Below, piece after piece: positions 1-64,000 of a stretch of 64,000 bases of DNA. The position numbers and the translations under genes are program-made. Within the stretch, counting starts at the first letter, position 1, and each line of letters starts with the position of its first letter. This DNA comes from Pycnococcus provasolii (Eukaryota; Chlorophyta; Pseudoscourfieldiophyceae; Pseudoscourfieldiales; Pycnococcaceae). The stretch lies in NCBI GenBank assembly GCA_938743325.2, contig OW568897.1, forward strand, positions 248,001 through 312,000, read 5' to 3'. The notes under the pieces were generated by a model, which worked only from the letters and a program-made list of their open reading frames with translations, was not told where the DNA came from and ran no database searches.

Positions 1-645
1 GAGCACGCGCGCTACCTGGAGATGGACGTCGTCGCGGACGCGGACTTGCTGTGGATTGCAGAACAGGCTCTCGCCGCACCCATGCCCGATGGCTGGGAGC
101 AGTACACGCTGCCAGACGGTGAGACGCCGTACTACTTCAACGTTGAGACGAGGCAGACGCAGTGGTGCCATCCACTCGAGCCGCAGTTTCGTGCGCTGTA
201 CAGATCCATGCGTGCCGAGAAGATGGCGCGCAACACCGCGGCTGCTGAGAAGGCGGCGAACCAGGAGAAGTCGGTAGTATCGGCCGCGGCAATGCGCGCT
301 CTCAAGGGCATCGAGGAGAGCGAGGTGGGCGGCCGACGTGTACTCAACAGCGCAGGGACGGACAGCACGTGGGAAGACTCGACATTCAGCGACGCGACGA
401 GTCTCGGAACCACGCGCACGGGCTTCGAGGACAGCTTCGGGTCGGCGCTCACCGGCTCGCTGAACGTGAGCAGCTATCACGGCGCAAGCAGCACCCGAGG
501 TCTTTCTCTGAACATGAAGTCGATGAGCTTCTCGAAGGATGCGCGAGAGGCGAGCAAGCGTCGTGGAGGTGGCGCTCCCGCGTTCCTTCCGAAGTGGCTG
601 AGGTCGTCGGACGGTGCTTTGAAGGGCGACGACGTGCGTTCATGA
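1..645 (+). CDS. CEP164-like WW-domain ciliary protein, 3' part
   Basis: The frame is open from base 1, so the gene begins left of the window and only its last 214 codons are seen. The first residues (EHARYLEMDVVADADLLWIAEQ) followed by a WW domain (first Trp in PDGWEQY, then YYFN and a closing TQWCHP) match the layout of the CEP164 N-terminus, where a short acidic helix ending in LLW/LMW-(I/L)A precedes the WW domain. CEP164 family proteins sit on centriole distal appendages, and the WW domain recruits TTBK2. Downstream is a charged helix and then a Ser/Gly/Thr-rich tail with no recognisable domain. The protein is far shorter after the WW domain than animal CEP164, so it may be another WW ciliary protein. 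Family inferred by recognition, not by alignment. Confidence 0.7.
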   Translation, partial: EHARYLEMDVVADADLLWIAEQALAAPMPDGWEQYTLPDGETPYYFNVETRQTQWCHPLEPQFRALYRSMRAEKMARNTAAAEKAANQEKSVVSAAAMRALKGIEESEVGGRRVLNSAGTDSTWEDSTFSDATSLGTTRTGFEDSFGSALTGSLNVSSYHGASSTRGLSLNMKSMSFSKDAREASKRRGGGAPAFLPKWLRSSDGALKGDDVRS

Positions 646-958
646 CGTACATAGACAAGCTTCTGTGCCTGCGACGAAGGATGTGATAAAGGAGATATAA
701 GGCCTTTTAGAGAATACTCTACAGTAGTTGATCGACATGCATGTACTGTAATTTTATTTAAGAAGTACATAGTCTATACAGAAAAGGAACCTCATTCGTT
801 GTTTCGTTGTTTCGTTGTTGATCGCCCCCTTTCTATGGTAGGAGGGAGTCCCCAGGCTGCCAGGGGCCGGTTTTCCCGGATCGTTCGGGGTCCTCTCTTC
901 TCTCTCTTTCTTCCCATTTCCATTTCCGTTCTTCTCGAAGGTTCTTCTCATCCGTTCC
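646..958. other. intergenic region, 3' UTR and promoter
   Basis: No coding signal seen. It holds a TGTAA poly(A)-type signal at 747-751, a (GTTGTTTC)-type short repeat near 798-822, and a pyrimidine-rich tract (about 893-955) just before the methyltransferase start, as expected for a leader or core promoter. Confidence 0.5.
747..751 (+). terminator. TGTAA polyadenylation signal
   Basis: TGTAA lies 102 bases after the stop of the WW-domain gene. This pentamer is the usual green-algal nuclear poly(A) signal; assignment rests on position only. Confidence 0.4.
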
Positions 959-1999
959 ATGGCGTCGCAACAATGTCGCTCAGGCTCGTCCCACGCTGCG
1001 CCGCCTTCCCTTTTAGTGAGCGAAGACATGCCGCACCCGCCGCCGCTCTCGTCGTCGTCCAAGTCCGCGATGAACTGCTGCGAACACGACTGGTCCGCGT
1101 ACTACCGCTCGTGGTCGCGGGCGGCGGGACTCTACGTCGAGCCGTTACATGATGATGAGGACGACGACGACGACGACGGTGCTCCAGGAGTCTCGCCGTA
1201 CAGCACGCGCCGGTTCTGGTCCTTGCGTCGAAAGAATCTTAGCCTTGGAGAAGAGGAGGATGGCTCGCTGGAAGAGGAGGAGGAGTGGCTATGCACGTAC
1301 GACGACATCAAGGCGTTCGCCAACGCCGCGTTCATCAAGCAGGGAGGAACGCTCGTGTGCGGGGCGGGACTTTCGAAAGTGCCAGTTGCACTGGCAAACG
1401 AGGGGTTCGCAGCGCCTATTTTTGCCGTCGACCGAGACGAACTTGCCGTCAAGTATCAGAAAAAAATAGCGGCTGAAAGCAAACGCGCACAGAAATCCGT
1501 GCGCGCGATGTACCTCGACGTGTCCGATATGGCGGAGAAGGTGGACGACAACTCCGTGCAGAACGTTTTCGACAAGGCGTGCCTCGACGCCATTGCGTGC
1601 GATAAAAGGTGTACGAGCGACGCATTCCTACAAAACTACGTCAGCGAAGTGGCGCGCATACTGCGGCCTGGAGGGTGCTTCGTGGTTGTTAGCCACGCGC
1701 CAGAGGAGCGCATCTTGCCACTCTTCAGGGGACGGCCGTGGTACGTCACGCACCGCGAGGTGGCGCCTCAACCGCGCGTGTCGGAGAGTGCTGCTGGAAC
1801 AACCGACGGTGGCGAGCCAAGCAAGCTCACGCCGAAGACAGACGCACAAGCAGCCATGCTTGCGTGCGATCCTCTGCACATGGTCGGAAACGGCGAAAGC
1901 CCGCCCTGCCACGTGTACGTGTGCCGCGACCTACGCGATGGTAAGGGAATCGACGGTGTTCGTAGCAAGCCGTACACCGGCGAGCCGGTCGCACTCTGA
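959..1999 (+). CDS. METTL13/EEF1AKMT4-type methyltransferase
   Basis: A 346-residue class I S-adenosylmethionine-dependent methyltransferase. Motif I reads LVCGAGLSKVP (about residue 137), an acidic residue follows in FAVDRDE, and the family signature FDKACLDAIACD takes the place of the DKGTLDA motif of METTL13/EEF1AKMT4. A later strand reads ILRPGGCFVVVSHA. This family includes lysine methyltransferases of elongation factor 1A, so translation-factor methylation is the likeliest role, but the substrate cannot be told from sequence. The first 120 residues are low-complexity (Ser/Pro, then an Asp run and Glu-rich stretch) and probably disordered. ATG 959 is the first in frame; a later start would only trim the disordered part. 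It follows the WW gene on the same strand. Confidence 0.75.
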   Translation: MASQQCRSGSSHAAPPSLLVSEDMPHPPPLSSSSKSAMNCCEHDWSAYYRSWSRAAGLYVEPLHDDEDDDDDDGAPGVSPYSTRRFWSLRRKNLSLGEEEDGSLEEEEEWLCTYDDIKAFANAAFIKQGGTLVCGAGLSKVPVALANEGFAAPIFAVDRDELAVKYQKKIAAESKRAQKSVRAMYLDVSDMAEKVDDNSVQNVFDKACLDAIACDKRCTSDAFLQNYVSEVARILRPGGCFVVVSHAPEERILPLFRGRPWYVTHREVAPQPRVSESAAGTTDGGEPSKLTPKTDAQAAMLACDPLHMVGNGESPPCHVYVCRDLRDGKGIDGVRSKPYTGEPVAL

Positions 2000-2236
2000 G
2001 ATCCCTCATTCAGTAATGGAGTGTACTTTACTTTGTCCATCGGCCGTCCAATCACACCAATCACTTTCAGCGGCGCCAATCAGCAAAAGCGTTTTTTTTA
2101 CATGGCGCTGATTTCGAAGCTACTTTAGGCCGACGTTCGCTGGCGTCCGGCGTGAGAGCTCCCCTCGCGCTTGATGTCGTTGTTGTTGTCGTCGCCATTT
2201 ATCAAAAAACCAATGTAATTAATGTATTTTATAACC

Positions 2237-4543
2237 TCAACCTTGCCGTACGCCAGCCACGCTGCGTGGCGCTTCGTTTGCGGCGTTTTCTCGACGCGCG
2301 AGCTTTTCAGCCGCTTGCTGATTCACCATTCGCGTTGGCAGGTGACCACTCATCTTATCATCGAAGATCCTCTGCGCCTGTCCCTCGAGCTTGTTGATCA
2401 GGTGGAAACGCGCCTTCTCCTTGTTCAGCTTCAAGTCGTACTCCTTGTCCGCTTTCAATGGCACGGCACCAGCCTTCTCCTTCCCAACTTTTTGCTTCTT
2501 TTTCTTCCAGTTCTTGATCTTCTTCTTCTGATCTTTCTTCAATTGCTCGCGAACATCCTTGGTCCGTTCATCGTGCTCCCGCTTGATCTCATCGTACTCC
2601 TCGTCAGTCACCTCAGCTTTGGGATCTTTGATCAACTGCTCAAGTCGCTTCGTCACGTGATCTTCGTCTATGGGATCCTCTTCATCTTTTTTCTCTTCGT
2701 GTGCATCGGGGTCAAGAGTCAAATGCGGTGCTTGTGGGGGCAGATCGCGGCGGTACAGAGGTGGACTCGGCGGCGGCGGGCTTAGCAGGTGTTCTGGATA
2801 CGTGTATGGCGGCGGATCCGGAATGCCACGAAGCGCTTGTGCACCACGGCTGCGTTTTCGAGGGTCTGGTGGCGGCGGTGAAAATCCCCGCGCGCGAACC
2901 ACAGCCTCCGAAATCTCGTCGCGCGTGAGGCCCTCCGAGCGAAGGAATACCGCCGCTGTGTCCTCGCTTGTGCCCCGTGCCGCAGCGGACTTGAGCAGCG
3001 AGACTGCACGCGCGATTCGATCTTCGTCGAAGAAAACCCACTCCGTGCGCGCCGGCACCTTCTTTCTTGCGCGAAATTCAACCATGGATCCATTGTGCCA
3101 GCCAGGAGGAAGTGAGGGTGGTGGCACCGGCGGAGGTGGAGGCGACGGAGGCGGGCTTTCCCAATCTGATGGCGGCGGCGGCTTTGGCGGAGCCCTCGGC
3201 GCCTCGGGCGGCCTTGGTGGCTCCGCAGGACTGGGCGGGGGATACGTGCAGATCGTCTTGCAGAAGTCCGTAAAGCAGCGACGGCAATCAATGTACTTTT
3301 CCGGATCGTGCTCATTTGCCTTGTACTTTTCCACGCTCTTGTCGCGCGGTGGCGGCGGCAGAAGCCGAACATGCTCGCCTTGATAGTCCGGCTCAGGGGG
3401 TGGACTAGGTGGTGGTGGATACGGTGGCGGCGGGAATGGCGGCGGAGGTAGCGGCGGCGGCGGCGAGTACACACGACTCGACAGCGAGGCGACCGTTCTG
3501 TTGTGTTTCGACACCCGATTCATCGGCTTGCCGTACTCGAATACGGGATAGTTTGGAGGCTGCGGGCTCGGCGGCGGGCTCGAAATTGGCGGCGGTGGGG
3601 ATGGTAGAGGAGGTGGTGGGCTTGGCGGTGGTGGTGGGAATGGAGCATCCGGGCTCGGCGGTGGCGGCCGCGACGGAACGGGCGGCGTATCAGGCGAGTC
3701 TGACCACACGACGCGGTACCTCCCCGGAGGCGGGAATGGCGGTGGTGGTCTTGGCGGGCGGGGTGAGTACGGCGGGACAGGCGGCCATGGCGACTTTGGA
3801 AGCGGCGGCGGTGGCGGCGGCGGAGGAGGGGGCGGCGAGTGAACCGTCACGGCGTGGAAGGGGCGTTTCGGATCCACGAGGTATTCGCTCACGCCGTCGA
3901 CGTGGCGCTTGCTTTCCTTAGCTTCCTCTTCCGTTGGTTTCTGCGGGAGGTTCACGTACCCTCGATTTTGTGCGTTCGCCTCGCCGTGTAGATTCTGGTA
4001 CACGAGCTCGGGGTAGTTTGGCGGTGACGGCTTCACACCCGGCGGGGGAGCGTTCGGCCGTGCCGGCCAGTACGGCCTTGGCGGTGGAGGCGGTGGCGTT
4101 GGCGGTGGTGGCGTTGGCGGCGACGGCGGTGCCGGCGGTGATGGCGGCGGCGGGGGTATGGGCATGAGTGGAGGTGGTGGTGGTGGCACGAACGGCGGCA
4201 CGGGCGGCGCGTTGTATTCGCTTTCCGCGTACCTGAGCGGGTCAGGAGGCGCGTCGTCGTCGAGCGTGTTGACGACACTCCTCCTTTTCAAGCTATCTGC
4301 AGTCTCGTTTTTCAACGTCGGCCGGCGAGAAGAAACATGTCGTCCGAACATGCCAACAGATCCCCGCATGCGCGAAGAAGAAGAAGCCGCGCCTATTGAG
4401 GTGAGTCGTTCGGCCCCATCGAGGTTGCTGATGGCAAGGAGTCCCAGACTAGAAACGAGCGCCAATACCGAGGCAATCAACACGGACGGCCACAAGGACG
4501 ACGCACGAGACGACGCCGGCGACACAGATGTCGAGCGAGGCAT
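2237..4543 (-). CDS. proline-rich, pherophorin/extensin-like membrane protein
   Basis: From ATG 4543 this gives 768 residues. A signal-anchor or signal-peptide segment lies at residues 17-38 (SLWPSVLIASVLALVSSLGL). From about residue 100 the chain is built of (S)PPPP blocks, the substrate for hydroxyproline O-glycosylation in green-algal wall and matrix proteins. The Pro blocks are broken by short ordered pieces: a four-Cys cluster near residue 419 (CRRCFTDFCKTIC) and a helical segment at about 501-548 that resembles the Pex14 N-terminal fold. The last 150 residues are a very charged Lys/Glu coiled coil. The frame stays open upstream to about 4741 but without ATG. A good GTAAGA donor on this strand near 4586 with an AG about 43 nt on, just before the ATG, hints at a leader intron. 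Confidence 0.65.
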   Translation of the reverse strand: MPRSTSVSPASSRASSLWPSVLIASVLALVSSLGLLAISNLDGAERLTSIGAASSSSRMRGSVGMFGRHVSSRRPTLKNETADSLKRRSVVNTLDDDAPPDPLRYAESEYNAPPVPPFVPPPPPPLMPIPPPPPSPPAPPSPPTPPPPTPPPPPPRPYWPARPNAPPPGVKPSPPNYPELVYQNLHGEANAQNRGYVNLPQKPTEEEAKESKRHVDGVSEYLVDPKRPFHAVTVHSPPPPPPPPPPPLPKSPWPPVPPYSPRPPRPPPPFPPPGRYRVVWSDSPDTPPVPSRPPPPSPDAPFPPPPPSPPPPLPSPPPPISSPPPSPQPPNYPVFEYGKPMNRVSKHNRTVASLSSRVYSPPPPLPPPPFPPPPYPPPPSPPPEPDYQGEHVRLLPPPPRDKSVEKYKANEHDPEKYIDCRRCFTDFCKTICTYPPPSPAEPPRPPEAPRAPPKPPPPSDWESPPPSPPPPPVPPPSLPPGWHNGSMVEFRARKKVPARTEWVFFDEDRIARAVSLLKSAAARGTSEDTAAVFLRSEGLTRDEISEAVVRARGFSPPPPDPRKRSRGAQALRGIPDPPPYTYPEHLLSPPPPSPPLYRRDLPPQAPHLTLDPDAHEEKKDEEDPIDEDHVTKRLEQLIKDPKAEVTDEEYDEIKREHDERTKDVREQLKKDQKKKIKNWKKKKQKVGKEKAGAVPLKADKEYDLKLNKEKARFHLINKLEGQAQRIFDDKMSGHLPTRMVNQQAAEKLARRENAANEAPRSVAGVRQG

Positions 4544-4898
4544 ACTTAAGCAAACCAAAGCACTGGTGAAGCACGCGTGTTTCTTACCTGTTACCAGGCA
4601 TGAACGTGATCTCTTCCTCGTGTGATCTCTTGAAGTTGGATCGCCAGTGCTACTGATGAGAGTTTGATTTATGGGAGCCTGTGGGATTTCTGGCCGGGCC
4701 CCACCCAACAAGGGTTGGTGTGCCCCGACCACCTGCCCCAAGAGGAGAGAAGAAGAGAACTAACCTTAGAGAAGAGGGAGGGACCCCCTGATCTGATTAG
4801 GGTTTTAAAAGAAGAAAACTAGGGTTATTACGATTGATTAGGGGAGGGAGCCGCCGCCTCTCCCATTGTATTATTCTCCTTCTTCATTCTTCGTCATA
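4544..4898. promoter_or_regulatory. divergent promoter with telo-box motifs
   Basis: Shared 5' region of the proline-rich protein and RPC6. Two TAGGGTT motifs (about 4797-4803 and 4830-4836) lie 60-100 bases before the RPC6 ATG, the usual place of plant telo-boxes, which are common in translation and RNA-polymerase genes. No other gene seen. Confidence 0.5.
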
Positions 4899-6287
4899 AT
4901 GTCCGGAGGCGGAGGAGGGGGAGGTGGCGCGTCCCACCACGGCGGTCCTGGTTTAGGAAAAGCCTCGGTCAAGCACGCCGCTTTGCGTGCTACCGGTGGC
5001 GTACGCAAAGAAGGAAGGGCGGCGGCTGTCGCATCTCTGGCGGTGAAGGCTCTACAAGCGCACGCGGCTAAGAATTTATTGGGGACTGGCAGTGGTGGTG
5101 CTGGTAGTCCGAATGAGTACGCGAACGGAGCTGGTGCGGGCGGCGGCGATGATGGTCCTCAATTCGGTAGCGTTCGTGGAGGAAAAGGTTCGGGAACCTT
5201 GCAAGGTCGTCCGAAATCGTCTGATCGAACCTTGCAGCAAATCTCCAAGGCGATGGCGCAGTCGTTATTGGCGAAAACCAACCCGGAAGAAGCTATTCTG
5301 CTCTTGTGCAGGAAACACCCGCAGGGACTCATGGACCACACACTCCAGGCGGAATTCGGTACCGCCATCTCGCTCGAGGACCGCGCGCGGGCGCTCAACT
5401 CGCTCCTAGCCAACCACAGACTCTCCGTCTTCCAGCACCCGGAAAGCGGCGCGCTCGTCTACAAAGAGCAGGCGCCTGACGAAGCACTGAAACTGCAGGG
5501 ACTAGGAAGCGAGGAGAGGCTCGTCTTGCAGCTCATCCAAGAGGCGACGAACTTGGGAATCTGGAGCAAAGACATCAAAACAAAGAGCGGGCTGACCCAA
5601 GGCGCCGTTACCAAGGCGCTCAAGACGCTTGTAACAAGGCGCATCGTCAAGTGCGTCAAGACGATGCAGAGTCGTAACCGCAAGGTGTACATGATGTTTC
5701 ACACCGAACCAAGTCGCGACGTCACGGGCGGGCCGTGGTACACCAATGATGAATCTGGAATTCCGAAACTCGACGCGGAGCTGATTTCGTGCCTTCGAAC
5801 CGTGCTCAAGCACTTCATTGAGCTGCAAGGCGAGGCGAGCATCATAGACGTCTTCATGTTCCTCGAGCAAAGCGAGGTGGTTCAGGATGTGAAGTTTGGC
5901 CCGGAAGACGTCATGCACATTTGCCATACGCTCCTTTATGACTGCACGGTGGAGTCGATTTTAGATGACGAAATTGGCGACGCGTACAAGATTGCGGACC
6001 AGCAGAGGTCTGGAGGCAACCCAACGAGCAAGGCACGCCTGAAGCCGATTCGTCCAACATGTCGGTGCGATTGGAATGACGAAAAACGAGTGCAGGAGGT
6101 GGCAGAGTTGGTGCGTACCAACATCGCTGACGAGGAGCGCAACGTGGTGTACAGAATGAATAGATACCAGCTTCCAGCCACGTCGGCATTCACGAGCACG
6201 CCGTGCGGCGTCTGCCCCGTCTTTGACGAGTGCCGTCCTGGCGGGGTAGTCAGCCCGGAATCGTGCGTCTACTTCGAGACGTGGTAG
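4899..6287 (+). CDS. RPC6: RNA polymerase III subunit RPC6 (RPC34/POLR3F)
   Basis: 462 residues. After a Gly-rich start come tandem winged helices (about 140-330) with the diagnostic RPC34 stretch NRKVYMMFHTEPSRDVTGGPW, then a C-terminal domain ending in CGVCPVFDECRPGG...SPESCVYF, which holds the four cysteines of the family's iron-sulphur cluster. RPC6 belongs to the RPC3-RPC6-RPC7 subcomplex that contacts TFIIIB and opens promoters for tRNA and 5S transcription in the nucleus. The start at 4899 was chosen because the upstream frame has only TTG. Length is above the human protein (316) because of the N-terminal extension. The stop is 123 bases from the convergent SFI1-like gene. Confidence 0.93.
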   Translation: MSGGGGGGGGASHHGGPGLGKASVKHAALRATGGVRKEGRAAAVASLAVKALQAHAAKNLLGTGSGGAGSPNEYANGAGAGGGDDGPQFGSVRGGKGSGTLQGRPKSSDRTLQQISKAMAQSLLAKTNPEEAILLLCRKHPQGLMDHTLQAEFGTAISLEDRARALNSLLANHRLSVFQHPESGALVYKEQAPDEALKLQGLGSEERLVLQLIQEATNLGIWSKDIKTKSGLTQGAVTKALKTLVTRRIVKCVKTMQSRNRKVYMMFHTEPSRDVTGGPWYTNDESGIPKLDAELISCLRTVLKHFIELQGEASIIDVFMFLEQSEVVQDVKFGPEDVMHICHTLLYDCTVESILDDEIGDAYKIADQQRSGGNPTSKARLKPIRPTCRCDWNDEKRVQEVAELVRTNIADEERNVVYRMNRYQLPATSAFTSTPCGVCPVFDECRPGGVVSPESCVYFETW

Positions 6288-6318
6288 CGAAGACCAGAAT
6301 ACGAATAAGCATTTTGCT

Positions 6319-6323
6319 TGTAA
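6319..6323 (+). terminator. TGTAA polyadenylation signal of RPC6
   Basis: TGTAA 31 bases after the RPC6 stop, in the short convergent gap. Confidence 0.5.
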
Positions 6324-6394
6324 CATGTTGCGATTTTCATCAAACCTTCTTTTTTTATAAGTTCAACATAGTTGTCTGTAAAGTACACTTTAAA

Positions 6395-6399
6395 TTACA
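6395..6399 (-). terminator. TGTAA polyadenylation signal of the SFI1-like gene
   Basis: On the minus strand TGTAA lies 12 bases past the SFI1-like stop. With the opposite signal at 6319-6323, the two 3' UTRs probably overlap. Confidence 0.4.
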
Positions 6400-6410
6400 T
6401 GATGAACAAA

Positions 6411-9400
6411 TTACAGGATTAACAAAGATTCTTTAGAACACGCAACTGCCACAATCCAAAGATCGAACGACTCCCTTAGCAAACGGTGCCGCGCGGACGG
6501 CAACATGCTATGTCGCAGGCATGCCCGATACCATCGTAGCAGAGCTAAGTGCATGTGGCGGTAGAGATGCTTCCATCGCACCACCGCGAAGCGCATTCGT
6601 CGGTCCGTAATGACGCGCCATGCAACACAAGTCTGTTGTGCACGAAGATGGAGCAGGCGATCATGTACGCAAGCTGCAATGGTTGACTCCGACCACATCT
6701 TGATCCACGTTTCCCATGCGGCGTTAATCAGGTACCATCCACGAAGCCGGTTGCGCAGGCTGTTACGTTGTCTCATGTACGAATGCCATGCGGCGATTGC
6801 ACGCCGACACAGCCGACCGTGCACGCGCCGCACCGCACGCAAGACAATTCGCTCACATTTCCGCATCCTCCGTTTTCTAGAAATGCAGAGAAAGAATGCG
6901 TCAATGGTGCGCGAAAGTAGCGACTGCCTGTAAATCGCCCCGGAAATAGACGTTAGCGTGCGCAGACGTGAGATTCGCCTCCAGAGACGGAGCATTCGAC
7001 GCTTTGCGTAAACGCGAATGCGCTCCGACTGTTCAACAACGAAGTGCCGACGTGCAGCTTGGAGCAGAACTGCACCATGCCAAGCATGGAGTGAGCGGCG
7101 AAGGATATGTCGCCTGAATCTGCGCATGAGCCTCTTCAGCCTAGCAGCATGCTGCCGCGCGGCATTCCATGTGTCGAGTGCATCGCTGCAGAGACGATTG
7201 CGATAGTAACGAGTCGCTACGCCACGACGCTGTGCAAGTGCTTGTCGGTTGAGCAACGCCTCAATCCAAGCTCGAAGTGAACGCGCCTTATGCATCAATC
7301 GTCCACCCCGTAAAGCCTCGCGTCGCCTCGCGGCCCAATTGCACCTTTCCTCCCACCCTGCGAGGACACGTCGGGTTAGCGTAATGGCAAAGTGTTCACG
7401 GGCTATTCGTCGTCTCCTACTCAAGACACAGCACTTGCGCCAACGAAATACGCTGCGGCGCTGCCTGCATACGTCGCCTAGCGCGGCGGCTGCCTGGGCA
7501 CGACCACGAACTGCCGCATCTCCACACCAAGCCGTGAGCATTTTTCGCGCACAACCTCGATAATCTGCTCTCATAAGCGCATTCTGTGCAGCCGTACGAC
7601 GTGCACGCAACGACGCGGTGCTTGTCCAGTGCACCACCACAAGCCGAAGCACGACGTTCTCGCGGTGCATGCGAGCCTGTTGCATGTTGCGACGTGCATG
7701 CACGCTGTAGCTTGCTGCGTTGAGCCACGCTTGCACAATGCGAAATAATGTGCGTGCACGTGAATGTGCTACAGCACTTTCGTAGCGCCGCGCTTGAAGG
7801 CTGAGAAGAATAGTTCGAGCTTGCCAGTGCTTGAACACAGAGTGAATACGCACACGTCTTGCATGCGTAACGGCAATACCGTGCAGCTCGCGTCGACCAC
7901 GCATCTGCGAAGCCTGATCACTCCACTCAAGGATAGCGGCCCAACGCCTTTTCGCCACGAAGAGACGGGTTGCCTTTGTCATCGCAACATTGGCGCGCGC
8001 CTTGATTGACGTGGCAGTTTTCCATGCTCGCGCGGTGACGCGAAGTCTGTTCACGCGAAAGGTGCGTTGAGCGTCGATTTGTAGTGACGCGATAGATGCC
8101 GACGCCGCGGCGCTCAAGCTCCAGGCTTGCAACGCGTACTTCCGAAGCACGTGCCTCCTGTGCGCGTTCGCTCGCATCTCCTCTCGCTTTCGATCGTACG
8201 CCAAACACACGTGAACAAGCCACTCAGCCAGCACGGCTCGGAGGAATTTGGTTCGGAAGTGGCGCTGAGCCTTGCCCCGATTTGCGCGAAATTTCAACCT
8301 CGACGTAACGGCATGTGACCACGTCGTCAGCACCTGAGCGCATGCGACGGCAAAGAAGTGCGCTCTCGCGGTACTGTTGAGAAGCCTTCTTCTTTGCGCG
8401 TATGATGCTTGTTGTTGCCATGCAAACATCGCCACGCGCGATGCTCTTCGACAGTAGTGCATCGTCGCGCGTTCTCTTGCGAAGCGTGCGGCAGCGTTCC
8501 TCTGAGCCTTTCTGCACCATACATGCAGCCGAATTCGAAGACGTGTCAGCACGCATCTTGAAGCAAGCTCCGCGCATGCGCGTCTCCGCGGCTTTTCGCT
8601 TCGCTCGTGCGCAGCTGCGAGAAACCACGCGACGAGACTGCGAGACGCACGGTGATATCTGGCCATCGCGTTTGCATGGTCGTACACGATGCGTAAGTTT
8701 TTCGCGTTATGAATAGCGGCACGTACACGCCTCCAAGCAACAACCAACGGCGCAAGTGAGCACGCACGTTTCGATGCGGCGCACGCACATTTAAGTCGCA
8801 TCCACGCGCGCTTGCGCCTAGCGGTGCGCGCAGCCCCAACTCTCTGTTCGCGCCACGCGTTATGCTTGACGATATGATCGCGCCAAACATGCGTGCACCT
8901 GCGCAAACGAGTAAGTGCCCAGTGTCTTTCGGCCTCCGCGAGGCGTACAAGCTGTCGTTCGTGTTGAAGTTTTGCCTCGAGTAGCATAAGCCTCTGCGTT
9001 GCGGCGTCTTCCCACGCGTTTGCGAGGTTATTTTCAAAGGCGTACAGCGCCTCGAGAGCTTCCGCCTGGTTTGGAATGTGTGTGTCGGCGTTGCCGCGGC
9101 GGCGTTTCATACCGGCGCGCTCCATTGCCAGCATGACAACGTCGTAGAAGCTGAGCTCGTCGTCGTCGCCGTCGTCGTCGTCGTCGTCGTATGCCGCCCT
9201 GCTTCTGCTGCGTTGCCGGCCTGTCGTTGTTGCAGGCAAGTCAAGGCTTCCTCCTCTTGCCCTTTCTAGCGCCATTTCCGCGACGTCAGCAAACGTCACA
9301 CCGTTTGTATCCGCCGCCGCATCTTGTTCAGCAGCAGCTTTGTGTGCCGCCTGCGTCGCGTGTGCGTGCGTTAGATTTCCCGTGGCTTTGAGAGCGGACC

Positions 9401-9677
9401 TGACGACCGAACGGGCACCGGAGGTTGGTGCGCCTGTTCTCATGTGCGCGAGTATATCCGCCCGCGTCATGAAGTTCGTTTGACCGCCCCTGGCCCTGTC
9501 GTCCGACGCCGGTGACGCCGTCGACGACAAGGCAGCCGTCCCCCTACAGACGGATCCGTGTGTTAACGCGGTGCCGACGCTGACGAGCCTCCTATGACGA
9601 GCCTCAAGCTCAAGCTCAAGAGAAGGAGCCGGAGCCGGAGAAGGAGAAGGAGAGGGAGAAGGAGTGTTCAGCGGCAT
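6411..9677 (-). CDS. SFI1-like centrin-binding repeat protein
   Basis: 1088 residues, almost all alpha-helical and very rich in Arg, Ala and Trp. From about residue 250 to the end, more than twenty degenerate units of 30-35 residues each carry a Trp in the pattern L..W (for example VLTTWSHAV, VLAEWLVH, ALQAWSLSA). This is the SFI1 centrin-binding repeat, which forms long filaments at centrosomes, basal bodies or spindle poles. The first 240 residues are disordered: an SP dipeptide run, then acidic blocks. ATG 9677 is the first in frame. There is no other domain. It fits with the other centriole genes in the window. The sequence is too divergent to call a strict orthologue. Confidence 0.75.
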   Translation of the reverse strand: MPLNTPSPSPSPSPAPAPSLELELEARHRRLVSVGTALTHGSVCRGTAALSSTASPASDDRARGGQTNFMTRADILAHMRTGAPTSGARSVVRSALKATGNLTHAHATQAAHKAAAEQDAAADTNGVTFADVAEMALERARGGSLDLPATTTGRQRSRSRAAYDDDDDDGDDDELSFYDVVMLAMERAGMKRRRGNADTHIPNQAEALEALYAFENNLANAWEDAATQRLMLLEAKLQHERQLVRLAEAERHWALTRLRRCTHVWRDHIVKHNAWREQRVGAARTARRKRAWMRLKCACAASKRACSLAPLVVAWRRVRAAIHNAKNLRIVYDHANAMARYHRASRSLVAWFLAAAHERSEKPRRRACAELASRCVLTRLRIRLHVWCRKAQRNAAARFARERATMHYCRRASRVAMFAWQQQASYAQRRRLLNSTARAHFFAVACAQVLTTWSHAVTSRLKFRANRGKAQRHFRTKFLRAVLAEWLVHVCLAYDRKREEMRANAHRRHVLRKYALQAWSLSAAASASIASLQIDAQRTFRVNRLRVTARAWKTATSIKARANVAMTKATRLFVAKRRWAAILEWSDQASQMRGRRELHGIAVTHARRVRIHSVFKHWQARTILLSLQARRYESAVAHSRARTLFRIVQAWLNAASYSVHARRNMQQARMHRENVVLRLVVVHWTSTASLRARRTAAQNALMRADYRGCARKMLTAWCGDAAVRGRAQAAAALGDVCRQRRSVFRWRKCCVLSRRRRIAREHFAITLTRRVLAGWEERCNWAARRREALRGGRLMHKARSLRAWIEALLNRQALAQRRGVATRYYRNRLCSDALDTWNAARQHAARLKRLMRRFRRHILRRSLHAWHGAVLLQAARRHFVVEQSERIRVYAKRRMLRLWRRISRLRTLTSISGAIYRQSLLSRTIDAFFLCISRKRRMRKCERIVLRAVRRVHGRLCRRAIAAWHSYMRQRNSLRNRLRGWYLINAAWETWIKMWSESTIAACVHDRLLHLRAQQTCVAWRVITDRRMRFAVVRWKHLYRHMHLALLRWYRACLRHSMLPSARHRLLRESFDLWIVAVACSKESLLIL

Positions 9678-10177
9678 AGTGTAAACTTTAAAGGTAAACT
9701 AAAGGTAGTAGAAAGGCAGGCTCCTAGTCGGCCATACTTCTAGCTAGAACACACACACATATACAGATATACAGGCAGGCAGGAGCTACTACTACGTACG
9801 ATAAGCGTGCGGGCATGACAACCCCGGTGGCCGGTGGGTTTCTTTTCTTTTCTTTCTTTCGGAGAACAAAGGCACGCTCACGCTCGAGGGGAAGCAGAGG
9901 CGAGAGGGCGACGACGACGACGACGACGGCGAGAAGGAGAAGAAGAAGAACAACAGACCCGAACAGGCAGCTCCCATTGGGGTTAGGGTTTAAGGCAACT
10001 AGGGTTAGGGTTAGGGTTAGGGTTAGGGTTCGGGTTTCCGGGGAACGTTCCTCTTCATCTTTCTGACCTCTTTCGTTTGGGGGGATTATTTCTTCGGATT
10101 TTGTCATATCTGATTTCTCGCCTTATTGGCCCTCTCATTTCGTTTGTATCTCGATCCTGGTTCCGATCCCACCCAGG
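9678..10177. promoter_or_regulatory. divergent promoter with telomere-like repeat run
   Basis: 500 bases between the SFI1-like and phosphoglucomutase starts. It contains an isolated GGTTAGGGTTT at about 9981-9991 and then a run of TAGGG(TTAGGG)4 at 10000-10028, going over into TTCGGG. No gene seen. The position 150-180 bases before the phosphoglucomutase ATG points to a telo-box promoter rather than a chromosome end. Confidence 0.6.
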
Positions 10178-11857
10178 ATGCCCGTGTCTGTTTTCTCAAG
10201 ATCGACTTCGCCCCACGCAGGTCAGAAGACCGGCACAAGTGGCTTACGCAAGAAAACGTCAGTATTCACGAGTGACAACTACTTGGCGAACTGGGTGCAG
10301 GCGCTCTTCAGCTCGCTAGGCAGTGAAATCGAAGGACAGACCATCTGCCTCGGAGGTGATGGGCGGTACTTCAACCGGGAAGCGGCGCAAATCATCTTAA
10401 AACTGGCTGCGGGAAATGGCATTTCACGTGTCATTGTTGGCAAATCCGCGATCTTAGCAACCCCTGCGGCGTCTGCACTCATCCGCGCTCGTTCTCTGTT
10501 CGGAGGACTGATCATGTCAGCATCGCACAACCCAGGTGGTCCCTCGGAAGACTGGGGAATCAAGTTCAACTACAAATCAGGCGAACCTGCACCAGAGCGA
10601 ATCACCAACGAAATATTCAAGTTCACAGAAACCATCTCAGAGCTCAAGTTTGGGGACATACCCGACGTCGACCTCGCCGTCGTCGGAACGACGGAGTTTG
10701 ACGGATTCACCGTCGAGGTGGTGGAGTGCACCGCGGAGTACGTGCCACTGCTGCAGCAAGTGTTCGACTTTGACATGCTCAAGGCATTCCTCTCCAGGCC
10801 TGACTTTCGCATGAAGTTTGACGCCATGCATGCTGTCACCGGTGCATATGCGCCGAAGATCTTCTGCGAGCTGCTCGGCGCGCCGGAGTCGAGCGTCGTC
10901 AACTGCGGCGTGCTCGAGGACTTCGGAGGTGGTCATCCCGACCCCAACCTGACGTACGCCAAGGAACTCGTCGACATCCTGTACAGCGGCGCTGACGCGC
11001 CGGACTTTGGTGCGGCGTCCGACGGCGACGGCGACCGCAACATGATCCTCGGCAAGGGTTTCTTCGTCAGCCCGAGCGACAGCGTGGCGATGATCGCCGC
11101 GAACGCGCAGGAGTGCATCCCGTACTTCAAGGATGGCCTGAAGGGTGTCGCACGTTCGATGCCCACTGGTGGCGCACTCGACAAGGTGGCAGCAAAGATG
11201 AACTTGCCATTTTACGAAGTTCCCACGGGATGGAAGTTCTTCGGAAATCTCATGGATGACGGTCGGTGCTCGATCTGCGGCGAGGAGAGCTTCGGCACAT
11301 CTTCAGACCACGTTCGCGAGAAGGACGGGCTCTGGGCGGTGCTAAGCTGGCTGAGCATCCTCGCGAAGAGGAACGAGGGCAAGGCGGCGGGTGAGAAGCT
11401 TGTGACGGTCGAGGATATCGCGAAGGAGCACTGGGCGAAGTTTGGACGCAACTTCTTCAGCCGGTACGACTACGAGGGTGTGGAGAGCGAGAAGGCGAAC
11501 GCGATGATGGATCACGTTCGATCTGTGATTGCGAGCGCGAAGAAGGGCGACAAGTTTGGCGAATTTGAGCTTGACTTTGCCGATGACTTTGAGTACACGG
11601 ACCCTGTCGACGGCTCGGTGGCGAGCAAACAGGGGCTTCGCTTCGTGTTCACGGACTCAAGCCGCTTCATCTTCCGGCTGAGCGGAACGGGAAGTTCGGG
11701 CGCGACGATTCGCATGTACATTGAGCAGTACGAGACGGACCCGTCGAAGTTGGAGATGGACGCACAGGTGGCTCTTAAGAGCCTCATTGACGTTGCTCTG
11801 GAGACGAGCAAGCTTGAGGAGTTCACGGGACGTGACAAGCCCACGGTGATCACCTAA
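10178..11857 (+). CDS. PGM: phosphoglucomutase (alpha-D-PGM, cytosolic type)
   Basis: 559 residues, the normal eukaryotic length. It interconverts glucose 1-phosphate and glucose 6-phosphate, linking glycolysis with starch, sucrose and UDP-glucose. All hallmarks are present: [12 protein letters not shown] near the N-terminus, the phosphoserine loop SASHNPGG (Ser about 116), the Mg2+ site DGDGDRN (about 284-290), the sugar loop GEESFG (about 367) and a C-terminal phosphate-binding loop with RLSGTGSSG. There are only about 15 residues before the core, with no obvious transit peptide, so the cytosolic form is likeliest. Telomere-like repeats lie upstream. The stop is 126 bases from the convergent lumenal-protein gene. 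Confidence 0.95.
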
Positions 11858-11983
11858 GTATTGCCTTTGTGTGTGTCGGGTGGGTTGGCACTGTATCCAC
11901 TGCTGCCTGACATTTCAAAACACACTGATTGTAGCGAATTACCAATTACCAAACAACAACACCTTTGAACAAACAAACCTCGC

Positions 11984-12472
11984 TCACCTCCCTCCGCGCA
12001 AACCCAGACCTGCGCCGACGGATCCGATTCTCTCCGCTTGCACACGCAGTTGTTCGAGCCTCGCCTTCTTCATGCACTTGATTTTTCCCTGTTGCGACTT
12101 GACATCGTCACACCCCGCCTGTTCGAGCGTGATATGATTATCGTCGACGAACCTGTGCGCCCCTTCGGAGTAAAACTCGTTATCGATATGAAAATTGCTA
12201 TGGTCGACAAGGCGACGCGCAAAAGCATGAGAAGGAAAAACTAACCCTGAAACGGCAGTCATCCCAAGACCGAGAAGCAGACGACGCCCGTTACCATGAC
12301 CACCACTGCGACCACCACCACCACCAAGCGAGTTACTGGAGACTATGCGAGGTTGCATGCGAATGCGAGCTTGTTGTCGAGTCACGAGCGGCGCCATGCG
12401 AACGCGAGCTTGTTGTCGAGTCACGAGCGGCGCCATGCGAACGCGAGGTCGAGTCATCACGAGCGGCGCCAT
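11984..12472 (-). CDS. small protein with thylakoid Tat-type signal and repeated N-terminus
   Basis: 162 residues. A basic, repetitive N-terminus (MAPLVTRQQARVR-type units) is followed by a Gly/Ser linker, twin arginines at 63-64, the hydrophobic stretch LLLGLGMTAVSGLVF and an AFA signal-peptidase site ending at residue 85. This is the two-part layout of a plastid protein sent to the thylakoid lumen by the Tat route. The mature part would be about 77 residues, polar, with two cysteines (121 and 133) that might pair. No family recognised. The repeat unit supplies four in-frame ATGs (12472, 12436, 12397, 12358), so the true start is uncertain. Telo-box motifs lie upstream. Confidence 0.6.
   Translation of the reverse strand: MAPLVMTRPRVRMAPLVTRQQARVRMAPLVTRQQARIRMQPRIVSSNSLGGGGGRSGGHGNGRRLLLGLGMTAVSGLVFPSHAFARRLVDHSNFHIDNEFYSEGAHRFVDDNHITLEQAGCDDVKSQQGKIKCMKKARLEQLRVQAERIGSVGAGLGLRGGR
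12356..12472 (-). repeat. 39-bp in-frame tandem repeat carrying start codons
   Basis: Three units (39, 39 and 36 bp), each opening on this strand with ATGGCGCCGCTCGTGA, or the last with a bare ATG. The two 39-bp units are almost identical and encode MAPLV-TRQQAR-V/I-R. Recent slippage or unequal exchange is likely. Confidence 0.85.
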
Positions 12473-12959
12473 CGTTATCGTTCTCGTCAGGAGGGGGGAG
12501 GGAGCGCGAGCGAGAGGGACTGACGTGGCGGATGAGGATGAAAAGGTCCCCCGGGTTCCGGATAAAGGGCCCCGGGAAAGTCCAAAGGAGGGAGGAGCTG
12601 GGTTAGGGTTTCCCTGAGGACCTTTAGGGTTACTTTAGCGATCCTAAACTCATAGTAGGCTCCCCTATCCTATCTATCCGGATCTATCCTTATCCGCAGT
12701 ACATACCGTATCGCATATGTATGTCGTATACCATAGCAGACGTACGGTACGTTGTTTTTCTAGGAATCACGCGTTCATCTTGGGTGGGAGTTTGGCTCTG
12801 TGGGTCCACCCGATTAACAATAGTTCACCAGATGGAGAGGTCTGTTCGTTGTATTAGGCCCTGTTAAATTTCATATTACTCGAAGTCCTCGGAAGTATGT
12901 CATGTGTGCAAGTGCAAACACAACAAGTTTTTTTTTTAGGAATGTTTTATATTCTTATT
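12473..12959. promoter_or_regulatory. intergenic region with telo-box motifs
   Basis: Upstream of the lumenal-protein gene and downstream of EF-hand protein A, both on the minus strand. TTAGGGTTT at about 12603-12611 and TTAGGGTTA at about 12626-12634 lie 130-160 bases before the ATG. The rest is unremarkable, with alternating CTATCC/TATCCG-like sequence near 12665-12700. No gene seen. Confidence 0.4.
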
Positions 12960-15900
12960 TTAGTGTCTCCTTTCTCTATTCGCGCGATGCTTCTCAGCCT
13001 CCTTCTTCGCACGGCCGCCGAGAGCTTGCTTGTAGTGCTCGTTCGTAGGATGCGTGCAAACGCGAAACGTGCTCCAACTCACGTGCGAGCACACAGCCTC
13101 CAACGAACAGCAGTGCATGTCCTCGGAACAAAGCTCGCCGTTATGCACGCACGTGCCCTCCACTTCCCTGTAATTGGCCGCATCTTTCAAGGATTGGATG
13201 AACACCGGATCCTCGCTCATGGCGCGCCTTCGGGACCTCGATCCATCGAGAATCGAGCCGAGCCAAGGCTTCACATAAAATGGAATAGTCACTTGCAGAG
13301 CATTGGTGGGAAATCCTCCGCAGTTTAACCCAAAGTCAAAACCAAATAACACGTTGGGGAGTAGACCGCTGGACACGGCATTCTGGATTGATCCTGACAG
13401 CACGCTCGCATAGCCAGAAGCAGTAGACATGACTGCGTTTTCAATCGTGGGAATGATAGGTTCGAACAACGGGTTCGTCTCCTTGCTCACAACTCCAATG
13501 GCGATTGCCGGAATCGCCGTGCCAAGTGTCGAAGCCATCTCCGCTAATGTCAACCGCTTGGGAGAGGCAAGGAAGCTTCCTCCGCTCGTCATTTGAGTGT
13601 ACACGAAGCTCGGCTCGTATTTATCCCAGTTCCAAGCCAACAGCACAACATTTGCTTCCGCTCCTCCGCCAGATCCGTCCAGCGGTGTCTCCATCGTAAC
13701 TCTAACGCTCGGCCAAGGGGAAACGGCATATGCGCCACCGATCATGTAGCCGCCATCACCCGCATTCGTCTTGCAGGCTGTCGCACCCTGTATCTGTGCA
13801 TCTGAGTACCTGATGTGTTCCGTCCTTGGCTGCATCCAGCTAAAATCGTTTGTCGACTGGATGATACGCGCTGCGACCGTATCCTCAGGAGTTGACCCCC
13901 CTCGGCCTGTCGCCACGTCAAAGCCAACGGTGGCGACTTCGTGCGAATACTCAGCCTTACCCTTGATGCAAAAAGACGCAAGGCAGACTCCGATGCCTGC
14001 CACGGCTTCGACATCAACCTTGAAGTGAGCATGGCCGGTGATCGAGCCTTGCGTCACGCGAATACCAGTGAGCCCACCGCGCGCGGTGGACACCTTCGCA
14101 GATATCTCACCCGTGGCAAGATCAACCAACATCTCCGCATCAACGACAACTTTCACCTCAAGCGCGGCATCGTTCGCAATAACCATGATCTCGTACGGTG
14201 CCTTGATATCGAGCTTGAGGTCCACGTCAAGCTCAATCATGCCCAGAAGCGACAGCTCTCGCGACAGGTCGAACGTCGGAACTCCGATATCCTTAAGCAA
14301 ATCACCCTTTTCGCTGATTTGCCCGTCAAACGTATAGCTTGCAGTAAACTCCATTGCAGATTCATATTTGAAAGGGAAGCTGCTAAACCAGAACATATTT
14401 CCAATGTCGAGAACGTTGAACTCCGCCAATTTGCGGCGATCCGCAGGCAGCGATGCCGCGGCGATGTCTTCAGCTTCATTCGCGTAATCTCCCTCCTGCG
14501 CCTTTTTCACCGCGTGCTGAACACGGTAAAGCTGTTCCGTTGACGCGTTGAATCGGCGCATCGCGACTTTGTGCATCGCCTTCTCCACAACATCGCGCAA
14601 TTCACCCGTGGCATTCGGGTGCAGCAGAAGATCTTTGAGGTGAACGCGCATCTTCTTCCCATCATTCGGCAACTGAAGCTTCGCTTCGCGAACAATCTCC
14701 TGAAGGCGTCGGCGACGACCTACATCCGTTGGACTCAAGGTGTTCATCAGTCGTTCAATCTGGTTGCGCCCTTCCACGCCCACCAATGTCTGGAGTGCGT
14801 CCAAGAGTACATTTCGCCACTGGTTGAAAAAATCTGTGATTCCACTGGGGATGGAACCCATGACTTCTTGCAAGACGTCAGTGACAATCTGCGAGATGGG
14901 GTTGTTCAAGATCATGCGGTTGAAGAACGCATCGATGCGATCCTGGTGCAGGCCGACGTCATCCCAGATGACTCCGCCACAGTTGACCGACTGCGGCAAC
15001 TTGAGCATGACGCTACCCGATGACCCCTCGGAGGACGTCGGCAGGGACGTCGAAAGTTCGCCCGCGGCGTTGGCGCCTGGCACCGCTGACGCGTCAAAGC
15101 ACACCATGCCTCGGCCGTCGACTTTCACCCACTGCGAGAGAGCGCCGCCGATGGCGGTTATCTGGCTTTGGATCGCGCTGCTCGCCCCCTTCCAGATGTC
15201 CCTGATAGCCTTCTCGATGCCTTCCTTGAGCCACTTGAGGTCGATGGGGAACCATTCGATGAAGATGTCGAGCTCCTTGTCGAGCACGCCGAACAGAGCC
15301 TTGATGTCATCCATGAACTTCCTCGCCGCGTTCGCGAGCTCGTCGCCCAGCCCCAGGAAGTTGCCGACGAACGCGCACGCCTCGACAATCACGTCCTGGA
15401 GCGTGGCGTCATGGAGGCGCCGGCGCGCGCTCCCCGAGTCCGGCAACGAATTCACCGCGTCCTCGATCTCGCCATTGATGTATTTCTTGACCTTGTCGGG
15501 GCCCACGGTCGCCGTCTGCGCCGATACCACCACGGGCGCGTTGTCGCCCACTTTCTGCGTCACCACAGTCACGTTGGCGTGCGTGATGTCCTTCCTGTTC
15601 GTCTTGAAGACGACCGTCTTCGCCACCCTCTCGGTCACCACTTTCGTCACCGCGTCTCGCACGCGCGTGACGCTCATCTCGGCCGTCGAGCCCTCGACCG
15701 CGATCTTCTGCTGGCCTTCGCTCGTCACGGCGTTGATGCTCGTCATGTCGCTGATTTCCTCCGGCTTCAAGTTCAACAGGCTCTCCGCACCAGCCAGTCC
15801 TCTCTTAAAGGCCACTGCGGTTCGCAGCGGCGCCGTGCGCACCGCCTCCTTCTGCGTGGTTTTGTTCTTCTCTTCGCCCGGCGGAGCTGTCGTCATCGTC

Positions 15901-16775
15901 ATCGGAGACTCGCAGCATCCGTTGCCTTCTTTCACGAAGTTGTCGCTCACCTCGTTGATCTTTCGTCTCTTCGGTTTCGTTGACGTGTCAAGGTCACTCG
16001 ACACCACCTCCATTTCGCTGTTCGCCAGCTTCGCGGTGTCCCCGTCTCTCGTCTGGAGCGTCCCATCGTCGCTGCTCTTCATGTCTTTGGTCAAGTCGAC
16101 GACGGCGAACGTGATGCCGGCCACCGCCGCCATGAACATGGCGGAGATGACGGCGACGATCACGACGTAGCCCTTGAGCTGGTGCTGGCGCCTGCGTTCC
16201 TTGAGGAAGAACTGCACGCCCGCCTTGAACTCCTCTCCGTTCACGTAGCCGTCCTCGTTCACGTCCAGGCTCTTGATGAACTCGTTCACCGGGTCCCTCT
16301 GTCCCTTCTGCGGGTTCATGAGCGCAGGCACGTACACGCCGCGTGGGTTATTTTGCCAGAACGTTTCGCCGAGTAGTCTTTCGCGCATGACGGGGTCCGT
16401 GTCGTAGTAGAAGCTCTCCATTCGCGCGGGCTCGATCGGCATACCACCCTCCTGCAAGTTCGCAAGTTGCACGGCCTCCGCACCGACCCCGGTGGGCACG
16501 CCGTACGCGTCGTTTGCGTCGTACGCGCCGTCGCTCTCCGTGTCGTAGTCATCCTCATCCACGTTTTGCTGTCCCGGTGGCGCGGTGTCGTTCGTGGAAA
16601 CGGGCGACGGGTTGACGCCGTACGCGACGGGCGACTGGCCGTACGCGACGGGGAATCGCTCTCCGTACCCGGCGGCCGGCTGTCCGTACGGGTACGGCGT
16701 GGGCGTCGTCGCTCCCACGTACCCGTACCTCTCACTTCCACTGCGACTCTGGCTGCGACTCCGCGGACTCGACAT
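12960..16775 (-). CDS. EF-hand, single-pass membrane protein A with large cystine-knot ectodomain
   Basis: 1271 residues; not a family I can name. Order: a Tyr/Pro/Gly-rich disordered N-terminus (1-120), the motif FWQNNPRGVYVPAL (139-152), an EF-hand with a complete loop DVNEDGYVNGEE (171-182), a basic stretch, one membrane helix (about 202-226), then a 1040-residue ectodomain. With basic residues before the helix, a cytosolic N-terminus (type II) is likely. The ectodomain has helix-rich and beta-rich parts, tri- or dibasic RRxL sites near 452, 688, 779 and 1180, and a six-Cys cluster near the C-terminus (C-x6-C-x5-CC-x5-C-x10-C). Gene B at 18635 is a full-length paralogue, transcribed away from it. 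A Ca2+-responsive surface protein is a guess only. Confidence 0.7.
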   Translation of the reverse strand: MSSPRSRSQSRSGSERYGYVGATTPTPYPYGQPAAGYGERFPVAYGQSPVAYGVNPSPVSTNDTAPPGQQNVDEDDYDTESDGAYDANDAYGVPTGVGAEAVQLANLQEGGMPIEPARMESFYYDTDPVMRERLLGETFWQNNPRGVYVPALMNPQKGQRDPVNEFIKSLDVNEDGYVNGEEFKAGVQFFLKERRRQHQLKGYVVIVAVISAMFMAAVAGITFAVVDLTKDMKSSDDGTLQTRDGDTAKLANSEMEVVSSDLDTSTKPKRRKINEVSDNFVKEGNGCCESPMTMTTAPPGEEKNKTTQKEAVRTAPLRTAVAFKRGLAGAESLLNLKPEEISDMTSINAVTSEGQQKIAVEGSTAEMSVTRVRDAVTKVVTERVAKTVVFKTNRKDITHANVTVVTQKVGDNAPVVVSAQTATVGPDKVKKYINGEIEDAVNSLPDSGSARRRLHDATLQDVIVEACAFVGNFLGLGDELANAARKFMDDIKALFGVLDKELDIFIEWFPIDLKWLKEGIEKAIRDIWKGASSAIQSQITAIGGALSQWVKVDGRGMVCFDASAVPGANAAGELSTSLPTSSEGSSGSVMLKLPQSVNCGGVIWDDVGLHQDRIDAFFNRMILNNPISQIVTDVLQEVMGSIPSGITDFFNQWRNVLLDALQTLVGVEGRNQIERLMNTLSPTDVGRRRRLQEIVREAKLQLPNDGKKMRVHLKDLLLHPNATGELRDVVEKAMHKVAMRRFNASTEQLYRVQHAVKKAQEGDYANEAEDIAAASLPADRRKLAEFNVLDIGNMFWFSSFPFKYESAMEFTASYTFDGQISEKGDLLKDIGVPTFDLSRELSLLGMIELDVDLKLDIKAPYEIMVIANDAALEVKVVVDAEMLVDLATGEISAKVSTARGGLTGIRVTQGSITGHAHFKVDVEAVAGIGVCLASFCIKGKAEYSHEVATVGFDVATGRGGSTPEDTVAARIIQSTNDFSWMQPRTEHIRYSDAQIQGATACKTNAGDGGYMIGGAYAVSPWPSVRVTMETPLDGSGGGAEANVVLLAWNWDKYEPSFVYTQMTSGGSFLASPKRLTLAEMASTLGTAIPAIAIGVVSKETNPLFEPIIPTIENAVMSTASGYASVLSGSIQNAVSSGLLPNVLFGFDFGLNCGGFPTNALQVTIPFYVKPWLGSILDGSRSRRRAMSEDPVFIQSLKDAANYREVEGTCVHNGELCSEDMHCCSLEAVCSHVSWSTFRVCTHPTNEHYKQALGGRAKKEAEKHRANRERRH

Positions 16776-18634
16776 GGTAAGTCGTGAGTACTGCTGTCTG
16801 TGCGGCTGCTGAGTAAGAGCTTAACAAACACGGCAGACTTGTTTTTTTTTGTACAGCGCGCAGCAGGCACTTCACACAGTTGCGGTACAGCACACTAGCA
16901 CAGCAGGCAAAGGAGTGTTTGCGCGCTACCTCTACGATAGCGAGGCTTCGAACGAGTGAGCGACACAAGTCTCTGTTATGTTTCACGACGCGCGCGCGCA
17001 CACACACACACAAAACGAGTGCGAGCTGCGAGCTTTTTCCCAAACCAAAAACAAGACAGCAGGCTCCCAGGGACGAAGACGGGAAAACGCGACGCGACGC
17101 GACGGCGCAGTTGGCGCAAGAATACTACCCTAGGGAGGTTGAGACAGCGCAGCGCAGCGCAACACCGTCAGTCAGACTACTGTACTGTGAGGGAAACAAG
17201 AAAGAAGTATGTAGGCCGCGCAGTTCACCTCACGTGATGCCTGACCACCCCCTTATTAGTCGACTGCACAGGTACCGTAACAGGTCGCCAAAGTCGTTTG
17301 CGCCTAAGACCACATCAGAGCCTCGAGGTTCGCGAGTACCGTGAGAACTTCCACGCAGACTGGTCGAGTACAGGTACTGGGAGGGTGGTATAAAAAGTGT
17401 ACATACAAGTGTAGATTTGTTCAGCATGCATAGGCGCGCCATGGTAGTCTATCCAACTTCCCTCCAAGTTCCTTGCAAGCTCGTCACGAGGAAGTGTGCC
17501 GCCTTGTTGGTGTACACGCCAACCTGATCTCCAGATGTTCACGCCATCGCGATATTATTTCGTCATTGGCAAGCACGCATCTGCATTTGCCAGTTCCACA
17601 TCGCTCGACCTTACCCTACAGTACCCAAGCTAAATAGGCCCAAGCTAACCTTAGGATATTAATAAAGGTAGTGATAAGCTGTTTGCGCTATCGTAGTTCT
17701 TAGACTAGGAAGGGCACTTCGCACAGGATCTCAGTGCTTGCAAAATCTGCATCGCACTGATATGCGCTCGCTAGACTATCTTTTCCTTTCTTCACGCAAG
17801 CTTCACGCCACTTTAAGAAAATGCAGAAATGCAGAAATGGAAACAGGTTTGCATCTCCTTTGGTCTCCATGGGAGCGCGGCGTTTGTAGAATTCAGCGGT
17901 TTGTAGTTGTTGCGCGCAGCCTTTCGAAGTGGTACAAAGTACTACAAACACGCGAATTCACAAGACCAACGAGACAAGACAAGCGCGACGTCAACGAGCC
18001 AGTCAGTGCACTGTACGACGTACGACGGACGGTATTAGTTATTACAGGAAGTGTGCGCCGTGTATCAAGCTGGTATAATAAACGTGTTAGAAAGAACTGT
18101 CCTGTCGTACCTTTACTCGTCGCTGATCACGCCGACTTCCGTGTGGCCTGTGTGGCTGTGTCCCAGTGGCCCAGTGACCTTATTTGACGACGATCCACAA
18201 CGACGAGGGAAACCAAGACGGCAGTGCGCGGGTGCGCGCAGAGCGCAGACTCGCAGAGAGAAACCTGGGAGAGACCACTTGAAAGAAACTATCGGAGACA
18301 GGTTGCGCTCCAAGAAAGAGTGCACTTGGTGGCGCTGCCGCTGTGTTGCTTTAGCTTAAGCTTCACGAGTAAGTCGCGCACTTCCGGAGAGAGCACAACG
18401 CACTCCACAGTCCACAGCGCATAAGCACAAGCGCGCATAAGCGTGTAAGTGGTTAGCACTTGTGTGCGTGTGCTCACTGTGGAGACTGTGAAGTAAGTAC
18501 ACACTCGTGCGTGCGTGCGTGTGTGTGTGTTTGGGCACTTACACGTACACGCCCCTTAGCGCAAAAGACTTTGGGAGACGATATTTGAGAGTATACGTAT
18601 ATCCGACAATAGCAGGCTGGTGACTTACTCAATC
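16776..18634. other. 1.86-kb gene-free region between head-to-head paralogues
   Basis: Divergent 5' region of the EF-hand paralogues. Open frames here are short, lack family resemblance and overlap each other on both strands. It contains CA/GT dinucleotide runs (about 16998-17012 and 18510-18531) but no telo-box or TTCGGGGTT motif was noticed, unlike most promoters here. It may hold long leaders, a non-coding RNA or control elements; nothing can be asserted. Confidence 0.5.
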
Positions 18635-21600
18635 ATGTCGTCGCCTTCGATTAAGCGGAACTACATGCCCAAAGAAGTGAAACAGCAGGCGAGTCAGAAC
18701 GAAGAGTCGGCCAACTTCTGGCTGCGCAACCCGCAGGGCATCTCCGTGTACGCACTCCTCGACACGAACGACAAGGACGGCGACGATGTCGTGGCCATGG
18801 CGGAGGAGGTGCGCAAGCTCGACAGCAGCGGAGACGGCTTCTTGTCCAAGGATGAGTTTCACGCGGGCGTCTACAAAACCATCAAGAGACAAGAGTCGAA
18901 CAGACAGCTCCTGCGCATCTTCGCCATCTTGCTCGGTCTGCTCATGATCGTCTGCGCGACGCTAGGTGGCATAATATACGCCATCACGGAACTTAGCAAG
19001 GAGATTCAAGTTTCTGAAACGGGTGAGATTCAGAACAAAGAGGGCAAAGCCGCCAAGGCTGCGAACACCGACATAGGTGTGGGCAGCGAGAAAGATCCGG
19101 AAGAGCGCACCAACCTCAAAGCGCGTAAGTCGAGCAAGACGGTGGCGACGGACCTCGTGAGGTCGAACCGCAAGCCTTTCGACCTAAAGGACCTCTTCGA
19201 AATGCCGCCTGATGCACTCGGTGACGTGAAGAAGCTGAGCATCCCGCACAAGGGAGAGGTGCTGTCCATCGGCGTCAAGGGCGTGACGACGAGGCAGGGC
19301 GTGAACCCGCAGAAGAAGGTGACCGTGCAGCGCCTCGCCTTCACGACGACCGAGGCGGAGTTCTCGTACTTGTTCGTGTTCAAGCACACGTTCGACGTCA
19401 CGCCGCCGCAGGTGGTTGTGAACTTCATGCTGCTCACGGAGCACGGCGCAGAGCAGCTGCAGATGTTCAACTTCACGGGAGGCGACATCGAGTTTGCCAA
19501 CCGCATGGGCTACGGCCGTCGAAAACTGAGCAGCGCCGACGAGGAACACGTCGCCGAGGTGGCCCGTGTGCGCCGCGAGCTGCTCGACATGGTGGACCCC
19601 ATCGAACGCGCGTGGCTGTCGATGGACGCGAACAAGACGGCGGAGCTTATTAGGGATCGCCACGTGATTATCATGGACAGGCCAAAGCCACGAACGGCGG
19701 CGCAAGCGCACGCCGCGCACGGGCAGCAGCACGTGCAGTTCGGACACACGCCCGCGTCGACGTCGAAGCACGTCGCTGAGCGCAAATTGTTGTTTTGGGG
19801 GAAGGCCGCAAGGTGGGTTAAAAAAGCTGCAAAGACAGTTGTCAATACCGTTTCGAACGTCGTTACAACCGTCGTTGAAACCGTGACGAATGTGGTCAAC
19901 ACGGGCAGAGACATGGTGACGAATTGCCCGACAGATCCTGATCCGGTAAGCTGCGTTGGACAGAAGGCGGAAGAGATCGTCCAGCATGTTGCGAAAGGTG
20001 TGAACGAAGTGGCGGCGGATCTGGGAGTTGACCTCGACGTTATCGGCAGCGTCATCGACTTTCTGTTCAAGCAGATGAATATTGAAGGTATCGTGAACGA
20101 TCTCAAGAATCTCGCGATGACATACCTGGGCGACTTTCTCGAATTCATGGCGGACAATGTCGACTGGCTGCCATTCTCTGGAGGGCGACTCGATGAGATG
20201 ATTCAGAGCACTTTCACTTCGCTCTACGACACCGTGATGGACGAGACGAAATCCTTCCTCACGAGAATGAATGCAGAGCTAATGCAGTGGATTGATCTTG
20301 ACGAGGAAAAGCGAATCTGCATGTCGCCCAAAACGAATGCGATGGCAACCCTCGAGTACACGTCGCCTGATGGCAACACAGTCATTTCGATGAAGATGCC
20401 GCGTAACGAGAACTGTGCAGGACTGTTGCTCAATAAGGTCGTCGTGGACAACCGGGCCGTTCAGAGAACGTTAAATGACATTCTCGTCAACAATCCAATC
20501 GCAGATATCGTGAACAAGATAGCCGAGATGATGCTCAAGGAAATTCCCTCAGCTCTTGTCAAAATGTACCAGGATCTTGAAACCCAGATCCTGAATTTCG
20601 TTGAGGATATCTTTGGCAGTGGTGCCAGGAACTCGCTAAAGGAACAGTTTGATAAAATCGGCGTTACCGTCGAAGCAATAAAAAACAACATGGATGCTAC
20701 TCACAAGAAGATTTATGATGCTCGCGACGCGATTATGCAGGGCCGCCGACGCGCTCTGCAGTCAGTTCTTGAGGGTTTGCCCTCATCTGCGGGCACAATT
20801 CAGCACATTCGCAAGCTGATGCTTCACCACACGGCAACCCCTTTCGAAAGGGAAATCTTCGAGGAGATCCTTCATAACGTTACGACGGACATCCTCAACG
20901 AGACAATGCACAACCTCTACGGAATTAAGAAAGCTCCTCCAGCGACTGGTACGAACACAACGGAGCGGAGGCAGCTTCTCGACTTTTCCTTGTCAGACAT
21001 CACCAATCTCGTTTGGTTCAAATCGCTGCCAGTTTCAGCCAAGGTGGGAGTTGACTTGAATTTCCGGCAAAAGTTGCACTTCATCGTCGATGAAAGCGGC
21101 GATCTGATGCGGGAGTTCAACGTTCCGACAATCAACTTCGATCATGAATTCGGGATCGCCACGGCCATGTCCGTGAAGATTGCGCTTAAGATGATTCTTC
21201 GATTGCCGTACAGCTTCAAGTTTGTTGCGGATAACGTTGAAATTGAGGCAGCACTCCGTGCGTATGGAGAGATTATGGTGGACGTTGCAACTGGCGAGGT
21301 CAAGGCTCTTATCGACACTTCGCGAGAAGGAAAGACGGGCATTCGCGTGAACTCGGGATCGGTTGCTGGTCACGCGTTTATGGCATTTGAGATTGAGCTA
21401 GGTGCAACGGTTGGTGCATGTTTGGCATCGTTCTGTTTCGAGCTAGATGTTGACTACAAACATGACGTTCTCGCCTTGGGCTTCGATATGCTTGCGGAGT
21501 CGAATGTTGGCAGCGGGTCCAGTATGACACCTACCCAAATCGAAAAGGAGCTGCAGACACAGAACAAGTACTACAAGTACCCCCTGGCTGATTTTGGGGA

Positions 21601-22381
21601 GGCTGCGAAGTGCACATCCGATGCAGATGGAGAATACTTCGTCGGCGGTGGGTATGTGGTAGCACGTTGGCCACAGGCGCAAATCAAGCTGAAATCGCCA
21701 TCGGTAGATGGAGGTGATAGTGGAATGTCCTACAAAATCCAGGATTCTACGTTGTTCCGGTGGAACTACCCCGATTACAATCCCAACGTTTTGGAGACAG
21801 ACTTCATTCCCAACTCTGCCAGCCAGCCGTTTGGGAAATGGCTTTACGACCTTGCATCCCAATACATTCCACCGGAGGCTGGCGCCATCATGGCATATGT
21901 AGGTTATGATCCTGAAAGCACCAAGATGAGTATGATCGACCTTGCGAATGATGCTGGCGATTTCTTGAACAATCTCGTGGCGAATGGCGTGTCAGCAGTT
22001 GGAGGACCGCCGACTAACCAACTGCCTGACAATCCCTTCGAGCTTGCGTCTGGACTCGCGTGTTCGAGGGACAGCTTGCCAAACGAGAATTTGCGTGTGG
22101 TGATGCCATTTTACTCCGGTCCAATCTTAGAGGGCGTTAAAAATGAAGTGCAGTCGAGACGTCGCGAGCTTCTCGCCGAGAATGGAGTTTCGGAGCCAAA
22201 GCTGCACAACTTGCTCACCGGCAAGGAGCACGACGGCTCGTGCCGGCGGAGTCGCGAGTTATGTTCGCAATCGAGCCACTGCTGTGGTTCGTTGGTGTGC
22301 GCGCACACGCGCAACTCGCACTGGCCGAGCTGCGTGAATGACGACGAGGACGACGAGGATATCGTGATGAAACTGGCATAG
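18635..22381 (+). CDS. EF-hand, single-pass membrane protein B with large cystine-knot ectodomain
   Basis: 1248 residues, paralogue of protein A. Both begin MSSP, which supports ATG 18635 as the start. Order: short N-terminus, the shared motif FWLRNPQGISVYAL (28-41), an EF-hand loop DSSGDGFLSKDE (63-74), a membrane helix (about 92-116), then the ectodomain. The two ectodomains align along their length, for example around ENCAG/VNCGG, NNPI and the FSLSDITNLVWF/FNVLDIGNMFWF stretches. RRxL-type sites occur near 294, 382, 703, 777 and 1174. The C-terminal six-Cys cluster is C-x6-C-x5-CC-x4-C-x10-C, followed by an acidic tail. B lacks the long disordered N-terminus of A. Function unknown. Confidence 0.7.
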   Translation: MSSPSIKRNYMPKEVKQQASQNEESANFWLRNPQGISVYALLDTNDKDGDDVVAMAEEVRKLDSSGDGFLSKDEFHAGVYKTIKRQESNRQLLRIFAILLGLLMIVCATLGGIIYAITELSKEIQVSETGEIQNKEGKAAKAANTDIGVGSEKDPEERTNLKARKSSKTVATDLVRSNRKPFDLKDLFEMPPDALGDVKKLSIPHKGEVLSIGVKGVTTRQGVNPQKKVTVQRLAFTTTEAEFSYLFVFKHTFDVTPPQVVVNFMLLTEHGAEQLQMFNFTGGDIEFANRMGYGRRKLSSADEEHVAEVARVRRELLDMVDPIERAWLSMDANKTAELIRDRHVIIMDRPKPRTAAQAHAAHGQQHVQFGHTPASTSKHVAERKLLFWGKAARWVKKAAKTVVNTVSNVVTTVVETVTNVVNTGRDMVTNCPTDPDPVSCVGQKAEEIVQHVAKGVNEVAADLGVDLDVIGSVIDFLFKQMNIEGIVNDLKNLAMTYLGDFLEFMADNVDWLPFSGGRLDEMIQSTFTSLYDTVMDETKSFLTRMNAELMQWIDLDEEKRICMSPKTNAMATLEYTSPDGNTVISMKMPRNENCAGLLLNKVVVDNRAVQRTLNDILVNNPIADIVNKIAEMMLKEIPSALVKMYQDLETQILNFVEDIFGSGARNSLKEQFDKIGVTVEAIKNNMDATHKKIYDARDAIMQGRRRALQSVLEGLPSSAGTIQHIRKLMLHHTATPFEREIFEEILHNVTTDILNETMHNLYGIKKAPPATGTNTTERRQLLDFSLSDITNLVWFKSLPVSAKVGVDLNFRQKLHFIVDESGDLMREFNVPTINFDHEFGIATAMSVKIALKMILRLPYSFKFVADNVEIEAALRAYGEIMVDVATGEVKALIDTSREGKTGIRVNSGSVAGHAFMAFEIELGATVGACLASFCFELDVDYKHDVLALGFDMLAESNVGSGSSMTPTQIEKELQTQNKYYKYPLADFGEAAKCTSDADGEYFVGGGYVVARWPQAQIKLKSPSVDGGDSGMSYKIQDSTLFRWNYPDYNPNVLETDFIPNSASQPFGKWLYDLASQYIPPEAGAIMAYVGYDPESTKMSMIDLANDAGDFLNNLVANGVSAVGGPPTNQLPDNPFELASGLACSRDSLPNENLRVVMPFYSGPILEGVKNEVQSRRRELLAENGVSEPKLHNLLTGKEHDGSCRRSRELCSQSSHCCGSLVCAHTRNSHWPSCVNDDEDDEDIVMKLA

Positions 22382-22657
22382 ATCGATCCTGGCGTCCTAA
22401 AAGATTTAAAAGAAGTAATTCAAGGGACTACTTACAGTAACTACGATAACCTTAATACCAAAGGCTTCGAGAAAAAATATATAAAAGAAAACCAAAGGCA
22501 CCGCGTTTCCTAACCCCTAATTGAATGGCTTGGAGTTGGGGTTTTCGAAAATAAAAATAAAAAAGTCAAAAAGAGGTTCGGTCTGGGCGCTTTCGCACGC
22601 CGCCATTCTATCCTCGAAGGTTTCCTCCTCGCTCTCGTGGTGGTACCAGGTTTTTGT

Positions 22658-24247
22658 ATGTTGGCGAGTCGTGGTAAGTTGCGACTCTGCACTCGTCATT
22701 GGCCGTACTGTCACAAAGGCGTGACCCGTGTCGTCTCATCGTCGTCTTTGTCTCTGTCTTTCTCGCGCTTGCATCCTTGTTATCAAAGGCGTCTCTTCCT
22801 CATGGCACCACCCCTGGGTGCAGCATCCGTTGGCAACCAAGCAAGTCCGGCGCCGCTTGGTGCGTCCAAAGCTCCAAGTGAAAATGATCATTCAGGTGGG
22901 TTGGGTTCGCCTTCGCCGCCTCCACCGAAGAGGTCGAAGAAAGGAGATAACCCGGATAGTACTAAAAAGGGGAAGCAAGAGGGAAAGGTGCGCAACGAAC
23001 CGTACTACGTCGACGCGACGGAACTCATTGGGGCGCTGAGGGGAACGTTCGACGCCATCATCGACGTGCGCAGCCCCTCCGAGTTCGCGGAGGACCGAGT
23101 GTCCGGCTCAGTCAACTGCAACGTGATGACCGACGAGCAACGCGCGGAAGTTGGAACGCTTTACAAGCAGATATCTCCGTTTGACGCGCGTAAAGTGGGC
23201 GCGGCGTATGTCTGCGAGAACACGGCAAAACATCTGCGCACGGAGATGTTCGCCGCAGCGCCAAAGTCGTGGCGGCCTGTTGTGTATTGCTGGCGTGGCG
23301 GCGAGCGTTCCAACAGCTTTGCTCACATACTCAGCCGCGTCGGATATCGGACGGCGGTGCTACGTGGAGGATACAAGGCGTACCGCGCGGCAGTTATGGA
23401 GCGGTTGCAGACATTACCGTTTCACTCCAACCTTCGCTTTCGGTCGCTGTCTGGACCAACAGGGAGCGGCAAGACGCAGCTGCTGCATGCGCTGCGTGAT
23501 GCCGGTGAGCTCACGCTTGACCTCGAAGGACTTGCAAATCACCGCGGGAGCGTTCTAGGTCGACCTCCACGGCGGAGAGATGTTCCGACGAGTCAGGCGA
23601 TGGTGGCTCGGCTTCGCGGAGAGGAGCAGCACCTTGAGCCGCAGCCGTGTCAAAAACGCTTCGAGAGCTTGTTGCTCGACGAACTGCTCTCGCTCGTTGA
23701 GAAAACAGCCGATGCACCACGCACCGTGTGGGTAGAAAGCGAGGCGCAGAAGGTTGGCGACTGCCAGGTTCCCAAGTCGCTGTTCACCGTGCTCCGCGTC
23801 GCGCCAAGGTTGCACCTGCAGGTGCCCATGGCAAGTCGCGTCAAGCACACGATGCGCGAGTACGAGCACCTGACTGACTCGAATCCAGATGGACCAGCAC
23901 TGTTAAAGCGACTTCTTGGAAGCCTCGTTGGAAGTCACGTGTCGAAGGCGACGTACGAGGAATGGTGTGCGATGACTGATGCGGGCGAGTGGGAACGGCT
24001 CGTTGAGAGCCTTCTTGTGGAGCATTACGACCCAAGGTACAATCACACGCACCTGTCGCAGATCGAAGGACGCGGCGTATCGCTCACAGAGCTTGCTCTC
24101 GATAGCCTTGAGCCTGATGCTGTTACAAAATTCGTGGCACAATGCAAGGCGATGGAAGTCGCGCCGCCGACAACGGCGGAAGCCCCCGCCGATGCAGCAT
24201 GCGCGAATGGAGACGATGCGAGCGACGAGGAAGGCGAAGACCATTGA
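22658..24247 (+). CDS. selU: tRNA 2-selenouridine synthase (SelU/MnmH/YbbB type)
   Basis: 529 residues from ATG 22658, or 481 from ATG 22802. A rhodanese domain comes first: DVRSPSEFAEDRVSGSVNC, then the catalytic-loop YCWRGGERS with Cys 211. It is followed by the SelU P-loop domain: GPTGSGKT (Lys 272), DLEGLANHRGS and WVESEAQKVG. This order and these motifs are specific to bacterial SelU, which swaps sulphur for selenium at the wobble base of some tRNAs using selenophosphate, through a geranylated intermediate. An acidic low-complexity tail closes the protein. The N-terminal 150 residues are rich in Ser, Arg and Pro and could include an organelle targeting sequence. Bacterial origin by transfer or from an organelle is inferred. 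It sits 44 bases from the convergent F-box-like gene. Confidence 0.88.
   Translation: MLASRGKLRLCTRHWPYCHKGVTRVVSSSSLSLSFSRLHPCYQRRLFLMAPPLGAASVGNQASPAPLGASKAPSENDHSGGLGSPSPPPPKRSKKGDNPDSTKKGKQEGKVRNEPYYVDATELIGALRGTFDAIIDVRSPSEFAEDRVSGSVNCNVMTDEQRAEVGTLYKQISPFDARKVGAAYVCENTAKHLRTEMFAAAPKSWRPVVYCWRGGERSNSFAHILSRVGYRTAVLRGGYKAYRAAVMERLQTLPFHSNLRFRSLSGPTGSGKTQLLHALRDAGELTLDLEGLANHRGSVLGRPPRRRDVPTSQAMVARLRGEEQHLEPQPCQKRFESLLLDELLSLVEKTADAPRTVWVESEAQKVGDCQVPKSLFTVLRVAPRLHLQVPMASRVKHTMREYEHLTDSNPDGPALLKRLLGSLVGSHVSKATYEEWCAMTDAGEWERLVESLLVEHYDPRYNHTHLSQIEGRGVSLTELALDSLEPDAVTKFVAQCKAMEVAPPTTAEAPADAACANGDDASDEEGEDH
22671..22786 (+). other. possible 5'-leader intron of the SelU gene
   Basis: A strong GTAAGT donor at 22671 and, after a long pyrimidine-rich tract, an AG near 22786 bracket about 116 bases just before the ATG at 22802. 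If it is spliced, the start is 22802 or an upstream ATG at 22658 joins on. Boundaries are approximate; cDNA would decide. Confidence 0.35.
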
Positions 24248-24291
24248 TAGTAAAACATTATATTTCAATCAAATAATTTATATCTCTCAAT

Positions 24292-25185
24292 CTAAATTAC
24301 ACGTGTGTCATACGACAGCGTTCCGTCTTCGCCAGCTTTGAAACCGTAGAGCGGGACTCCATTCACACCTACGTAATCAATACCTGTCGCCTCGCTCCAT
24401 CCGTCGTTGTCAATGACCAACGTAAGAGCAACGGCGCCATTCGTGCATAAGATTGGCCTGGAAGGTGTGTATACGAGAAGCGAGCTCGTTGTCGCGTCCG
24501 GCAATAATCGCCACACGATACCATTTTCATAGCCACCTAACCCATCATCGCAAGATTCCTGCGACGATGCATTTGCGCCCGATGCCCCCGTTGCGGTTGT
24601 GGCGCCAAGCTCAGCAGGCTGCGAAGGTGGCGGTGGCAACCAATTTGCGAGTGCTTGCGGATTATCTGCATGTGCCTGTTGCTCGTCGTGGAACGCCTCG
24701 TTTCTTCGGCGGTAAAGGTCTCTTGCCCTCGCCCGAAATTCGCTCTCTTCAAGGCCAACGCAGGCATACACTGTTGGTGGCGTTTCGAACAGCGAGTTGT
24801 TGGAGTCAATGCCCACTGGTGGCAGAAGTCTCACTCGTATGTCACTGACGAGACAAACGTCCGTGTACAGCCGAAGGCAGTACGCATATCCGCCCATGGC
24901 GAGTCTTCTTTGGTATGCCCGTGGCGTTGGCGCGGCGTCGAGTGCGTGTGCCGTGAGCATGAGGTCAAACGGCCCACCTGGCTGATGAATGCCGTACGCT
25001 CCCGTCAGCTCGGCCGCTATGCTCGCTCGTTCCCTTGGACGGTTCTGTGTCGTTTTGCCACCGTCCTCCTCTGAGTCATACGTGAATGCGCTCCTGCTTC
25101 CTAGCGGTATTTGCACGCCATCAGCGACGAAGACTGCGTGTTGTGCATTCGCGTCTTCGTCTTCGTCGTCGTCGTCGTCGTCACG

Positions 25186-25240
<55 letters not shown>

Positions 25241-25623
25241 GTATCTTCAAGGTCGGTTCCAACTCTTTCGGCTTTTCTTTGTGCGACTTCGCTAAGCGCC
25301 GCTAGTCGCTTCTTGCACGCGCGTCGCGGGTCAGCGACAGACTCTTTGAACGTCACGATTCCCGCACGTTGCATGGGTGACGCAGCGGCTAAGCTGACAG
25401 TCAGGATGGATACTCCAGCAATATGTTTGAGTGCAGGACTAAGGCGAGTTGCCGCAAAGAAGGCGTCTTCCGCGTCAAGAAACAAGTGAAAAAAACGACA
25501 ACATTCCTCCAAAGATCGCAAAGACGATACAGATCCATATAAAAAGGAAACTATCAAAGCAAGGCAATTCGACGGAAGACTGCAAAGATGACACGGCTGT
25601 GATGAGGCAGAGGCTGCTGACAT
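24292..25623 (-). CDS. F-box-like protein with aspartate run
   Basis: 443 residues. An F-box-like N-terminus (about 12-58: LPSNCLALIVSFL...LRSLEECCRFFHLFL) suggests an SCF ubiquitin-ligase adaptor, but the match is by eye. Next comes a charged region with an Asp run (about 128-165) made by a GAC repeat, then a 250-residue C-terminal domain with beta-type segments (for example LTLVIDNDGWSEATGIDYVGVNG) that looks like a jelly-roll but is not recognised. Two Pro-rich or Ser/Ala-rich linkers interrupt it. ATG 25623 is the only upstream start. Divergent from the channelrhodopsin across 1.1 kb; convergent with SelU. Confidence 0.5.
25153..25239 (+). repeat. GTC trinucleotide repeat
   Basis: Nearly continuous (GTC)n, broken once by a CACGCTC stretch. 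It encodes the Asp run of the F-box-like protein on the other strand. Likely to vary in length between strains. Confidence 0.9.
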
Positions 25624-26763
25624 GGCGCGCTCCCGGGAATGGCATGCCCAAAAGCCTCGAGGCTCCTCCGAGTCACTCCGAGTCCGCCGCCGGTTTCAAA
25701 AAAACTCCTCCGAACCCCGAATTGGAATCCGACATTTAAAAGCGTCTGTTGTTAGTTCCCCTTAGGGGTTAGGGGTTAGGGGTTTAGACTAGGGGTTGGT
25801 TTATGCTTGCCGACATCAATGGCTTGGATGGGTTCCCCTCGGCATACTGTAAAGTGCCATTGGGAACGGGTCCCACGGACTGACGGATGGGATGGATCCC
25901 CTTGCAAACCGCAGGCCGCATCCCTTGTTGTCTCGCCATTCGTCATTCTTGACGTCCTTTAAGGTCACCAACTGCCTTATGTGACGACACACAATGCTAC
26001 GAACGGAAAACATCATCCCTGCCTGCCGTTCCTGCCAGGCGTGCCAGGGGAAATGCATTGAGGCAGGGGAGGGGGTTCCTGAGGGTGACGTCTGGGCAAG
26101 TACTGTTGACCACCTTGATACACGTGAATGTAAGTCGAGACTACCTTTACGGGTTTGTTGTTTTGTTGACTTGTTTTGTTGTTTTGGGCGAGTATAATAG
26201 GGATAGTTGTGTTACAGTAGTTCTATTTGATTCAAGCTGTTTGCCACTAACTTAAAGGTAGTATATGTTTACCTATTAATACGATAGCAGCTGTATTCCT
26301 ATTATTTGGGCGAGCTTGCCACCTCCCAGCTCCCAAGCCGGCAAGCCCCGATCATCGGGAAGGCTATTCACATTGGGACCACTCCATGATGGAGGCACTC
26401 TTGCAAGGCATGCCGCTGGTACGTACTGTACCGTCTGACCGTGCATTCACTGGGAGCTCGACTCTCTAAGCAAGCTATACCAGCCTAATAGGCGAAGGCC
26501 TAGGAAGTAAGTGTGGAATCTTCCTTCATAGTTCTTACAGTAACTGATAAATTGGATTTGATTTTTATCTTTTTGTGATTTTTTGTTTGAGTTTGCTGAT
26601 CCGAGGCCACCTCCAGTTAGTTGCCTCTCTCCTCCGAACTCCTCCTCCGTAGAAATCGAAATCGAAATCGAAGAAGAAGAACTTCGAAGAAGAATCTTGA
26701 AGAAGAATCTTCCCGGCGGCCGGCGTCCCTGGATCCATTTCTCCCATCACAATACAGTGCAAG
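25624..26763. promoter_or_regulatory. 1.1-kb divergent promoter region with telomere-like motifs
   Basis: Between the F-box-like gene and the channelrhodopsin. AACCCCGAA at 25713-25721 and (TTAGGGG)3 at about 25762-25784 lie 90-160 bases from the F-box-like ATG. The middle part is AT-richer, with several TTTGTTG-like runs around 26155-26195. A GTAAGT (26499) to CAG (26532) pair in the channelrhodopsin leader could be a 34-nt intron. No gene seen. Confidence 0.5.
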
Positions 26764-28320
26764 ATGTCGTCCGGGACGTCTCCGTCTCCGTCTCTGTCCA
26801 CGTTGGACTTAGTGAACGACGTCTTCAACTACGCATCCTTACTTGGATTCCTGCTGCTCTTATCGTTCTTCCTCTACCACTACTCCTTCAAGAGGTGCAA
26901 GTGGGAAGTCATATTCGTATGCGCGACTAGTTTCATCTTAAGTGGTATTTACCACGTGCTTGGAAACCACGTACCCGCGCGAATTCGGGTGGAAGGTATG
27001 AAAGAAGGACGCAGTGTGCCGTGGGTAAGACTCGCGGGGTACCTCATAACGTGCCCTGTGCTGCTCTTACACCTCTCCAACCTCAGAGGAGAGGCGAACT
27101 ACGACACGTTCAGGGCCATGCAACTCGTCGGAGTCTTCCAGTGCGTCACGCTATGCGGCCTGACGGCGGCCATGTGCATAGACGACGCTCACAAGGCGTT
27201 CTTCCACCTGCTTGGCGGATGCTTCGCCATGTTCCTCTTCTGGCGAGTTCGACAAATCTTTGTCAAGGCTTTCAAAGACTTCCCTGAGGAGGCGCGCGGG
27301 CACCTCTACGTGTTGATGTTCTGCTTCTTCGGTGGGTGGGGTGGCTTCGGCCTGACGTTCAACCTCGGGCCGGAAGGCTGGGCGCTGATTAACCCCGTCG
27401 CGCACAACATCATCGTGCGCATTCTCGACATCATCACGAAGCACGTCTATGCCGCCGTCGGATGGAGCCTGCGATGGCGCATTCTGTACCCGCTCGCCGA
27501 GATGGGCATCATCTCCCAAACGAGCAAGGGATTCGTGGACTCGAGCAAGGGTGAGATCCGACCAAAAGTGCTATTCATCGGCCCAGCTGCGAGCGCAAAC
27601 GCCGTGGTGTCTTTCTGGCAAAAGAGGTTTTCAGCATGCGGAATGAACGTCGTTTTCAGGAAAACCATCGCGTCGGCGATGCAGACGCTGAGAGTCGCGG
27701 AGCCGTGCGAGTACGCCTTCACGTTCGTGGATGTCAAGTTCGTCCAGAAGCACGAGACGGAGTTCTTCATGCCGCTCATTCGCCAGTTCCCGATCGTGGT
27801 GTATGCTAAGTCTCGCGAGGAGGCGAACTCTGAAATTCTCCATACCGTAGACGACATGATGGTTGCGCCTTTCCGAGAGCACGATGTGAGTACTGTGGCA
27901 AAGTACTGGGTGATTAAATGGCACGGCAAGCGCAAAAGGGCTGGGTTGAGCACGGTGAACGATTCCTTCATTGAGCAGATGAATGAGGGAGATGTGGAGC
28001 ATGAACCGTCAGAGCGCGTTCAGGATTCTTCCCGTGACTTGACGGTTGACAAAACACGCGACTCAGTGAACAGCGACGTGACTCCAGGGTCGATACGAGG
28101 ATCCAGCTTGTGGCGCAGCCCGAGCATGACAAACATCGAGCGGCTCATGTTTTCGGATGCGAGGGAGTTGGACGCGAGTCAATTGCACCTCGACTATAAT
28201 TCCTCTGAAGACGATGTCGAGCAGGGAAAGCGTTCGTTCCAGGCGAGTGTGGTCAATGAGAAGAATGACGGATCGAACTCATCCTTCCTTTTTCCTGTGA
28301 GTCATAGGCCGAAGAAGTAA
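26764..28320 (+). CDS. channelrhodopsin with receiver-like C-terminal domain
   Basis: 518 residues. Seven membrane segments span about residues 24-242, and the rest is cytosolic. TM3 (VPWVRLAGYLITCPVLLLHLSNLRG) aligns directly with the Chlamydomonas ChR2 TM3. The retinal-binding lysine is K226 in DIITKHV, and TM6 keeps GGWGGFG...NLGPEG. Against ChR2, the counterion Glu123 is Gly92, Glu90 is Ser56, Glu97 is Tyr63, Glu101 is Gly67, Glu83 is Val49 and Asp156 is Phe125. Asp253 (D222), Cys128 (C97), His134 (H103) and Glu82 (E48) are kept. So it is a light-gated channel family member, probably at the eyespot, with pore chemistry that argues against proton or cation conduction. Residues 268-385 look like a degenerate response-regulator fold. 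The rest of the tail is Ser/Asp-rich. Confidence 0.9.
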   Translation: MSSGTSPSPSLSTLDLVNDVFNYASLLGFLLLLSFFLYHYSFKRCKWEVIFVCATSFILSGIYHVLGNHVPARIRVEGMKEGRSVPWVRLAGYLITCPVLLLHLSNLRGEANYDTFRAMQLVGVFQCVTLCGLTAAMCIDDAHKAFFHLLGGCFAMFLFWRVRQIFVKAFKDFPEEARGHLYVLMFCFFGGWGGFGLTFNLGPEGWALINPVAHNIIVRILDIITKHVYAAVGWSLRWRILYPLAEMGIISQTSKGFVDSSKGEIRPKVLFIGPAASANAVVSFWQKRFSACGMNVVFRKTIASAMQTLRVAEPCEYAFTFVDVKFVQKHETEFFMPLIRQFPIVVYAKSREEANSEILHTVDDMMVAPFREHDVSTVAKYWVIKWHGKRKRAGLSTVNDSFIEQMNEGDVEHEPSERVQDSSRDLTVDKTRDSVNSDVTPGSIRGSSLWRSPSMTNIERLMFSDARELDASQLHLDYNSSEDDVEQGKRSFQASVVNEKNDGSNSSFLFPVSHRPKK

Positions 28321-28739
28321 GCGTAAGTGACGACGGCCTAGATGATGAAGAGCGCCGCCGTACTTATTAACAGTTAACAAGGCTCTGGCCAGACACTGTG
28401 CATTTTTTGATTGGGTTGACAGAGATGATGCGGATGCGGATGATGTCCAAAGGAAGTATGAAAAATCAGATTTTGTTGTAACTTGCTTGTTTAAGATTTT
28501 CTTAGTAAACTTGTTTATTTCCTTTGTAAGTAAATGCATGTGCAATCATCACACTTACAGTATATGTATACATACATATTGATCAAATGTTTTGCGCACG
28601 TGCTTTGTACAGTCAATCCCCCTTGAGCATACACAAACACACACACCAGCTCATGAATTCGGGGTTCCACCCCAGGGTCGGTTCCCCCTGGGCATTTTAT
28701 TCATCCCCCTCCCCTGGCTGTGCTTGATCTAAGGGGGAG
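28321..28739. other. intergenic region, 3' UTR and promoter
   Basis: Between the channelrhodopsin and the KDEL protein on the same strand. It holds TGTAA signals, a CA run (about 28632-28645) and one TTCGGGGTT motif at 28658-28666, 74 bases before the next ATG. No gene seen. Confidence 0.5.
28477..28481 (+). terminator. TGTAA polyadenylation signal of the channelrhodopsin
   Basis: TGTAA 156 bases past the stop; another TGTAA follows at about 28525. Confidence 0.4.
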
Positions 28740-29873
28740 ATGGGCATGATGGCGTCCTCCCTCCTCCGCCGCCGCGGCCGCGCTCTTGTGCATCCTGGTG
28801 TGCATCTTGGTGGTGTTTTTTTTTATCCTTTGGTGATCTTGCAGGTGCAGTGGTGGTTGCTTTGGTGTCTGCTCGGCGTTTGCTTTGGTGGTTGCTCGGC
28901 CTCTGTGAACACCCTGGAAGGCGCGCGTCGTGCCGTGTCGTCACTGAACCTGATCCAAAAACCGCACCACACAGCGGCGGTTCTCGAGCCGCACATGCTG
29001 TGCAACGCTTGCCACACCGTCGTCGAGGCGATGTACGCAAGACGTAAGGCGGCATATGGCAAGGGCGACTTCAATAGATTCAGTGTCGGGTTGCCTCGCC
29101 TGTGCGACTCTGACGCGATCATGCGCGCGGGATACGGAAACCACGTGAGGCACACGTGCAAAATGATCATGTTCAGCCCACACAAGGTAACATTCGCCGA
29201 GCAGTTTCGTGAAGAGCCGTCGTTGACGCCGCAGGTCGTGCCGAGGATCAAGAACTTTCTCTGTGGAAACTTGACGATGGACTTGTGCGACAAAAATGCC
29301 GTGATCGGTGCAGGCGGCACGCCGGTGGACGAGTGCGATTTGTGCCGCCTCCTCGTTGGCGACATCGCATTCGAGCTGCAGCGACGTGAGCGTACCTCCG
29401 ACGAAGTGACCAAGACTACACAGCTTGAGTTTGTCACAGGGATGGTGCGCGACATTTGCTCGAAAATTGACATGCGCCACCTCGAGGAACACGTACGAGC
29501 ACAAGTGAAAGATGTCAGACGAGACCTTGATAACCATCGGCAAGTCGAAGGTCCAAGTAAGCTTCGGACAGTGGGAGCTGGAGTGACGACGTTTCACGAG
29601 TATTGCGAAACTTTTCTGGAGGATCACGAGCGCGTTCTTGTGAAGAAGGCGGCGCGCACGCTGAACGCTGCCCTTGTGTACGAAGTGAACGCGACGGCTT
29701 TGTTACAAATCGAGGTGTGCGCGGATTCCGCCGGCGTTTGCCCGCTCCAGAAGCTGGACGAGTTTGGAGAAGGAGTCGAGTTAAATCACAAGACGGTGAT
29801 GACGGATGATGATGACAATGACGACGACAACGACGAGCAGGATAAGCAGGAGCACAACAAGGACGAACTATAA
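28740..29873 (+). CDS. ER-lumen, saposin/canopy-like cysteine protein with KDEL signal
   Basis: 377 residues. A long hydrophobic segment (about 25-52), after an Arg-rich start, is the signal peptide; cleavage after CSA (about 52-54) is plausible. The mature protein has paired cysteines (CNAC 88-91, CDLC about 199-202 and other spaced Cys) with helices between, like saposin-B or canopy-family proteins. It ends in a run of Asp followed by HNKDEL, the ER-retention signal, as in calreticulin and other luminal Ca2+-binding chaperones. A role in folding or assembly of secreted proteins is inferred. ATGs at 28746 and 28749 could serve as well as 28740. Confidence 0.65.
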   Translation: MGMMASSLLRRRGRALVHPGVHLGGVFFYPLVILQVQWWLLWCLLGVCFGGCSASVNTLEGARRAVSSLNLIQKPHHTAAVLEPHMLCNACHTVVEAMYARRKAAYGKGDFNRFSVGLPRLCDSDAIMRAGYGNHVRHTCKMIMFSPHKVTFAEQFREEPSLTPQVVPRIKNFLCGNLTMDLCDKNAVIGAGGTPVDECDLCRLLVGDIAFELQRRERTSDEVTKTTQLEFVTGMVRDICSKIDMRHLEEHVRAQVKDVRRDLDNHRQVEGPSKLRTVGAGVTTFHEYCETFLEDHERVLVKKAARTLNAALVYEVNATALLQIEVCADSAGVCPLQKLDEFGEGVELNHKTVMTDDDDNDDDNDEQDKQEHNKDEL

Positions 29874-29914
29874 CTATAACTATAACTTGAACGTCATGTG
29901 AAATAAGTGAATGA

Positions 29915-29919
29915 TGTAA
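29915..29919 (+). terminator. TGTAA polyadenylation signal of the KDEL protein
   Basis: TGTAA 41 bases past the stop, in the 72-base convergent gap with the RCC1-like gene. Confidence 0.45.
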
Positions 29920-29945
29920 TTGTACAATGTGAACGTTAGATTTGT

Positions 29946-31040
29946 TTACAAGATGCGCACCTCAGTAATGAACCGCGTGCCGTTGAGCTCACCTAAGCGC
30001 GACGCATCGGTAGGTGCTTGGCCGTCGCCGTTCCAGCCCCAGCACGCGACGCTCCCGTCGGCTCGCAATGCCAACGAGTGTCCACAGCCCGCGGCGACAG
30101 CTACGAAGTCGCCCTCCACACCAGCGCGAGGCGCTTCGCCGTGGTAGTCCCCTCCCCAGCACGCGACGCTCCCGTCGGCTCGCAATGCCAACGAGTGATA
30201 GTAACCCGCGGCGACCGCTACGAAGTCGCCCTCCACGCCGGCGGGAGGCGCTTGGCCGAGGTCATTGGCACCCCAGCACGCGACGCTCCCGTCGGCTCGC
30301 AGCGCCAACGAGTGTTCATCGCCCGCGGCGACCGCTACGAAGTCGCCCTCCACGCCGGCGGGAGGCGCTTGGCCGAGGTCATTGGCACCCCAGCACGCGA
30401 CGCTCCCGTCGGCTCGCACTGCCAACGAGTGATCACCGCCCGCGGCGACCGCTACGAAGTCGCCCTCCACACCAGCGGGAGGCGCTTCGCCGTCATCGTA
30501 CTCACCCCAGCACGCGACGCTCCCGTCGGCTCGCAATGCCATTGAGTGTTCTCTGCCCGCGGCGACCGCTACGAAGTCGCCCTCCACACCAGCGGGAGGC
30601 GCTTGGCCGTCATCGTTATCACCCCAGCACGCGACGCTCCCGTCGGCTCGCAGTGCCATTGAGTGTTCACCGCCCGCGGCGACCGCTACGAAGTCGCCCT
30701 CCACGCCAGCGGGAGGCGCCTGGTCGAAGTAGTTGGCACCCCAGCACGCGACGCTCCCGTCGGCTCGCAGTGCCAACGAGTGACTCAGACCCGCAGTAAT
30801 CACGGCGTTTGCCCTCGCGCGCCGAATGCGCCTTTCTTGAACGGCGGCGATTCGCCGCGGCCTGTGCACGGTGACGAGCCAGTCGAGCCATACGGCGATG
30901 GCTTTGTCCTTCAGGCTCAGCAGCAGGTGGTTGTTGTGTGACGCTGAACAACTTGGTGGGACATTCATGTCCACGGGCATGACGTTCATGACACGCTGGG
31001 CAAAAGCAAAATAAAAACGCCCGAGGACAATTCTAACCAT
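29946..31040 (-). CDS. RCC1-like seven-repeat propeller protein (39-residue units)
   Basis: 364 residues from ATG 31040; the frame upstream has only TTG. After a helical, basic N-terminus (about 1-85) come seven near-identical units of about 39 residues: SLALRADGSVACWG-x5-GQAPPAGVEGDFVAVAAGxxH. Seven such blades would make one closed RCC1/BLIP-II-type beta-propeller. The units are shorter than classic RCC1 repeats (50-52 residues) and resemble the compact RCC1-like repeats common in bacterial proteins. There is no catalytic domain. A protein-binding scaffold is the safest call. The repeats are almost identical at the DNA level, so they were homogenised recently. Confidence 0.7.
   Translation of the reverse strand: MVRIVLGRFYFAFAQRVMNVMPVDMNVPPSCSASHNNHLLLSLKDKAIAVWLDWLVTVHRPRRIAAVQERRIRRARANAVITAGLSHSLALRADGSVACWGANYFDQAPPAGVEGDFVAVAAGGEHSMALRADGSVACWGDNDDGQAPPAGVEGDFVAVAAGREHSMALRADGSVACWGEYDDGEAPPAGVEGDFVAVAAGGDHSLAVRADGSVACWGANDLGQAPPAGVEGDFVAVAAGDEHSLALRADGSVACWGANDLGQAPPAGVEGDFVAVAAGYYHSLALRADGSVACWGGDYHGEAPRAGVEGDFVAVAAGCGHSLALRADGSVACWGWNGDGQAPTDASRLGELNGTRFITEVRIL
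30020..30800 (-). repeat. 117-bp tandem repeat in RCC1-like gene
   Basis: Seven head-to-tail units of 117 bp with the common core GTCGCGTGCTGGGG (minus strand) and near-identical flanks. The variable part is about 15 bp after each core. Confidence 0.9.
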
Positions 31041-31192
31041 GAAGGGTAGCCGAAACCCCGAACCCAAACCCCGAACCCCGAACCCCGAACTCGCTATACC
31101 TATCCCGCTAACCCTAACCCTAATCGTCTCTCTCCAAGGTCGTTCGCCTTGACGAGCTCGTTCTCATTCGGAAAAAAAACAACGGTTCTGTC
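31041..31192. promoter_or_regulatory. short divergent promoter with both repeat motifs
   Basis: 152 bases between two starts. It contains four AACCCCGAA motifs (31054, 31067, 31074, 31081) and CTAACCCTAACCCTAA at 31108-31123. This is the clearest case of the two motifs side by side. Confidence 0.6.
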
Positions 31193-31423
31193 ATGTCCAT
31201 GCCCGGCAGCGGGTTCGACCACGGTTCGGCGACTCGTTTGATTCGTGCGACAGACAAGGTGGGTGCGCTGCTAGTTCTGGTTAGCGTGGGTGCTTATGTC
31301 ATGTACTCGTCGAAGAAGCGTGACGGTGGTGACCCCAGTGGTGGTGGTGCTTTGGGTGGTGGTGGTGCTTTAGGTGGAGAGGTTGGGAGTGGTGGTCGTC
31401 AGTCTCCGTCGTCGTCGGGTTAG
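31193..31423 (+). CDS. small single-pass membrane protein
   Basis: 76 residues: a short polar start, one hydrophobic helix at about 23-40 (KVGALLVLVSVGAYVMYSS), two lysines and then a Gly/Ser-rich tail with repeated GGGALGG. No family recognised. It has the shape of a small mitochondrial or ER membrane subunit. Support comes from the divergent motif-bearing promoter just upstream and a clean ATG; the short length and low-complexity tail leave doubt that it is a gene. Confidence 0.4.
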   Translation: MSMPGSGFDHGSATRLIRATDKVGALLVLVSVGAYVMYSSKKRDGGDPSGGGALGGGGALGGEVGSGGRQSPSSSG

Positions 31424-31891
31424 GGCTAGGTTCTGCTAGGGCGTTCTGAGGGAGTTCATCGCGGAGACGTGACTCCATGGCGCGACAACACGTGAAAAGT
31501 GAGTGAGCATCTGGTTGTTTTCGGGCTTGTATGATATGTGTCGCAAGAGACTTTTTTGCGGAGTGACATTTGCACCGTGAACGTCAAACCACCACTGCTT
31601 GATGTGTGACTTTCGAACGTGTACGCGGAGAGGACACATTTGCGCTACACCTTTATAAAGGTTTAAGTAGAGTGTGTGTAAAAGTACAAAATGTTCAAAA
31701 ATAATCCAAACTTATTTCACTTAAAAAGTGCTGCTGACGTGTTATCTTCAAAAAAAAGCTTTTCGAGTTTTTTCTTTTTTTGGAGAAATTGCGGAGAATT
31801 CTTCGCAATTTCGCCATTTCCGGGCCCTGAACACTACAACAACGTTCGCCTCAGCCTCCCTGCCTCCCTGCCTCCCTGCGAGGCTCGCATC
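31424..31891. other. intergenic region
   Basis: Between the small membrane protein and the zinc-finger gene. A 67-codon minus-strand frame with ATG (31639) exists but has no recognisable features. The last part (31740-31890) has A/T runs and a CTGCCTCC repeat before the ATG. Nothing else seen. Confidence 0.4.
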
Positions 31892-32896
31892 ATGCCGCAG
31901 TGGCAAGTTGTCAGCACCGACGACGAAAGAGATGCACTTCGTACAGTGTCAGGCGAGTCGAACTTGCACCGCGAAAAACCGTTTACTGTGCAAGTCACGC
32001 CAAGGTGGTGTTTGAAAACAACCAAAAATGCGTCCGACGTGGGACGTGGTTCGACGTGGGGCAAGTCGACAGGAAGTATCCCTTGGACGACGCCAACTTC
32101 TCAAAACGTGGCAACCAAGAAAATGCCCGCGGCGTCGTCACACGCAATGAGCAGTGACTACGCGCAGACATACGCGCAGAGAAAGCTCGCGGTTTCGCAA
32201 CACCTGAAAAGACAAGCAAAAGCGCAACAGTGCAGCAAACAACAAGCAAGCAAGCGCTGGGGTGACGGAACGGGTTCAACGCGTTGGCCGAAGAGACAAA
32301 CATCTGCACAGCACAAGCACAAACACAGGCATGACGACAGCGACGACGCCTCGATAGCGATTGCACGAATCAAAACATCCGAACAAAAGTTCATGCGAAA
32401 ACGACGTCAAGCGCCGTCGCGCGAGCCGTGGGGAACGGGACCGCGCCTAAATAAGCCGCCGGATTCGCCAACACAGCAATCGGTGGACCTGGAGTACGAC
32501 TCAGACGGGTGCTTGAATATATCGACAGCTCTCAGCAAGAAGAAACGCGATGCCGCTGCTCACGCCCATGCGCAGAAAATTCGACTGGGCGAACAACAGC
32601 GCACGTTCGCACAAGTCAAAGGAGGAGATCGCAGCGTTTGGTGGGGCTTGCCTCCCGCAAGACCGCGCGCGAGACGCACGACTTACCACTCTCTCACACG
32701 CGAACCGATAGACGCGCACGACGTTCTTGAGCGCACGTTGAAAAGTGCACGCAACGACGTAAAGAGGCGAATGGGTCGCTTGCGCTGCCGCTACTGCGGC
32801 GCCGAGCCACCCAACGACAACGACAAGGTGGCGCTGCTCCGCCACGAGGCGCGGTGCTTCCGCGCACACGGACTCGGGTACTTCAACGAGGCATAA
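31892..32896 (+). CDS. basic protein with C-terminal C2HC zinc finger
   Basis: 334 residues from ATG 31892; an upstream ATG at 31691 would add 67 residues of Phe-rich sequence that looks like leader. The chain is polar and basic (Lys, Gln, Ser, His) with isolated Trp motifs such as RWGDGTG, PWGTGPR and VWWGLPP. The end carries CRYCGAEPPNDND...LLRHEARC, a C-x2-C-x(n)-H-x4-C zinc finger. There is no signal peptide or membrane segment. Not a family I recognise; the repeated short W-G motifs in a disordered chain suggest a protein-binding or microtubule-associated role, which is a guess. Confidence 0.5.
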   Translation: MPQWQVVSTDDERDALRTVSGESNLHREKPFTVQVTPRWCLKTTKNASDVGRGSTWGKSTGSIPWTTPTSQNVATKKMPAASSHAMSSDYAQTYAQRKLAVSQHLKRQAKAQQCSKQQASKRWGDGTGSTRWPKRQTSAQHKHKHRHDDSDDASIAIARIKTSEQKFMRKRRQAPSREPWGTGPRLNKPPDSPTQQSVDLEYDSDGCLNISTALSKKKRDAAAHAHAQKIRLGEQQRTFAQVKGGDRSVWWGLPPARPRARRTTYHSLTREPIDAHDVLERTLKSARNDVKRRMGRLRCRYCGAEPPNDNDKVALLRHEARCFRAHGLGYFNEA

Positions 32897-33175
32897 GTAT
32901 ACAATTGTAAAAGCAACACCACACACCGAACCAAAATACAGATACATATTTATGTATGCGAGCTTGCATGAATGCGGCGATCGTCACCCACAACCACTCA
33001 CTCCACTCATCCCAGTGGCACTGAGTGTTGTGGAGTGGCACTTCAGGCCTTCAGACTTCCATGGGAGAGGATAAAATATCTTCAGTGAGGTCGATACAAT
33101 TACCAAACACTCTGTACAATTGTCACAGAATTTTTGCTCAACCTCTTTAGTTGTTCACCTCTTGTTTTGCTCAAC

Positions 33176-34876
33176 TTACATGTTCCTGCGCGCACGCACG
33201 CGCCTCCCGGGCTGCGGCCACGCCTCCCGCACCTCCTCCATGGCGCCGCGGATGCCCTTGAGAAGTGCCTGATTTGGATTCAAGTGCGTGTGCGCCAACT
33301 GCAAATTCGTCTTGGGCGATCGCGAATTTCCTTCGCCGAGCCAGCGCTCGATCGCCGATCGCTCATACGAGTGTCCGTCGGCGGCGCAGACTGGATCCGT
33401 CATGATGGCCTGCGTGATGGGACACACATACTCGTCGTGCTCATGAGCAAGGGCGTCGCATATGCGGCGATCGATCTCCGCGTCCGCCGCGTCACGTAGG
33501 CGAGATGCGAAATTTGCGAGCTGGCCGAGTTCCTCGTCGCTTCGATCTTCGATGTGAAACGATTCGACCGTCGGAATGGCACTGCTTTGGTGTACGTCGA
33601 TGGCGATAGGAGGAAGGGCGTCGACGCGCTTCGGCGTGTGCTGGTTGTCCTCATCGCCGTGCCCGAGCCTGCCGTATGCACCACGTCCCCAGGTGTACAC
33701 AGCGCCGTCCGACGTCAACGCGGCTGTGTGGTTGTGCCCGCAACCTAACGCGCGCACGCTCACGCTCGCCAACGCGTCGACGCGCTTCGGCGTGTGCTGG
33801 CTGGACGTGTTGCCGTGCCCGAGCTTGCCGTCGTCACCACGTCCCCACGTGTACACCGTGCCGTCCGACGTCAACGCGGCAGTGTGCCTCATGCCGCAAG
33901 CCAAAGCGCGTACGCTCACGCTCGCCAACGCCTCGACGCGCTTCGGCGTGTGGTGGCTGGATGTGTTGCCGTGCCCGAGCCGGCCGTCGTCACCACGTCC
34001 CCACGTGTACACCGCGCCGTCCGACGTCACCGCGGCCGTGTAAAAACCGCCGCAAGCCAACGCGCGTACGCTCACGCTCGCCAACGCCTCGACGCGCTTC
34101 GGCGTGAGTTGGTCGTCCGTGTCGCCGTGCCCGAGCTGGCCGTGATCACATTCTCCCCACGTGTACACCGCGCCGTCCGACGTCAAGGCAGCCGTGTGGA
34201 AGTCGCCGCAAGCCAACGCGCGTACGCACGTGCTCGCCAACGCGTCGACGCGCTTCGGCGTGTGCGGGTCGGACGCGTCGCCGTGCCCGAGCTGGCCGTG
34301 TTTACCACGTCCCCACGTGTACACCGCGCCGTCCGACGTCACCACGGCCGTGTGGAAAGCGCCGCAAGCCAACGCGCGTACGCTCACGCTCGCCAACGCG
34401 TCGACGCGCTTCGGCGTGTGTTGCCGGGATATGTCGTCGCCGTGCCCGAGCTCGCCGTCGTCACCACGTCCCCACGTGTACACCGCGCCGTCCGACGTCA
34501 CCACAACCGTGTGGAAAACGCCGCAAGCCAGCGCGCGCACGCTCACGCTCGCCAACGCCTCGACACGCTTCGGCGTGTGCGGGTCGGACGCGTCGCCGTG
34601 CCCGAACTCGCCGTGTTCCCCACGTCCCCACGTGTACACCGCGCCGTCCGACGTCACCACAGCCGTGTGGAAGTCGCCGCAAGCCAACGATGCTCGCTCG
34701 ATGCCGGCATCCTCCACCATCTGCGGACGATTGTTCGCGTCATTAATCGCGTTGTCGTTTGCGGCGGCGGCTGACGTCGACGCGCCGGCGTGCGTCCTGC
34801 GGCGTGCGGGCATATGTATGCGAGCGGGAACGAGAATGGGGAGGGGGGAGAAAGATTCCCGTTCGGACAGACTCAT
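33176..34876 (-). CDS. RCC1-repeat and U-box fusion protein (probable E3 ubiquitin ligase)
   Basis: 566 residues. Seven RCC1 repeats (about 58-425; unit ...VRALACGxxHTAAVTSDGAVYTWGRGxxGxLGHG...) form one beta-propeller. A linker leads to a U-box at about 490-550 (EYVCPITQAIMTDPVCAADGHSYERSAIERWL), the RING-like fold that binds E2 enzymes. So the propeller probably selects the substrate and the U-box drives ubiquitin transfer. RCC1 paired with U-box rather than HECT is not a combination I know as common. The start at 34876 is only 43 bases from the start of the anoctamin on the other strand; ATG 34813 is an alternative. Repeats are highly homogenised. Confidence 0.8.
   Translation of the reverse strand: MSLSERESFSPLPILVPARIHMPARRRTHAGASTSAAAANDNAINDANNRPQMVEDAGIERASLACGDFHTAVVTSDGAVYTWGRGEHGEFGHGDASDPHTPKRVEALASVSVRALACGVFHTVVVTSDGAVYTWGRGDDGELGHGDDISRQHTPKRVDALASVSVRALACGAFHTAVVTSDGAVYTWGRGKHGQLGHGDASDPHTPKRVDALASTCVRALACGDFHTAALTSDGAVYTWGECDHGQLGHGDTDDQLTPKRVEALASVSVRALACGGFYTAAVTSDGAVYTWGRGDDGRLGHGNTSSHHTPKRVEALASVSVRALACGMRHTAALTSDGTVYTWGRGDDGKLGHGNTSSQHTPKRVDALASVSVRALGCGHNHTAALTSDGAVYTWGRGAYGRLGHGDEDNQHTPKRVDALPPIAIDVHQSSAIPTVESFHIEDRSDEELGQLANFASRLRDAADAEIDRRICDALAHEHDEYVCPITQAIMTDPVCAADGHSYERSAIERWLGEGNSRSPKTNLQLAHTHLNPNQALLKGIRGAMEEVREAWPQPGRRVRARRNM
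33600..34700 (-). repeat. 156-159-bp tandem repeat in the RCC1-U-box gene
   Basis: Seven head-to-tail units; most share long identical stretches around the codons for TSDGAVYTWGRG and HTPKRV. The antisense frames are open as a by-product. Confidence 0.85.
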
Positions 34877-34919
34877 TTTCCCAACTCCTGTAAGGTAAGG
34901 TGCCTTGAATCAAACCAAC

Positions 34920-37103
34920 ATGGCGCCGCTCGCCGTCGTCTCCCTGTCATGTTCATGTTCGGAAGTCTCTGGTGAATCTATCTCTAATATTCTCGACGAA
35001 CTGAGAAAAGCGCAGTCTCTTTTCGACGTTTACGAGCCAGTTAAGTCAGGTGTCCTGCTCATTGCTTTCAAGTCAGCACACGCGGCTGGAAGCTTTTTCG
35101 AAGACGCGAACTTGCACAAAGTTCTGCGAGCTTCAGGGGCACTCGCGCCGTTCTCGTGGGACGCAAGAGCGGCATTCGCAAGCACGCCCAAGCCGGCTGT
35201 GCACGCCGTGAACGACGACGTGTTCGCGGAACAGGCGAAAGATGCGTGCACGTTTGCGCACTACGAACAGGCCCTGGCGCTTGACCACGCGCTCAGAAAA
35301 AATAAGACGGTCGCAGACTTGCTCGCCGAAGGACGCGTGCAGCTGACGCACTTGCACGACGCAAGGACCGCGGCGGACGTGCTGCGCCTACTCACCGCAG
35401 GATCCGGTATTCAGTCGGGAAAAAACGAAAGGGCGGCACTCGACGCGACGTGCAACTACTTTGGACCACGTATCGCGCTGTACTTTGCGTTCCTCAGACA
35501 CTACACTCGCTTCCTCATACTTCCAGCCGCCGTGGGACTCGTTCAAGTTGTCGCTGGTCGCAATACAGGCAACGCCGAAGATGTAGGAGCCATCGTCGTC
35601 GCACTCGTCGTCATCAATGTCGTTTGGGCGTGCGCATTCACGCGCTGCCTTCCGCGGCACCTTCACCTGCTCCTTAGCCGGTGGGGGTACAATGCACACG
35701 CCAGAAAGCTGCTAGATCAGACGACGGTGATCGCCCCAGGCGAGGTGAGTATGCGGCTGAATCATGTCGGCGAGCTGGAGTTATCGATTCGGATGGCTCT
35801 CGCGTGGATGGCCATCGCACTCAGCCTAGTGCTTGTCGTTGCCCCCGTCGCGTTCCTGTTCTTCTCACTCGTGTACGCGTCGTCAACGGGAGAGATGGGA
35901 CGCTTTTACCGGATTATCGTTGGTCTCGACGATACGCCTCGTGGTGTGTCACCACACGCATTTGTCGCGCGCCGCCTGTACGAGACGAGCTGGCTTGGCA
36001 TGCACCGCGACGATCGATTCGAGGATGCGTCGTGCGTGCTTAGCGCGGGAGGTGCGTGCTACCTAAACGTGAGTGACGCGGCCCTCCTTATCATCGTCCA
36101 GCTTCAGGCGCAGGCGGTGGTGCAGCTGAACAACTTTGGCGCCAGGCTTGCGCACAGCGTGTCGAAGTTCGAGATGCACCGTAGCGAGAGCGACCTTGCG
36201 GAGGCGCGCGTCATCAAGTCGATCGCATTTTACCTTCTCAACGCCTTCGCTGGTCCTTTCTACTACGCATTCGTGCTGCGCGACTTCGAGCTGCTTCGCA
36301 AGTACCTCGCCGCTCGTCTTCTTACCGCGCAAATCACTGGCACGATCATGGAGGTAGTGATGCCATACATCATGTACAAGATTGAACGCTTCAAGGCACG
36401 ATCAAGTCGCATCGAGCGCACGGACACAATCAAGGCTGGTCAGCTTGGATACACGAGCACGGAGGCGGCAATGGCGGCGGTTCACAGCCTTCGTCCGAGT
36501 CACTACCAGCAGATGCAGCCGGAGTATCTGTCGAGCGCGGTTCCCGATAGCCGCGAGGGTGGAGACTTCGACGACCTGCTCGAGATCATGCTGCAGTACG
36601 CCAACAGCGTGCTTTTCTTCCCCATATACCCGATGGCTGCTGTGCTTGCATTCGCGAATAACGTCGTCGAGGTGCGCAGCGATGGCTTCCGCCTCTGCCG
36701 CTTGCTTAGGTACCCGCTTCATGTGCAGAGAGGTCCTCAAGGCATTGCTGCGTGGGTGACAAGCTTTCAGGTTGTAAGCTGGTTGAGCGTGCTGATAAAC
36801 TGCGGTTTGCTTCTCGTGCACGTGTCGGAGACTTCCGAACGCAAGGGCAGCACGGCGTCCCTTCTCGCGCCGGTGGGTCTTGAGCACGCGCTCGGTGCGG
36901 CGTGCCTTGCGATCTGCGCGATGGTGCCTACGACCCCAGAGGCTGTGGAACGCCTCGACCTCGTGAGAGAGCGCATGGGCGCGCACTCTGACACGTCGTG
37001 GCTTTCTCACACGTCTTTCGGGCGGGTGATCTCGGATGGATATTCTTCCCCGCGATCCGCTTCGCCAGCCAGCTCCTCGGACATAACGAAGAAGACGCTG
37101 TAA
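34920..37103 (+). CDS. anoctamin/TMEM16-family membrane protein
   Basis: 727 residues from ATG 34920 (upstream frame has only TTG). An N-terminal cytosolic domain of about 185 residues is followed by the anoctamin membrane core with 8-10 helices: YFGPRIALYFAFLRHYTRFL at the first helix, later FYLLNAFAGPFYYAFVLRD, and the family block QYANSVLFFPIYPMAAVLAFANNVVEVRSDGFRLC. TMEM16 proteins are Ca2+-activated chloride channels or lipid scramblases; land plants and fungi (Ist2) have one or few. Whether this one moves ions or lipids cannot be told. The Ca2+-binding acidic residues were not checked one by one. The tail is Ser-rich. Confidence 0.85.
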   Translation: MAPLAVVSLSCSCSEVSGESISNILDELRKAQSLFDVYEPVKSGVLLIAFKSAHAAGSFFEDANLHKVLRASGALAPFSWDARAAFASTPKPAVHAVNDDVFAEQAKDACTFAHYEQALALDHALRKNKTVADLLAEGRVQLTHLHDARTAADVLRLLTAGSGIQSGKNERAALDATCNYFGPRIALYFAFLRHYTRFLILPAAVGLVQVVAGRNTGNAEDVGAIVVALVVINVVWACAFTRCLPRHLHLLLSRWGYNAHARKLLDQTTVIAPGEVSMRLNHVGELELSIRMALAWMAIALSLVLVVAPVAFLFFSLVYASSTGEMGRFYRIIVGLDDTPRGVSPHAFVARRLYETSWLGMHRDDRFEDASCVLSAGGACYLNVSDAALLIIVQLQAQAVVQLNNFGARLAHSVSKFEMHRSESDLAEARVIKSIAFYLLNAFAGPFYYAFVLRDFELLRKYLAARLLTAQITGTIMEVVMPYIMYKIERFKARSSRIERTDTIKAGQLGYTSTEAAMAAVHSLRPSHYQQMQPEYLSSAVPDSREGGDFDDLLEIMLQYANSVLFFPIYPMAAVLAFANNVVEVRSDGFRLCRLLRYPLHVQRGPQGIAAWVTSFQVVSWLSVLINCGLLLVHVSETSERKGSTASLLAPVGLEHALGAACLAICAMVPTTPEAVERLDLVRERMGAHSDTSWLSHTSFGRVISDGYSSPRSASPASSSDITKKTL

Positions 37104-37206
37104 GTCTGCTTGTGACTCGCTCTCTCAGTCTCATTGTGAAAAGAACGTTCAAAAGATTTATTTGCTTTTTCAACCGGGTACAGTACCTGGTGTGGGAATC
37201 CGAGGG

Positions 37207-37295
37207 ACCCGTGCGTTGACCACCACGGGTCACCAGCCTGTCCTTGTAAACGGCCACCGGGAACCCGTGCGTTGACCACCACGGGTCACCAGCCT
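37207..37295. repeat. 33-bp direct repeat, each copy a stem-loop
   Basis: Copies at 37207-37239 and 37263-37295, 56 bp apart, identical. Each holds ACCCGTG and its reverse complement CACGGGT, ten bases apart, so each can fold into a 7-bp hairpin. Confidence 0.75.
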
Positions 37296-37618
37296 ACAGG
37301 TCCTGTATCAAGCCACTGGTCCGGTACTTACCAAGGGTATTCCCCTTGGTCTTACTTCCTACATTCAACAAAAAAATGGGACGGACTTACAGGGGCCGAT
37401 ATACTATGCGGTGGGGATCCATTCGTTGGTCGAGGTACCTCCCGATCGATCTCCCGCCAAATCTTCGGGGTGAAAAAAAAGAGGGGGGACAAGGGGGGGA
37501 GGAAGTTTCCCAGAGGGGGACGAATGGTCGAGGGGGGAATTCGCTCTGGTCGGGGGGAATGGTCGAGGGTGAAATTCCTCACAAGGAGTGATTTGGTCGG
37601 GGTGAATTTCCCCCCATT

Positions 37619-37626
37619 TTTCCCGC
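37619..37626 (+). promoter_or_regulatory. E2F/DP binding site of MCM6
   Basis: TTTCCCGC, the canonical E2F core, 96 bases before the MCM6 ATG. MCM genes are classic E2F targets in plants and animals, so G1/S control is likely. Confidence 0.6.
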
Positions 37627-37721
37627 TCTTTCGGTTTTCCCCATCACAGTTTTCCCATCACTCGCCCCATCATCACTTCATCACTCCTTGTGGTTGATTA
37701 GATTAGGCGAATCAACCAACC

Positions 37722-40700
37722 ATGGCGACTCCTGCTTCTACGCATGTTCCTGCAGCTACGGACAATATGGATCACGTGACTGGTGGTGGTTATGGTTTGG
37801 AAGGTGCCCCGTCAGGGGGTGCTGCTGCTGGCGGATTCTCCTCCCCCTTGGAGGCGGCTGGTGGTGCTCCGTCGTCTTCGCCTGGGTTTGCGCCTGTGTT
37901 TGCGACGACTGGGTCGGGATTAGAGCGGCGTATCTATGACTCGTTCATGAACTTTCTTGAGACGTTTGGTGATCAGCAGCAGCAGCAGCAGACTCATTAT
38001 GGTGAGGGAGGAGCAGATGAGCCTTTTGAGCCGGCGACGCCCGCGACCACAAATGGAACGCAGGGTATGCCCGCGTCCACCATGCAGCAGCCGCAGTCGC
38101 AGGCCAATACCCAGTCGGCGGACCAGCCGAACGCGGAGAACAACAACAGCCCGTCACTCAACAACAACAACAACAACGAGGAAATCAACCAGGAGAACGA
38201 CAGGCCGACGCCCTCGCAGCAGCACACGCCTCGCACGCCCAAGTACGTCGCGGAAACGGCGCACATGAAAGAGACGGAGTCTACCACGCTCTACGTCAAC
38301 TACCAGGATGTGCTCGCTCACGACGAAATTCTTGCCGAAGACGTTGTCGTGAACGAGCACTACCGCTTCGCGCCAGTCCTGAAGGCTGTCGCGCGCGACT
38401 TTGTCAAAAAGCACCAGCGTGAGTGGCTCATGGACAACGGCGACGGCGCGCAGGACGAAAAGGAAATCTGGGTCGCGTTCTTCAACCTGCCCCGCGGAGA
38501 AACCCAGAAAATGCGAGACCTGCACACCGAGCGCATCGGGAAACTGTCGAGCTTCGCTGGCACAGTCACGCGCACGTCTGACGTGCGCCCGGAGCTCATC
38601 AGCGGGTGTTTCAGGTGCACGCAGTGCGGTACGGAGATTCGAAACGTCGAACAGCAGTTCAAGTTCACCAAGCCCGTCGTCTGCACCAACGCCACGTGCG
38701 GGAACCGCGTGTCGTTCGCGCTCATTCGCGAAGAAAGCAGGTTTTGCGACTGGCAGAGAATCCGCGTGCAGGAAAACAGCGACGAGGTTCCCGCAGGATC
38801 GCTCCCGCGCAGCCTTGACGTCATTGTTCGCCACGAGGAGGTGGAAAAGGCTCGTGCAGGAGACAAGATGGTGTTCACAGGCATGCTGCTCGCCGTGCCC
38901 GACGTCGCTAGCCTTGCCGCCAGCGGCAACCGCGCCGAGATCGCGATGTCAGGGAAGGCGGCGGAAGGACGTGGCGGTGGTGGCGGCGGTGGCGCTCCTG
39001 GTTCTGAGGGCGTCACAGGACTCAAGGCTCTCGGCGTTCGCGAGATGGGGTACAAGCTGACATTCCTCGCGAATACCCTGCAGCGCGCGGACGTGACGGA
39101 GGTGAGCAGCGCATTCCTTCGCAATGCCACGGCGTACGAGGACGAGGATCACCATGCACGCGTCGATCTGATGAGCGAGGCTGAGAAGGAGGATATTCGA
39201 GCGATCCAGCGCATGCCGCAACTGTACCGAAAGCTTGCAGAGTCGATCGCACCGGATGTGTACGGGCACGTCGACGTCAAGCGCGCCGTTATGCTGATGC
39301 TGTTCGGAGGCGTGCACAAGGCCACACGCGAGGGCATCAATCTCCGTGGGGACATCAACGTGTGCATCGTCGGCGATCCGTCGACAGCCAAGTCGCAGAT
39401 CCTTCGCTACGTGTCCTGCCTAATGCCTCGCGCGGTGTACACAGCCGGAAAGTCGAGCTCCGCCGCCGGCCTGACGGCGTCCGTCACGAAGGAGCCGGAA
39501 ACGGGCGAGTTTCAGATCGAGGCGGGAGCTCTCATGCTCGCGGACAACGGTGTCTGCTGCATTGACGAGTTTGACAAAATGGACATCAAGGATCAGGTGG
39601 CCATTCACGAGGCGATGGAGCAGCAGACCATCTCCGTCGCGAAGGCTGGTATCCAGGCGACGCTGAACGCACGCGCTTCCATCCTGGCTGCTGCCAACCC
39701 CGCTGGCGGACGCTACGACAAGAGCCGGCGGCTGTGGAGCAACGTGAACCTGCCCCCCGCCATTCTTAGTCGTTTTGACCTCGTGCACGTCATGGTGGAC
39801 GAGGTGGACGCCGCAGCGGACCACAACCTCGCGAGCCATATCGTGAGCGTGCACTCCAAGGCATTCCGCGCATCGCACGAGGTGACGCGCCGCAGGGGTG
39901 GCCAGGCGAGTGGCAGCAGGCGTTCGGGCCAGGCGACGACGGCGCACACGAGCAGTGCGGAAGACGAGACTGCGTTTGCGCGCCAGCGCGGCCGCCGAAG
40001 CTCGGGCATTGGCGCCGAGGCGTCGTCCGAGGGTGCAGGATTGGCCAGCGACATGTACGACGATGACGACGCGGCCACGGGTGTTGCTGACCTCGAGGAT
40101 GAGCTTACGCAAGGCGGTGCGAATGCGAAGATCAGCCGCGAGCGCCTCAGCAGGTACATCCGCTACGCTCGCACCATCAAGCCCAGGATGACGGAGAGTG
40201 CTCGAAATGCTCTCGTTTCGTCGTACGTCAACCTGAGGGCGGCAGATGCCACGCCGGGATCCGCAACGGCATTCCGCATGACCGTTCGTCAGCTCGAGGC
40301 GATGGTTCGCCTGAGCGAGGCGCTCGCACGTTCCGGGCTCGAGGAGGAGGTTCGCGCGGAGCACGTGCACGAGGCCCGTCGTCTCCTGTCGACGAGTGTG
40401 ATGCGTCTCGAACAACCTGACGTTGACATCGACGACGGCGTGCGTGAGGATGAGTACGACGAGGACATGGACATGGATGGCGACGACGGCATGGGGGATC
40501 GTCAGGCGGGAGCTGCAACGCCCGCAACACCTGCCGCACAGCAGCAGGAGGAGGAAGGTGCAGCCGCTGCTGCAACGCCGAACGCCAACGCGGCACCCGC
40601 CTCGCGTCCGGCGACCATCACGGCGACGAAGCTTACTCGCGTCACGGAGCTTCTGGTGGCCCGCCTCCGCGAAAACGCGCCAGAGGAGCAGGCTGCGCAG

Positions 40701-41048
40701 GCGCAGGCGCAGTCGGGCATTCAGCAGCGCGCGCTGCTTCGTTGGTACGTGCAGCACGAGACGGATGCTGGGGCCATCGAGGATACCACGTCGGCGGCAT
40801 CCGAGGAGTACGTGCTCGCACAGCGCATTATCAACCACCTGCTTCGCCGCGAGGGTGCGCTCGTTGTGCTTAGGGAGGCTACTGAGGAGGAGAGGGAGAC
40901 GGCGTTGGAGCGCATGGAGCAGGCTGACGACGAGGGTTTCGAGGTGACGTACCCGTCGTACCTGAATGGCGCGCAGCGCGAGCTGCTTGCCGTGCAAGAT
41001 GTTCGCATGCTTGCAGCCCACCCCAACTACGTGAGTCCCACCGCGTAA
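37722..41048 (+). CDS. MCM6: replicative helicase subunit MCM6
   Basis: 1108 residues, about 280 more than usual. The N-terminal 165 residues are disordered, with Gln and Asn runs. The MCM N-domain follows, with FFNLPRGETQKMRDL, RTSDVRPELISGCF and a zinc finger (CTQC about 296-299, CTNATC about 323-328). The AAA+ core has Walker A GDPSTAKS (about 550), Walker B CIDEFDKMD (about 613) and the arginine finger SRFDL (about 683). The MCM6-specific VEQPDV-like end of the core is present (MRLEQPDVDID), followed by an acidic linker and the winged helix. About 85 residues of Ser/Arg/Asp-rich sequence (about 715-800) are inserted between the AAA+ core and its lid helices. Works in the nuclear MCM2-7 ring at replication origins and forks. 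Confidence 0.93.
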   Translation: MATPASTHVPAATDNMDHVTGGGYGLEGAPSGGAAAGGFSSPLEAAGGAPSSSPGFAPVFATTGSGLERRIYDSFMNFLETFGDQQQQQQTHYGEGGADEPFEPATPATTNGTQGMPASTMQQPQSQANTQSADQPNAENNNSPSLNNNNNNEEINQENDRPTPSQQHTPRTPKYVAETAHMKETESTTLYVNYQDVLAHDEILAEDVVVNEHYRFAPVLKAVARDFVKKHQREWLMDNGDGAQDEKEIWVAFFNLPRGETQKMRDLHTERIGKLSSFAGTVTRTSDVRPELISGCFRCTQCGTEIRNVEQQFKFTKPVVCTNATCGNRVSFALIREESRFCDWQRIRVQENSDEVPAGSLPRSLDVIVRHEEVEKARAGDKMVFTGMLLAVPDVASLAASGNRAEIAMSGKAAEGRGGGGGGGAPGSEGVTGLKALGVREMGYKLTFLANTLQRADVTEVSSAFLRNATAYEDEDHHARVDLMSEAEKEDIRAIQRMPQLYRKLAESIAPDVYGHVDVKRAVMLMLFGGVHKATREGINLRGDINVCIVGDPSTAKSQILRYVSCLMPRAVYTAGKSSSAAGLTASVTKEPETGEFQIEAGALMLADNGVCCIDEFDKMDIKDQVAIHEAMEQQTISVAKAGIQATLNARASILAAANPAGGRYDKSRRLWSNVNLPPAILSRFDLVHVMVDEVDAAADHNLASHIVSVHSKAFRASHEVTRRRGGQASGSRRSGQATTAHTSSAEDETAFARQRGRRSSGIGAEASSEGAGLASDMYDDDDAATGVADLEDELTQGGANAKISRERLSRYIRYARTIKPRMTESARNALVSSYVNLRAADATPGSATAFRMTVRQLEAMVRLSEALARSGLEEEVRAEHVHEARRLLSTSVMRLEQPDVDIDDGVREDEYDEDMDMDGDDGMGDRQAGAATPATPAAQQQEEEGAAAAATPNANAAPASRPATITATKLTRVTELLVARLRENAPEEQAAQAQAQSGIQQRALLRWYVQHETDAGAIEDTTSAASEEYVLAQRIINHLLRREGALVVLREATEEERETALERMEQADDEGFEVTYPSYLNGAQRELLAVQDVRMLAAHPNYVSPTA

Positions 41049-41526
41049 TGCGATGGCAAGAGGTGGTGGGGTGCGGCCTGGTTGGCTGGATATGGGTGGG
41101 ATGGATGGGAGTTGGTATGCATTTGTCCATGATGAGATATGTAGCGAAACAAGAGAAAAAGAAAAAAAGAAAAACGTTCTGCTTACCCTATCGTCTCACC
41201 CACTGCAAATTGTCCTCTATAGCACGATTACGTCATATATTTGTTGAGACCCGGGTGGACCCTCCCTTGCAAGTGGGCCCCGGGTTTTGTTGTGGATCAA
41301 CGTACGTACGTCGCCGCCGCTCGGTGTATCCTGGCGACTGGCGAGGAGGCCCACCGCAATGGAGTTCTCGGAGTTTGTTGCTTGAGCTGAGATGTTCAAG
41401 AGGCAAAGAAATATTGTGAAAAATTTAAGGGCGAGTAGTAACACAACTTGATTTTTTACTTTACCCAAAAACAATTCAACATGCAAGCTTTGGATTATTA
41501 CAACTTCAAACTTCAAAGCTAGTCAA
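41049..41526. other. intergenic region downstream of MCM6
   Basis: No coding signal. It includes the MCM6 3' UTR, an AAAGAAAAAAAG run (41155-41172) and an imperfect inverted repeat around GGGTGGACCC...GGGCCCCGGG (41251-41286). No tRNA cloverleaf could be made out. Confidence 0.4.
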
Positions 41527-42791
<1,265 letters not shown>

Positions 42792-45593
42792 ATGTCTTTG
42801 AAGAAGAAGCCAAAGTTTTTGATTGAGCCGTTCAAACACAAGGTGTCGGATGATCCGCTCTATGCGTCGAAGACTTGGAAGCTGCTGGAAGATGCCATCC
42901 TCGAAGTCTTCCACCATAACGAAAGTGGTTTGTCGTTCGAGGAACTGTACCGGAACGCGTACAACATGGTCCTGCACAAGTATGGTGATCGCCTTTACTC
43001 GGGTGTTCACGCCACAGTCACTGCACACCTACGCACAGTTGCCGGCGCGATCCTTGCCTCGTCAGGGATGATTTCAGGGTCTTCTGTCTCGGCTTCTGCG
43101 CAACCTGCAGCCTCGTCAGGTGCTCCCGGTTCTGCATCAGGTGCTCCCGGAGGTTCTGCTCCTTCAGGAGGTTCCCCCCTGAACGTTCAAGCCGGTCAAG
43201 GCTCGTCGCTTCCGGGTAATGGGTTAGGGTCCTCTCATCAGGCAGCGTCTTCTCTCGCGGGCGCGGGGGGCGGAATTACCATGACCACGGGCGGTTTCGC
43301 GGAGGATACCCAGCGCATGATGGCGTTCCTTGACGACGTCGCGCGAAGGTGGAAAGAACACGACGAGGCGATGCAGCTCATCAACGACATCTTCATGTAC
43401 ATGGACAGAACGTACGTCAAACACCACAACAAACCGGGCGTGCACGACGTCGGACTGAGACTCTGGAGGGATGTCGTCGTCAGACAACCACAAATCAGAA
43501 TCACAATCAGGAACTCGCTGCTCTCTTTCGTGCACCGCGAACGCGTCGGAGACTGCGTGGATCGAAACCTACTCAAGGCTGTCGTGCAAATGCTAAGCGA
43601 CCTGGGACCGGCCGTCTACGCCGAGGAACTGGAAACACCTCTGCTGCACGGAACTGTCGCGTTCTACGAACGAGAGAGCGAGTCGCTCCTCGCCTCGTGC
43701 GACTGCGCCGAGTACCTGCGTCGCACAGAAACCAGGCTGCAGGAGGAGGCGGGACGCACGCGCGAATACATGGACGGCGCGTCCACCGTGCCTCGCATAT
43801 GCGCTGTGGTGGAAAGGGAAATGGTGGGCAAGAGGCTGCACACGCTCATGTCGATGGAAGAGAGCGGATTCCTTGCCATGGTGCGCGCTGATCGCCACGA
43901 GGACCTGAAAAGAATGTACACGCTCTTCTCCAGGGTTCCCGGTGGTCTTGACGCAATGAAGGAGGCGCTTGCCAAGCACATCAAGGAAACGGGCGCGGCT
44001 CTCGTCTTGCCGCCAGCCTCCTCCTCTGGCCACGGTGCGCGTGCCGGTGCCGGTGCAGGTGCAGGTGCAGGTGCCGCTGGGCCGAGCGGCGGCGGAGGCA
44101 GCAGCAGTGCCGCCGCCGCCGCCACCACCACCGCTGCTGCCAGCCCCGTGGTGTTCGTCCAGCGCCTGCTTGCTGAACGAGAGAAGTACGATAAACTCAT
44201 CGGGCAAAGCTTCTATAGCGACAAGGGATTTGCTCAGGTGGTGGGTCAGAGTTTCGAAAGCTTTCTCAATCGAAACCCGCGTGCCCCGGAGTTCCTTAGT
44301 CTATTCGTGGACGATCTGCTCCGCCGCGGCGTCAGGGGCATGTCGACGGACGCGGATGGTGCCGCCGCTGGCGCTGGCGCGGCCGCTGGGTCGAGCAACG
44401 CCGGAAAGATGAACGCGATGGATGCGGAGAGCAACATGAATGCCATGCTCGACAAGGTGATGATGCTCTTTCGTTATCTCCACGAGAAAGATGTTTTTGA
44501 GAAGTACGCGCGCACGCACCTCGCGAAGCGGCTGCTATCAGGCAAGACCTTCTCAGACGACGCAGAGCGCGTGCTGCTCGGAAAGCTCAAGACGGAGTGC
44601 GGCTTTCAGTACAGTGCCAAGCTCGAGGGAATGTTTCAGGACATGAGAACATCACAGGATACGATGCTTAGCTACCGGAGTATGCTTGAGCAGCAATCGG
44701 CGCTGGGCACGTCGAGTGTTCGCGGGAATCCGCTGATGAGCAGTTCCACGGGCGCGGGCGCGGGTGCCGGAGCGGGAGCAGAAGGTGCGTGTGCACCGCT
44801 TCCCACCGTGGAGATGAATGTGACGGTGCTGACAACGGGTTGCTGGCCCAACGTCTCGCCGTGTCACTGCCAGCTCCCCGTGGCGCTAGCGGAGAGCTCA
44901 GAGCACTTTAAGCAATTCTACCTCGCGCAGCACAGCGGGCGCAAGCTGGCCTATCAGACGAACTTGGGCACGGCTGACCTGAAGCTGGTTTACCCGGCTC
45001 CCGAAGGTAATTCGCAAGGTGGATCAAGTGCATTGCCACGCATGAAGCATGAGTTGAATGTGACAACCTACCAGATGATCATACTGCTCCTCTTTAACGA
45101 TCGCCTCGAGTACACGTACAGCGAGATCCAGGAATTTACGCAGATTCCTCACGCAGACTTGCAGAAGAATCTCATCGCGCTTAGCATGATCAAAGGGAAG
45201 AACGTGCTGACGAAGACGCCGGTATTCGAGGCTAGTCATAAGGAGATTGGGGCAGATGACGTCTTCCGCTTCAATGCCAACTTCAAGAACAAGCTCTACA
45301 AAATCCACATCGGCTCAATTCGCGCCACGAAGGAGTCTGAGCCAGAGAAGAATGCAACGCGAGCTCGTGTCGAGGAAGATCGTAAACCGACCATCGAGGC
45401 GGCGATTGTTCGAATCATGAAGGCGAGAAAGCGTCTCGACATCAACACGATCGTGACAGAGGTGACGAAGCAGCTAAGCAGTCGATTCCTGCCCAACCCG
45501 CACGTGGTGAAGAAGCGCATCGAGAGTCTCATAGAGCGCGAATTTATCGAGCGTGACGCGGATGACCGACGGTTCTTCCGCTACCTCGCTTAA
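42792..45593 (+). CDS. CUL3: cullin-3, scaffold of CRL3 ubiquitin ligases
   Basis: 933 residues from ATG 42792 (only GTG upstream). The N-terminal helix that binds BTB adaptors matches CUL3 (SGLSFEELYRNAYNMVLHKYGDRLYSG), and MQLINDIFMYMDRTYV follows. The cullin-homology domain has EKDVFEKYARTHLAKRLLS, KLKTECGFQYSAKLEGMF and VLTTGCWP. The C-terminal winged helix carries the NEDD8 acceptor K877 in AAIVRIMKARK and ends in the family's HVVKKRIESLIEREFIERD. Two low-complexity inserts, about residues 82-155 (Ser/Gly/Ala/Pro) and 417-450 (Gly/Ala), and a smaller one near 520-540, make it longer than human CUL3 (768). Substrate choice would depend on BTB proteins encoded elsewhere. Confidence 0.95.
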   Translation: MSLKKKPKFLIEPFKHKVSDDPLYASKTWKLLEDAILEVFHHNESGLSFEELYRNAYNMVLHKYGDRLYSGVHATVTAHLRTVAGAILASSGMISGSSVSASAQPAASSGAPGSASGAPGGSAPSGGSPLNVQAGQGSSLPGNGLGSSHQAASSLAGAGGGITMTTGGFAEDTQRMMAFLDDVARRWKEHDEAMQLINDIFMYMDRTYVKHHNKPGVHDVGLRLWRDVVVRQPQIRITIRNSLLSFVHRERVGDCVDRNLLKAVVQMLSDLGPAVYAEELETPLLHGTVAFYERESESLLASCDCAEYLRRTETRLQEEAGRTREYMDGASTVPRICAVVEREMVGKRLHTLMSMEESGFLAMVRADRHEDLKRMYTLFSRVPGGLDAMKEALAKHIKETGAALVLPPASSSGHGARAGAGAGAGAGAAGPSGGGGSSSAAAAATTTAAASPVVFVQRLLAEREKYDKLIGQSFYSDKGFAQVVGQSFESFLNRNPRAPEFLSLFVDDLLRRGVRGMSTDADGAAAGAGAAAGSSNAGKMNAMDAESNMNAMLDKVMMLFRYLHEKDVFEKYARTHLAKRLLSGKTFSDDAERVLLGKLKTECGFQYSAKLEGMFQDMRTSQDTMLSYRSMLEQQSALGTSSVRGNPLMSSSTGAGAGAGAGAEGACAPLPTVEMNVTVLTTGCWPNVSPCHCQLPVALAESSEHFKQFYLAQHSGRKLAYQTNLGTADLKLVYPAPEGNSQGGSSALPRMKHELNVTTYQMIILLLFNDRLEYTYSEIQEFTQIPHADLQKNLIALSMIKGKNVLTKTPVFEASHKEIGADDVFRFNANFKNKLYKIHIGSIRATKESEPEKNATRARVEEDRKPTIEAAIVRIMKARKRLDINTIVTEVTKQLSSRFLPNPHVVKKRIESLIEREFIERDADDRRFFRYLA

Positions 45594-45670
45594 AGGTAGG
45601 AGGTGTCGCTTCGACGACGACAAAAAGTGTGGATGAAGTAGATATAAATAGGTGTGTGTGTGCGTGATTG

Positions 45671-45675
45671 TGTAA
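45671..45675 (+). terminator. TGTAA polyadenylation signal of CUL3
   Basis: TGTAA 77 bases after the CUL3 stop, in the 245-base convergent gap with IF-2. Confidence 0.45.
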
Positions 45676-45838
45676 TCTAGGAAGCTCTAACAAAACAGAA
45701 CAGACCAGACCAGAACACAAAGACCACAAAAATCCTCCCTCAAAATCAGTCAACAGTCGAATCAAAATAGTTTTTCCTCAATGTCTTATTCATTATTCTT
45801 TACTTATCGTATTTATCTATATCGTACAACAGTTGTGA

Positions 45839-47996
45839 TCACTCGTCGTCGTCGTCGTCGTCGTCCATGCTCTGCGTCGAGGAGACGACCACCACCTTCT
45901 CCTCGCTGGCCTGCTCCAACGTTCTTGACTGCGTGACCAGCTGGTATGCGAAGATACGATCGCCTTCCTTCCAATCCCAGAATTTTTCCACCTGCACGCC
46001 GCACTCGTTGCCCTCCTCTAGCTCGAAGACGTCCTCCCTCACTTTTCGCAGCGAGTCCATGACTCCTTCGTACACAACTCGTTTCTTTCGCTTCACTTCG
46101 ATCGTGCATCCCTTTCGCAGCAGACCATCCTCGATACTGCACCCTGCGGCACGCCTCTTGCCCGATCCGAACACGGCAAGCACCTTGGCCGAGCCGAGAG
46201 GATCCTTCACCGTCTTGTCAAGGAGCTTGCCTTCCATCGCCGCACGCACGTCGTCAATCAGGTTGTAGATGACGTCGTACGTTCGAATTTCCACACCCTG
46301 GTCCTTAGCATACGACTGGATGTCGTCCGATGGCTGCACGTTGAAGCCAAGAATAATCCCCTCGCTCGCCGTGGCGAGGTCAACGTCGCTCTGAGCAATC
46401 TCGCCGGGCGAGGCGAAGAGGTATCGCAGCGCGACGGAATCCTGAGGCAGCGCGTCCAGCGCAGCCTTCACAGCCTCGACGGACCCAGACGCGTCCGTTC
46501 GCAGCACGACGTTGATCTTCGTCAGCTCACCAGTCTCGGTGACATTTGGCAATGCCGTAAGACTGACGCTCATAGCGCGACCTCCCGCGCGCTCCGCGAG
46601 CCGTGCAAGACGGTTCTCATCCGCGGACGCCTCGGCCATCGCGCGCATTTCGGCGTCCGTCTCACACGCTTCGAACGTTGCGCCGGCAACTGGCACCTCA
46701 CCCCACCCGGTGATCTGCACCGCGGTGGATGGGCCAGCCTCCTCGAGCTTGTTGCCTCGGTCGTCCATCATGCTGCGCACCTTGCCAAACGACGCGCCGG
46801 ACACGATGTTGTCCCCAATGCGCAGCGTGCCTGTCTGCACGAGCACCGTGGCCTTCGCCCCAACCGTCTTGTCAAGATTCGCCTCGAGCACCGTGCCACG
46901 CGCGAGCTTATCCGGGTTCGCCTTCAGCTCCTCGAGCTCTGCGACGAGCATCACAGACTCGAGGAGTTCGGGAATGCCCTCTCCGGTCTTGGAGGAGACG
47001 GGAATGCAAGTGAAGTCTCCGCCCCAAGCTTCGTCGACGACGCCAATCTCGCTCAGCCCTGTGCGTACCCTGTCCAAGTTCGCGTCAGACTTGTCGGACT
47101 TCGTGTACGCAATCACGATGGGAACTTCCGCCGCCTGCGCGTGGCTGATCGCCTCCTTCGTCTGCGGCATGACGCCATCGTCCGCAGCCACGACGACGAT
47201 GGCAACGTCGGTAACGCGAGCGCCGCGAGCCCTCATCGACGAGAATGCCTCGTGGCCTGGCGTGTCGAGGAACACGAGGCTGTCTTCACGACCTTCGACG
47301 TCGACACGGTAGGCTCCAATGCCCTGCGTGATTCCACCAGCCTCTCCGTCCGCGACGCTCGCCTTGCGCATGTAGTCGAGAAGGCTCGTCTTGCCGTGGT
47401 CGACGTGTCCCATCACGCACACGACGGGTGCACGTGGCAGAAGGTCGTCATCACCGTCATCTTCGTCGTACGATTCGACTTTTTTCGCTTCGTCGTAGAT
47501 GCTCTTTTCACCCTCCTCAAGTACCTCCACCTCGTACGACTCCGCGACGAGCTTGACGGCGTCAATGTCAAGCACCTGGTTCACGCTGCACATGACGCCC
47601 TTGAGGAAGAGCGTCTTCACCACCTCGGTTGCGTTTACGGCAAGCATTTCGGCGAGATCTCCGACGAGCATGCCCTCCTCGCCCACCTCGATGATTTCCT
47701 GCGCGACTTTCGTCTCGCGATTCGCCTCTCGCTCCGCCTTTCGCATCGCACGTCCCTTTCGCTTCTGTGCGGCTGTTGGCGTGGTAAAAGGTCGTCGGCC
47801 GACGCCGTTTCGACCTCCGCGTCCGCCGCGCCCACGCCCGCGTCCGCGTCCTCGTCCACCCCCTCTTCCTCCGCGCGGACCTGCGGGCGAGTCGCCTTGG
47901 TTTTGGTAGCCACCACCACCACCGCCATAACCACCACCACCCTGACCCTGACCTCGTCCTCCTCCTCCTCGTCCTCCTCCTCGTCCTCCCCGTCCG

Positions 47997-48029
<33 letters not shown>

Positions 48030-48475
48030 TGCCCTCGTCCTTGTCCTTGTCCTCGTCCCACGTCCGTGGGTGCCTGCTTCTGCTGAGCCTGCGGCGTCGC
48101 GTACAGTTTGGTTGAGGAAAGTGACGACGACGACGACGAGTAGGATGACGATGATGATGATGGGGAGGGGCAGCACACTCCCACTCCTCCCCCAAAGTGC
48201 GCGCAAAAAGTGCTGTTGCGTCGAGCTGCAAAAGCGGGCGCTAGGGAAGCCTCCCTAGCCGTTGCGCCTAAGGCAGGCACGACGGTGGATGAGCGCTGAC
48301 TGTGAGAAAGCAGGCACGCTGACTGTGAGTGATACCTCCCCTGAGCATTCGAGTACAACATACCACGCCCAGAACGACCACCAATACCACCACCACCGCC
48401 ACGCCCAGCCATACCACCACCAATACCCGTGCTGCGCATGCTTCCAAGATGAAAACGAGAACTCACCGCGGACAT
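45839..48475 (-). CDS. infB: plastid translation initiation factor IF-2
   Basis: 878 residues from ATG 48475; ATG 48598 would add 41. The first 120 residues (MSAVSSRFHLGS..., rich in Ser, Ala, Arg, Gly) look like a plastid transit peptide. A striking RGG/GRG-rich tract follows (about 140-220). Then come the IF-2N-like motif, the GTPase domain (VCVMGHVDHGKTSLLDYM about 350, DTPGHEAF about 405, AYTKSDKSDAN) and the beta-barrel and C2 domains. IF-2 places initiator tRNA on 70S ribosomes. A mitochondrial role is possible but IF-2 of this type with transit-like N-terminus is more often plastid. A GTGAGT right after the start (ATGTCCGCG) could be a splice donor. A short run of Asp ends the protein. 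Confidence 0.9.
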
Positions 48476-48895
48476 TGTATGCGAACTATATTTATTGTAT
48501 TCTGAGCCTGCCGCCACAGAATGAATGACGGGTTCGTGGTGGGGGGGGGGGGAAGACCTTGAAAAGAGGATAGGATTTGCCCTTGATTGACTTAACATTC
48601 GGGGTTCTTGAAGCAAATTCCATTGGGGGTTTGTAGAGTCATCCCCGTGGATTTGCACCTCGTGGTTTACATGTGTCTTTGTTTAAGCGGCGTGTTTAAT
48701 TCGGGGTTTGTTTTTGATGGGAGTCGTTCGGGGTTTGGGTTCGGGGTTGTGTTTTCTTCCCTCGTCAAAGTTCGTTCGTTCGGGGTTTGGGTTCCCTTGT
48801 TTCTGCTGACTGGGATGAACTTCAAATCATTTCCGATCATCTTGGTGACGAACATTTATTTGTCTCTACGATAAGAATACTAGTATCAAGTCTTC
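48476..48895. promoter_or_regulatory. divergent promoter with five TTCGGGGTT motifs
   Basis: Between IF-2 and the bestrophin. TTCGGGGTT occurs at 48598, 48700, 48727, 48740 and 48779; a G13 run lies at about 48540-48552. No gene seen. Both neighbours encode plastid proteins. Confidence 0.6.
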
Positions 48896-50233
48896 ATGCT
48901 GCTCATGAACAACATGCGCACCACCACCACCACCACTAACATTGTTGGTGTCACACGTGTGCATTCCTCCTCATCTCATTGTTGTGTCTTTGTTAGGAGG
49001 AGTCGCATCAGCATCATACGACCTTGTTGTACTTTTAGTAGCTGTTGGAGTCGTCGTCGAGTTCTGATCACGCCGTTCATAAGGAGTCGACGACATCAGT
49101 CATGTTTTAGACAAACACGCCACCTCGGGAAAGTGCGAGCTCGCAACTGGAAATCAAATGGCAACGGCAATGGCGATCAAAATACCTCACCCTCGGAGGC
49201 GGAAGACGACGACTCGCTCATCGACGTTCCTCTGCCGCTTGGACTCGCGGAGTGGGAGACGAACGTCAAGGAAGGTGCGCGGCCGTACAGGCGTGTGCGC
49301 TTCGACAACGAAAGGTGGAAGAGACACAGATCCATAGGACGGTACTGGAGACACATCGCAACCATGCCGTCGTCGCGCGTCGTCAGAGGACTGCTCGCGC
49401 CGTGCTCGTTCACGTCGCTCATCGCGTACGCAGCGTACGTCTTCCAGCCCATTGAGCCGCTCGGACTCACGTCCACCCTGCCGTTTGAACTCACGTCGCC
49501 GCTCTTGGGACTGCTCCTCGTCTTCCGGACCAACGAGGCTATGGCGAGGTGGCTGAGGGCGCACGACGCGTGGGCGCGAGTCGTCTCCAGGAACCTCGAG
49601 GCGCGCGACGTCATCGCCACGCACGTCGAGGACGACGAGATGCGCGAGTGCGCAGGAAGACACCTACTCGCTCACGCGTCAGCGCTCGCCGCGCGCTACC
49701 GCACGAACGGCGAACGCGCCGTGCACGACGACGAGTGGGCGAACGTTCTAATGCCGGACGAACGCGAGGCTATGGAGTCGGCGCGTGAGAATCGACCCGC
49801 GCACGCGCTACGCGTCGTCAGGAGCGTCGTGAGCGCGTCCGACGCGCCGATGCACGCACAGGTGCGCATCGCCGACTGCATCGCCACGCTGACGGATGCG
49901 TGCACGGAGTGCGACCAGCTCACGTCGACGCCCATCCCGCTCTCTTATACGCGGCACACTTCGCGTTTCTTGCTTCTCTGGTTGTCTCTACTTCCATTCC
50001 CTCTCGCCCTCTCTCTTGGCATCGCCGCCGTTCCTGCGACGTTTTTCATCGCCATCTTGCTTCTCGGCGTGGAGGAGATTGGCGTGCAGATCGAGGAGCC
50101 GCTGAGCGTGGCTGACATCGAGGGATTCGTCGCGGAGCTGCACAAGGAGTCGGCGGAGGCGGATGCGCAGCGGGAGCGCGTCAATGAGCTTATCATGAGA
50201 AAGATGAAGACTTCACAGGCAGCAATAAAGTGA
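48896..50233 (+). CDS. bestrophin-like chloride channel (VCCN type, plastid)
   Basis: 445 residues. The first 90 residues are Arg/Ser/Thr-rich and suit a plastid transit peptide. The core has the bestrophin/VCCN blocks: a start RFDNERWKRHRSIGRYWRH, the pore helix PFELTSPLLGLLLVFRTNEAMARWLRAHDAW, and a C-terminal GVEEIGVQIEEPLS. Four or so membrane helices are visible. In Arabidopsis VCCN1 sits in thylakoids and lets chloride into the lumen, tuning the proton-motive force after light changes. Plastid place is inferred from the N-terminus and family. It shares a promoter with plastid IF-2. Confidence 0.85.
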   Translation: MLLMNNMRTTTTTTNIVGVTRVHSSSSHCCVFVRRSRISIIRPCCTFSSCWSRRRVLITPFIRSRRHQSCFRQTRHLGKVRARNWKSNGNGNGDQNTSPSEAEDDDSLIDVPLPLGLAEWETNVKEGARPYRRVRFDNERWKRHRSIGRYWRHIATMPSSRVVRGLLAPCSFTSLIAYAAYVFQPIEPLGLTSTLPFELTSPLLGLLLVFRTNEAMARWLRAHDAWARVVSRNLEARDVIATHVEDDEMRECAGRHLLAHASALAARYRTNGERAVHDDEWANVLMPDEREAMESARENRPAHALRVVRSVVSASDAPMHAQVRIADCIATLTDACTECDQLTSTPIPLSYTRHTSRFLLLWLSLLPFPLALSLGIAAVPATFFIAILLLGVEEIGVQIEEPLSVADIEGFVAELHKESAEADAQRERVNELIMRKMKTSQAAIK

Positions 50234-50568
50234 ACATCATGTAAAATTCTGCGGAACTTGTACACCAAACAACTAAAGACTTATCATGCACTAAATGTGA
50301 CCCGTCGTTGTCCGACCTAACCTCGAGAACAAGAAGAAGCGTCCCATGACGTTGCTGGACGGCTTTGGTTTGAAATCCAAGAAGAAGCGCTGAGGTTTTT
50401 GTTTTTGGTTGTTGTAATCCTACTAGTCTTGTACAAACAGCTGCCAGGTGCAACACAAGCCACCGCCGCCGCGCACACACACTTCAAAATTACAAGGCCG
50501 GCCAGTCATTATTTCACGCCCAGCATAGCCTCACGAGTCTACTCCGCAGGCCAAACGTCGCAGCGACT
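50234..50568. other. convergent 3' region with short coding-like stretch
   Basis: Between the bestrophin and the zinc-ribbon gene, which converge. TGTAA at 50240-50244 is too close to the bestrophin stop to be sure. On the plus strand 50301-50393 reads as a 30-codon open stretch ending KSKKKR-stop, with codon use like a gene. No full gene seen. Confidence 0.35.
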
Positions 50569-51195
50569 CTAATCTAAGCACAACGGTGCAGGATTGATTC
50601 CGATGTAGCTTTCCCATTCGCCTTGATGATACCCCCACTGCCCCTCCTCGAAGCCATTTTCTTCAAGATACACTTCCATAGCTTCCTGCGCCTTCTCTTT
50701 GCTGAGGTACGTGCCGACGACATCACAGCTCGGGACACCATCACCTTCCTCTGGGAGTTCAGCATGGGTGAGCACCCAGACCTGCTTGGGGCTAGCCTCT
50801 GGCGACGTGGACGGTGTTGCTGCTCCAGCTGCTCCTGCGTCACCTTCGTCGCACAGGTCAATGACTTCCGCCTCTGCTGGCGGAAGGGGTGGTGCCGTCT
50901 CTGTCTTCTGCTTCTTGGCCACCGGCGCCTCCGATGTCGACCCTGCCCCAACGCGGCGTTCAGCCGCGATGCGCTTTGAGCGTTCGTCCTGTACTTCCTT
51001 TTGCAGTGCCAGTACACGAGAGCGCAACTCTTTCAGCTCTGCTTGATCCTCCGCCTCGCGCTCTTGTTTCTCGAGGCACGAAGGGCATGTGTCGTAGTCG
51101 GGCTCATAATCATCACCACCGATGTCCTGTGCATATTCTTCGGCGTCGTACGCCTCGAACTTGCTACCGCACGCGCAGCACCTGTTGCACCCCAT
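50569..51195 (-). CDS. small zinc-ribbon protein with SUMO-interacting motif
   Basis: 208 residues from ATG 51195. A treble-clef-type zinc site at the N-terminus (CNRCCACG about 3-10, CPSC about 41-44), then a coiled coil, a nuclear-type basic patch (KKQK), a VIDL motif that fits a SUMO-interacting motif, a disordered Ser/Pro stretch and a C-terminal domain (QVWVLTHAELPE...VVGTYLSKEKAQEAMEVYLEENG). The family is not known to me. ATG 51462 would add 89 residues, but that extension is made of a 39-bp tandem repeat lying in the promoter, so the shorter start is preferred. Confidence 0.5.
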   Translation of the reverse strand: MGCNRCCACGSKFEAYDAEEYAQDIGGDDYEPDYDTCPSCLEKQEREAEDQAELKELRSRVLALQKEVQDERSKRIAAERRVGAGSTSEAPVAKKQKTETAPPLPPAEAEVIDLCDEGDAGAAGAATPSTSPEASPKQVWVLTHAELPEEGDGVPSCDVVGTYLSKEKAQEAMEVYLEENGFEEGQWGYHQGEWESYIGINPAPLCLD

Positions 51196-51496
51196 GTGGA
51201 TGTTGCGACACTCTGACAGGTTCCAAAAGCGGGCAAAAAGGATGTGGGATGATGGTGTTTTTGCTGGGGATCCGCCGTTGTCCAACCAAGCTTTATTAGC
51301 TATTGGGGATCCGCCATTGTCCGACCAAGCTGCTCGTGCCATTGGGGATCCGCCGTTGTCCCCCCAATGGGACCTTTTCCTGAATGTCCCCTGGAGTTTG
51401 TGTATTTTCCCGCCCCTCCTCCCGGGACCCCCCCTCAATGCATTCTCAAATAATTCCCGCATTCATTCTGATTTTTCCAAAAAACTACTCCATAAG
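51196..51496. promoter_or_regulatory. divergent promoter, zinc-ribbon gene and WRAP73
   Basis: 301 bases between starts, mostly the 39-bp tandem repeat. The frame is open in both directions through the repeat, which is a by-product of its composition. No telo-box motif noticed. Confidence 0.45.
51266..51365. repeat. 39-bp tandem repeat in divergent promoter
   Basis: Units begin at 51266, 51305 and 51344 with GGGGATCCGCC(G/A)TTGTCC. The first two run on as (A/G)ACCAAGCT; the third is cut short. Confidence 0.85.
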
Positions 51497-52951
51497 ATGG
51501 ACTTCAGCGAGTGTTTCGCGTGCTCGTCAGGAAACACCTCAGGCTCAACAATATCAGGTGGTGGTGGTGGTGTCGGTGGTGGTGGTGGTGATACTGCTGC
51601 TGGTGCTGGTCATGGTTCTGCTAATGGTGGTCATGGTGGTGTTCTTTACTCGCCGTCTGGGGTTTACTTAGCTTCCATCGTGGAATATCGACTTGTCATA
51701 CGCGATGCAACAACACTCAGTGTGGTCGCTCTTTTCAGTTGTCTTGACCGTATCTCCAGTATTAAGTGGGCGCCAGACTCATTACGTGTCCTCTGCTTTA
51801 TGAAAGAAAGAGCCATGTGTCAAGTGTTTGATATCTCTGAACCGGATTGGACGGCGAAAATTGAAGATCGCGCGGCGGGGATTGCGACGGCAATCTGGGC
51901 GCCTGATGCGAGACATGTCATTACCATCGCGGAGTTTGCTGTCAGGCTCACGGCGTGGTCGCTCAACTCGAAAGCTGTCACGCACATCAACGCGCCGAAA
52001 TCCACGTCGCCAAAGTGCGTCACGTTCAACCCAACAGGAACGCACATGGCACTCGCGGAACGAAGGGACTGCAAAGACTACGTCACCGTATTCAGCGTAG
52101 CCACGTGGGAACCAATCAAACACTTCGCAGTAAGCACCGTCGACCTAGCGAGCCTGCACTGGAGCCCAGACGGAAGCGCCATCGCCATATGCGACCACGC
52201 ACTCGACTACAAACTTGTCGTGTACTCGCCGGACGGAAAACAGGTCGCTGACTACGTCGCGTACGAAAACGGTATGGGAATCAGGTCCGCATCCTGGAGT
52301 CCAAGCGGACAAATGCTCGCCGTGGGGAGCTACGACGGCGTCTGCCGCGTGCTGAACCACATCACGTGGAAGCCGTTCGCGGAGTGGGCGCACGCGGAAG
52401 AGGAGGTGGGAAGTGGCGGACAGAGCGTGCTCCGAGAGCCGGATGGCGTCGTCGTGTACCGCGAAACGAACGCGCCGGATGCAGACGGCGGCGTGGCGTA
52501 CGTCGTCGACGAGCTGCCCGTCGGCATTCCAACCATCAAGCCGGCGATGGACAAACCAAACCCGAAAGTGGGAGTGTGCAGCATCAGCTTCTCCGGCGAC
52601 GGAAGCTACGCCATGACGCGAAGCGAGCACATGCCCTGTGCGGCGTGGATCTGGGACATGAAGACGCTCGAGCTTGCATCCGTTCTCATTCAGAGGCAGC
52701 CAATCACATCTGCGAGCTGGGACGCTTCGCTGCCGCGTGTGCTGCTTACCACCACGCCTGGAGGTGGACCTGATGCGCCAAGGGCGGTTTTCATGTGGAC
52801 GCCTGATGGCGCAAGCTGCATCCCCGTGCCGAATGCCGGATTCTCGCCGGGATCCGTGGCGTGGTGTCCGGCATTGGAAACGGAGGAATCGAGCTTTGTG
52901 CTTTGTGACAGCTCTGGAACGTCGTTTTGCTGCGGCTATGTTGCCGCATGA
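51497..52951 (+). CDS. WRAP73: WRAP73/WDR8, centrosomal WD-repeat protein
   Basis: 484 residues from ATG 51497; the longer frame upstream is promoter repeat. Human WRAP73 is 460. The match is direct: LYSPSGVYLASIVEYRLVIRD, then RISSIKWAPDSLRVLC, then MALAERRDCKDYVTVFSV, then SWSPSGQMLAVGSYDGVCRVLNHITWKPFAEW. WRAP73 forms two propeller-like WD domains and works with SSX2IP at centrosomes and spindle poles and in the early steps of cilium building. Residues 10-50 are a Gly-rich insert not found in animals. It converges on the kinesin gene. Confidence 0.93.
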   Translation: MDFSECFACSSGNTSGSTISGGGGGVGGGGGDTAAGAGHGSANGGHGGVLYSPSGVYLASIVEYRLVIRDATTLSVVALFSCLDRISSIKWAPDSLRVLCFMKERAMCQVFDISEPDWTAKIEDRAAGIATAIWAPDARHVITIAEFAVRLTAWSLNSKAVTHINAPKSTSPKCVTFNPTGTHMALAERRDCKDYVTVFSVATWEPIKHFAVSTVDLASLHWSPDGSAIAICDHALDYKLVVYSPDGKQVADYVAYENGMGIRSASWSPSGQMLAVGSYDGVCRVLNHITWKPFAEWAHAEEEVGSGGQSVLREPDGVVVYRETNAPDADGGVAYVVDELPVGIPTIKPAMDKPNPKVGVCSISFSGDGSYAMTRSEHMPCAAWIWDMKTLELASVLIQRQPITSASWDASLPRVLLTTTPGGGPDAPRAVFMWTPDGASCIPVPNAGFSPGSVAWCPALETEESSFVLCDSSGTSFCCGYVAA

Positions 52952-53185
52952 CACGGCGCCATCTGGCCAAAGTCGCAGTGGCATGAGAGCAACGGTGGCG
53001 AATACACCGGGTGAGTTGATTTAATTTGATGACAAAAGTAAACTCAAACGCAAAAATTGTCCACTTCTTTTTACTCTCTATCGTTTTTGGTTTAGTAGTT
53101 GTACGCGAATGCATCAGCATTGCCTGCGTCATCGTCATCGTCGTCGTCGTCCCCATGCACGCACCGCAGCAAACAAAATTACTCG

Positions 53186-55662
53186 CTACCCCCACTGCAG
53201 CTTGCGTAAGCCGCACAAACTTGTGATCGGTGGAGCCATGGGTGGGCTGTCGTCATCTCCTCCCACCTTACTAGGCGAATTCTTCGGCACGTGGTGAGCA
53301 GCATGCGCCGCCAACTCCGCTCGTGCAATGGCCGTCATACTTTCGCGCTTTGCCCTGCGATTTGGACTCGTGAGCAAGTTTTCGAGATTGCGACGGAAGT
53401 TTCCCTTGCGAGGAGTTGTCGACGCCGATGCAGATCGGCGCGCCGCCGCCGCCGCCGCCGTCGCCGCCGCCCCCTCCGCCTTCTCCAACCTGGAGTGCGC
53501 AACCTGAACCACCACTCCAAGAGATTCAATCGCAAGATCGCGCCAGGCAGCCTCGCCCTCGTACATCCTGACGACGTCCTCGAGCTCTTCCTCATGTGCC
53601 GCCTCCACCTCAGCCACCCTCTCGGTCGCCAATTGTTCCTGCACGTCAAGCGAAGCGGAATGCGATTCCTCAAGCTCCTCACGCAGCCTTCCAAGCGCTT
53701 GCATGTGTTTTTCCTCAGCCGCACGAAGCTTCGTATCATACGCCGCCTCCGCTGCCGCGCGCACATCGTCGCGCTGCTTGATCAAAGCATCCTTATGCGC
53801 AGCCTGGGCACCCTCGAGCTGAGCTGCTAACATCTGCTCGCGCAAATTGTGATGCATCTCCTCAAGCTCCCTTCGATACGACTCCATCGCCGCAAGGTGC
53901 GCCACCTCCATCTTCTCGCACTTTGCCCTGTGCACGTCATCGGCGCGCGTGAGCTGCTCCGCCTTCGTCTCGCGCTCGCGCTGCAGCTCTGCGCGCGCCC
54001 GCTGCTCCACCGTGCGAAGCTCATTGTCGTGTGCATCGTTCCAATTGGCGCGCTCCCTCTCCATCTCGTCGCGGAGACGCCTCTCAAGCGCATGCTGAAT
54101 TTGAATCTCCGAGTCCACGGACAATTCCAGCATCTGGATCTCGGTGCAAAGTTTTGCCTGCTCCTCTGCTGCGTTTGCGGCGAATTCATCCGCCGCAGCC
54201 CGCTCGCGTGCGAGGCGCTCGCGAGCCTCTTGCTCCTTTTCTTGCGCGACTGCAATCGCATCCTTGTACTCCAAGATGGAACGCTCCAGCTCAGCGTTTT
54301 GAAGCCGCTTCATGTCAAGTTTTTCCTTGCATGACTTCAGCAGGTCGTGCATGCTCTGCAACTGTTCCGCGAGCTGTAGGCGTTGCGACTCAAACTCGGT
54401 GCGCAGCTTTGCATGTTGTTCTTTCATGGAGAAGCGGTGAGCCTCCTCAAGTTCCTCCCGCTGCGCACGTAGCGCATCTTGGTGCATGGACTCAAGCTGA
54501 CTAACACGTGCACGCTGCTGCTCAATCTCTCGATCGCGCAGGCTCACCTCAAACATCTCCTTCCTCTGCGCCTCCTTCGCAGCACGGGCAAGTTCTTCCG
54601 CCGCGTCACGCTCGCGCGCAGCCTCGGCGCGAGCGAGTTCCTCTTTCTCCGCCGCGGTTGCACACGCATCCTTGTAGCTGACAATCAGGTGCTCGAGGTT
54701 TGAAACCTGCATTCGTTTCTGGTCTAGCTTGTCCTTGCAGGCGCCTAGAACGTCGTGCATACTTTGCAATTGCTTCACAGCCGCGGCGCCTGCCTTTCCG
54801 CCACCGCCTTTCATCATCTCGAGATCGCGCTGACGAAGCTGACGCTGTAGTTCGACAATTTGTGCGCGATACTTCAGCACGCTGACTTCCGCGCTCCAAG
54901 GCTCGACGCTATTGCGCTTCGGCTTGTTCATCACCTGCATCGCCCGGCTGGCAAACTGGAGTGTACTTCGCGTCTGCTCCAGAAACCACCCACCAAGCGG
55001 ATTGATACACGCCACGATGCAAGTGTACGCGTTGCCGCCAAGCGATGGCTGCAGGATGCGTGTGAGTGCGCTCGAGCGGTAAGGAATGTACGTCGACCCG
55101 CTCACGGCGAGCGCCGCCTCCCGTGCCGATCTTGGTGACAACTGCTGTCCGCTGCTATTGTTGTCGGCAGACGTTCGCTTGGCTGTGAATGCCGCGAGTT
55201 GGTAAATGCAGGTGCCCAAGGTGAGTAGCGAGCGGTTTATGTGGCATGCCTCGCGCAGCTGTTCACCCTCTGCAGAGCTTTCCTTGACGCGCTCAGAACC
55301 AGCAAGGTCAACGAGATTCAGACAGCTTACGAGAATGTCAGGATGATTCGACTCACCGGCGGCGGCGTCGTACTTGGATTTGCCGGCACCACCACTGTCT
55401 TTGTCGTCGAAATCAGCTGGCTGACTTTCGAGTATTAGGCGGATTACCATGTGACTGCGACTGCTCGTGCTATTCAAGCGTGTGCAAGCAACCTTGCGCC
55501 GCCGCGCGGCAGCCTCGATGACGTCGAGCAATTCATCGGCCGTCGACACGTGATGCTCCTGCAGCCCTTCGATATGCACGCCACCGAGTGGATTGGTTCC
55601 TCCGCTGCCGTCATCCCGCAACTTCAAGAATGCGATGTCGTCGGCGGCGCCGGTGCTCTCGA

Positions 55663-55693
<31 letters not shown>

Positions 55694-56782
55694 GCCGCTG
55701 CTGATGTTGAGAAGATCAATCACTTTGTCGTTGTAGATCTCCATCACACCACATCGAACGAGGTACTCACGACGACGGCGGGTTGTTGACCCCTGACTAC
55801 CATTGATGATGCTGAAGATGTGCGACGCTGCGTTTTCCACCACCTGCGACATTGTATACGTTTTACCACTGCCAGTCTGCCCGTACGCGAAAATCGTACC
55901 ATTGAATCCACGAGCGAATGCGCGTACGATTGCCTTGCATCCAGATCCTTCGTAAAATTCCAAGCCGTCGTCCTCCTCTTCATCATCGTCGTCGTGTTGA
56001 CGGTGTCGTTCGTCGAAAACACGATCGAAGGGCATCTCCTTCGTCGTCGCCGATGACATCATCCATTTTGTAGTTTTTGTTGTCGTGTCCGAACGTAGCA
56101 TGATCCTGTTTGATCCGGGTGGAACCACGACATTCCCTGCATCCTTCTCCTTTTGTGATGACGCGCCACCAGCATCCAACGCGGGGCGCACGCGCACAAC
56201 CACGCGTATGCGCTGTGCATCCACCGCACCGTCGTTGTTTTCCTCCTCCTCGGACTCCTCCAGCATCTCAAATGCATCGCGTGCTGTTGTCGCGTCAGGG
56301 GTCAAAGCAGGAAGTGGTAATGACAACGACGACTGCTTGCTCGTCGTCTTCACCGCAGTATTAGGCTCAGCATTCTGCGCGTCGTAACCTCCACCGCCCC
56401 ACTCGTCGTCGTCGTCGTCGTCATCTTGCCAATCCGGCGCGTCATTATCGGCATCATACCGAACTAATGATCCACTTATCACGCTGCTGCTGTTAATGTC
56501 GTCGACGAATTCCCCCGAATCGGAGCACGACAAAGTAGAAGACGGAACCTCATACAAGATATCATTTTCCTCCTCAATCACGGCGTAATCGTCGTCGTCG
56601 ATATCGACCCAATTGCTGCGAGTATTATCATCATCGCCACCACCACCATCATGGAAGGCGTCGTCACTACGTCCACCAGCACCCGCCATCATCGACGACC
56701 ACGACACGGAACGCGAAGAATGAGAACTGCTGCTGCTACTATGAGTGCTGCCAGCTGTGGAGTGACTCCGAGGATCCGCCAT
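53186..56782 (-). CDS. kinesin motor protein, kinesin-7/CENP-E-like
   Basis: 1198 residues from ATG 56782. An acidic, disordered N-terminus (about 1-205) precedes the motor domain, which starts IRVVVRVRPALD. P-loop GQTGSGKTYTM (about 300), switch I NSTSSRSH (about 438) and switch II DLAGSER (about 492) are intact. An Asn run near 364 is coded by a (GTT)10 repeat. The neck after FASRAMQV (VSVLKYRAQIVELQRQL) is of the kinesin-7 kind. The rest (about 640-1130) is coiled coil with several repeated blocks (QSMHDVLGACKDKLDQKRMQVSNLE / QSMHDLLKSCKEKLDMKRLQ), then a basic tail. A role in chromosome or spindle transport is inferred, and an E2F site upstream suggests cell-cycle control. Subfamily call is less sure than the motor. 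Confidence 0.8.
55664..55694 (+). repeat. GTT trinucleotide repeat
   Basis: About ten copies of GTT/TTG, coding for the Asn run in the kinesin motor loop on the other strand. Confidence 0.8.
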
Positions 56783-57055
56783 GGATGGAGAGAGAGGGAG
56801 AGAGAGAAGAATGTCCAGACAAAATACAGGCAGGATCGGCGCCAAAGAAAGTGTGAAATCACGCACCCGGGCTGCCGGGGAGAAAATTCAAATTCAAATC
56901 CCTGAATTTTTGAGGCGGGAAAGTTGAGCAATTCATGGAGGTAATTCGATGGTGGTGTATATTACATGTAGCTTGTAAGTGTAAGTGCGCCGCTGCGCGC
57001 ATGAGGCGCTGCTCGTGCAGCAAGAGGGCATGCATGTTGCCTGTTGCAATCACAT
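56783..57055. other. intergenic region, kinesin upstream and CFAP99 downstream
   Basis: Both genes are on the minus strand. It contains an E2F-type site (56914-56922) and a short CAAATTCAAATC repeat (56886-56901). No gene seen. Confidence 0.45.
56914..56922 (-). promoter_or_regulatory. E2F/DP binding site of the kinesin
   Basis: TTTCCCGCC on the kinesin's strand, 132 bases before its ATG, a canonical E2F core. It points to S/G2-M-linked expression. Confidence 0.55.
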
Positions 57056-59350
57056 TCATGACGGCAAAGTGCCGTGCTCACGCTCCTCCTTCAGCACCCA
57101 GAATGTCTGCGAGTTCGCGGGGAACCCTCCGCGCGCCGTTGACAAGCGCGTGTGCTCCGTAGAAACCAGGTTCTTCTTCCGTGTCGCCTTGGACGTCTCA
57201 GCCGCAGTCGTGAGCTCCTGCTGCACCTTGACGCGTGCGTTGTAGTTGTGCAGAAACTCGCGCTTCTCGCGCTTCTCCGTTCTGACATTCTGAAGTTTGA
57301 TCTGCCACTCCTTCGCGCGCGTCTTCTCGTACGTCTCAGCCTCTTCTTTTGTCTCGAACTGCTTGTGCGAGAGCTCGCGCTCGGCTCCCTTCTGCAGCTG
57401 TTTGAACTTGTGCTCCTCTAGCTGCGCCGCGCCGGCAGCCTGGATTTCCTGCTCGAAGCGGATGCGCTTCATCTCCGCCGCAAGGCGCTTCTGCTCCTCG
57501 AGCTTCTGCATCTTCTTATCGTGCAGTTTATCGCGAAGCACAAGCATGCCATCCTCTCTCGCTCGAAGCTCGCCAGCTAAGCGCACCCTCTCCGCCTCCT
57601 TGCGCTCCTCGCGTCGCATAGTTCCTGAAACGTTCGCCATGTCGCGGATGCGCTTGATGTTCTCAGCCTTGGAGAGAATCATATCCTCGCGACGGCTCTT
57701 GAGGCGGTGAATCTCAGCACGCTGACGCTCCTCATCCTCCTGGCGGTGGCGCTTCACCGTCTGAAGGCGTTGCTGCAGCTCAGTCAGCGTCATCTCCTCG
57801 AGAAGCCCGTGGCCTGCCATGGTCGTCGGATCAAACACCGCCTTCTTCGACGTGTCCTGAACACGCTCGATCGCACGCAGCTGGCGAATAATGTCCTCCT
57901 TCTTCTTCTGCTCCATCGCGCGAATCTCCGCGAGCAGGTGCTCAGCCTCCGTTCTCTCAGCCAGGCGCTCGTCAGCCTGCTTCTTCTTCTCCATCGCGAG
58001 CTTCTCCTTCGAGATTTTAACACGCTCGCGCTCCTCGATGACAATCTCACGGCGTACCTTGTTCGCCTCGCGCTCCACGTCCATCTCCTCCTCGCGCAGC
58101 GCCAGCTTCTGCCTCGCCTCCTCGCGTGCCTTCAGCACCTCGAGGTGCTTCTGCTCCACAGCCTCCTTGCGAATGCGGATCGCCGCCTCTCCACTTGCCA
58201 CCGCGTCGAGCCGCCGCCGCTGAATCTCCTCCTGCCGCTCCGCCTCGTCGTCATCTTTCATGCGGCGCTGCCACACCTCGAAGGGCACGGAGTCGCGCAG
58301 CTCCGTCTCGTACGTCGCGATCATGCGCGCCTCCTCCGCCTGCTTCTTCTTGTAGAGCGCATCCTCGCGGAGCACAGCCGCGGCGTTCAGCCTGACGGCA
58401 GCCGCGGGAGGTGGCGGAGCCGGTTTTGCCTTGGTGCCGTCGAAGCGCAGCGTCGCCTGCAGCTCCGCCTCCGCCTGCTCCTTGGCGCGCGGGAGCGTCT
58501 CAGGCCTTTCGGTCGTTTTCAGCACGAACGGCTCGGGCTTCACGAGTTTCTCTCGATTTTCCAGCTTCATCGTCTCGATCGCCTCCTGCTCCGACGTGGG
58601 CCCACGCTTGTAGGTGCTCGCCGGGATGGGTTTCGGCTTCACTGGCGGCGGAGGTTCCGTGTTCGCTGGCAGTGGCTTGGCCTTCGCCTCGGAGAGCTTG
58701 AATGGCACAGGCACGGTGCCCGTCGCGGACTTGGAACCTGCGGCCCACGCGCCAGCCTCAGCCTCCTCCTTTTTCTTGGAGAGGAACACCTTCTCCTCGA
58801 GCGTCTCCATGAGCTCCGCGACGTCGTCCTTCCACGTCGCGACCGTTGCGATGACGTCTTCGACGAACGGCACGTCGTACAGCTTGAGCCACTCGTCCCT
58901 GCAGAAGTCTTTCAGGTTCTGCGGCTTGAAGAGCCACGCGAACAGCACGAGCATCTTCTGCGGTTCCTGCGCGAGTGCGAGCCTTCGAAACTGCGAGAAC
59001 GTCAGCTCCGACAGCCTGAGCAGTGCAATGTACGCCCAAATCGTGAACGTGTGCACGTCGCTTCTGCTTGCGACGGATCCGTTTCTGAAGTAGAAGGCGG
59101 CCATGAAAGCCTTGAGAAACTTCTTGTATCTGACAGCGCCGTATAGAATTTGCCGCAGAAACACCTCGTCGGACGCCGTTTGCACCTTCCGCCTTCGCGC
59201 TTCGATCCACGCGTCGGCGTGCGAGTCCACGGTCATCGCGCCTGCGTTGTACTCGACGTACATCTCCTCGACGAACTTCATCAAAGAGGAGGGGGGAAGC
59301 GGCTCCGGGTCACCAATCAGCACGAACGGTGTCGCGGTCGAGACGGACAT
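57056..59350 (-). CDS. CFAP99-like ciliary coiled-coil protein
   Basis: 764 residues. The N-terminal 190 residues form a helical domain with the feel of CFAP99: FLRQILYGAVRYKKFLKAFMAAFYFRNG, ALLRLSELTFSQFRRLA, and the block DFCRDEWLKLYDVPFVEDVI. A Pro-rich linker follows (about 210-310), then 400 residues of Arg/Glu/Lys-rich coiled coil (AEERRQ-type). CFAP99 belongs to the set of flagellar central-apparatus and associated proteins conserved in flagellates. The call rests on remembered family pattern and gene context (CEP164-like, SFI1-like, WRAP73), so it could be another coiled-coil ciliary protein. ATG 59350 is the first in frame. Confidence 0.6.
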   Translation of the reverse strand: MSVSTATPFVLIGDPEPLPPSSLMKFVEEMYVEYNAGAMTVDSHADAWIEARRRKVQTASDEVFLRQILYGAVRYKKFLKAFMAAFYFRNGSVASRSDVHTFTIWAYIALLRLSELTFSQFRRLALAQEPQKMLVLFAWLFKPQNLKDFCRDEWLKLYDVPFVEDVIATVATWKDDVAELMETLEEKVFLSKKKEEAEAGAWAAGSKSATGTVPVPFKLSEAKAKPLPANTEPPPPVKPKPIPASTYKRGPTSEQEAIETMKLENREKLVKPEPFVLKTTERPETLPRAKEQAEAELQATLRFDGTKAKPAPPPPAAAVRLNAAAVLREDALYKKKQAEEARMIATYETELRDSVPFEVWQRRMKDDDEAERQEEIQRRRLDAVASGEAAIRIRKEAVEQKHLEVLKAREEARQKLALREEEMDVEREANKVRREIVIEERERVKISKEKLAMEKKKQADERLAERTEAEHLLAEIRAMEQKKKEDIIRQLRAIERVQDTSKKAVFDPTTMAGHGLLEEMTLTELQQRLQTVKRHRQEDEERQRAEIHRLKSRREDMILSKAENIKRIRDMANVSGTMRREERKEAERVRLAGELRAREDGMLVLRDKLHDKKMQKLEEQKRLAAEMKRIRFEQEIQAAGAAQLEEHKFKQLQKGAERELSHKQFETKEEAETYEKTRAKEWQIKLQNVRTEKREKREFLHNYNARVKVQQELTTAAETSKATRKKNLVSTEHTRLSTARGGFPANSQTFWVLKEEREHGTLPS

Positions 59351-60756
59351 TCTTTTATGGAAAGTTGCGGTTGAGAAGTTCCGATGAGTTTACCAAGGTA
59401 TTTATGGTACGAGAAGAGGTTTCTTGTAAGCTTAAGCGCGAGCGACACGACCAACCAACGAACCAACCAACGAACGTTGTTTCAAACACACACACACACG
59501 AGTGTATGGGAAGATACACTCGTGAAGCTCGTGAAGACGACGACGACGCAGACCGTCGACGACGCAGACGCTCGTGAATGACGACGCAGACGAACGCCGC
59601 GTTCTCAGACTCGAATTCCGTCCGACCTCGAGGTTTTGGCCGGTTTTGGGTGGTGTTCCGTTTGGCTTTTGGCTTTCGGCTCTCTCGGCAGCCGGCCGCG
59701 CAGGATGCGAACGCTGGTTCAGGTAAGTTTATGCATAATGCATGCAGTTCGTCTTGCAGAGACACACCACACCTTGCAAGCATCCTTCCCGATCAAAGTT
59801 CAAGTTAAGTTTACCATACGTGGATGGATGGATGGATGGATGGATGTTGGCCAACTTGCCGACTTCACTGCCGACTGCCGACTGCCGAGCACAGACAGGT
59901 CAGGCTCGTGAAAGAACAACACACAAGACTCCCTTCACTCCACGCAACCTGCCTCTACAAGGCTGCAACTTGCCAAATGCCAACCGTCAACGGCCTTATT
60001 TCTTCGCCTTTCACGCCGGCTGGCCGCCTGGCCGGTGGGTGGTACAGTTTATGAGTGCAGAGTGACCAACCGGCCGACTGGGCCGAGAGAAACCGACTCT
60101 CTCTCTGCGTTCAATTCCTCGAAGAAAACGACGGGCTCGAGCCTCGAGCTTGCATGGACTATGCAGTTTCTATGGACTGGTCACTGCCTCACTGGGGGAG
60201 CTCCACGGCTCACGGCGGGTGACTGGATGGAGGGGGAGCTCCGCGGCCCAGTTTAACCCAGTTTTTTCCCCTCGACGAGTCCAGTAAACTTTACACACTG
60301 TACGCGGCGTTTTGGGCGAGTTGGTTTGGGCGAGTTGCAGGTACTGGTACGGTTCATCACCGCCTCTCGCCACCGGCAAGTCTCCTCAAAGGCTCAAACC
60401 CCGCAAAGCAAGTCCGCCATGGAGACCGCGATGCCAAAGCCCAAAAGCATGCCAAAAGACCGCTAATTAAGACCCCCAAACACGAACCCCGAAACGAACC
60501 CGCCGAAAAAGGAACCAGGAAAAGAAACCAACCCCGAATTAAAAGGGATGGTTCTGGGGAGCCCTCAGAGGGTCTATTTGCTTAGGCCTTTGGGGATCCG
60601 CTCATAACCCGTTAATTTACATCGGGTTCCAACTAACGCCCCCCCCCCTCTTCTGGTGAAGTGGTTGTGTGTGCGCACGTGCCCTCATTATTATTATATT
60701 TTTCTCGCGCTGGCTGGCTGAATCATTCAACTCACAGTAGGCTATCTTGTTCCAGC
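59351..60756. other. 1.4-kb divergent region with simple repeats
   Basis: Between CFAP99-like and AP-4 beta. It has (ACCAACGA)-type repeats (59449-59474), a CA run, a CGACGACGC run (59537-59573), a (GGAT)n run at 59821-59846 and AACCCCGAA motifs at 60485 and 60530. A GTAAGT at 59723 and CAG at 59759 form a possible 37-nt intron, so a spliced leader or non-coding transcript may lie here. No protein gene recognised. Confidence 0.5.
59821..59846 (+). repeat. GGAT tetranucleotide repeat
   Basis: Six tandem TGGA/GGAT units. Confidence 0.9.
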
Positions 60757-63105
60757 ATGGCGCCGTCGTCTTCATCAGCATCAGGGGGAGGTGGTGCGTC
60801 ATCAGTTGGAGCTTCATCAGGATCAGGATCAGCTCCTGCTAAAGCTGCTCGCACGTCGGAACTTGGTGACATGCGTTCGCAGCTTGGCCTGCTCCTTGCG
60901 CCACGCACGCGCGCAGAAATGACGACGAAACGTGATTTATTTGCGAAAGTCATCTCGTACATGACACAAGGGGTTGACGTGTCGCTGCTATTCTCAACCA
61001 TGATCATGGCCGCGTCGGCACCAACAAGTCCCGCGCTCATGAAAGACCTATCCACAGGTGACGAGTCGCTCGACGCTGTCACCGCATACCTGCAGGCGTA
61101 CAACGCAATCTTGAAGAAGATGCTCTACCTCTACATCAGCACGTACGCAAGACAACACGCAGACCTCGCGCTCATGACCGTCAACACACTGCAGAAAGAC
61201 TGCCAGCACGAAGACGCCACCATACGCGGGCTCGCACTCAGAGCGCTCTGCGGACTCAAGGTGCCCAACCTCATGGAGTACCTCGTCCCCGCCGTCGCCA
61301 AAGGTCTGCAGGACAGGGCGGCGTACGTACGGCGAACGGCTGTGCTCGGCGTGCTCAAGGCGATCAAACTGCACGAGGCGACGGCGGCCAACCCAGCCAC
61401 CGCGCAACTCGCCGCCGCGCAGGGGCACCCGCACCACCTCGTCGAGTCCGTCAAAACGCTCCTGCTTAGAGACACCGACCCGCAGTGCGTGTCCAACGCG
61501 TGCGCCGTCCTGAGCTCTCTAGAGGGTGCAGGCAGCCTCGTCACCAAAGCGCTCGTGTACGGGCTCATCAATCGCATCAAGGACTTCAACGAGTGGAACC
61601 AGTGCCAGGTGCTGCACTTCGTCTCGCTGTATGAACCTCAGGGCAAGGAGGAAACGTTCGACATCATGAACGCGCTCGAGGACAGGCTTAGCCACTCGAA
61701 CAGCGCGGTGGTGCTCGCAACCGCGAAGGTTTTCCTGCACCTCACGCTGCCGCTGCCAGACGTGCACCAGCAGGTGTTCGAACGCGTGAAGGGACCTCTC
61801 ATCACGCTCGTCGGAAGCCAGGTGAGCCCCGAGTGCGCATTTGCGGTGCTCACCCACCTTCGCCTGCTCGTCTCCCGCGCACCCATGCTGTTTGCATCCG
61901 ACTACCGCAGCTTCTTCGTTCGTGCGTCCGACCCGTCGTTCATCAAGGAGCAGAAGCTTGAGATTCTCGCGATGCTGGCGCACGTCGCGGACATGAGCCT
62001 AGATGGCGCGCCGACGGGTTCCGTTGGTCGGCACCTCATGGAGATTGTGAACGAGCTTCTCGAGTACGTCACGGACACCGTCGACGTGTACCTCAGCCGC
62101 CTCGCGATACGGTGCATCGGCAAGATTCTTCTCGCCGACGAGGCGGAATCTGGCAGCGAGGACATGGGCATGCTCGTGGAGCGTCTGATGCTGCTACTTT
62201 CCGACGACCTCGGGCACAACAGCGGCGGATCAGACGGCGTGGAGCCCATCGTCGGCACGCACGTTTCCAGCGAGTGCATCGTCGTCCTGCGAGACGTTCT
62301 GCGTAAGTCTCCCACGCTCTTTGCGACGCACTGCCGCGACGTCGTCGCGTCGTCGATGCCCGACGACATGCGGCTGCTGCCATCCGCACAGGCGCGCGCC
62401 GCCTACGCGTGGATGCTGGGCGAGTTTGCGGACGAGCTGCCCAATGCACCGTACGTGCTCGAGGACTACGTGGTTTCCGAGGATGACGACGACGAAGGCG
62501 AGGCGTCCTCGTCGCCGATGGCATCGGAGGAGAGCGCCGCGGTGAAGCTGGAGGTGCTCACTGCGCTCGCGAAGATGTTCGTGCTGCGTCCCGGGGAGGC
62601 AACGCGCGCTCTAAATGCGGGCCTGACGCTGGGTGTTGCTGACGAGAACTTGGACGTTCGAGGGCGTGCCGTGCACCTTCTTCGCCTGCTCGAGGATGGC
62701 CTGTCGCCGACGGGCGCTGGCATGGACGCGATCGGGCGCGTGGTGTGGGGCGGCCGACAACCAGGCGAACGAAGTGGCGTACGTGTTCGCGTTTCCGACG
62801 ACACGTCGGGATCGAAGCTCGACCGCATCTTCCGCGAGTTTAACTCGCTGTCCGTGGTGTACCGCAAGCCCGCGAGCTCGTTCGTGTCGACGGCGATGAT
62901 CGACGAGGGCCTTGGTATCGCGGCGGGCGGTGCCACGTCGGAGGCTGCGGCACAGCCGAAGGGTGCAGCTGAGGAGGCGGACCTCCTTTCGATGGAGGAC
63001 ACGAACCTCCTCGTGCTCGAGGAGCCATCGTCAACACCGGACGTCGCAACTGCCGCTGGCGACACGAGCGGCGTTGCAAGTGGGATTGACTTGTTGTCGT
63101 TGTAA
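60757..63105 (+). CDS. AP4B1: AP-4 complex subunit beta (beta-4 adaptin)
   Basis: 782 residues from ATG 60757 (only GTG upstream), in the range of plant AP-4 beta. After a Ser/Gly start comes the adaptin trunk of helical repeats: DLFAKVISYMTQGVDVSLLFSTM, ILKKMLYLYISTYARQHADLALMTVNTLQKDC, RGLALRALCGLKVPNLMEYL and YVRRTAVLGVLKAI. The RVPNL-like motif points to beta-4 rather than beta-1/2, which read RMP. The trunk runs to about residue 600, followed by an acidic hinge and a short C-terminus. The usual ear domain is short or missing. AP-4 sorts cargo at the trans-Golgi, for example to vacuoles. Its stop is 31 bases from that of convergent POP5. Confidence 0.85.
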   Translation: MAPSSSSASGGGGASSVGASSGSGSAPAKAARTSELGDMRSQLGLLLAPRTRAEMTTKRDLFAKVISYMTQGVDVSLLFSTMIMAASAPTSPALMKDLSTGDESLDAVTAYLQAYNAILKKMLYLYISTYARQHADLALMTVNTLQKDCQHEDATIRGLALRALCGLKVPNLMEYLVPAVAKGLQDRAAYVRRTAVLGVLKAIKLHEATAANPATAQLAAAQGHPHHLVESVKTLLLRDTDPQCVSNACAVLSSLEGAGSLVTKALVYGLINRIKDFNEWNQCQVLHFVSLYEPQGKEETFDIMNALEDRLSHSNSAVVLATAKVFLHLTLPLPDVHQQVFERVKGPLITLVGSQVSPECAFAVLTHLRLLVSRAPMLFASDYRSFFVRASDPSFIKEQKLEILAMLAHVADMSLDGAPTGSVGRHLMEIVNELLEYVTDTVDVYLSRLAIRCIGKILLADEAESGSEDMGMLVERLMLLLSDDLGHNSGGSDGVEPIVGTHVSSECIVVLRDVLRKSPTLFATHCRDVVASSMPDDMRLLPSAQARAAYAWMLGEFADELPNAPYVLEDYVVSEDDDDEGEASSSPMASEESAAVKLEVLTALAKMFVLRPGEATRALNAGLTLGVADENLDVRGRAVHLLRLLEDGLSPTGAGMDAIGRVVWGGRQPGERSGVRVRVSDDTSGSKLDRIFREFNSLSVVYRKPASSFVSTAMIDEGLGIAAGGATSEAAAQPKGAAEEADLLSMEDTNLLVLEEPSSTPDVATAAGDTSGVASGIDLLSL

Positions 63106-63136
63106 TGAAATAGTGGCTACATTTGATACAAACGTT

Positions 63137-63625
63137 CTATGCACGGTTCAGCTTTTTGAGAATCTGCCTAGCGATACGTTTTCTTTGCACTTCGCACGTT
63201 CGCGCGCTGCCGCACACGGCGAGTGTCTGCATGATAACAGGCTGCGCGCACAAGTTGTTGATGAACGTGAGGCAAGCGCGCACTTCTGCGTGTTGTTTCG
63301 CGGCACATTTCACCACAGCCGTAGACGTCTTTGCGTCAAAGTCACGCACACTGAGCGTGGCTAGAGCATATCCCGCGCCCACATCTCCAAAGTTCGCCTG
63401 GATTGACGCACGGATCGCTTGGAAGAGCAGGGATGACCCTGAGGAGGACGAACCAGCCGCACGACCACCACCCGCACCACCACCATCCGCACCACCACCA
63501 CGGGACATCTCACGAGGCACGAGCAAACCACCTATTCCACTACCACCACTAACACCACCACCTAGAAGTCCAAGTGATGACGAGAACAGTAAACGCACGA
63601 CGAAGAAACGGTGCTTCTTCTTCAT
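63137..63625 (-). CDS. POP5: POP5, ribonuclease P/MRP protein subunit
   Basis: 162 residues from ATG 63625, against 163 in human. It begins with the family's short basic strand (MKKKHRFFVVRLLFS, compare MVRFKHRYLLCEL), has a Gly/Ser-rich insert (about 20-55), and then the Rpp14/Pop5 fold: IRASIQANFGDVGAGYALATLSVRDFD, TSTAVVKCAAKQHAEVRACLTFI and a final GSARTCEVQRKRI. POP5 with RPP30 packs on the catalytic RNA that trims 5' ends of pre-tRNAs (RNase P) and pre-rRNA (MRP), in the nucleolus. An upstream in-frame ATG exists but adds hydrophobic leader-like residues. Confidence 0.88.
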   Translation of the reverse strand: MKKKHRFFVVRLLFSSSLGLLGGGVSGGSGIGGLLVPREMSRGGGADGGGAGGGRAAGSSSSGSSLLFQAIRASIQANFGDVGAGYALATLSVRDFDAKTSTAVVKCAAKQHAEVRACLTFINNLCAQPVIMQTLAVCGSARTCEVQRKRIARQILKKLNRA

Positions 63626-64000
63626 CGAGCGCCGCCACGGACAATGATGAAAGTGGAAATGGAGGAGGAACATGAAAGGGAACAGGGGGAGACGGGAACA
63701 AACCCCGAATACAAAACCCGAAACAAAACCCGAAACAATAAAAAACAAAACCCGAACCAATTAGGGGTTGGCACAAACGCCTACTCTTAATAATGACATA
63801 CCCATAGAGAGAGAAGAGAAGAGAAGATATCTGGTTTGATTTTGATATTATGTTGTGTCCCAAAAATACGCCTCAAAGAGTCACGTTTGTGTTACTTTGC
63901 GTTGTTTTACTAAAAATAAGATGACCCGTCCTGAATTTTAGGAAAAATAGGCTCTCTTTATAAGCAGTGTTCGTCCTAAAGGTTATAGCGGAAACGCGCG
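63626..64000. promoter_or_regulatory. POP5 upstream region with AACCC(C)GAA motifs
   Basis: AACCCCGAA at 63701-63709, then several AAACCCGAA repeats to 63756 and TTAGGGGTTGG at about 63761-63771, all 75-145 bases before the ATG. The last 200 bases are AT-rich and hold no gene seen. Confidence 0.5.

Follow-up and report, generated by a model that had tools for sequence, protein, structure and literature searches.

A channelrhodopsin gene of Pycnococcus provasolii with glycine at the counterion site and a replaced central gate: a candidate anion channel

The window, that is the whole stretch of 64,000 nucleotides analysed here (C37:248001-312000 of a 32.3-Mb assembly of 46 contigs), carries a nuclear gene predicted to encode a channelrhodopsin, a known kind of light-gated channel. 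The product is probably a light-gated anion (chloride) channel of the prasinophyte anion channelrhodopsin (ACR) type, to which it is likened by published residues, and it belongs to a three-gene subfamily that also includes the paralogs C18 and C4. How individual residues control cation versus anion selectivity in channelrhodopsins is a major problem still awaiting resolution, according to the text of PMC12448745. The trio provides natural variants altered at nearly all of the customary acidic sites and at every position of the central-gate triad. The same genome also encodes C9, a channelrhodopsin of the cation type, and C39, an intermediate form, and so supplies its own set bearing on the charge rule. 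If the trio is anion-selective, this would bear on the use of anion channels by a green alga for light orientation; according to the text of PMC9700795, freshwater Chlamydomonas lost its photoresponses when ChR2 was converted to an anion channel.

Gene and predicted product

The gene is a single open frame at 26764-28320 (+ strand, as are all features of it given below), running from ATG to TAA with no internal stops and encoding an intact protein of 518 amino acids plus stop. The flanking genes in the window are eukaryotic nuclear genes, including those for phosphoglucomutase, Rpc34, RCC1 repeats, MCM6, cullin, and kinesin. The seven-helix rhodopsin domain covers approximately residues 21-245 (26824-27498), as delimited by the Pfam Bac_rhodopsin match (residues 23-239, E=1.6e-24) and by the phmmer alignment to KnChR (30-240). 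A phmmer search of the PDB gave 107 matches at E<=1, and among the best 60 the leading entries are KnChR (1.2e-28), iC++ (7.2e-27), and CrChR2 (5.6e-26), with Chrimson (4.7e-17) and GtACR1 (1.9e-10) further down; bacteriorhodopsin-I entries appear only after the channelrhodopsins, at 1.6e-8 and weaker. The 12 top rows consist of KnChR, ChR2/C1C2-type proteins, iC++, Chrimson, and GtACR1, and no prasinophyte ACR is found among the best 60 of the 107. Over its rhodopsin domain the protein is 31% identical to KnChR, 29% to CrChR2, and 21% to GtACR1. The protein possesses both the retinal lysine of TM7 (K226) and the TCP motif of TM3 (T96-C97-P98). The Pfam match, the KnChR match, and K226 uphold the initial annotation of this frame as a channelrhodopsin.

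Residues at functional sites

Residues were compared in an 11-sequence alignment using CrChR2 numbering. In TM2 (residues 45-68; 26896-26967, placed by alignment) E82 is kept as E48, while E83 is replaced by V49, E90 by S56, K93 by L59, E97 by Y63, and E101 by G67. Four of the five glutamates of TM2 and the TM2-TM3 region (E83, E90, E97, and E101) have therefore been replaced, all by neutral residues, and E48 is the only one left, in agreement with the initial claim that most TM2 carboxylates are gone. In TM3 (residues 85-107; 27016-27084, placed by alignment and DNA) R120 corresponds to R89, E123 to G92 (GGG, 27037-27039), T127-C128 to T96-C97, and H134 to H103. The alignment places F125 (27136-27138) at the D156 site, so that the D156-C128 pair is without its acid; T159 corresponds to V128, P227 to G196, and R268 to R237. 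TM6 carries W192 and F195-G196 (27337-27351, placed by alignment), the glycine occupying the conserved Pro186 site of bacteriorhodopsin (BR) as does G186 of MsACR1. Glycine at this site (CrChR2 P227) is found in all three members of the trio versus none of the eight other sequences in the table. In TM7 (27427-27444, placed by alignment and DNA) the counterion D253 is kept as D222, S256 corresponds to T225, the retinal lysine K257 to K226 (AAG, 27439-27441), and N258 to H227. In TM1, S63 corresponds to F29; this assignment, made by an ungapped count, is less certain than any of the others.

The equivalences first proposed (E90 to S56, E97 to Y63, E101 to G67, E123 to G92, and K226 as the retinal lysine) all proved right. 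The description of the protein as lacking the counterion holds for the Glu123 site, now G92, but not for the second Schiff-base counterion, Asp253, which is kept as D222; the Schiff base is therefore not left without a counterion.

The Ser63-Glu90-Asn258 central gate of CrChR2, a triad described in the text of PMC11931529 as highly conserved among channelrhodopsins, is fully replaced by F29, S56, and H227. Judged from the sequences compared, this replaced gate with its His227 is a more unusual feature than Gly92. The compared stretches of TM1, 2, 3, and 7 contain two acidic residues (D/E) in the window protein, three each in C18, C4, GtACR1, and iC++, five in KnChR, seven each in CrChR2, C1C2, C9, and C39, and eight in Chrimson.

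Paralogs and conservation

The genome contains at least five rhodopsin genes (six matches from the family search), the models of C4 and C39 having been spliced by hand. C18 is 73-75% identical to the window protein over the rhodopsin domain and agrees with it residue for residue at CrChR2 positions 63, 82, 83, 90, 97, 101, 123, 156, 227, 253, 256, and 258. C18 and C4 together follow the pattern of the window protein: E82 is kept; E83 is Val; E90 is Ser (window and C18) or Gly (C4); E97 is Tyr or Ala; E101 and E123 are Gly; D156 is Phe; P227 is Gly; S256 is Thr; and N258 is His. Glycine at the counterion site is no lone oddity, since four of the five rhodopsins encoded here, namely the trio and C39, have it at the Glu123 position.

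Comparison of the window gene with C18 over residues 21-250 gives identities of 77, 90, and 53% at codon positions 1, 2, and 3. TM2, TM3, and TM7 are 69, 84, and 81% conserved; beyond the channel, identity is 41% in a receiver-like region and 44% over 86 aligned residues of the tail. The rhodopsin domain is, by this measure, evidently under purifying selection, and the channel portion is what selection appears to hold. An artefact or a decaying gene, with sequencing errors or a loss of function behind the odd residues, is highly improbable: the unusual residues themselves are all that speaks for it, whereas the frame of 518 residues is intact, C18 carries the same residues, and codon position 2 is far better conserved than position 3. 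The shared residues of C18 taken with the codon-position pattern rule out chance or sequencing error.

The two remaining rhodopsins differ from the trio. C9 (C9:852767-853414) is of the conventional cation type, with E82, E90, E97, E101, E123, D156, and N258 all present and Asp at the R268 site. C39 (about 357300-358730) is a fifth, divergent rhodopsin possessing Asp at Glu90, Glu at Glu97, Gly at Glu123, and Asn at Asp156; TTP replaces TCP in TM3, and Ala precedes the retinal lysine. An alanine at this place is the red-shift marker A298 of Chrimson, which was introduced into raACR by mutation (text of PMC11473104).

Phylogenetic position

Trees were constructed from 10, 9, and 8 rows, with iC++ left out as an engineered protein. 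The window protein, C18, and C4 form one clade in each, with support of 99/99 (10 rows), 100/99 (9 rows), and 100/100 (8 rows). GtACR1 and C39 are long branches; when GtACR1 is removed the trio joins C39 with support of 78/86. Approximately unbiased (AU) tests rejected none of the three placements of the trio as sister to C39, GtACR1, or KnChR (p-AU 0.138, 0.137, and 0.144, respectively). The phylogenetic check proposed at the outset, carried out with 10 sequences, has thus established a distinct clade for the trio but has not settled which known clade it joins. Since its neighbors (C39, GtACR1, KnChR) are unsettled, glycine at the counterion site may have arisen once or twice.

Viral and prokaryotic relatives were also sought, although the scans, which used exact short patterns or tblastn on collections with few algal viruses, count as weak negatives. 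In IMG/VR the window protein gave one pattern match and the C39 protein three, none of them confirmed, and three alignments gave 72, 66, and 16, again with none confirmed. The scan of prokaryote genomes produced 10 pattern matches, none confirmed, and that of phage records no match.

Ion selectivity

A neutral (non-carboxylate) residue at the BR Asp85/CrChR2 Glu123 site is described for all ACRs then known (texts of PMC8406140, PMC8818676, and PMC12448745), and Gly92 conforms to this. The remark in the initial annotation that Guillardia ACRs are also non-carboxylate here agrees with Ser97 of GtACR1 and with the rule in known ACRs. ACRs without Glu90 are described for the prasinophyte and Labyrinthulea groups (text of PMC8406140), and the window protein has Ser56. 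The closest parallels are sought among the prasinophyte ACRs MsACR1, PymeACR1, and Py2087ACR1 (the latter two from Pyramimonas), which are likewise green algal, neutral at the counterion site, and devoid of Glu90, a likeness drawn from published residue descriptions. MsACR1, from Mantoniella squamata, is described as a prasinophyte chloride channel with F185-G186 and D215 (text of PMC11473104), and these are matched by F195-G196 and D222 of the trio. Using numbering taken by hand from that text, its retinal-pocket residues T87, W182, F185, G186, and D215 all have counterparts in the window protein; Ser218 differs, being Thr225 here and Thr throughout the trio, which counts against the anion reading.

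Comparison with GtACR1 reveals a neutral counterion site (Ser97 versus Gly92), few pore acids (three versus two), and a TM7 Asp counterion in both; the difference lies in the retention by GtACR1 of Glu68 at the Glu90 site and Asn239 at the Asn258 site, with only 21% identity and a phmmer value of 1.9e-10. The tree neither puts the trio beside GtACR1 nor rejects that grouping. According to the text of PMC11931529, the GtACR1 mutants E68Q and N239Q are still anion-selective, so that selectivity for anions does not have to depend on the central gate. The engineered chloride channels offer a further comparison, which in the sites affected favors the anion reading. iChloC is altered at E83, E90, E101, D156, and T159, with Arg at Glu90 (text of PMC4595828). 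All five of these sites differ from CrChR2 in the window protein, as do the four glutamate sites of iC++; E83, E90, and E101 are common to both constructs, D156 and T159 belong to iChloC, and E123 to iC++. The window protein differs in being natural, in carrying V, S, G, F, V, and G at these six sites, and in having also lost E97. The serine at the Glu90 site, in place of the Arg of the engineered chloride channels, counts against the anion reading.

Among single PDB entries KnChR matches best; we take it to be a cation channel, its sequence keeps E90, E97, and E123, and the AU tests did not reject a clade uniting it with the trio. These observations favor an alternative in which the protein is a proton or cation channelrhodopsin whose loss of glutamates brought no anion selectivity, as in MsCCR, CsCCR, or NlCCR. 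KnChR is described as a blue-shifted channelrhodopsin (text of PMC12448745). It is of streptophyte origin, and it and the chlorophyte CrChR2 share with the window protein the TCP motif and the equivalents of R89, D222, and K226; both keep E90, E97, E123, D156, and N258, none of which is retained in the window protein. There are precedents for such an alternative: the ancyromonad NlCCR is described as having a neutral counterion site and no TM2 carboxylates, yet conducting Na+ and not anions (text of PMC12448745), while MsCCR, CsCCR, and CtCCR are described as proton channels (text of PMC8406140), and CCRs with a neutral counterion site include DsChR1 and Chronos (text of PMC8818676). As NlCCR conducts Na+ in spite of lacking these carboxylates, sequence does not settle selectivity. 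MsCCR and CsCCR, which are of prasinophyte origin, resemble the window protein in their neutral counterion site and in non-carboxylate residues at E83, E97, and E101, but the text of PMC8406140 has them keeping both E82 and E90, and the window protein, with E82 kept and Ser56 at Glu90, departs from the CCR pattern, as does the rest of the trio in having lost Glu90. Moreover, the TM2 stretch holds E48 as its only acid, and TM3 has none. We regard a proton or cation channel as unlikely. The view that an anion channel was the simplest prediction stands insofar as this is the best single prediction, with the qualification, drawn from NlCCR, MsCCR, and CsCCR, that selectivity cannot be read from the residue pattern by itself.

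No passage in the literature text searched mentions an ACR with Gly at the counterion site or with His at the Asn258 site; such residues would appear in figures and supplements, which fall outside that text, and hence this is no sign of novelty.

Proposed mechanism

What we infer of retinal binding, photocycle, gating, anion selectivity, and cellular role on the anion-channel reading would run as follows. Retinal on K226 would form a protonated Schiff base stabilized solely by D222 and be isomerized by light; with no carboxylate at G92 to accept the proton, the Schiff base would stay charged. This arrangement, in which D222 is the sole counterion and G92 offers no proton acceptor, is like that of MsACR1 and MerMAID1. 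D215 is given as the putative counterion of MsACR1 (text of PMC11473104); for MerMAID1 the counterion is D210, and its protonated Schiff base is proposed to form part of the route taken by chloride (text of PMC6658528). In the window protein chloride would presumably pass along TM1, 2, 3, and 7, where the Schiff base with its charge, R89, and H227 would make the path neutral to positive; anion flow is in keeping with R89, H227, and the scarcity of acids in the pore. S56 and H227 would stand in for the Glu90-Asn258 part of the central gate. In the cell the protein may serve as a photoreceptor channel beside the cation-type C9, probably for light orientation.

More tentatively, the trio might represent an ACR subfamily defined by a Phe-Ser(Gly)-His central gate and a Gly counterion site, in which a histidine beside the retinal lysine governs gating in place of a carboxylate and could render the chloride conductance pH-dependent; a degenerate receiver would serve as the cytoplasmic module, and three copies would exist beside one cation-type channel.

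Receiver-like region and tail

Downstream of the rhodopsin domain is a receiver-like (pseudo-response-regulator) domain at about residues 267-395 (27562-27948), recognized by a profile of about residues 266-395 built from the three paralogs. It is followed by a tail rich in serine and acids (residues 396-518; 27949-28317), with 22 Ser and 23 D/E among 123 residues. Against the PDB the profile matched 19 sequences at E<=10, the PhoP receiver (3.7e-4) being the sole match below 0.001. By name, two-component proteins account for 17 of the 19 (six response regulators, four KdpE, three AdeR, two histidine kinases, one ETR1, and one mrkE), and the other two (eL30 and a hypothetical protein) are unrelated; the AdeR, mrkE, and ETR1 entries we take to be receivers. 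Alignment of the region with two receivers using hhalign gave a probability of 4.7% and an E value of 0.0085. Pfam found no receiver in the tail pieces of the window protein, C4, or C9, nor did a single-sequence search with the window sequence. In the PhoP alignment the active-site residues are not kept: the acid pair is replaced by G-P, the phosphoacceptor Asp by F, and the Lys by A. Residues 266-395 or thereabouts are thus likely to be receiver-like and not phosphorylatable.

Within this genome phmmer finds the domain in the window gene and C18 only; a receiver-like domain suspected by eye in the tail of C9 was not recovered by phmmer of that tail. Single-sequence AlphaFold models were too poor to use, with a mean pLDDT of 41 for the whole protein and 49.7 for the receiver-like domain. 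A Foldseek search with the latter gave no match at E<=0.001 and is uninformative; methyltransferases and phosphoribosyltransferases head the 50 rows listed, in which receivers occur only at ranks 26 and 49.

The receiver-like profile raises the possibility of a sensory rhodopsin built on a channelrhodopsin fold, with little or no conductance and its output through this domain. The loss of the central-gate triad and of D156, and the bulk of F29 and F125, are consistent with such a protein. There is also a prasinophyte homolog, PymeChR, for which the text of PMC8406140 reports no current and describes it as non-electrogenic. Against this, between the window protein and C18 the receiver-like domain is 41% identical versus 75% for the rhodopsin domain; the faster divergence and the absence of the phosphorylation residues make it a poor output domain. 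TM2, TM3, and TM7, the helices of the channel, are by comparison well conserved, and tails are usual in algal channelrhodopsins. A sensory role with little or no conductance is, in our estimation, improbable. On the anion-channel reading, which we prefer, the receiver-like tail, if real, would more likely be a docking or localization module than a phosphorelay receiver.

Other features of the window and genome

A scan for bacterial-type promoters and terminators and a repeat search of the DNA yielded nothing of use. Two RCC1-repeat genes lie close together at 29946-31067 (-) and 33176-34876 (-), the second with a U-box. Near the channelrhodopsin gene is an anoctamin gene (34905-37103, +; PF04547, 2.7e-64), and a bestrophin gene is located at 48896-50233 (+; PF25539, 6.1e-48). 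These are two further genes of anion-channel families within about 22 kb, which may be a coincidence.

The same genome gave 51 matches to chlorophyll a/b-binding genes, which mark it as that of a green alga. Twelve light-harvesting matches of equal score (92.2 bits) fall in two clusters of six, at C31:133072-142609 and 360395-366434, and represent a recent gene array. The best PDB matches of a light-harvesting protein from C31 are 9vfj LHCI-11 (3e-84) and 7yca (4.5e-81), presumably Euglena and Ostreococcus entries, and these light-harvesting matches suggest a plastid of the prasinophyte type.
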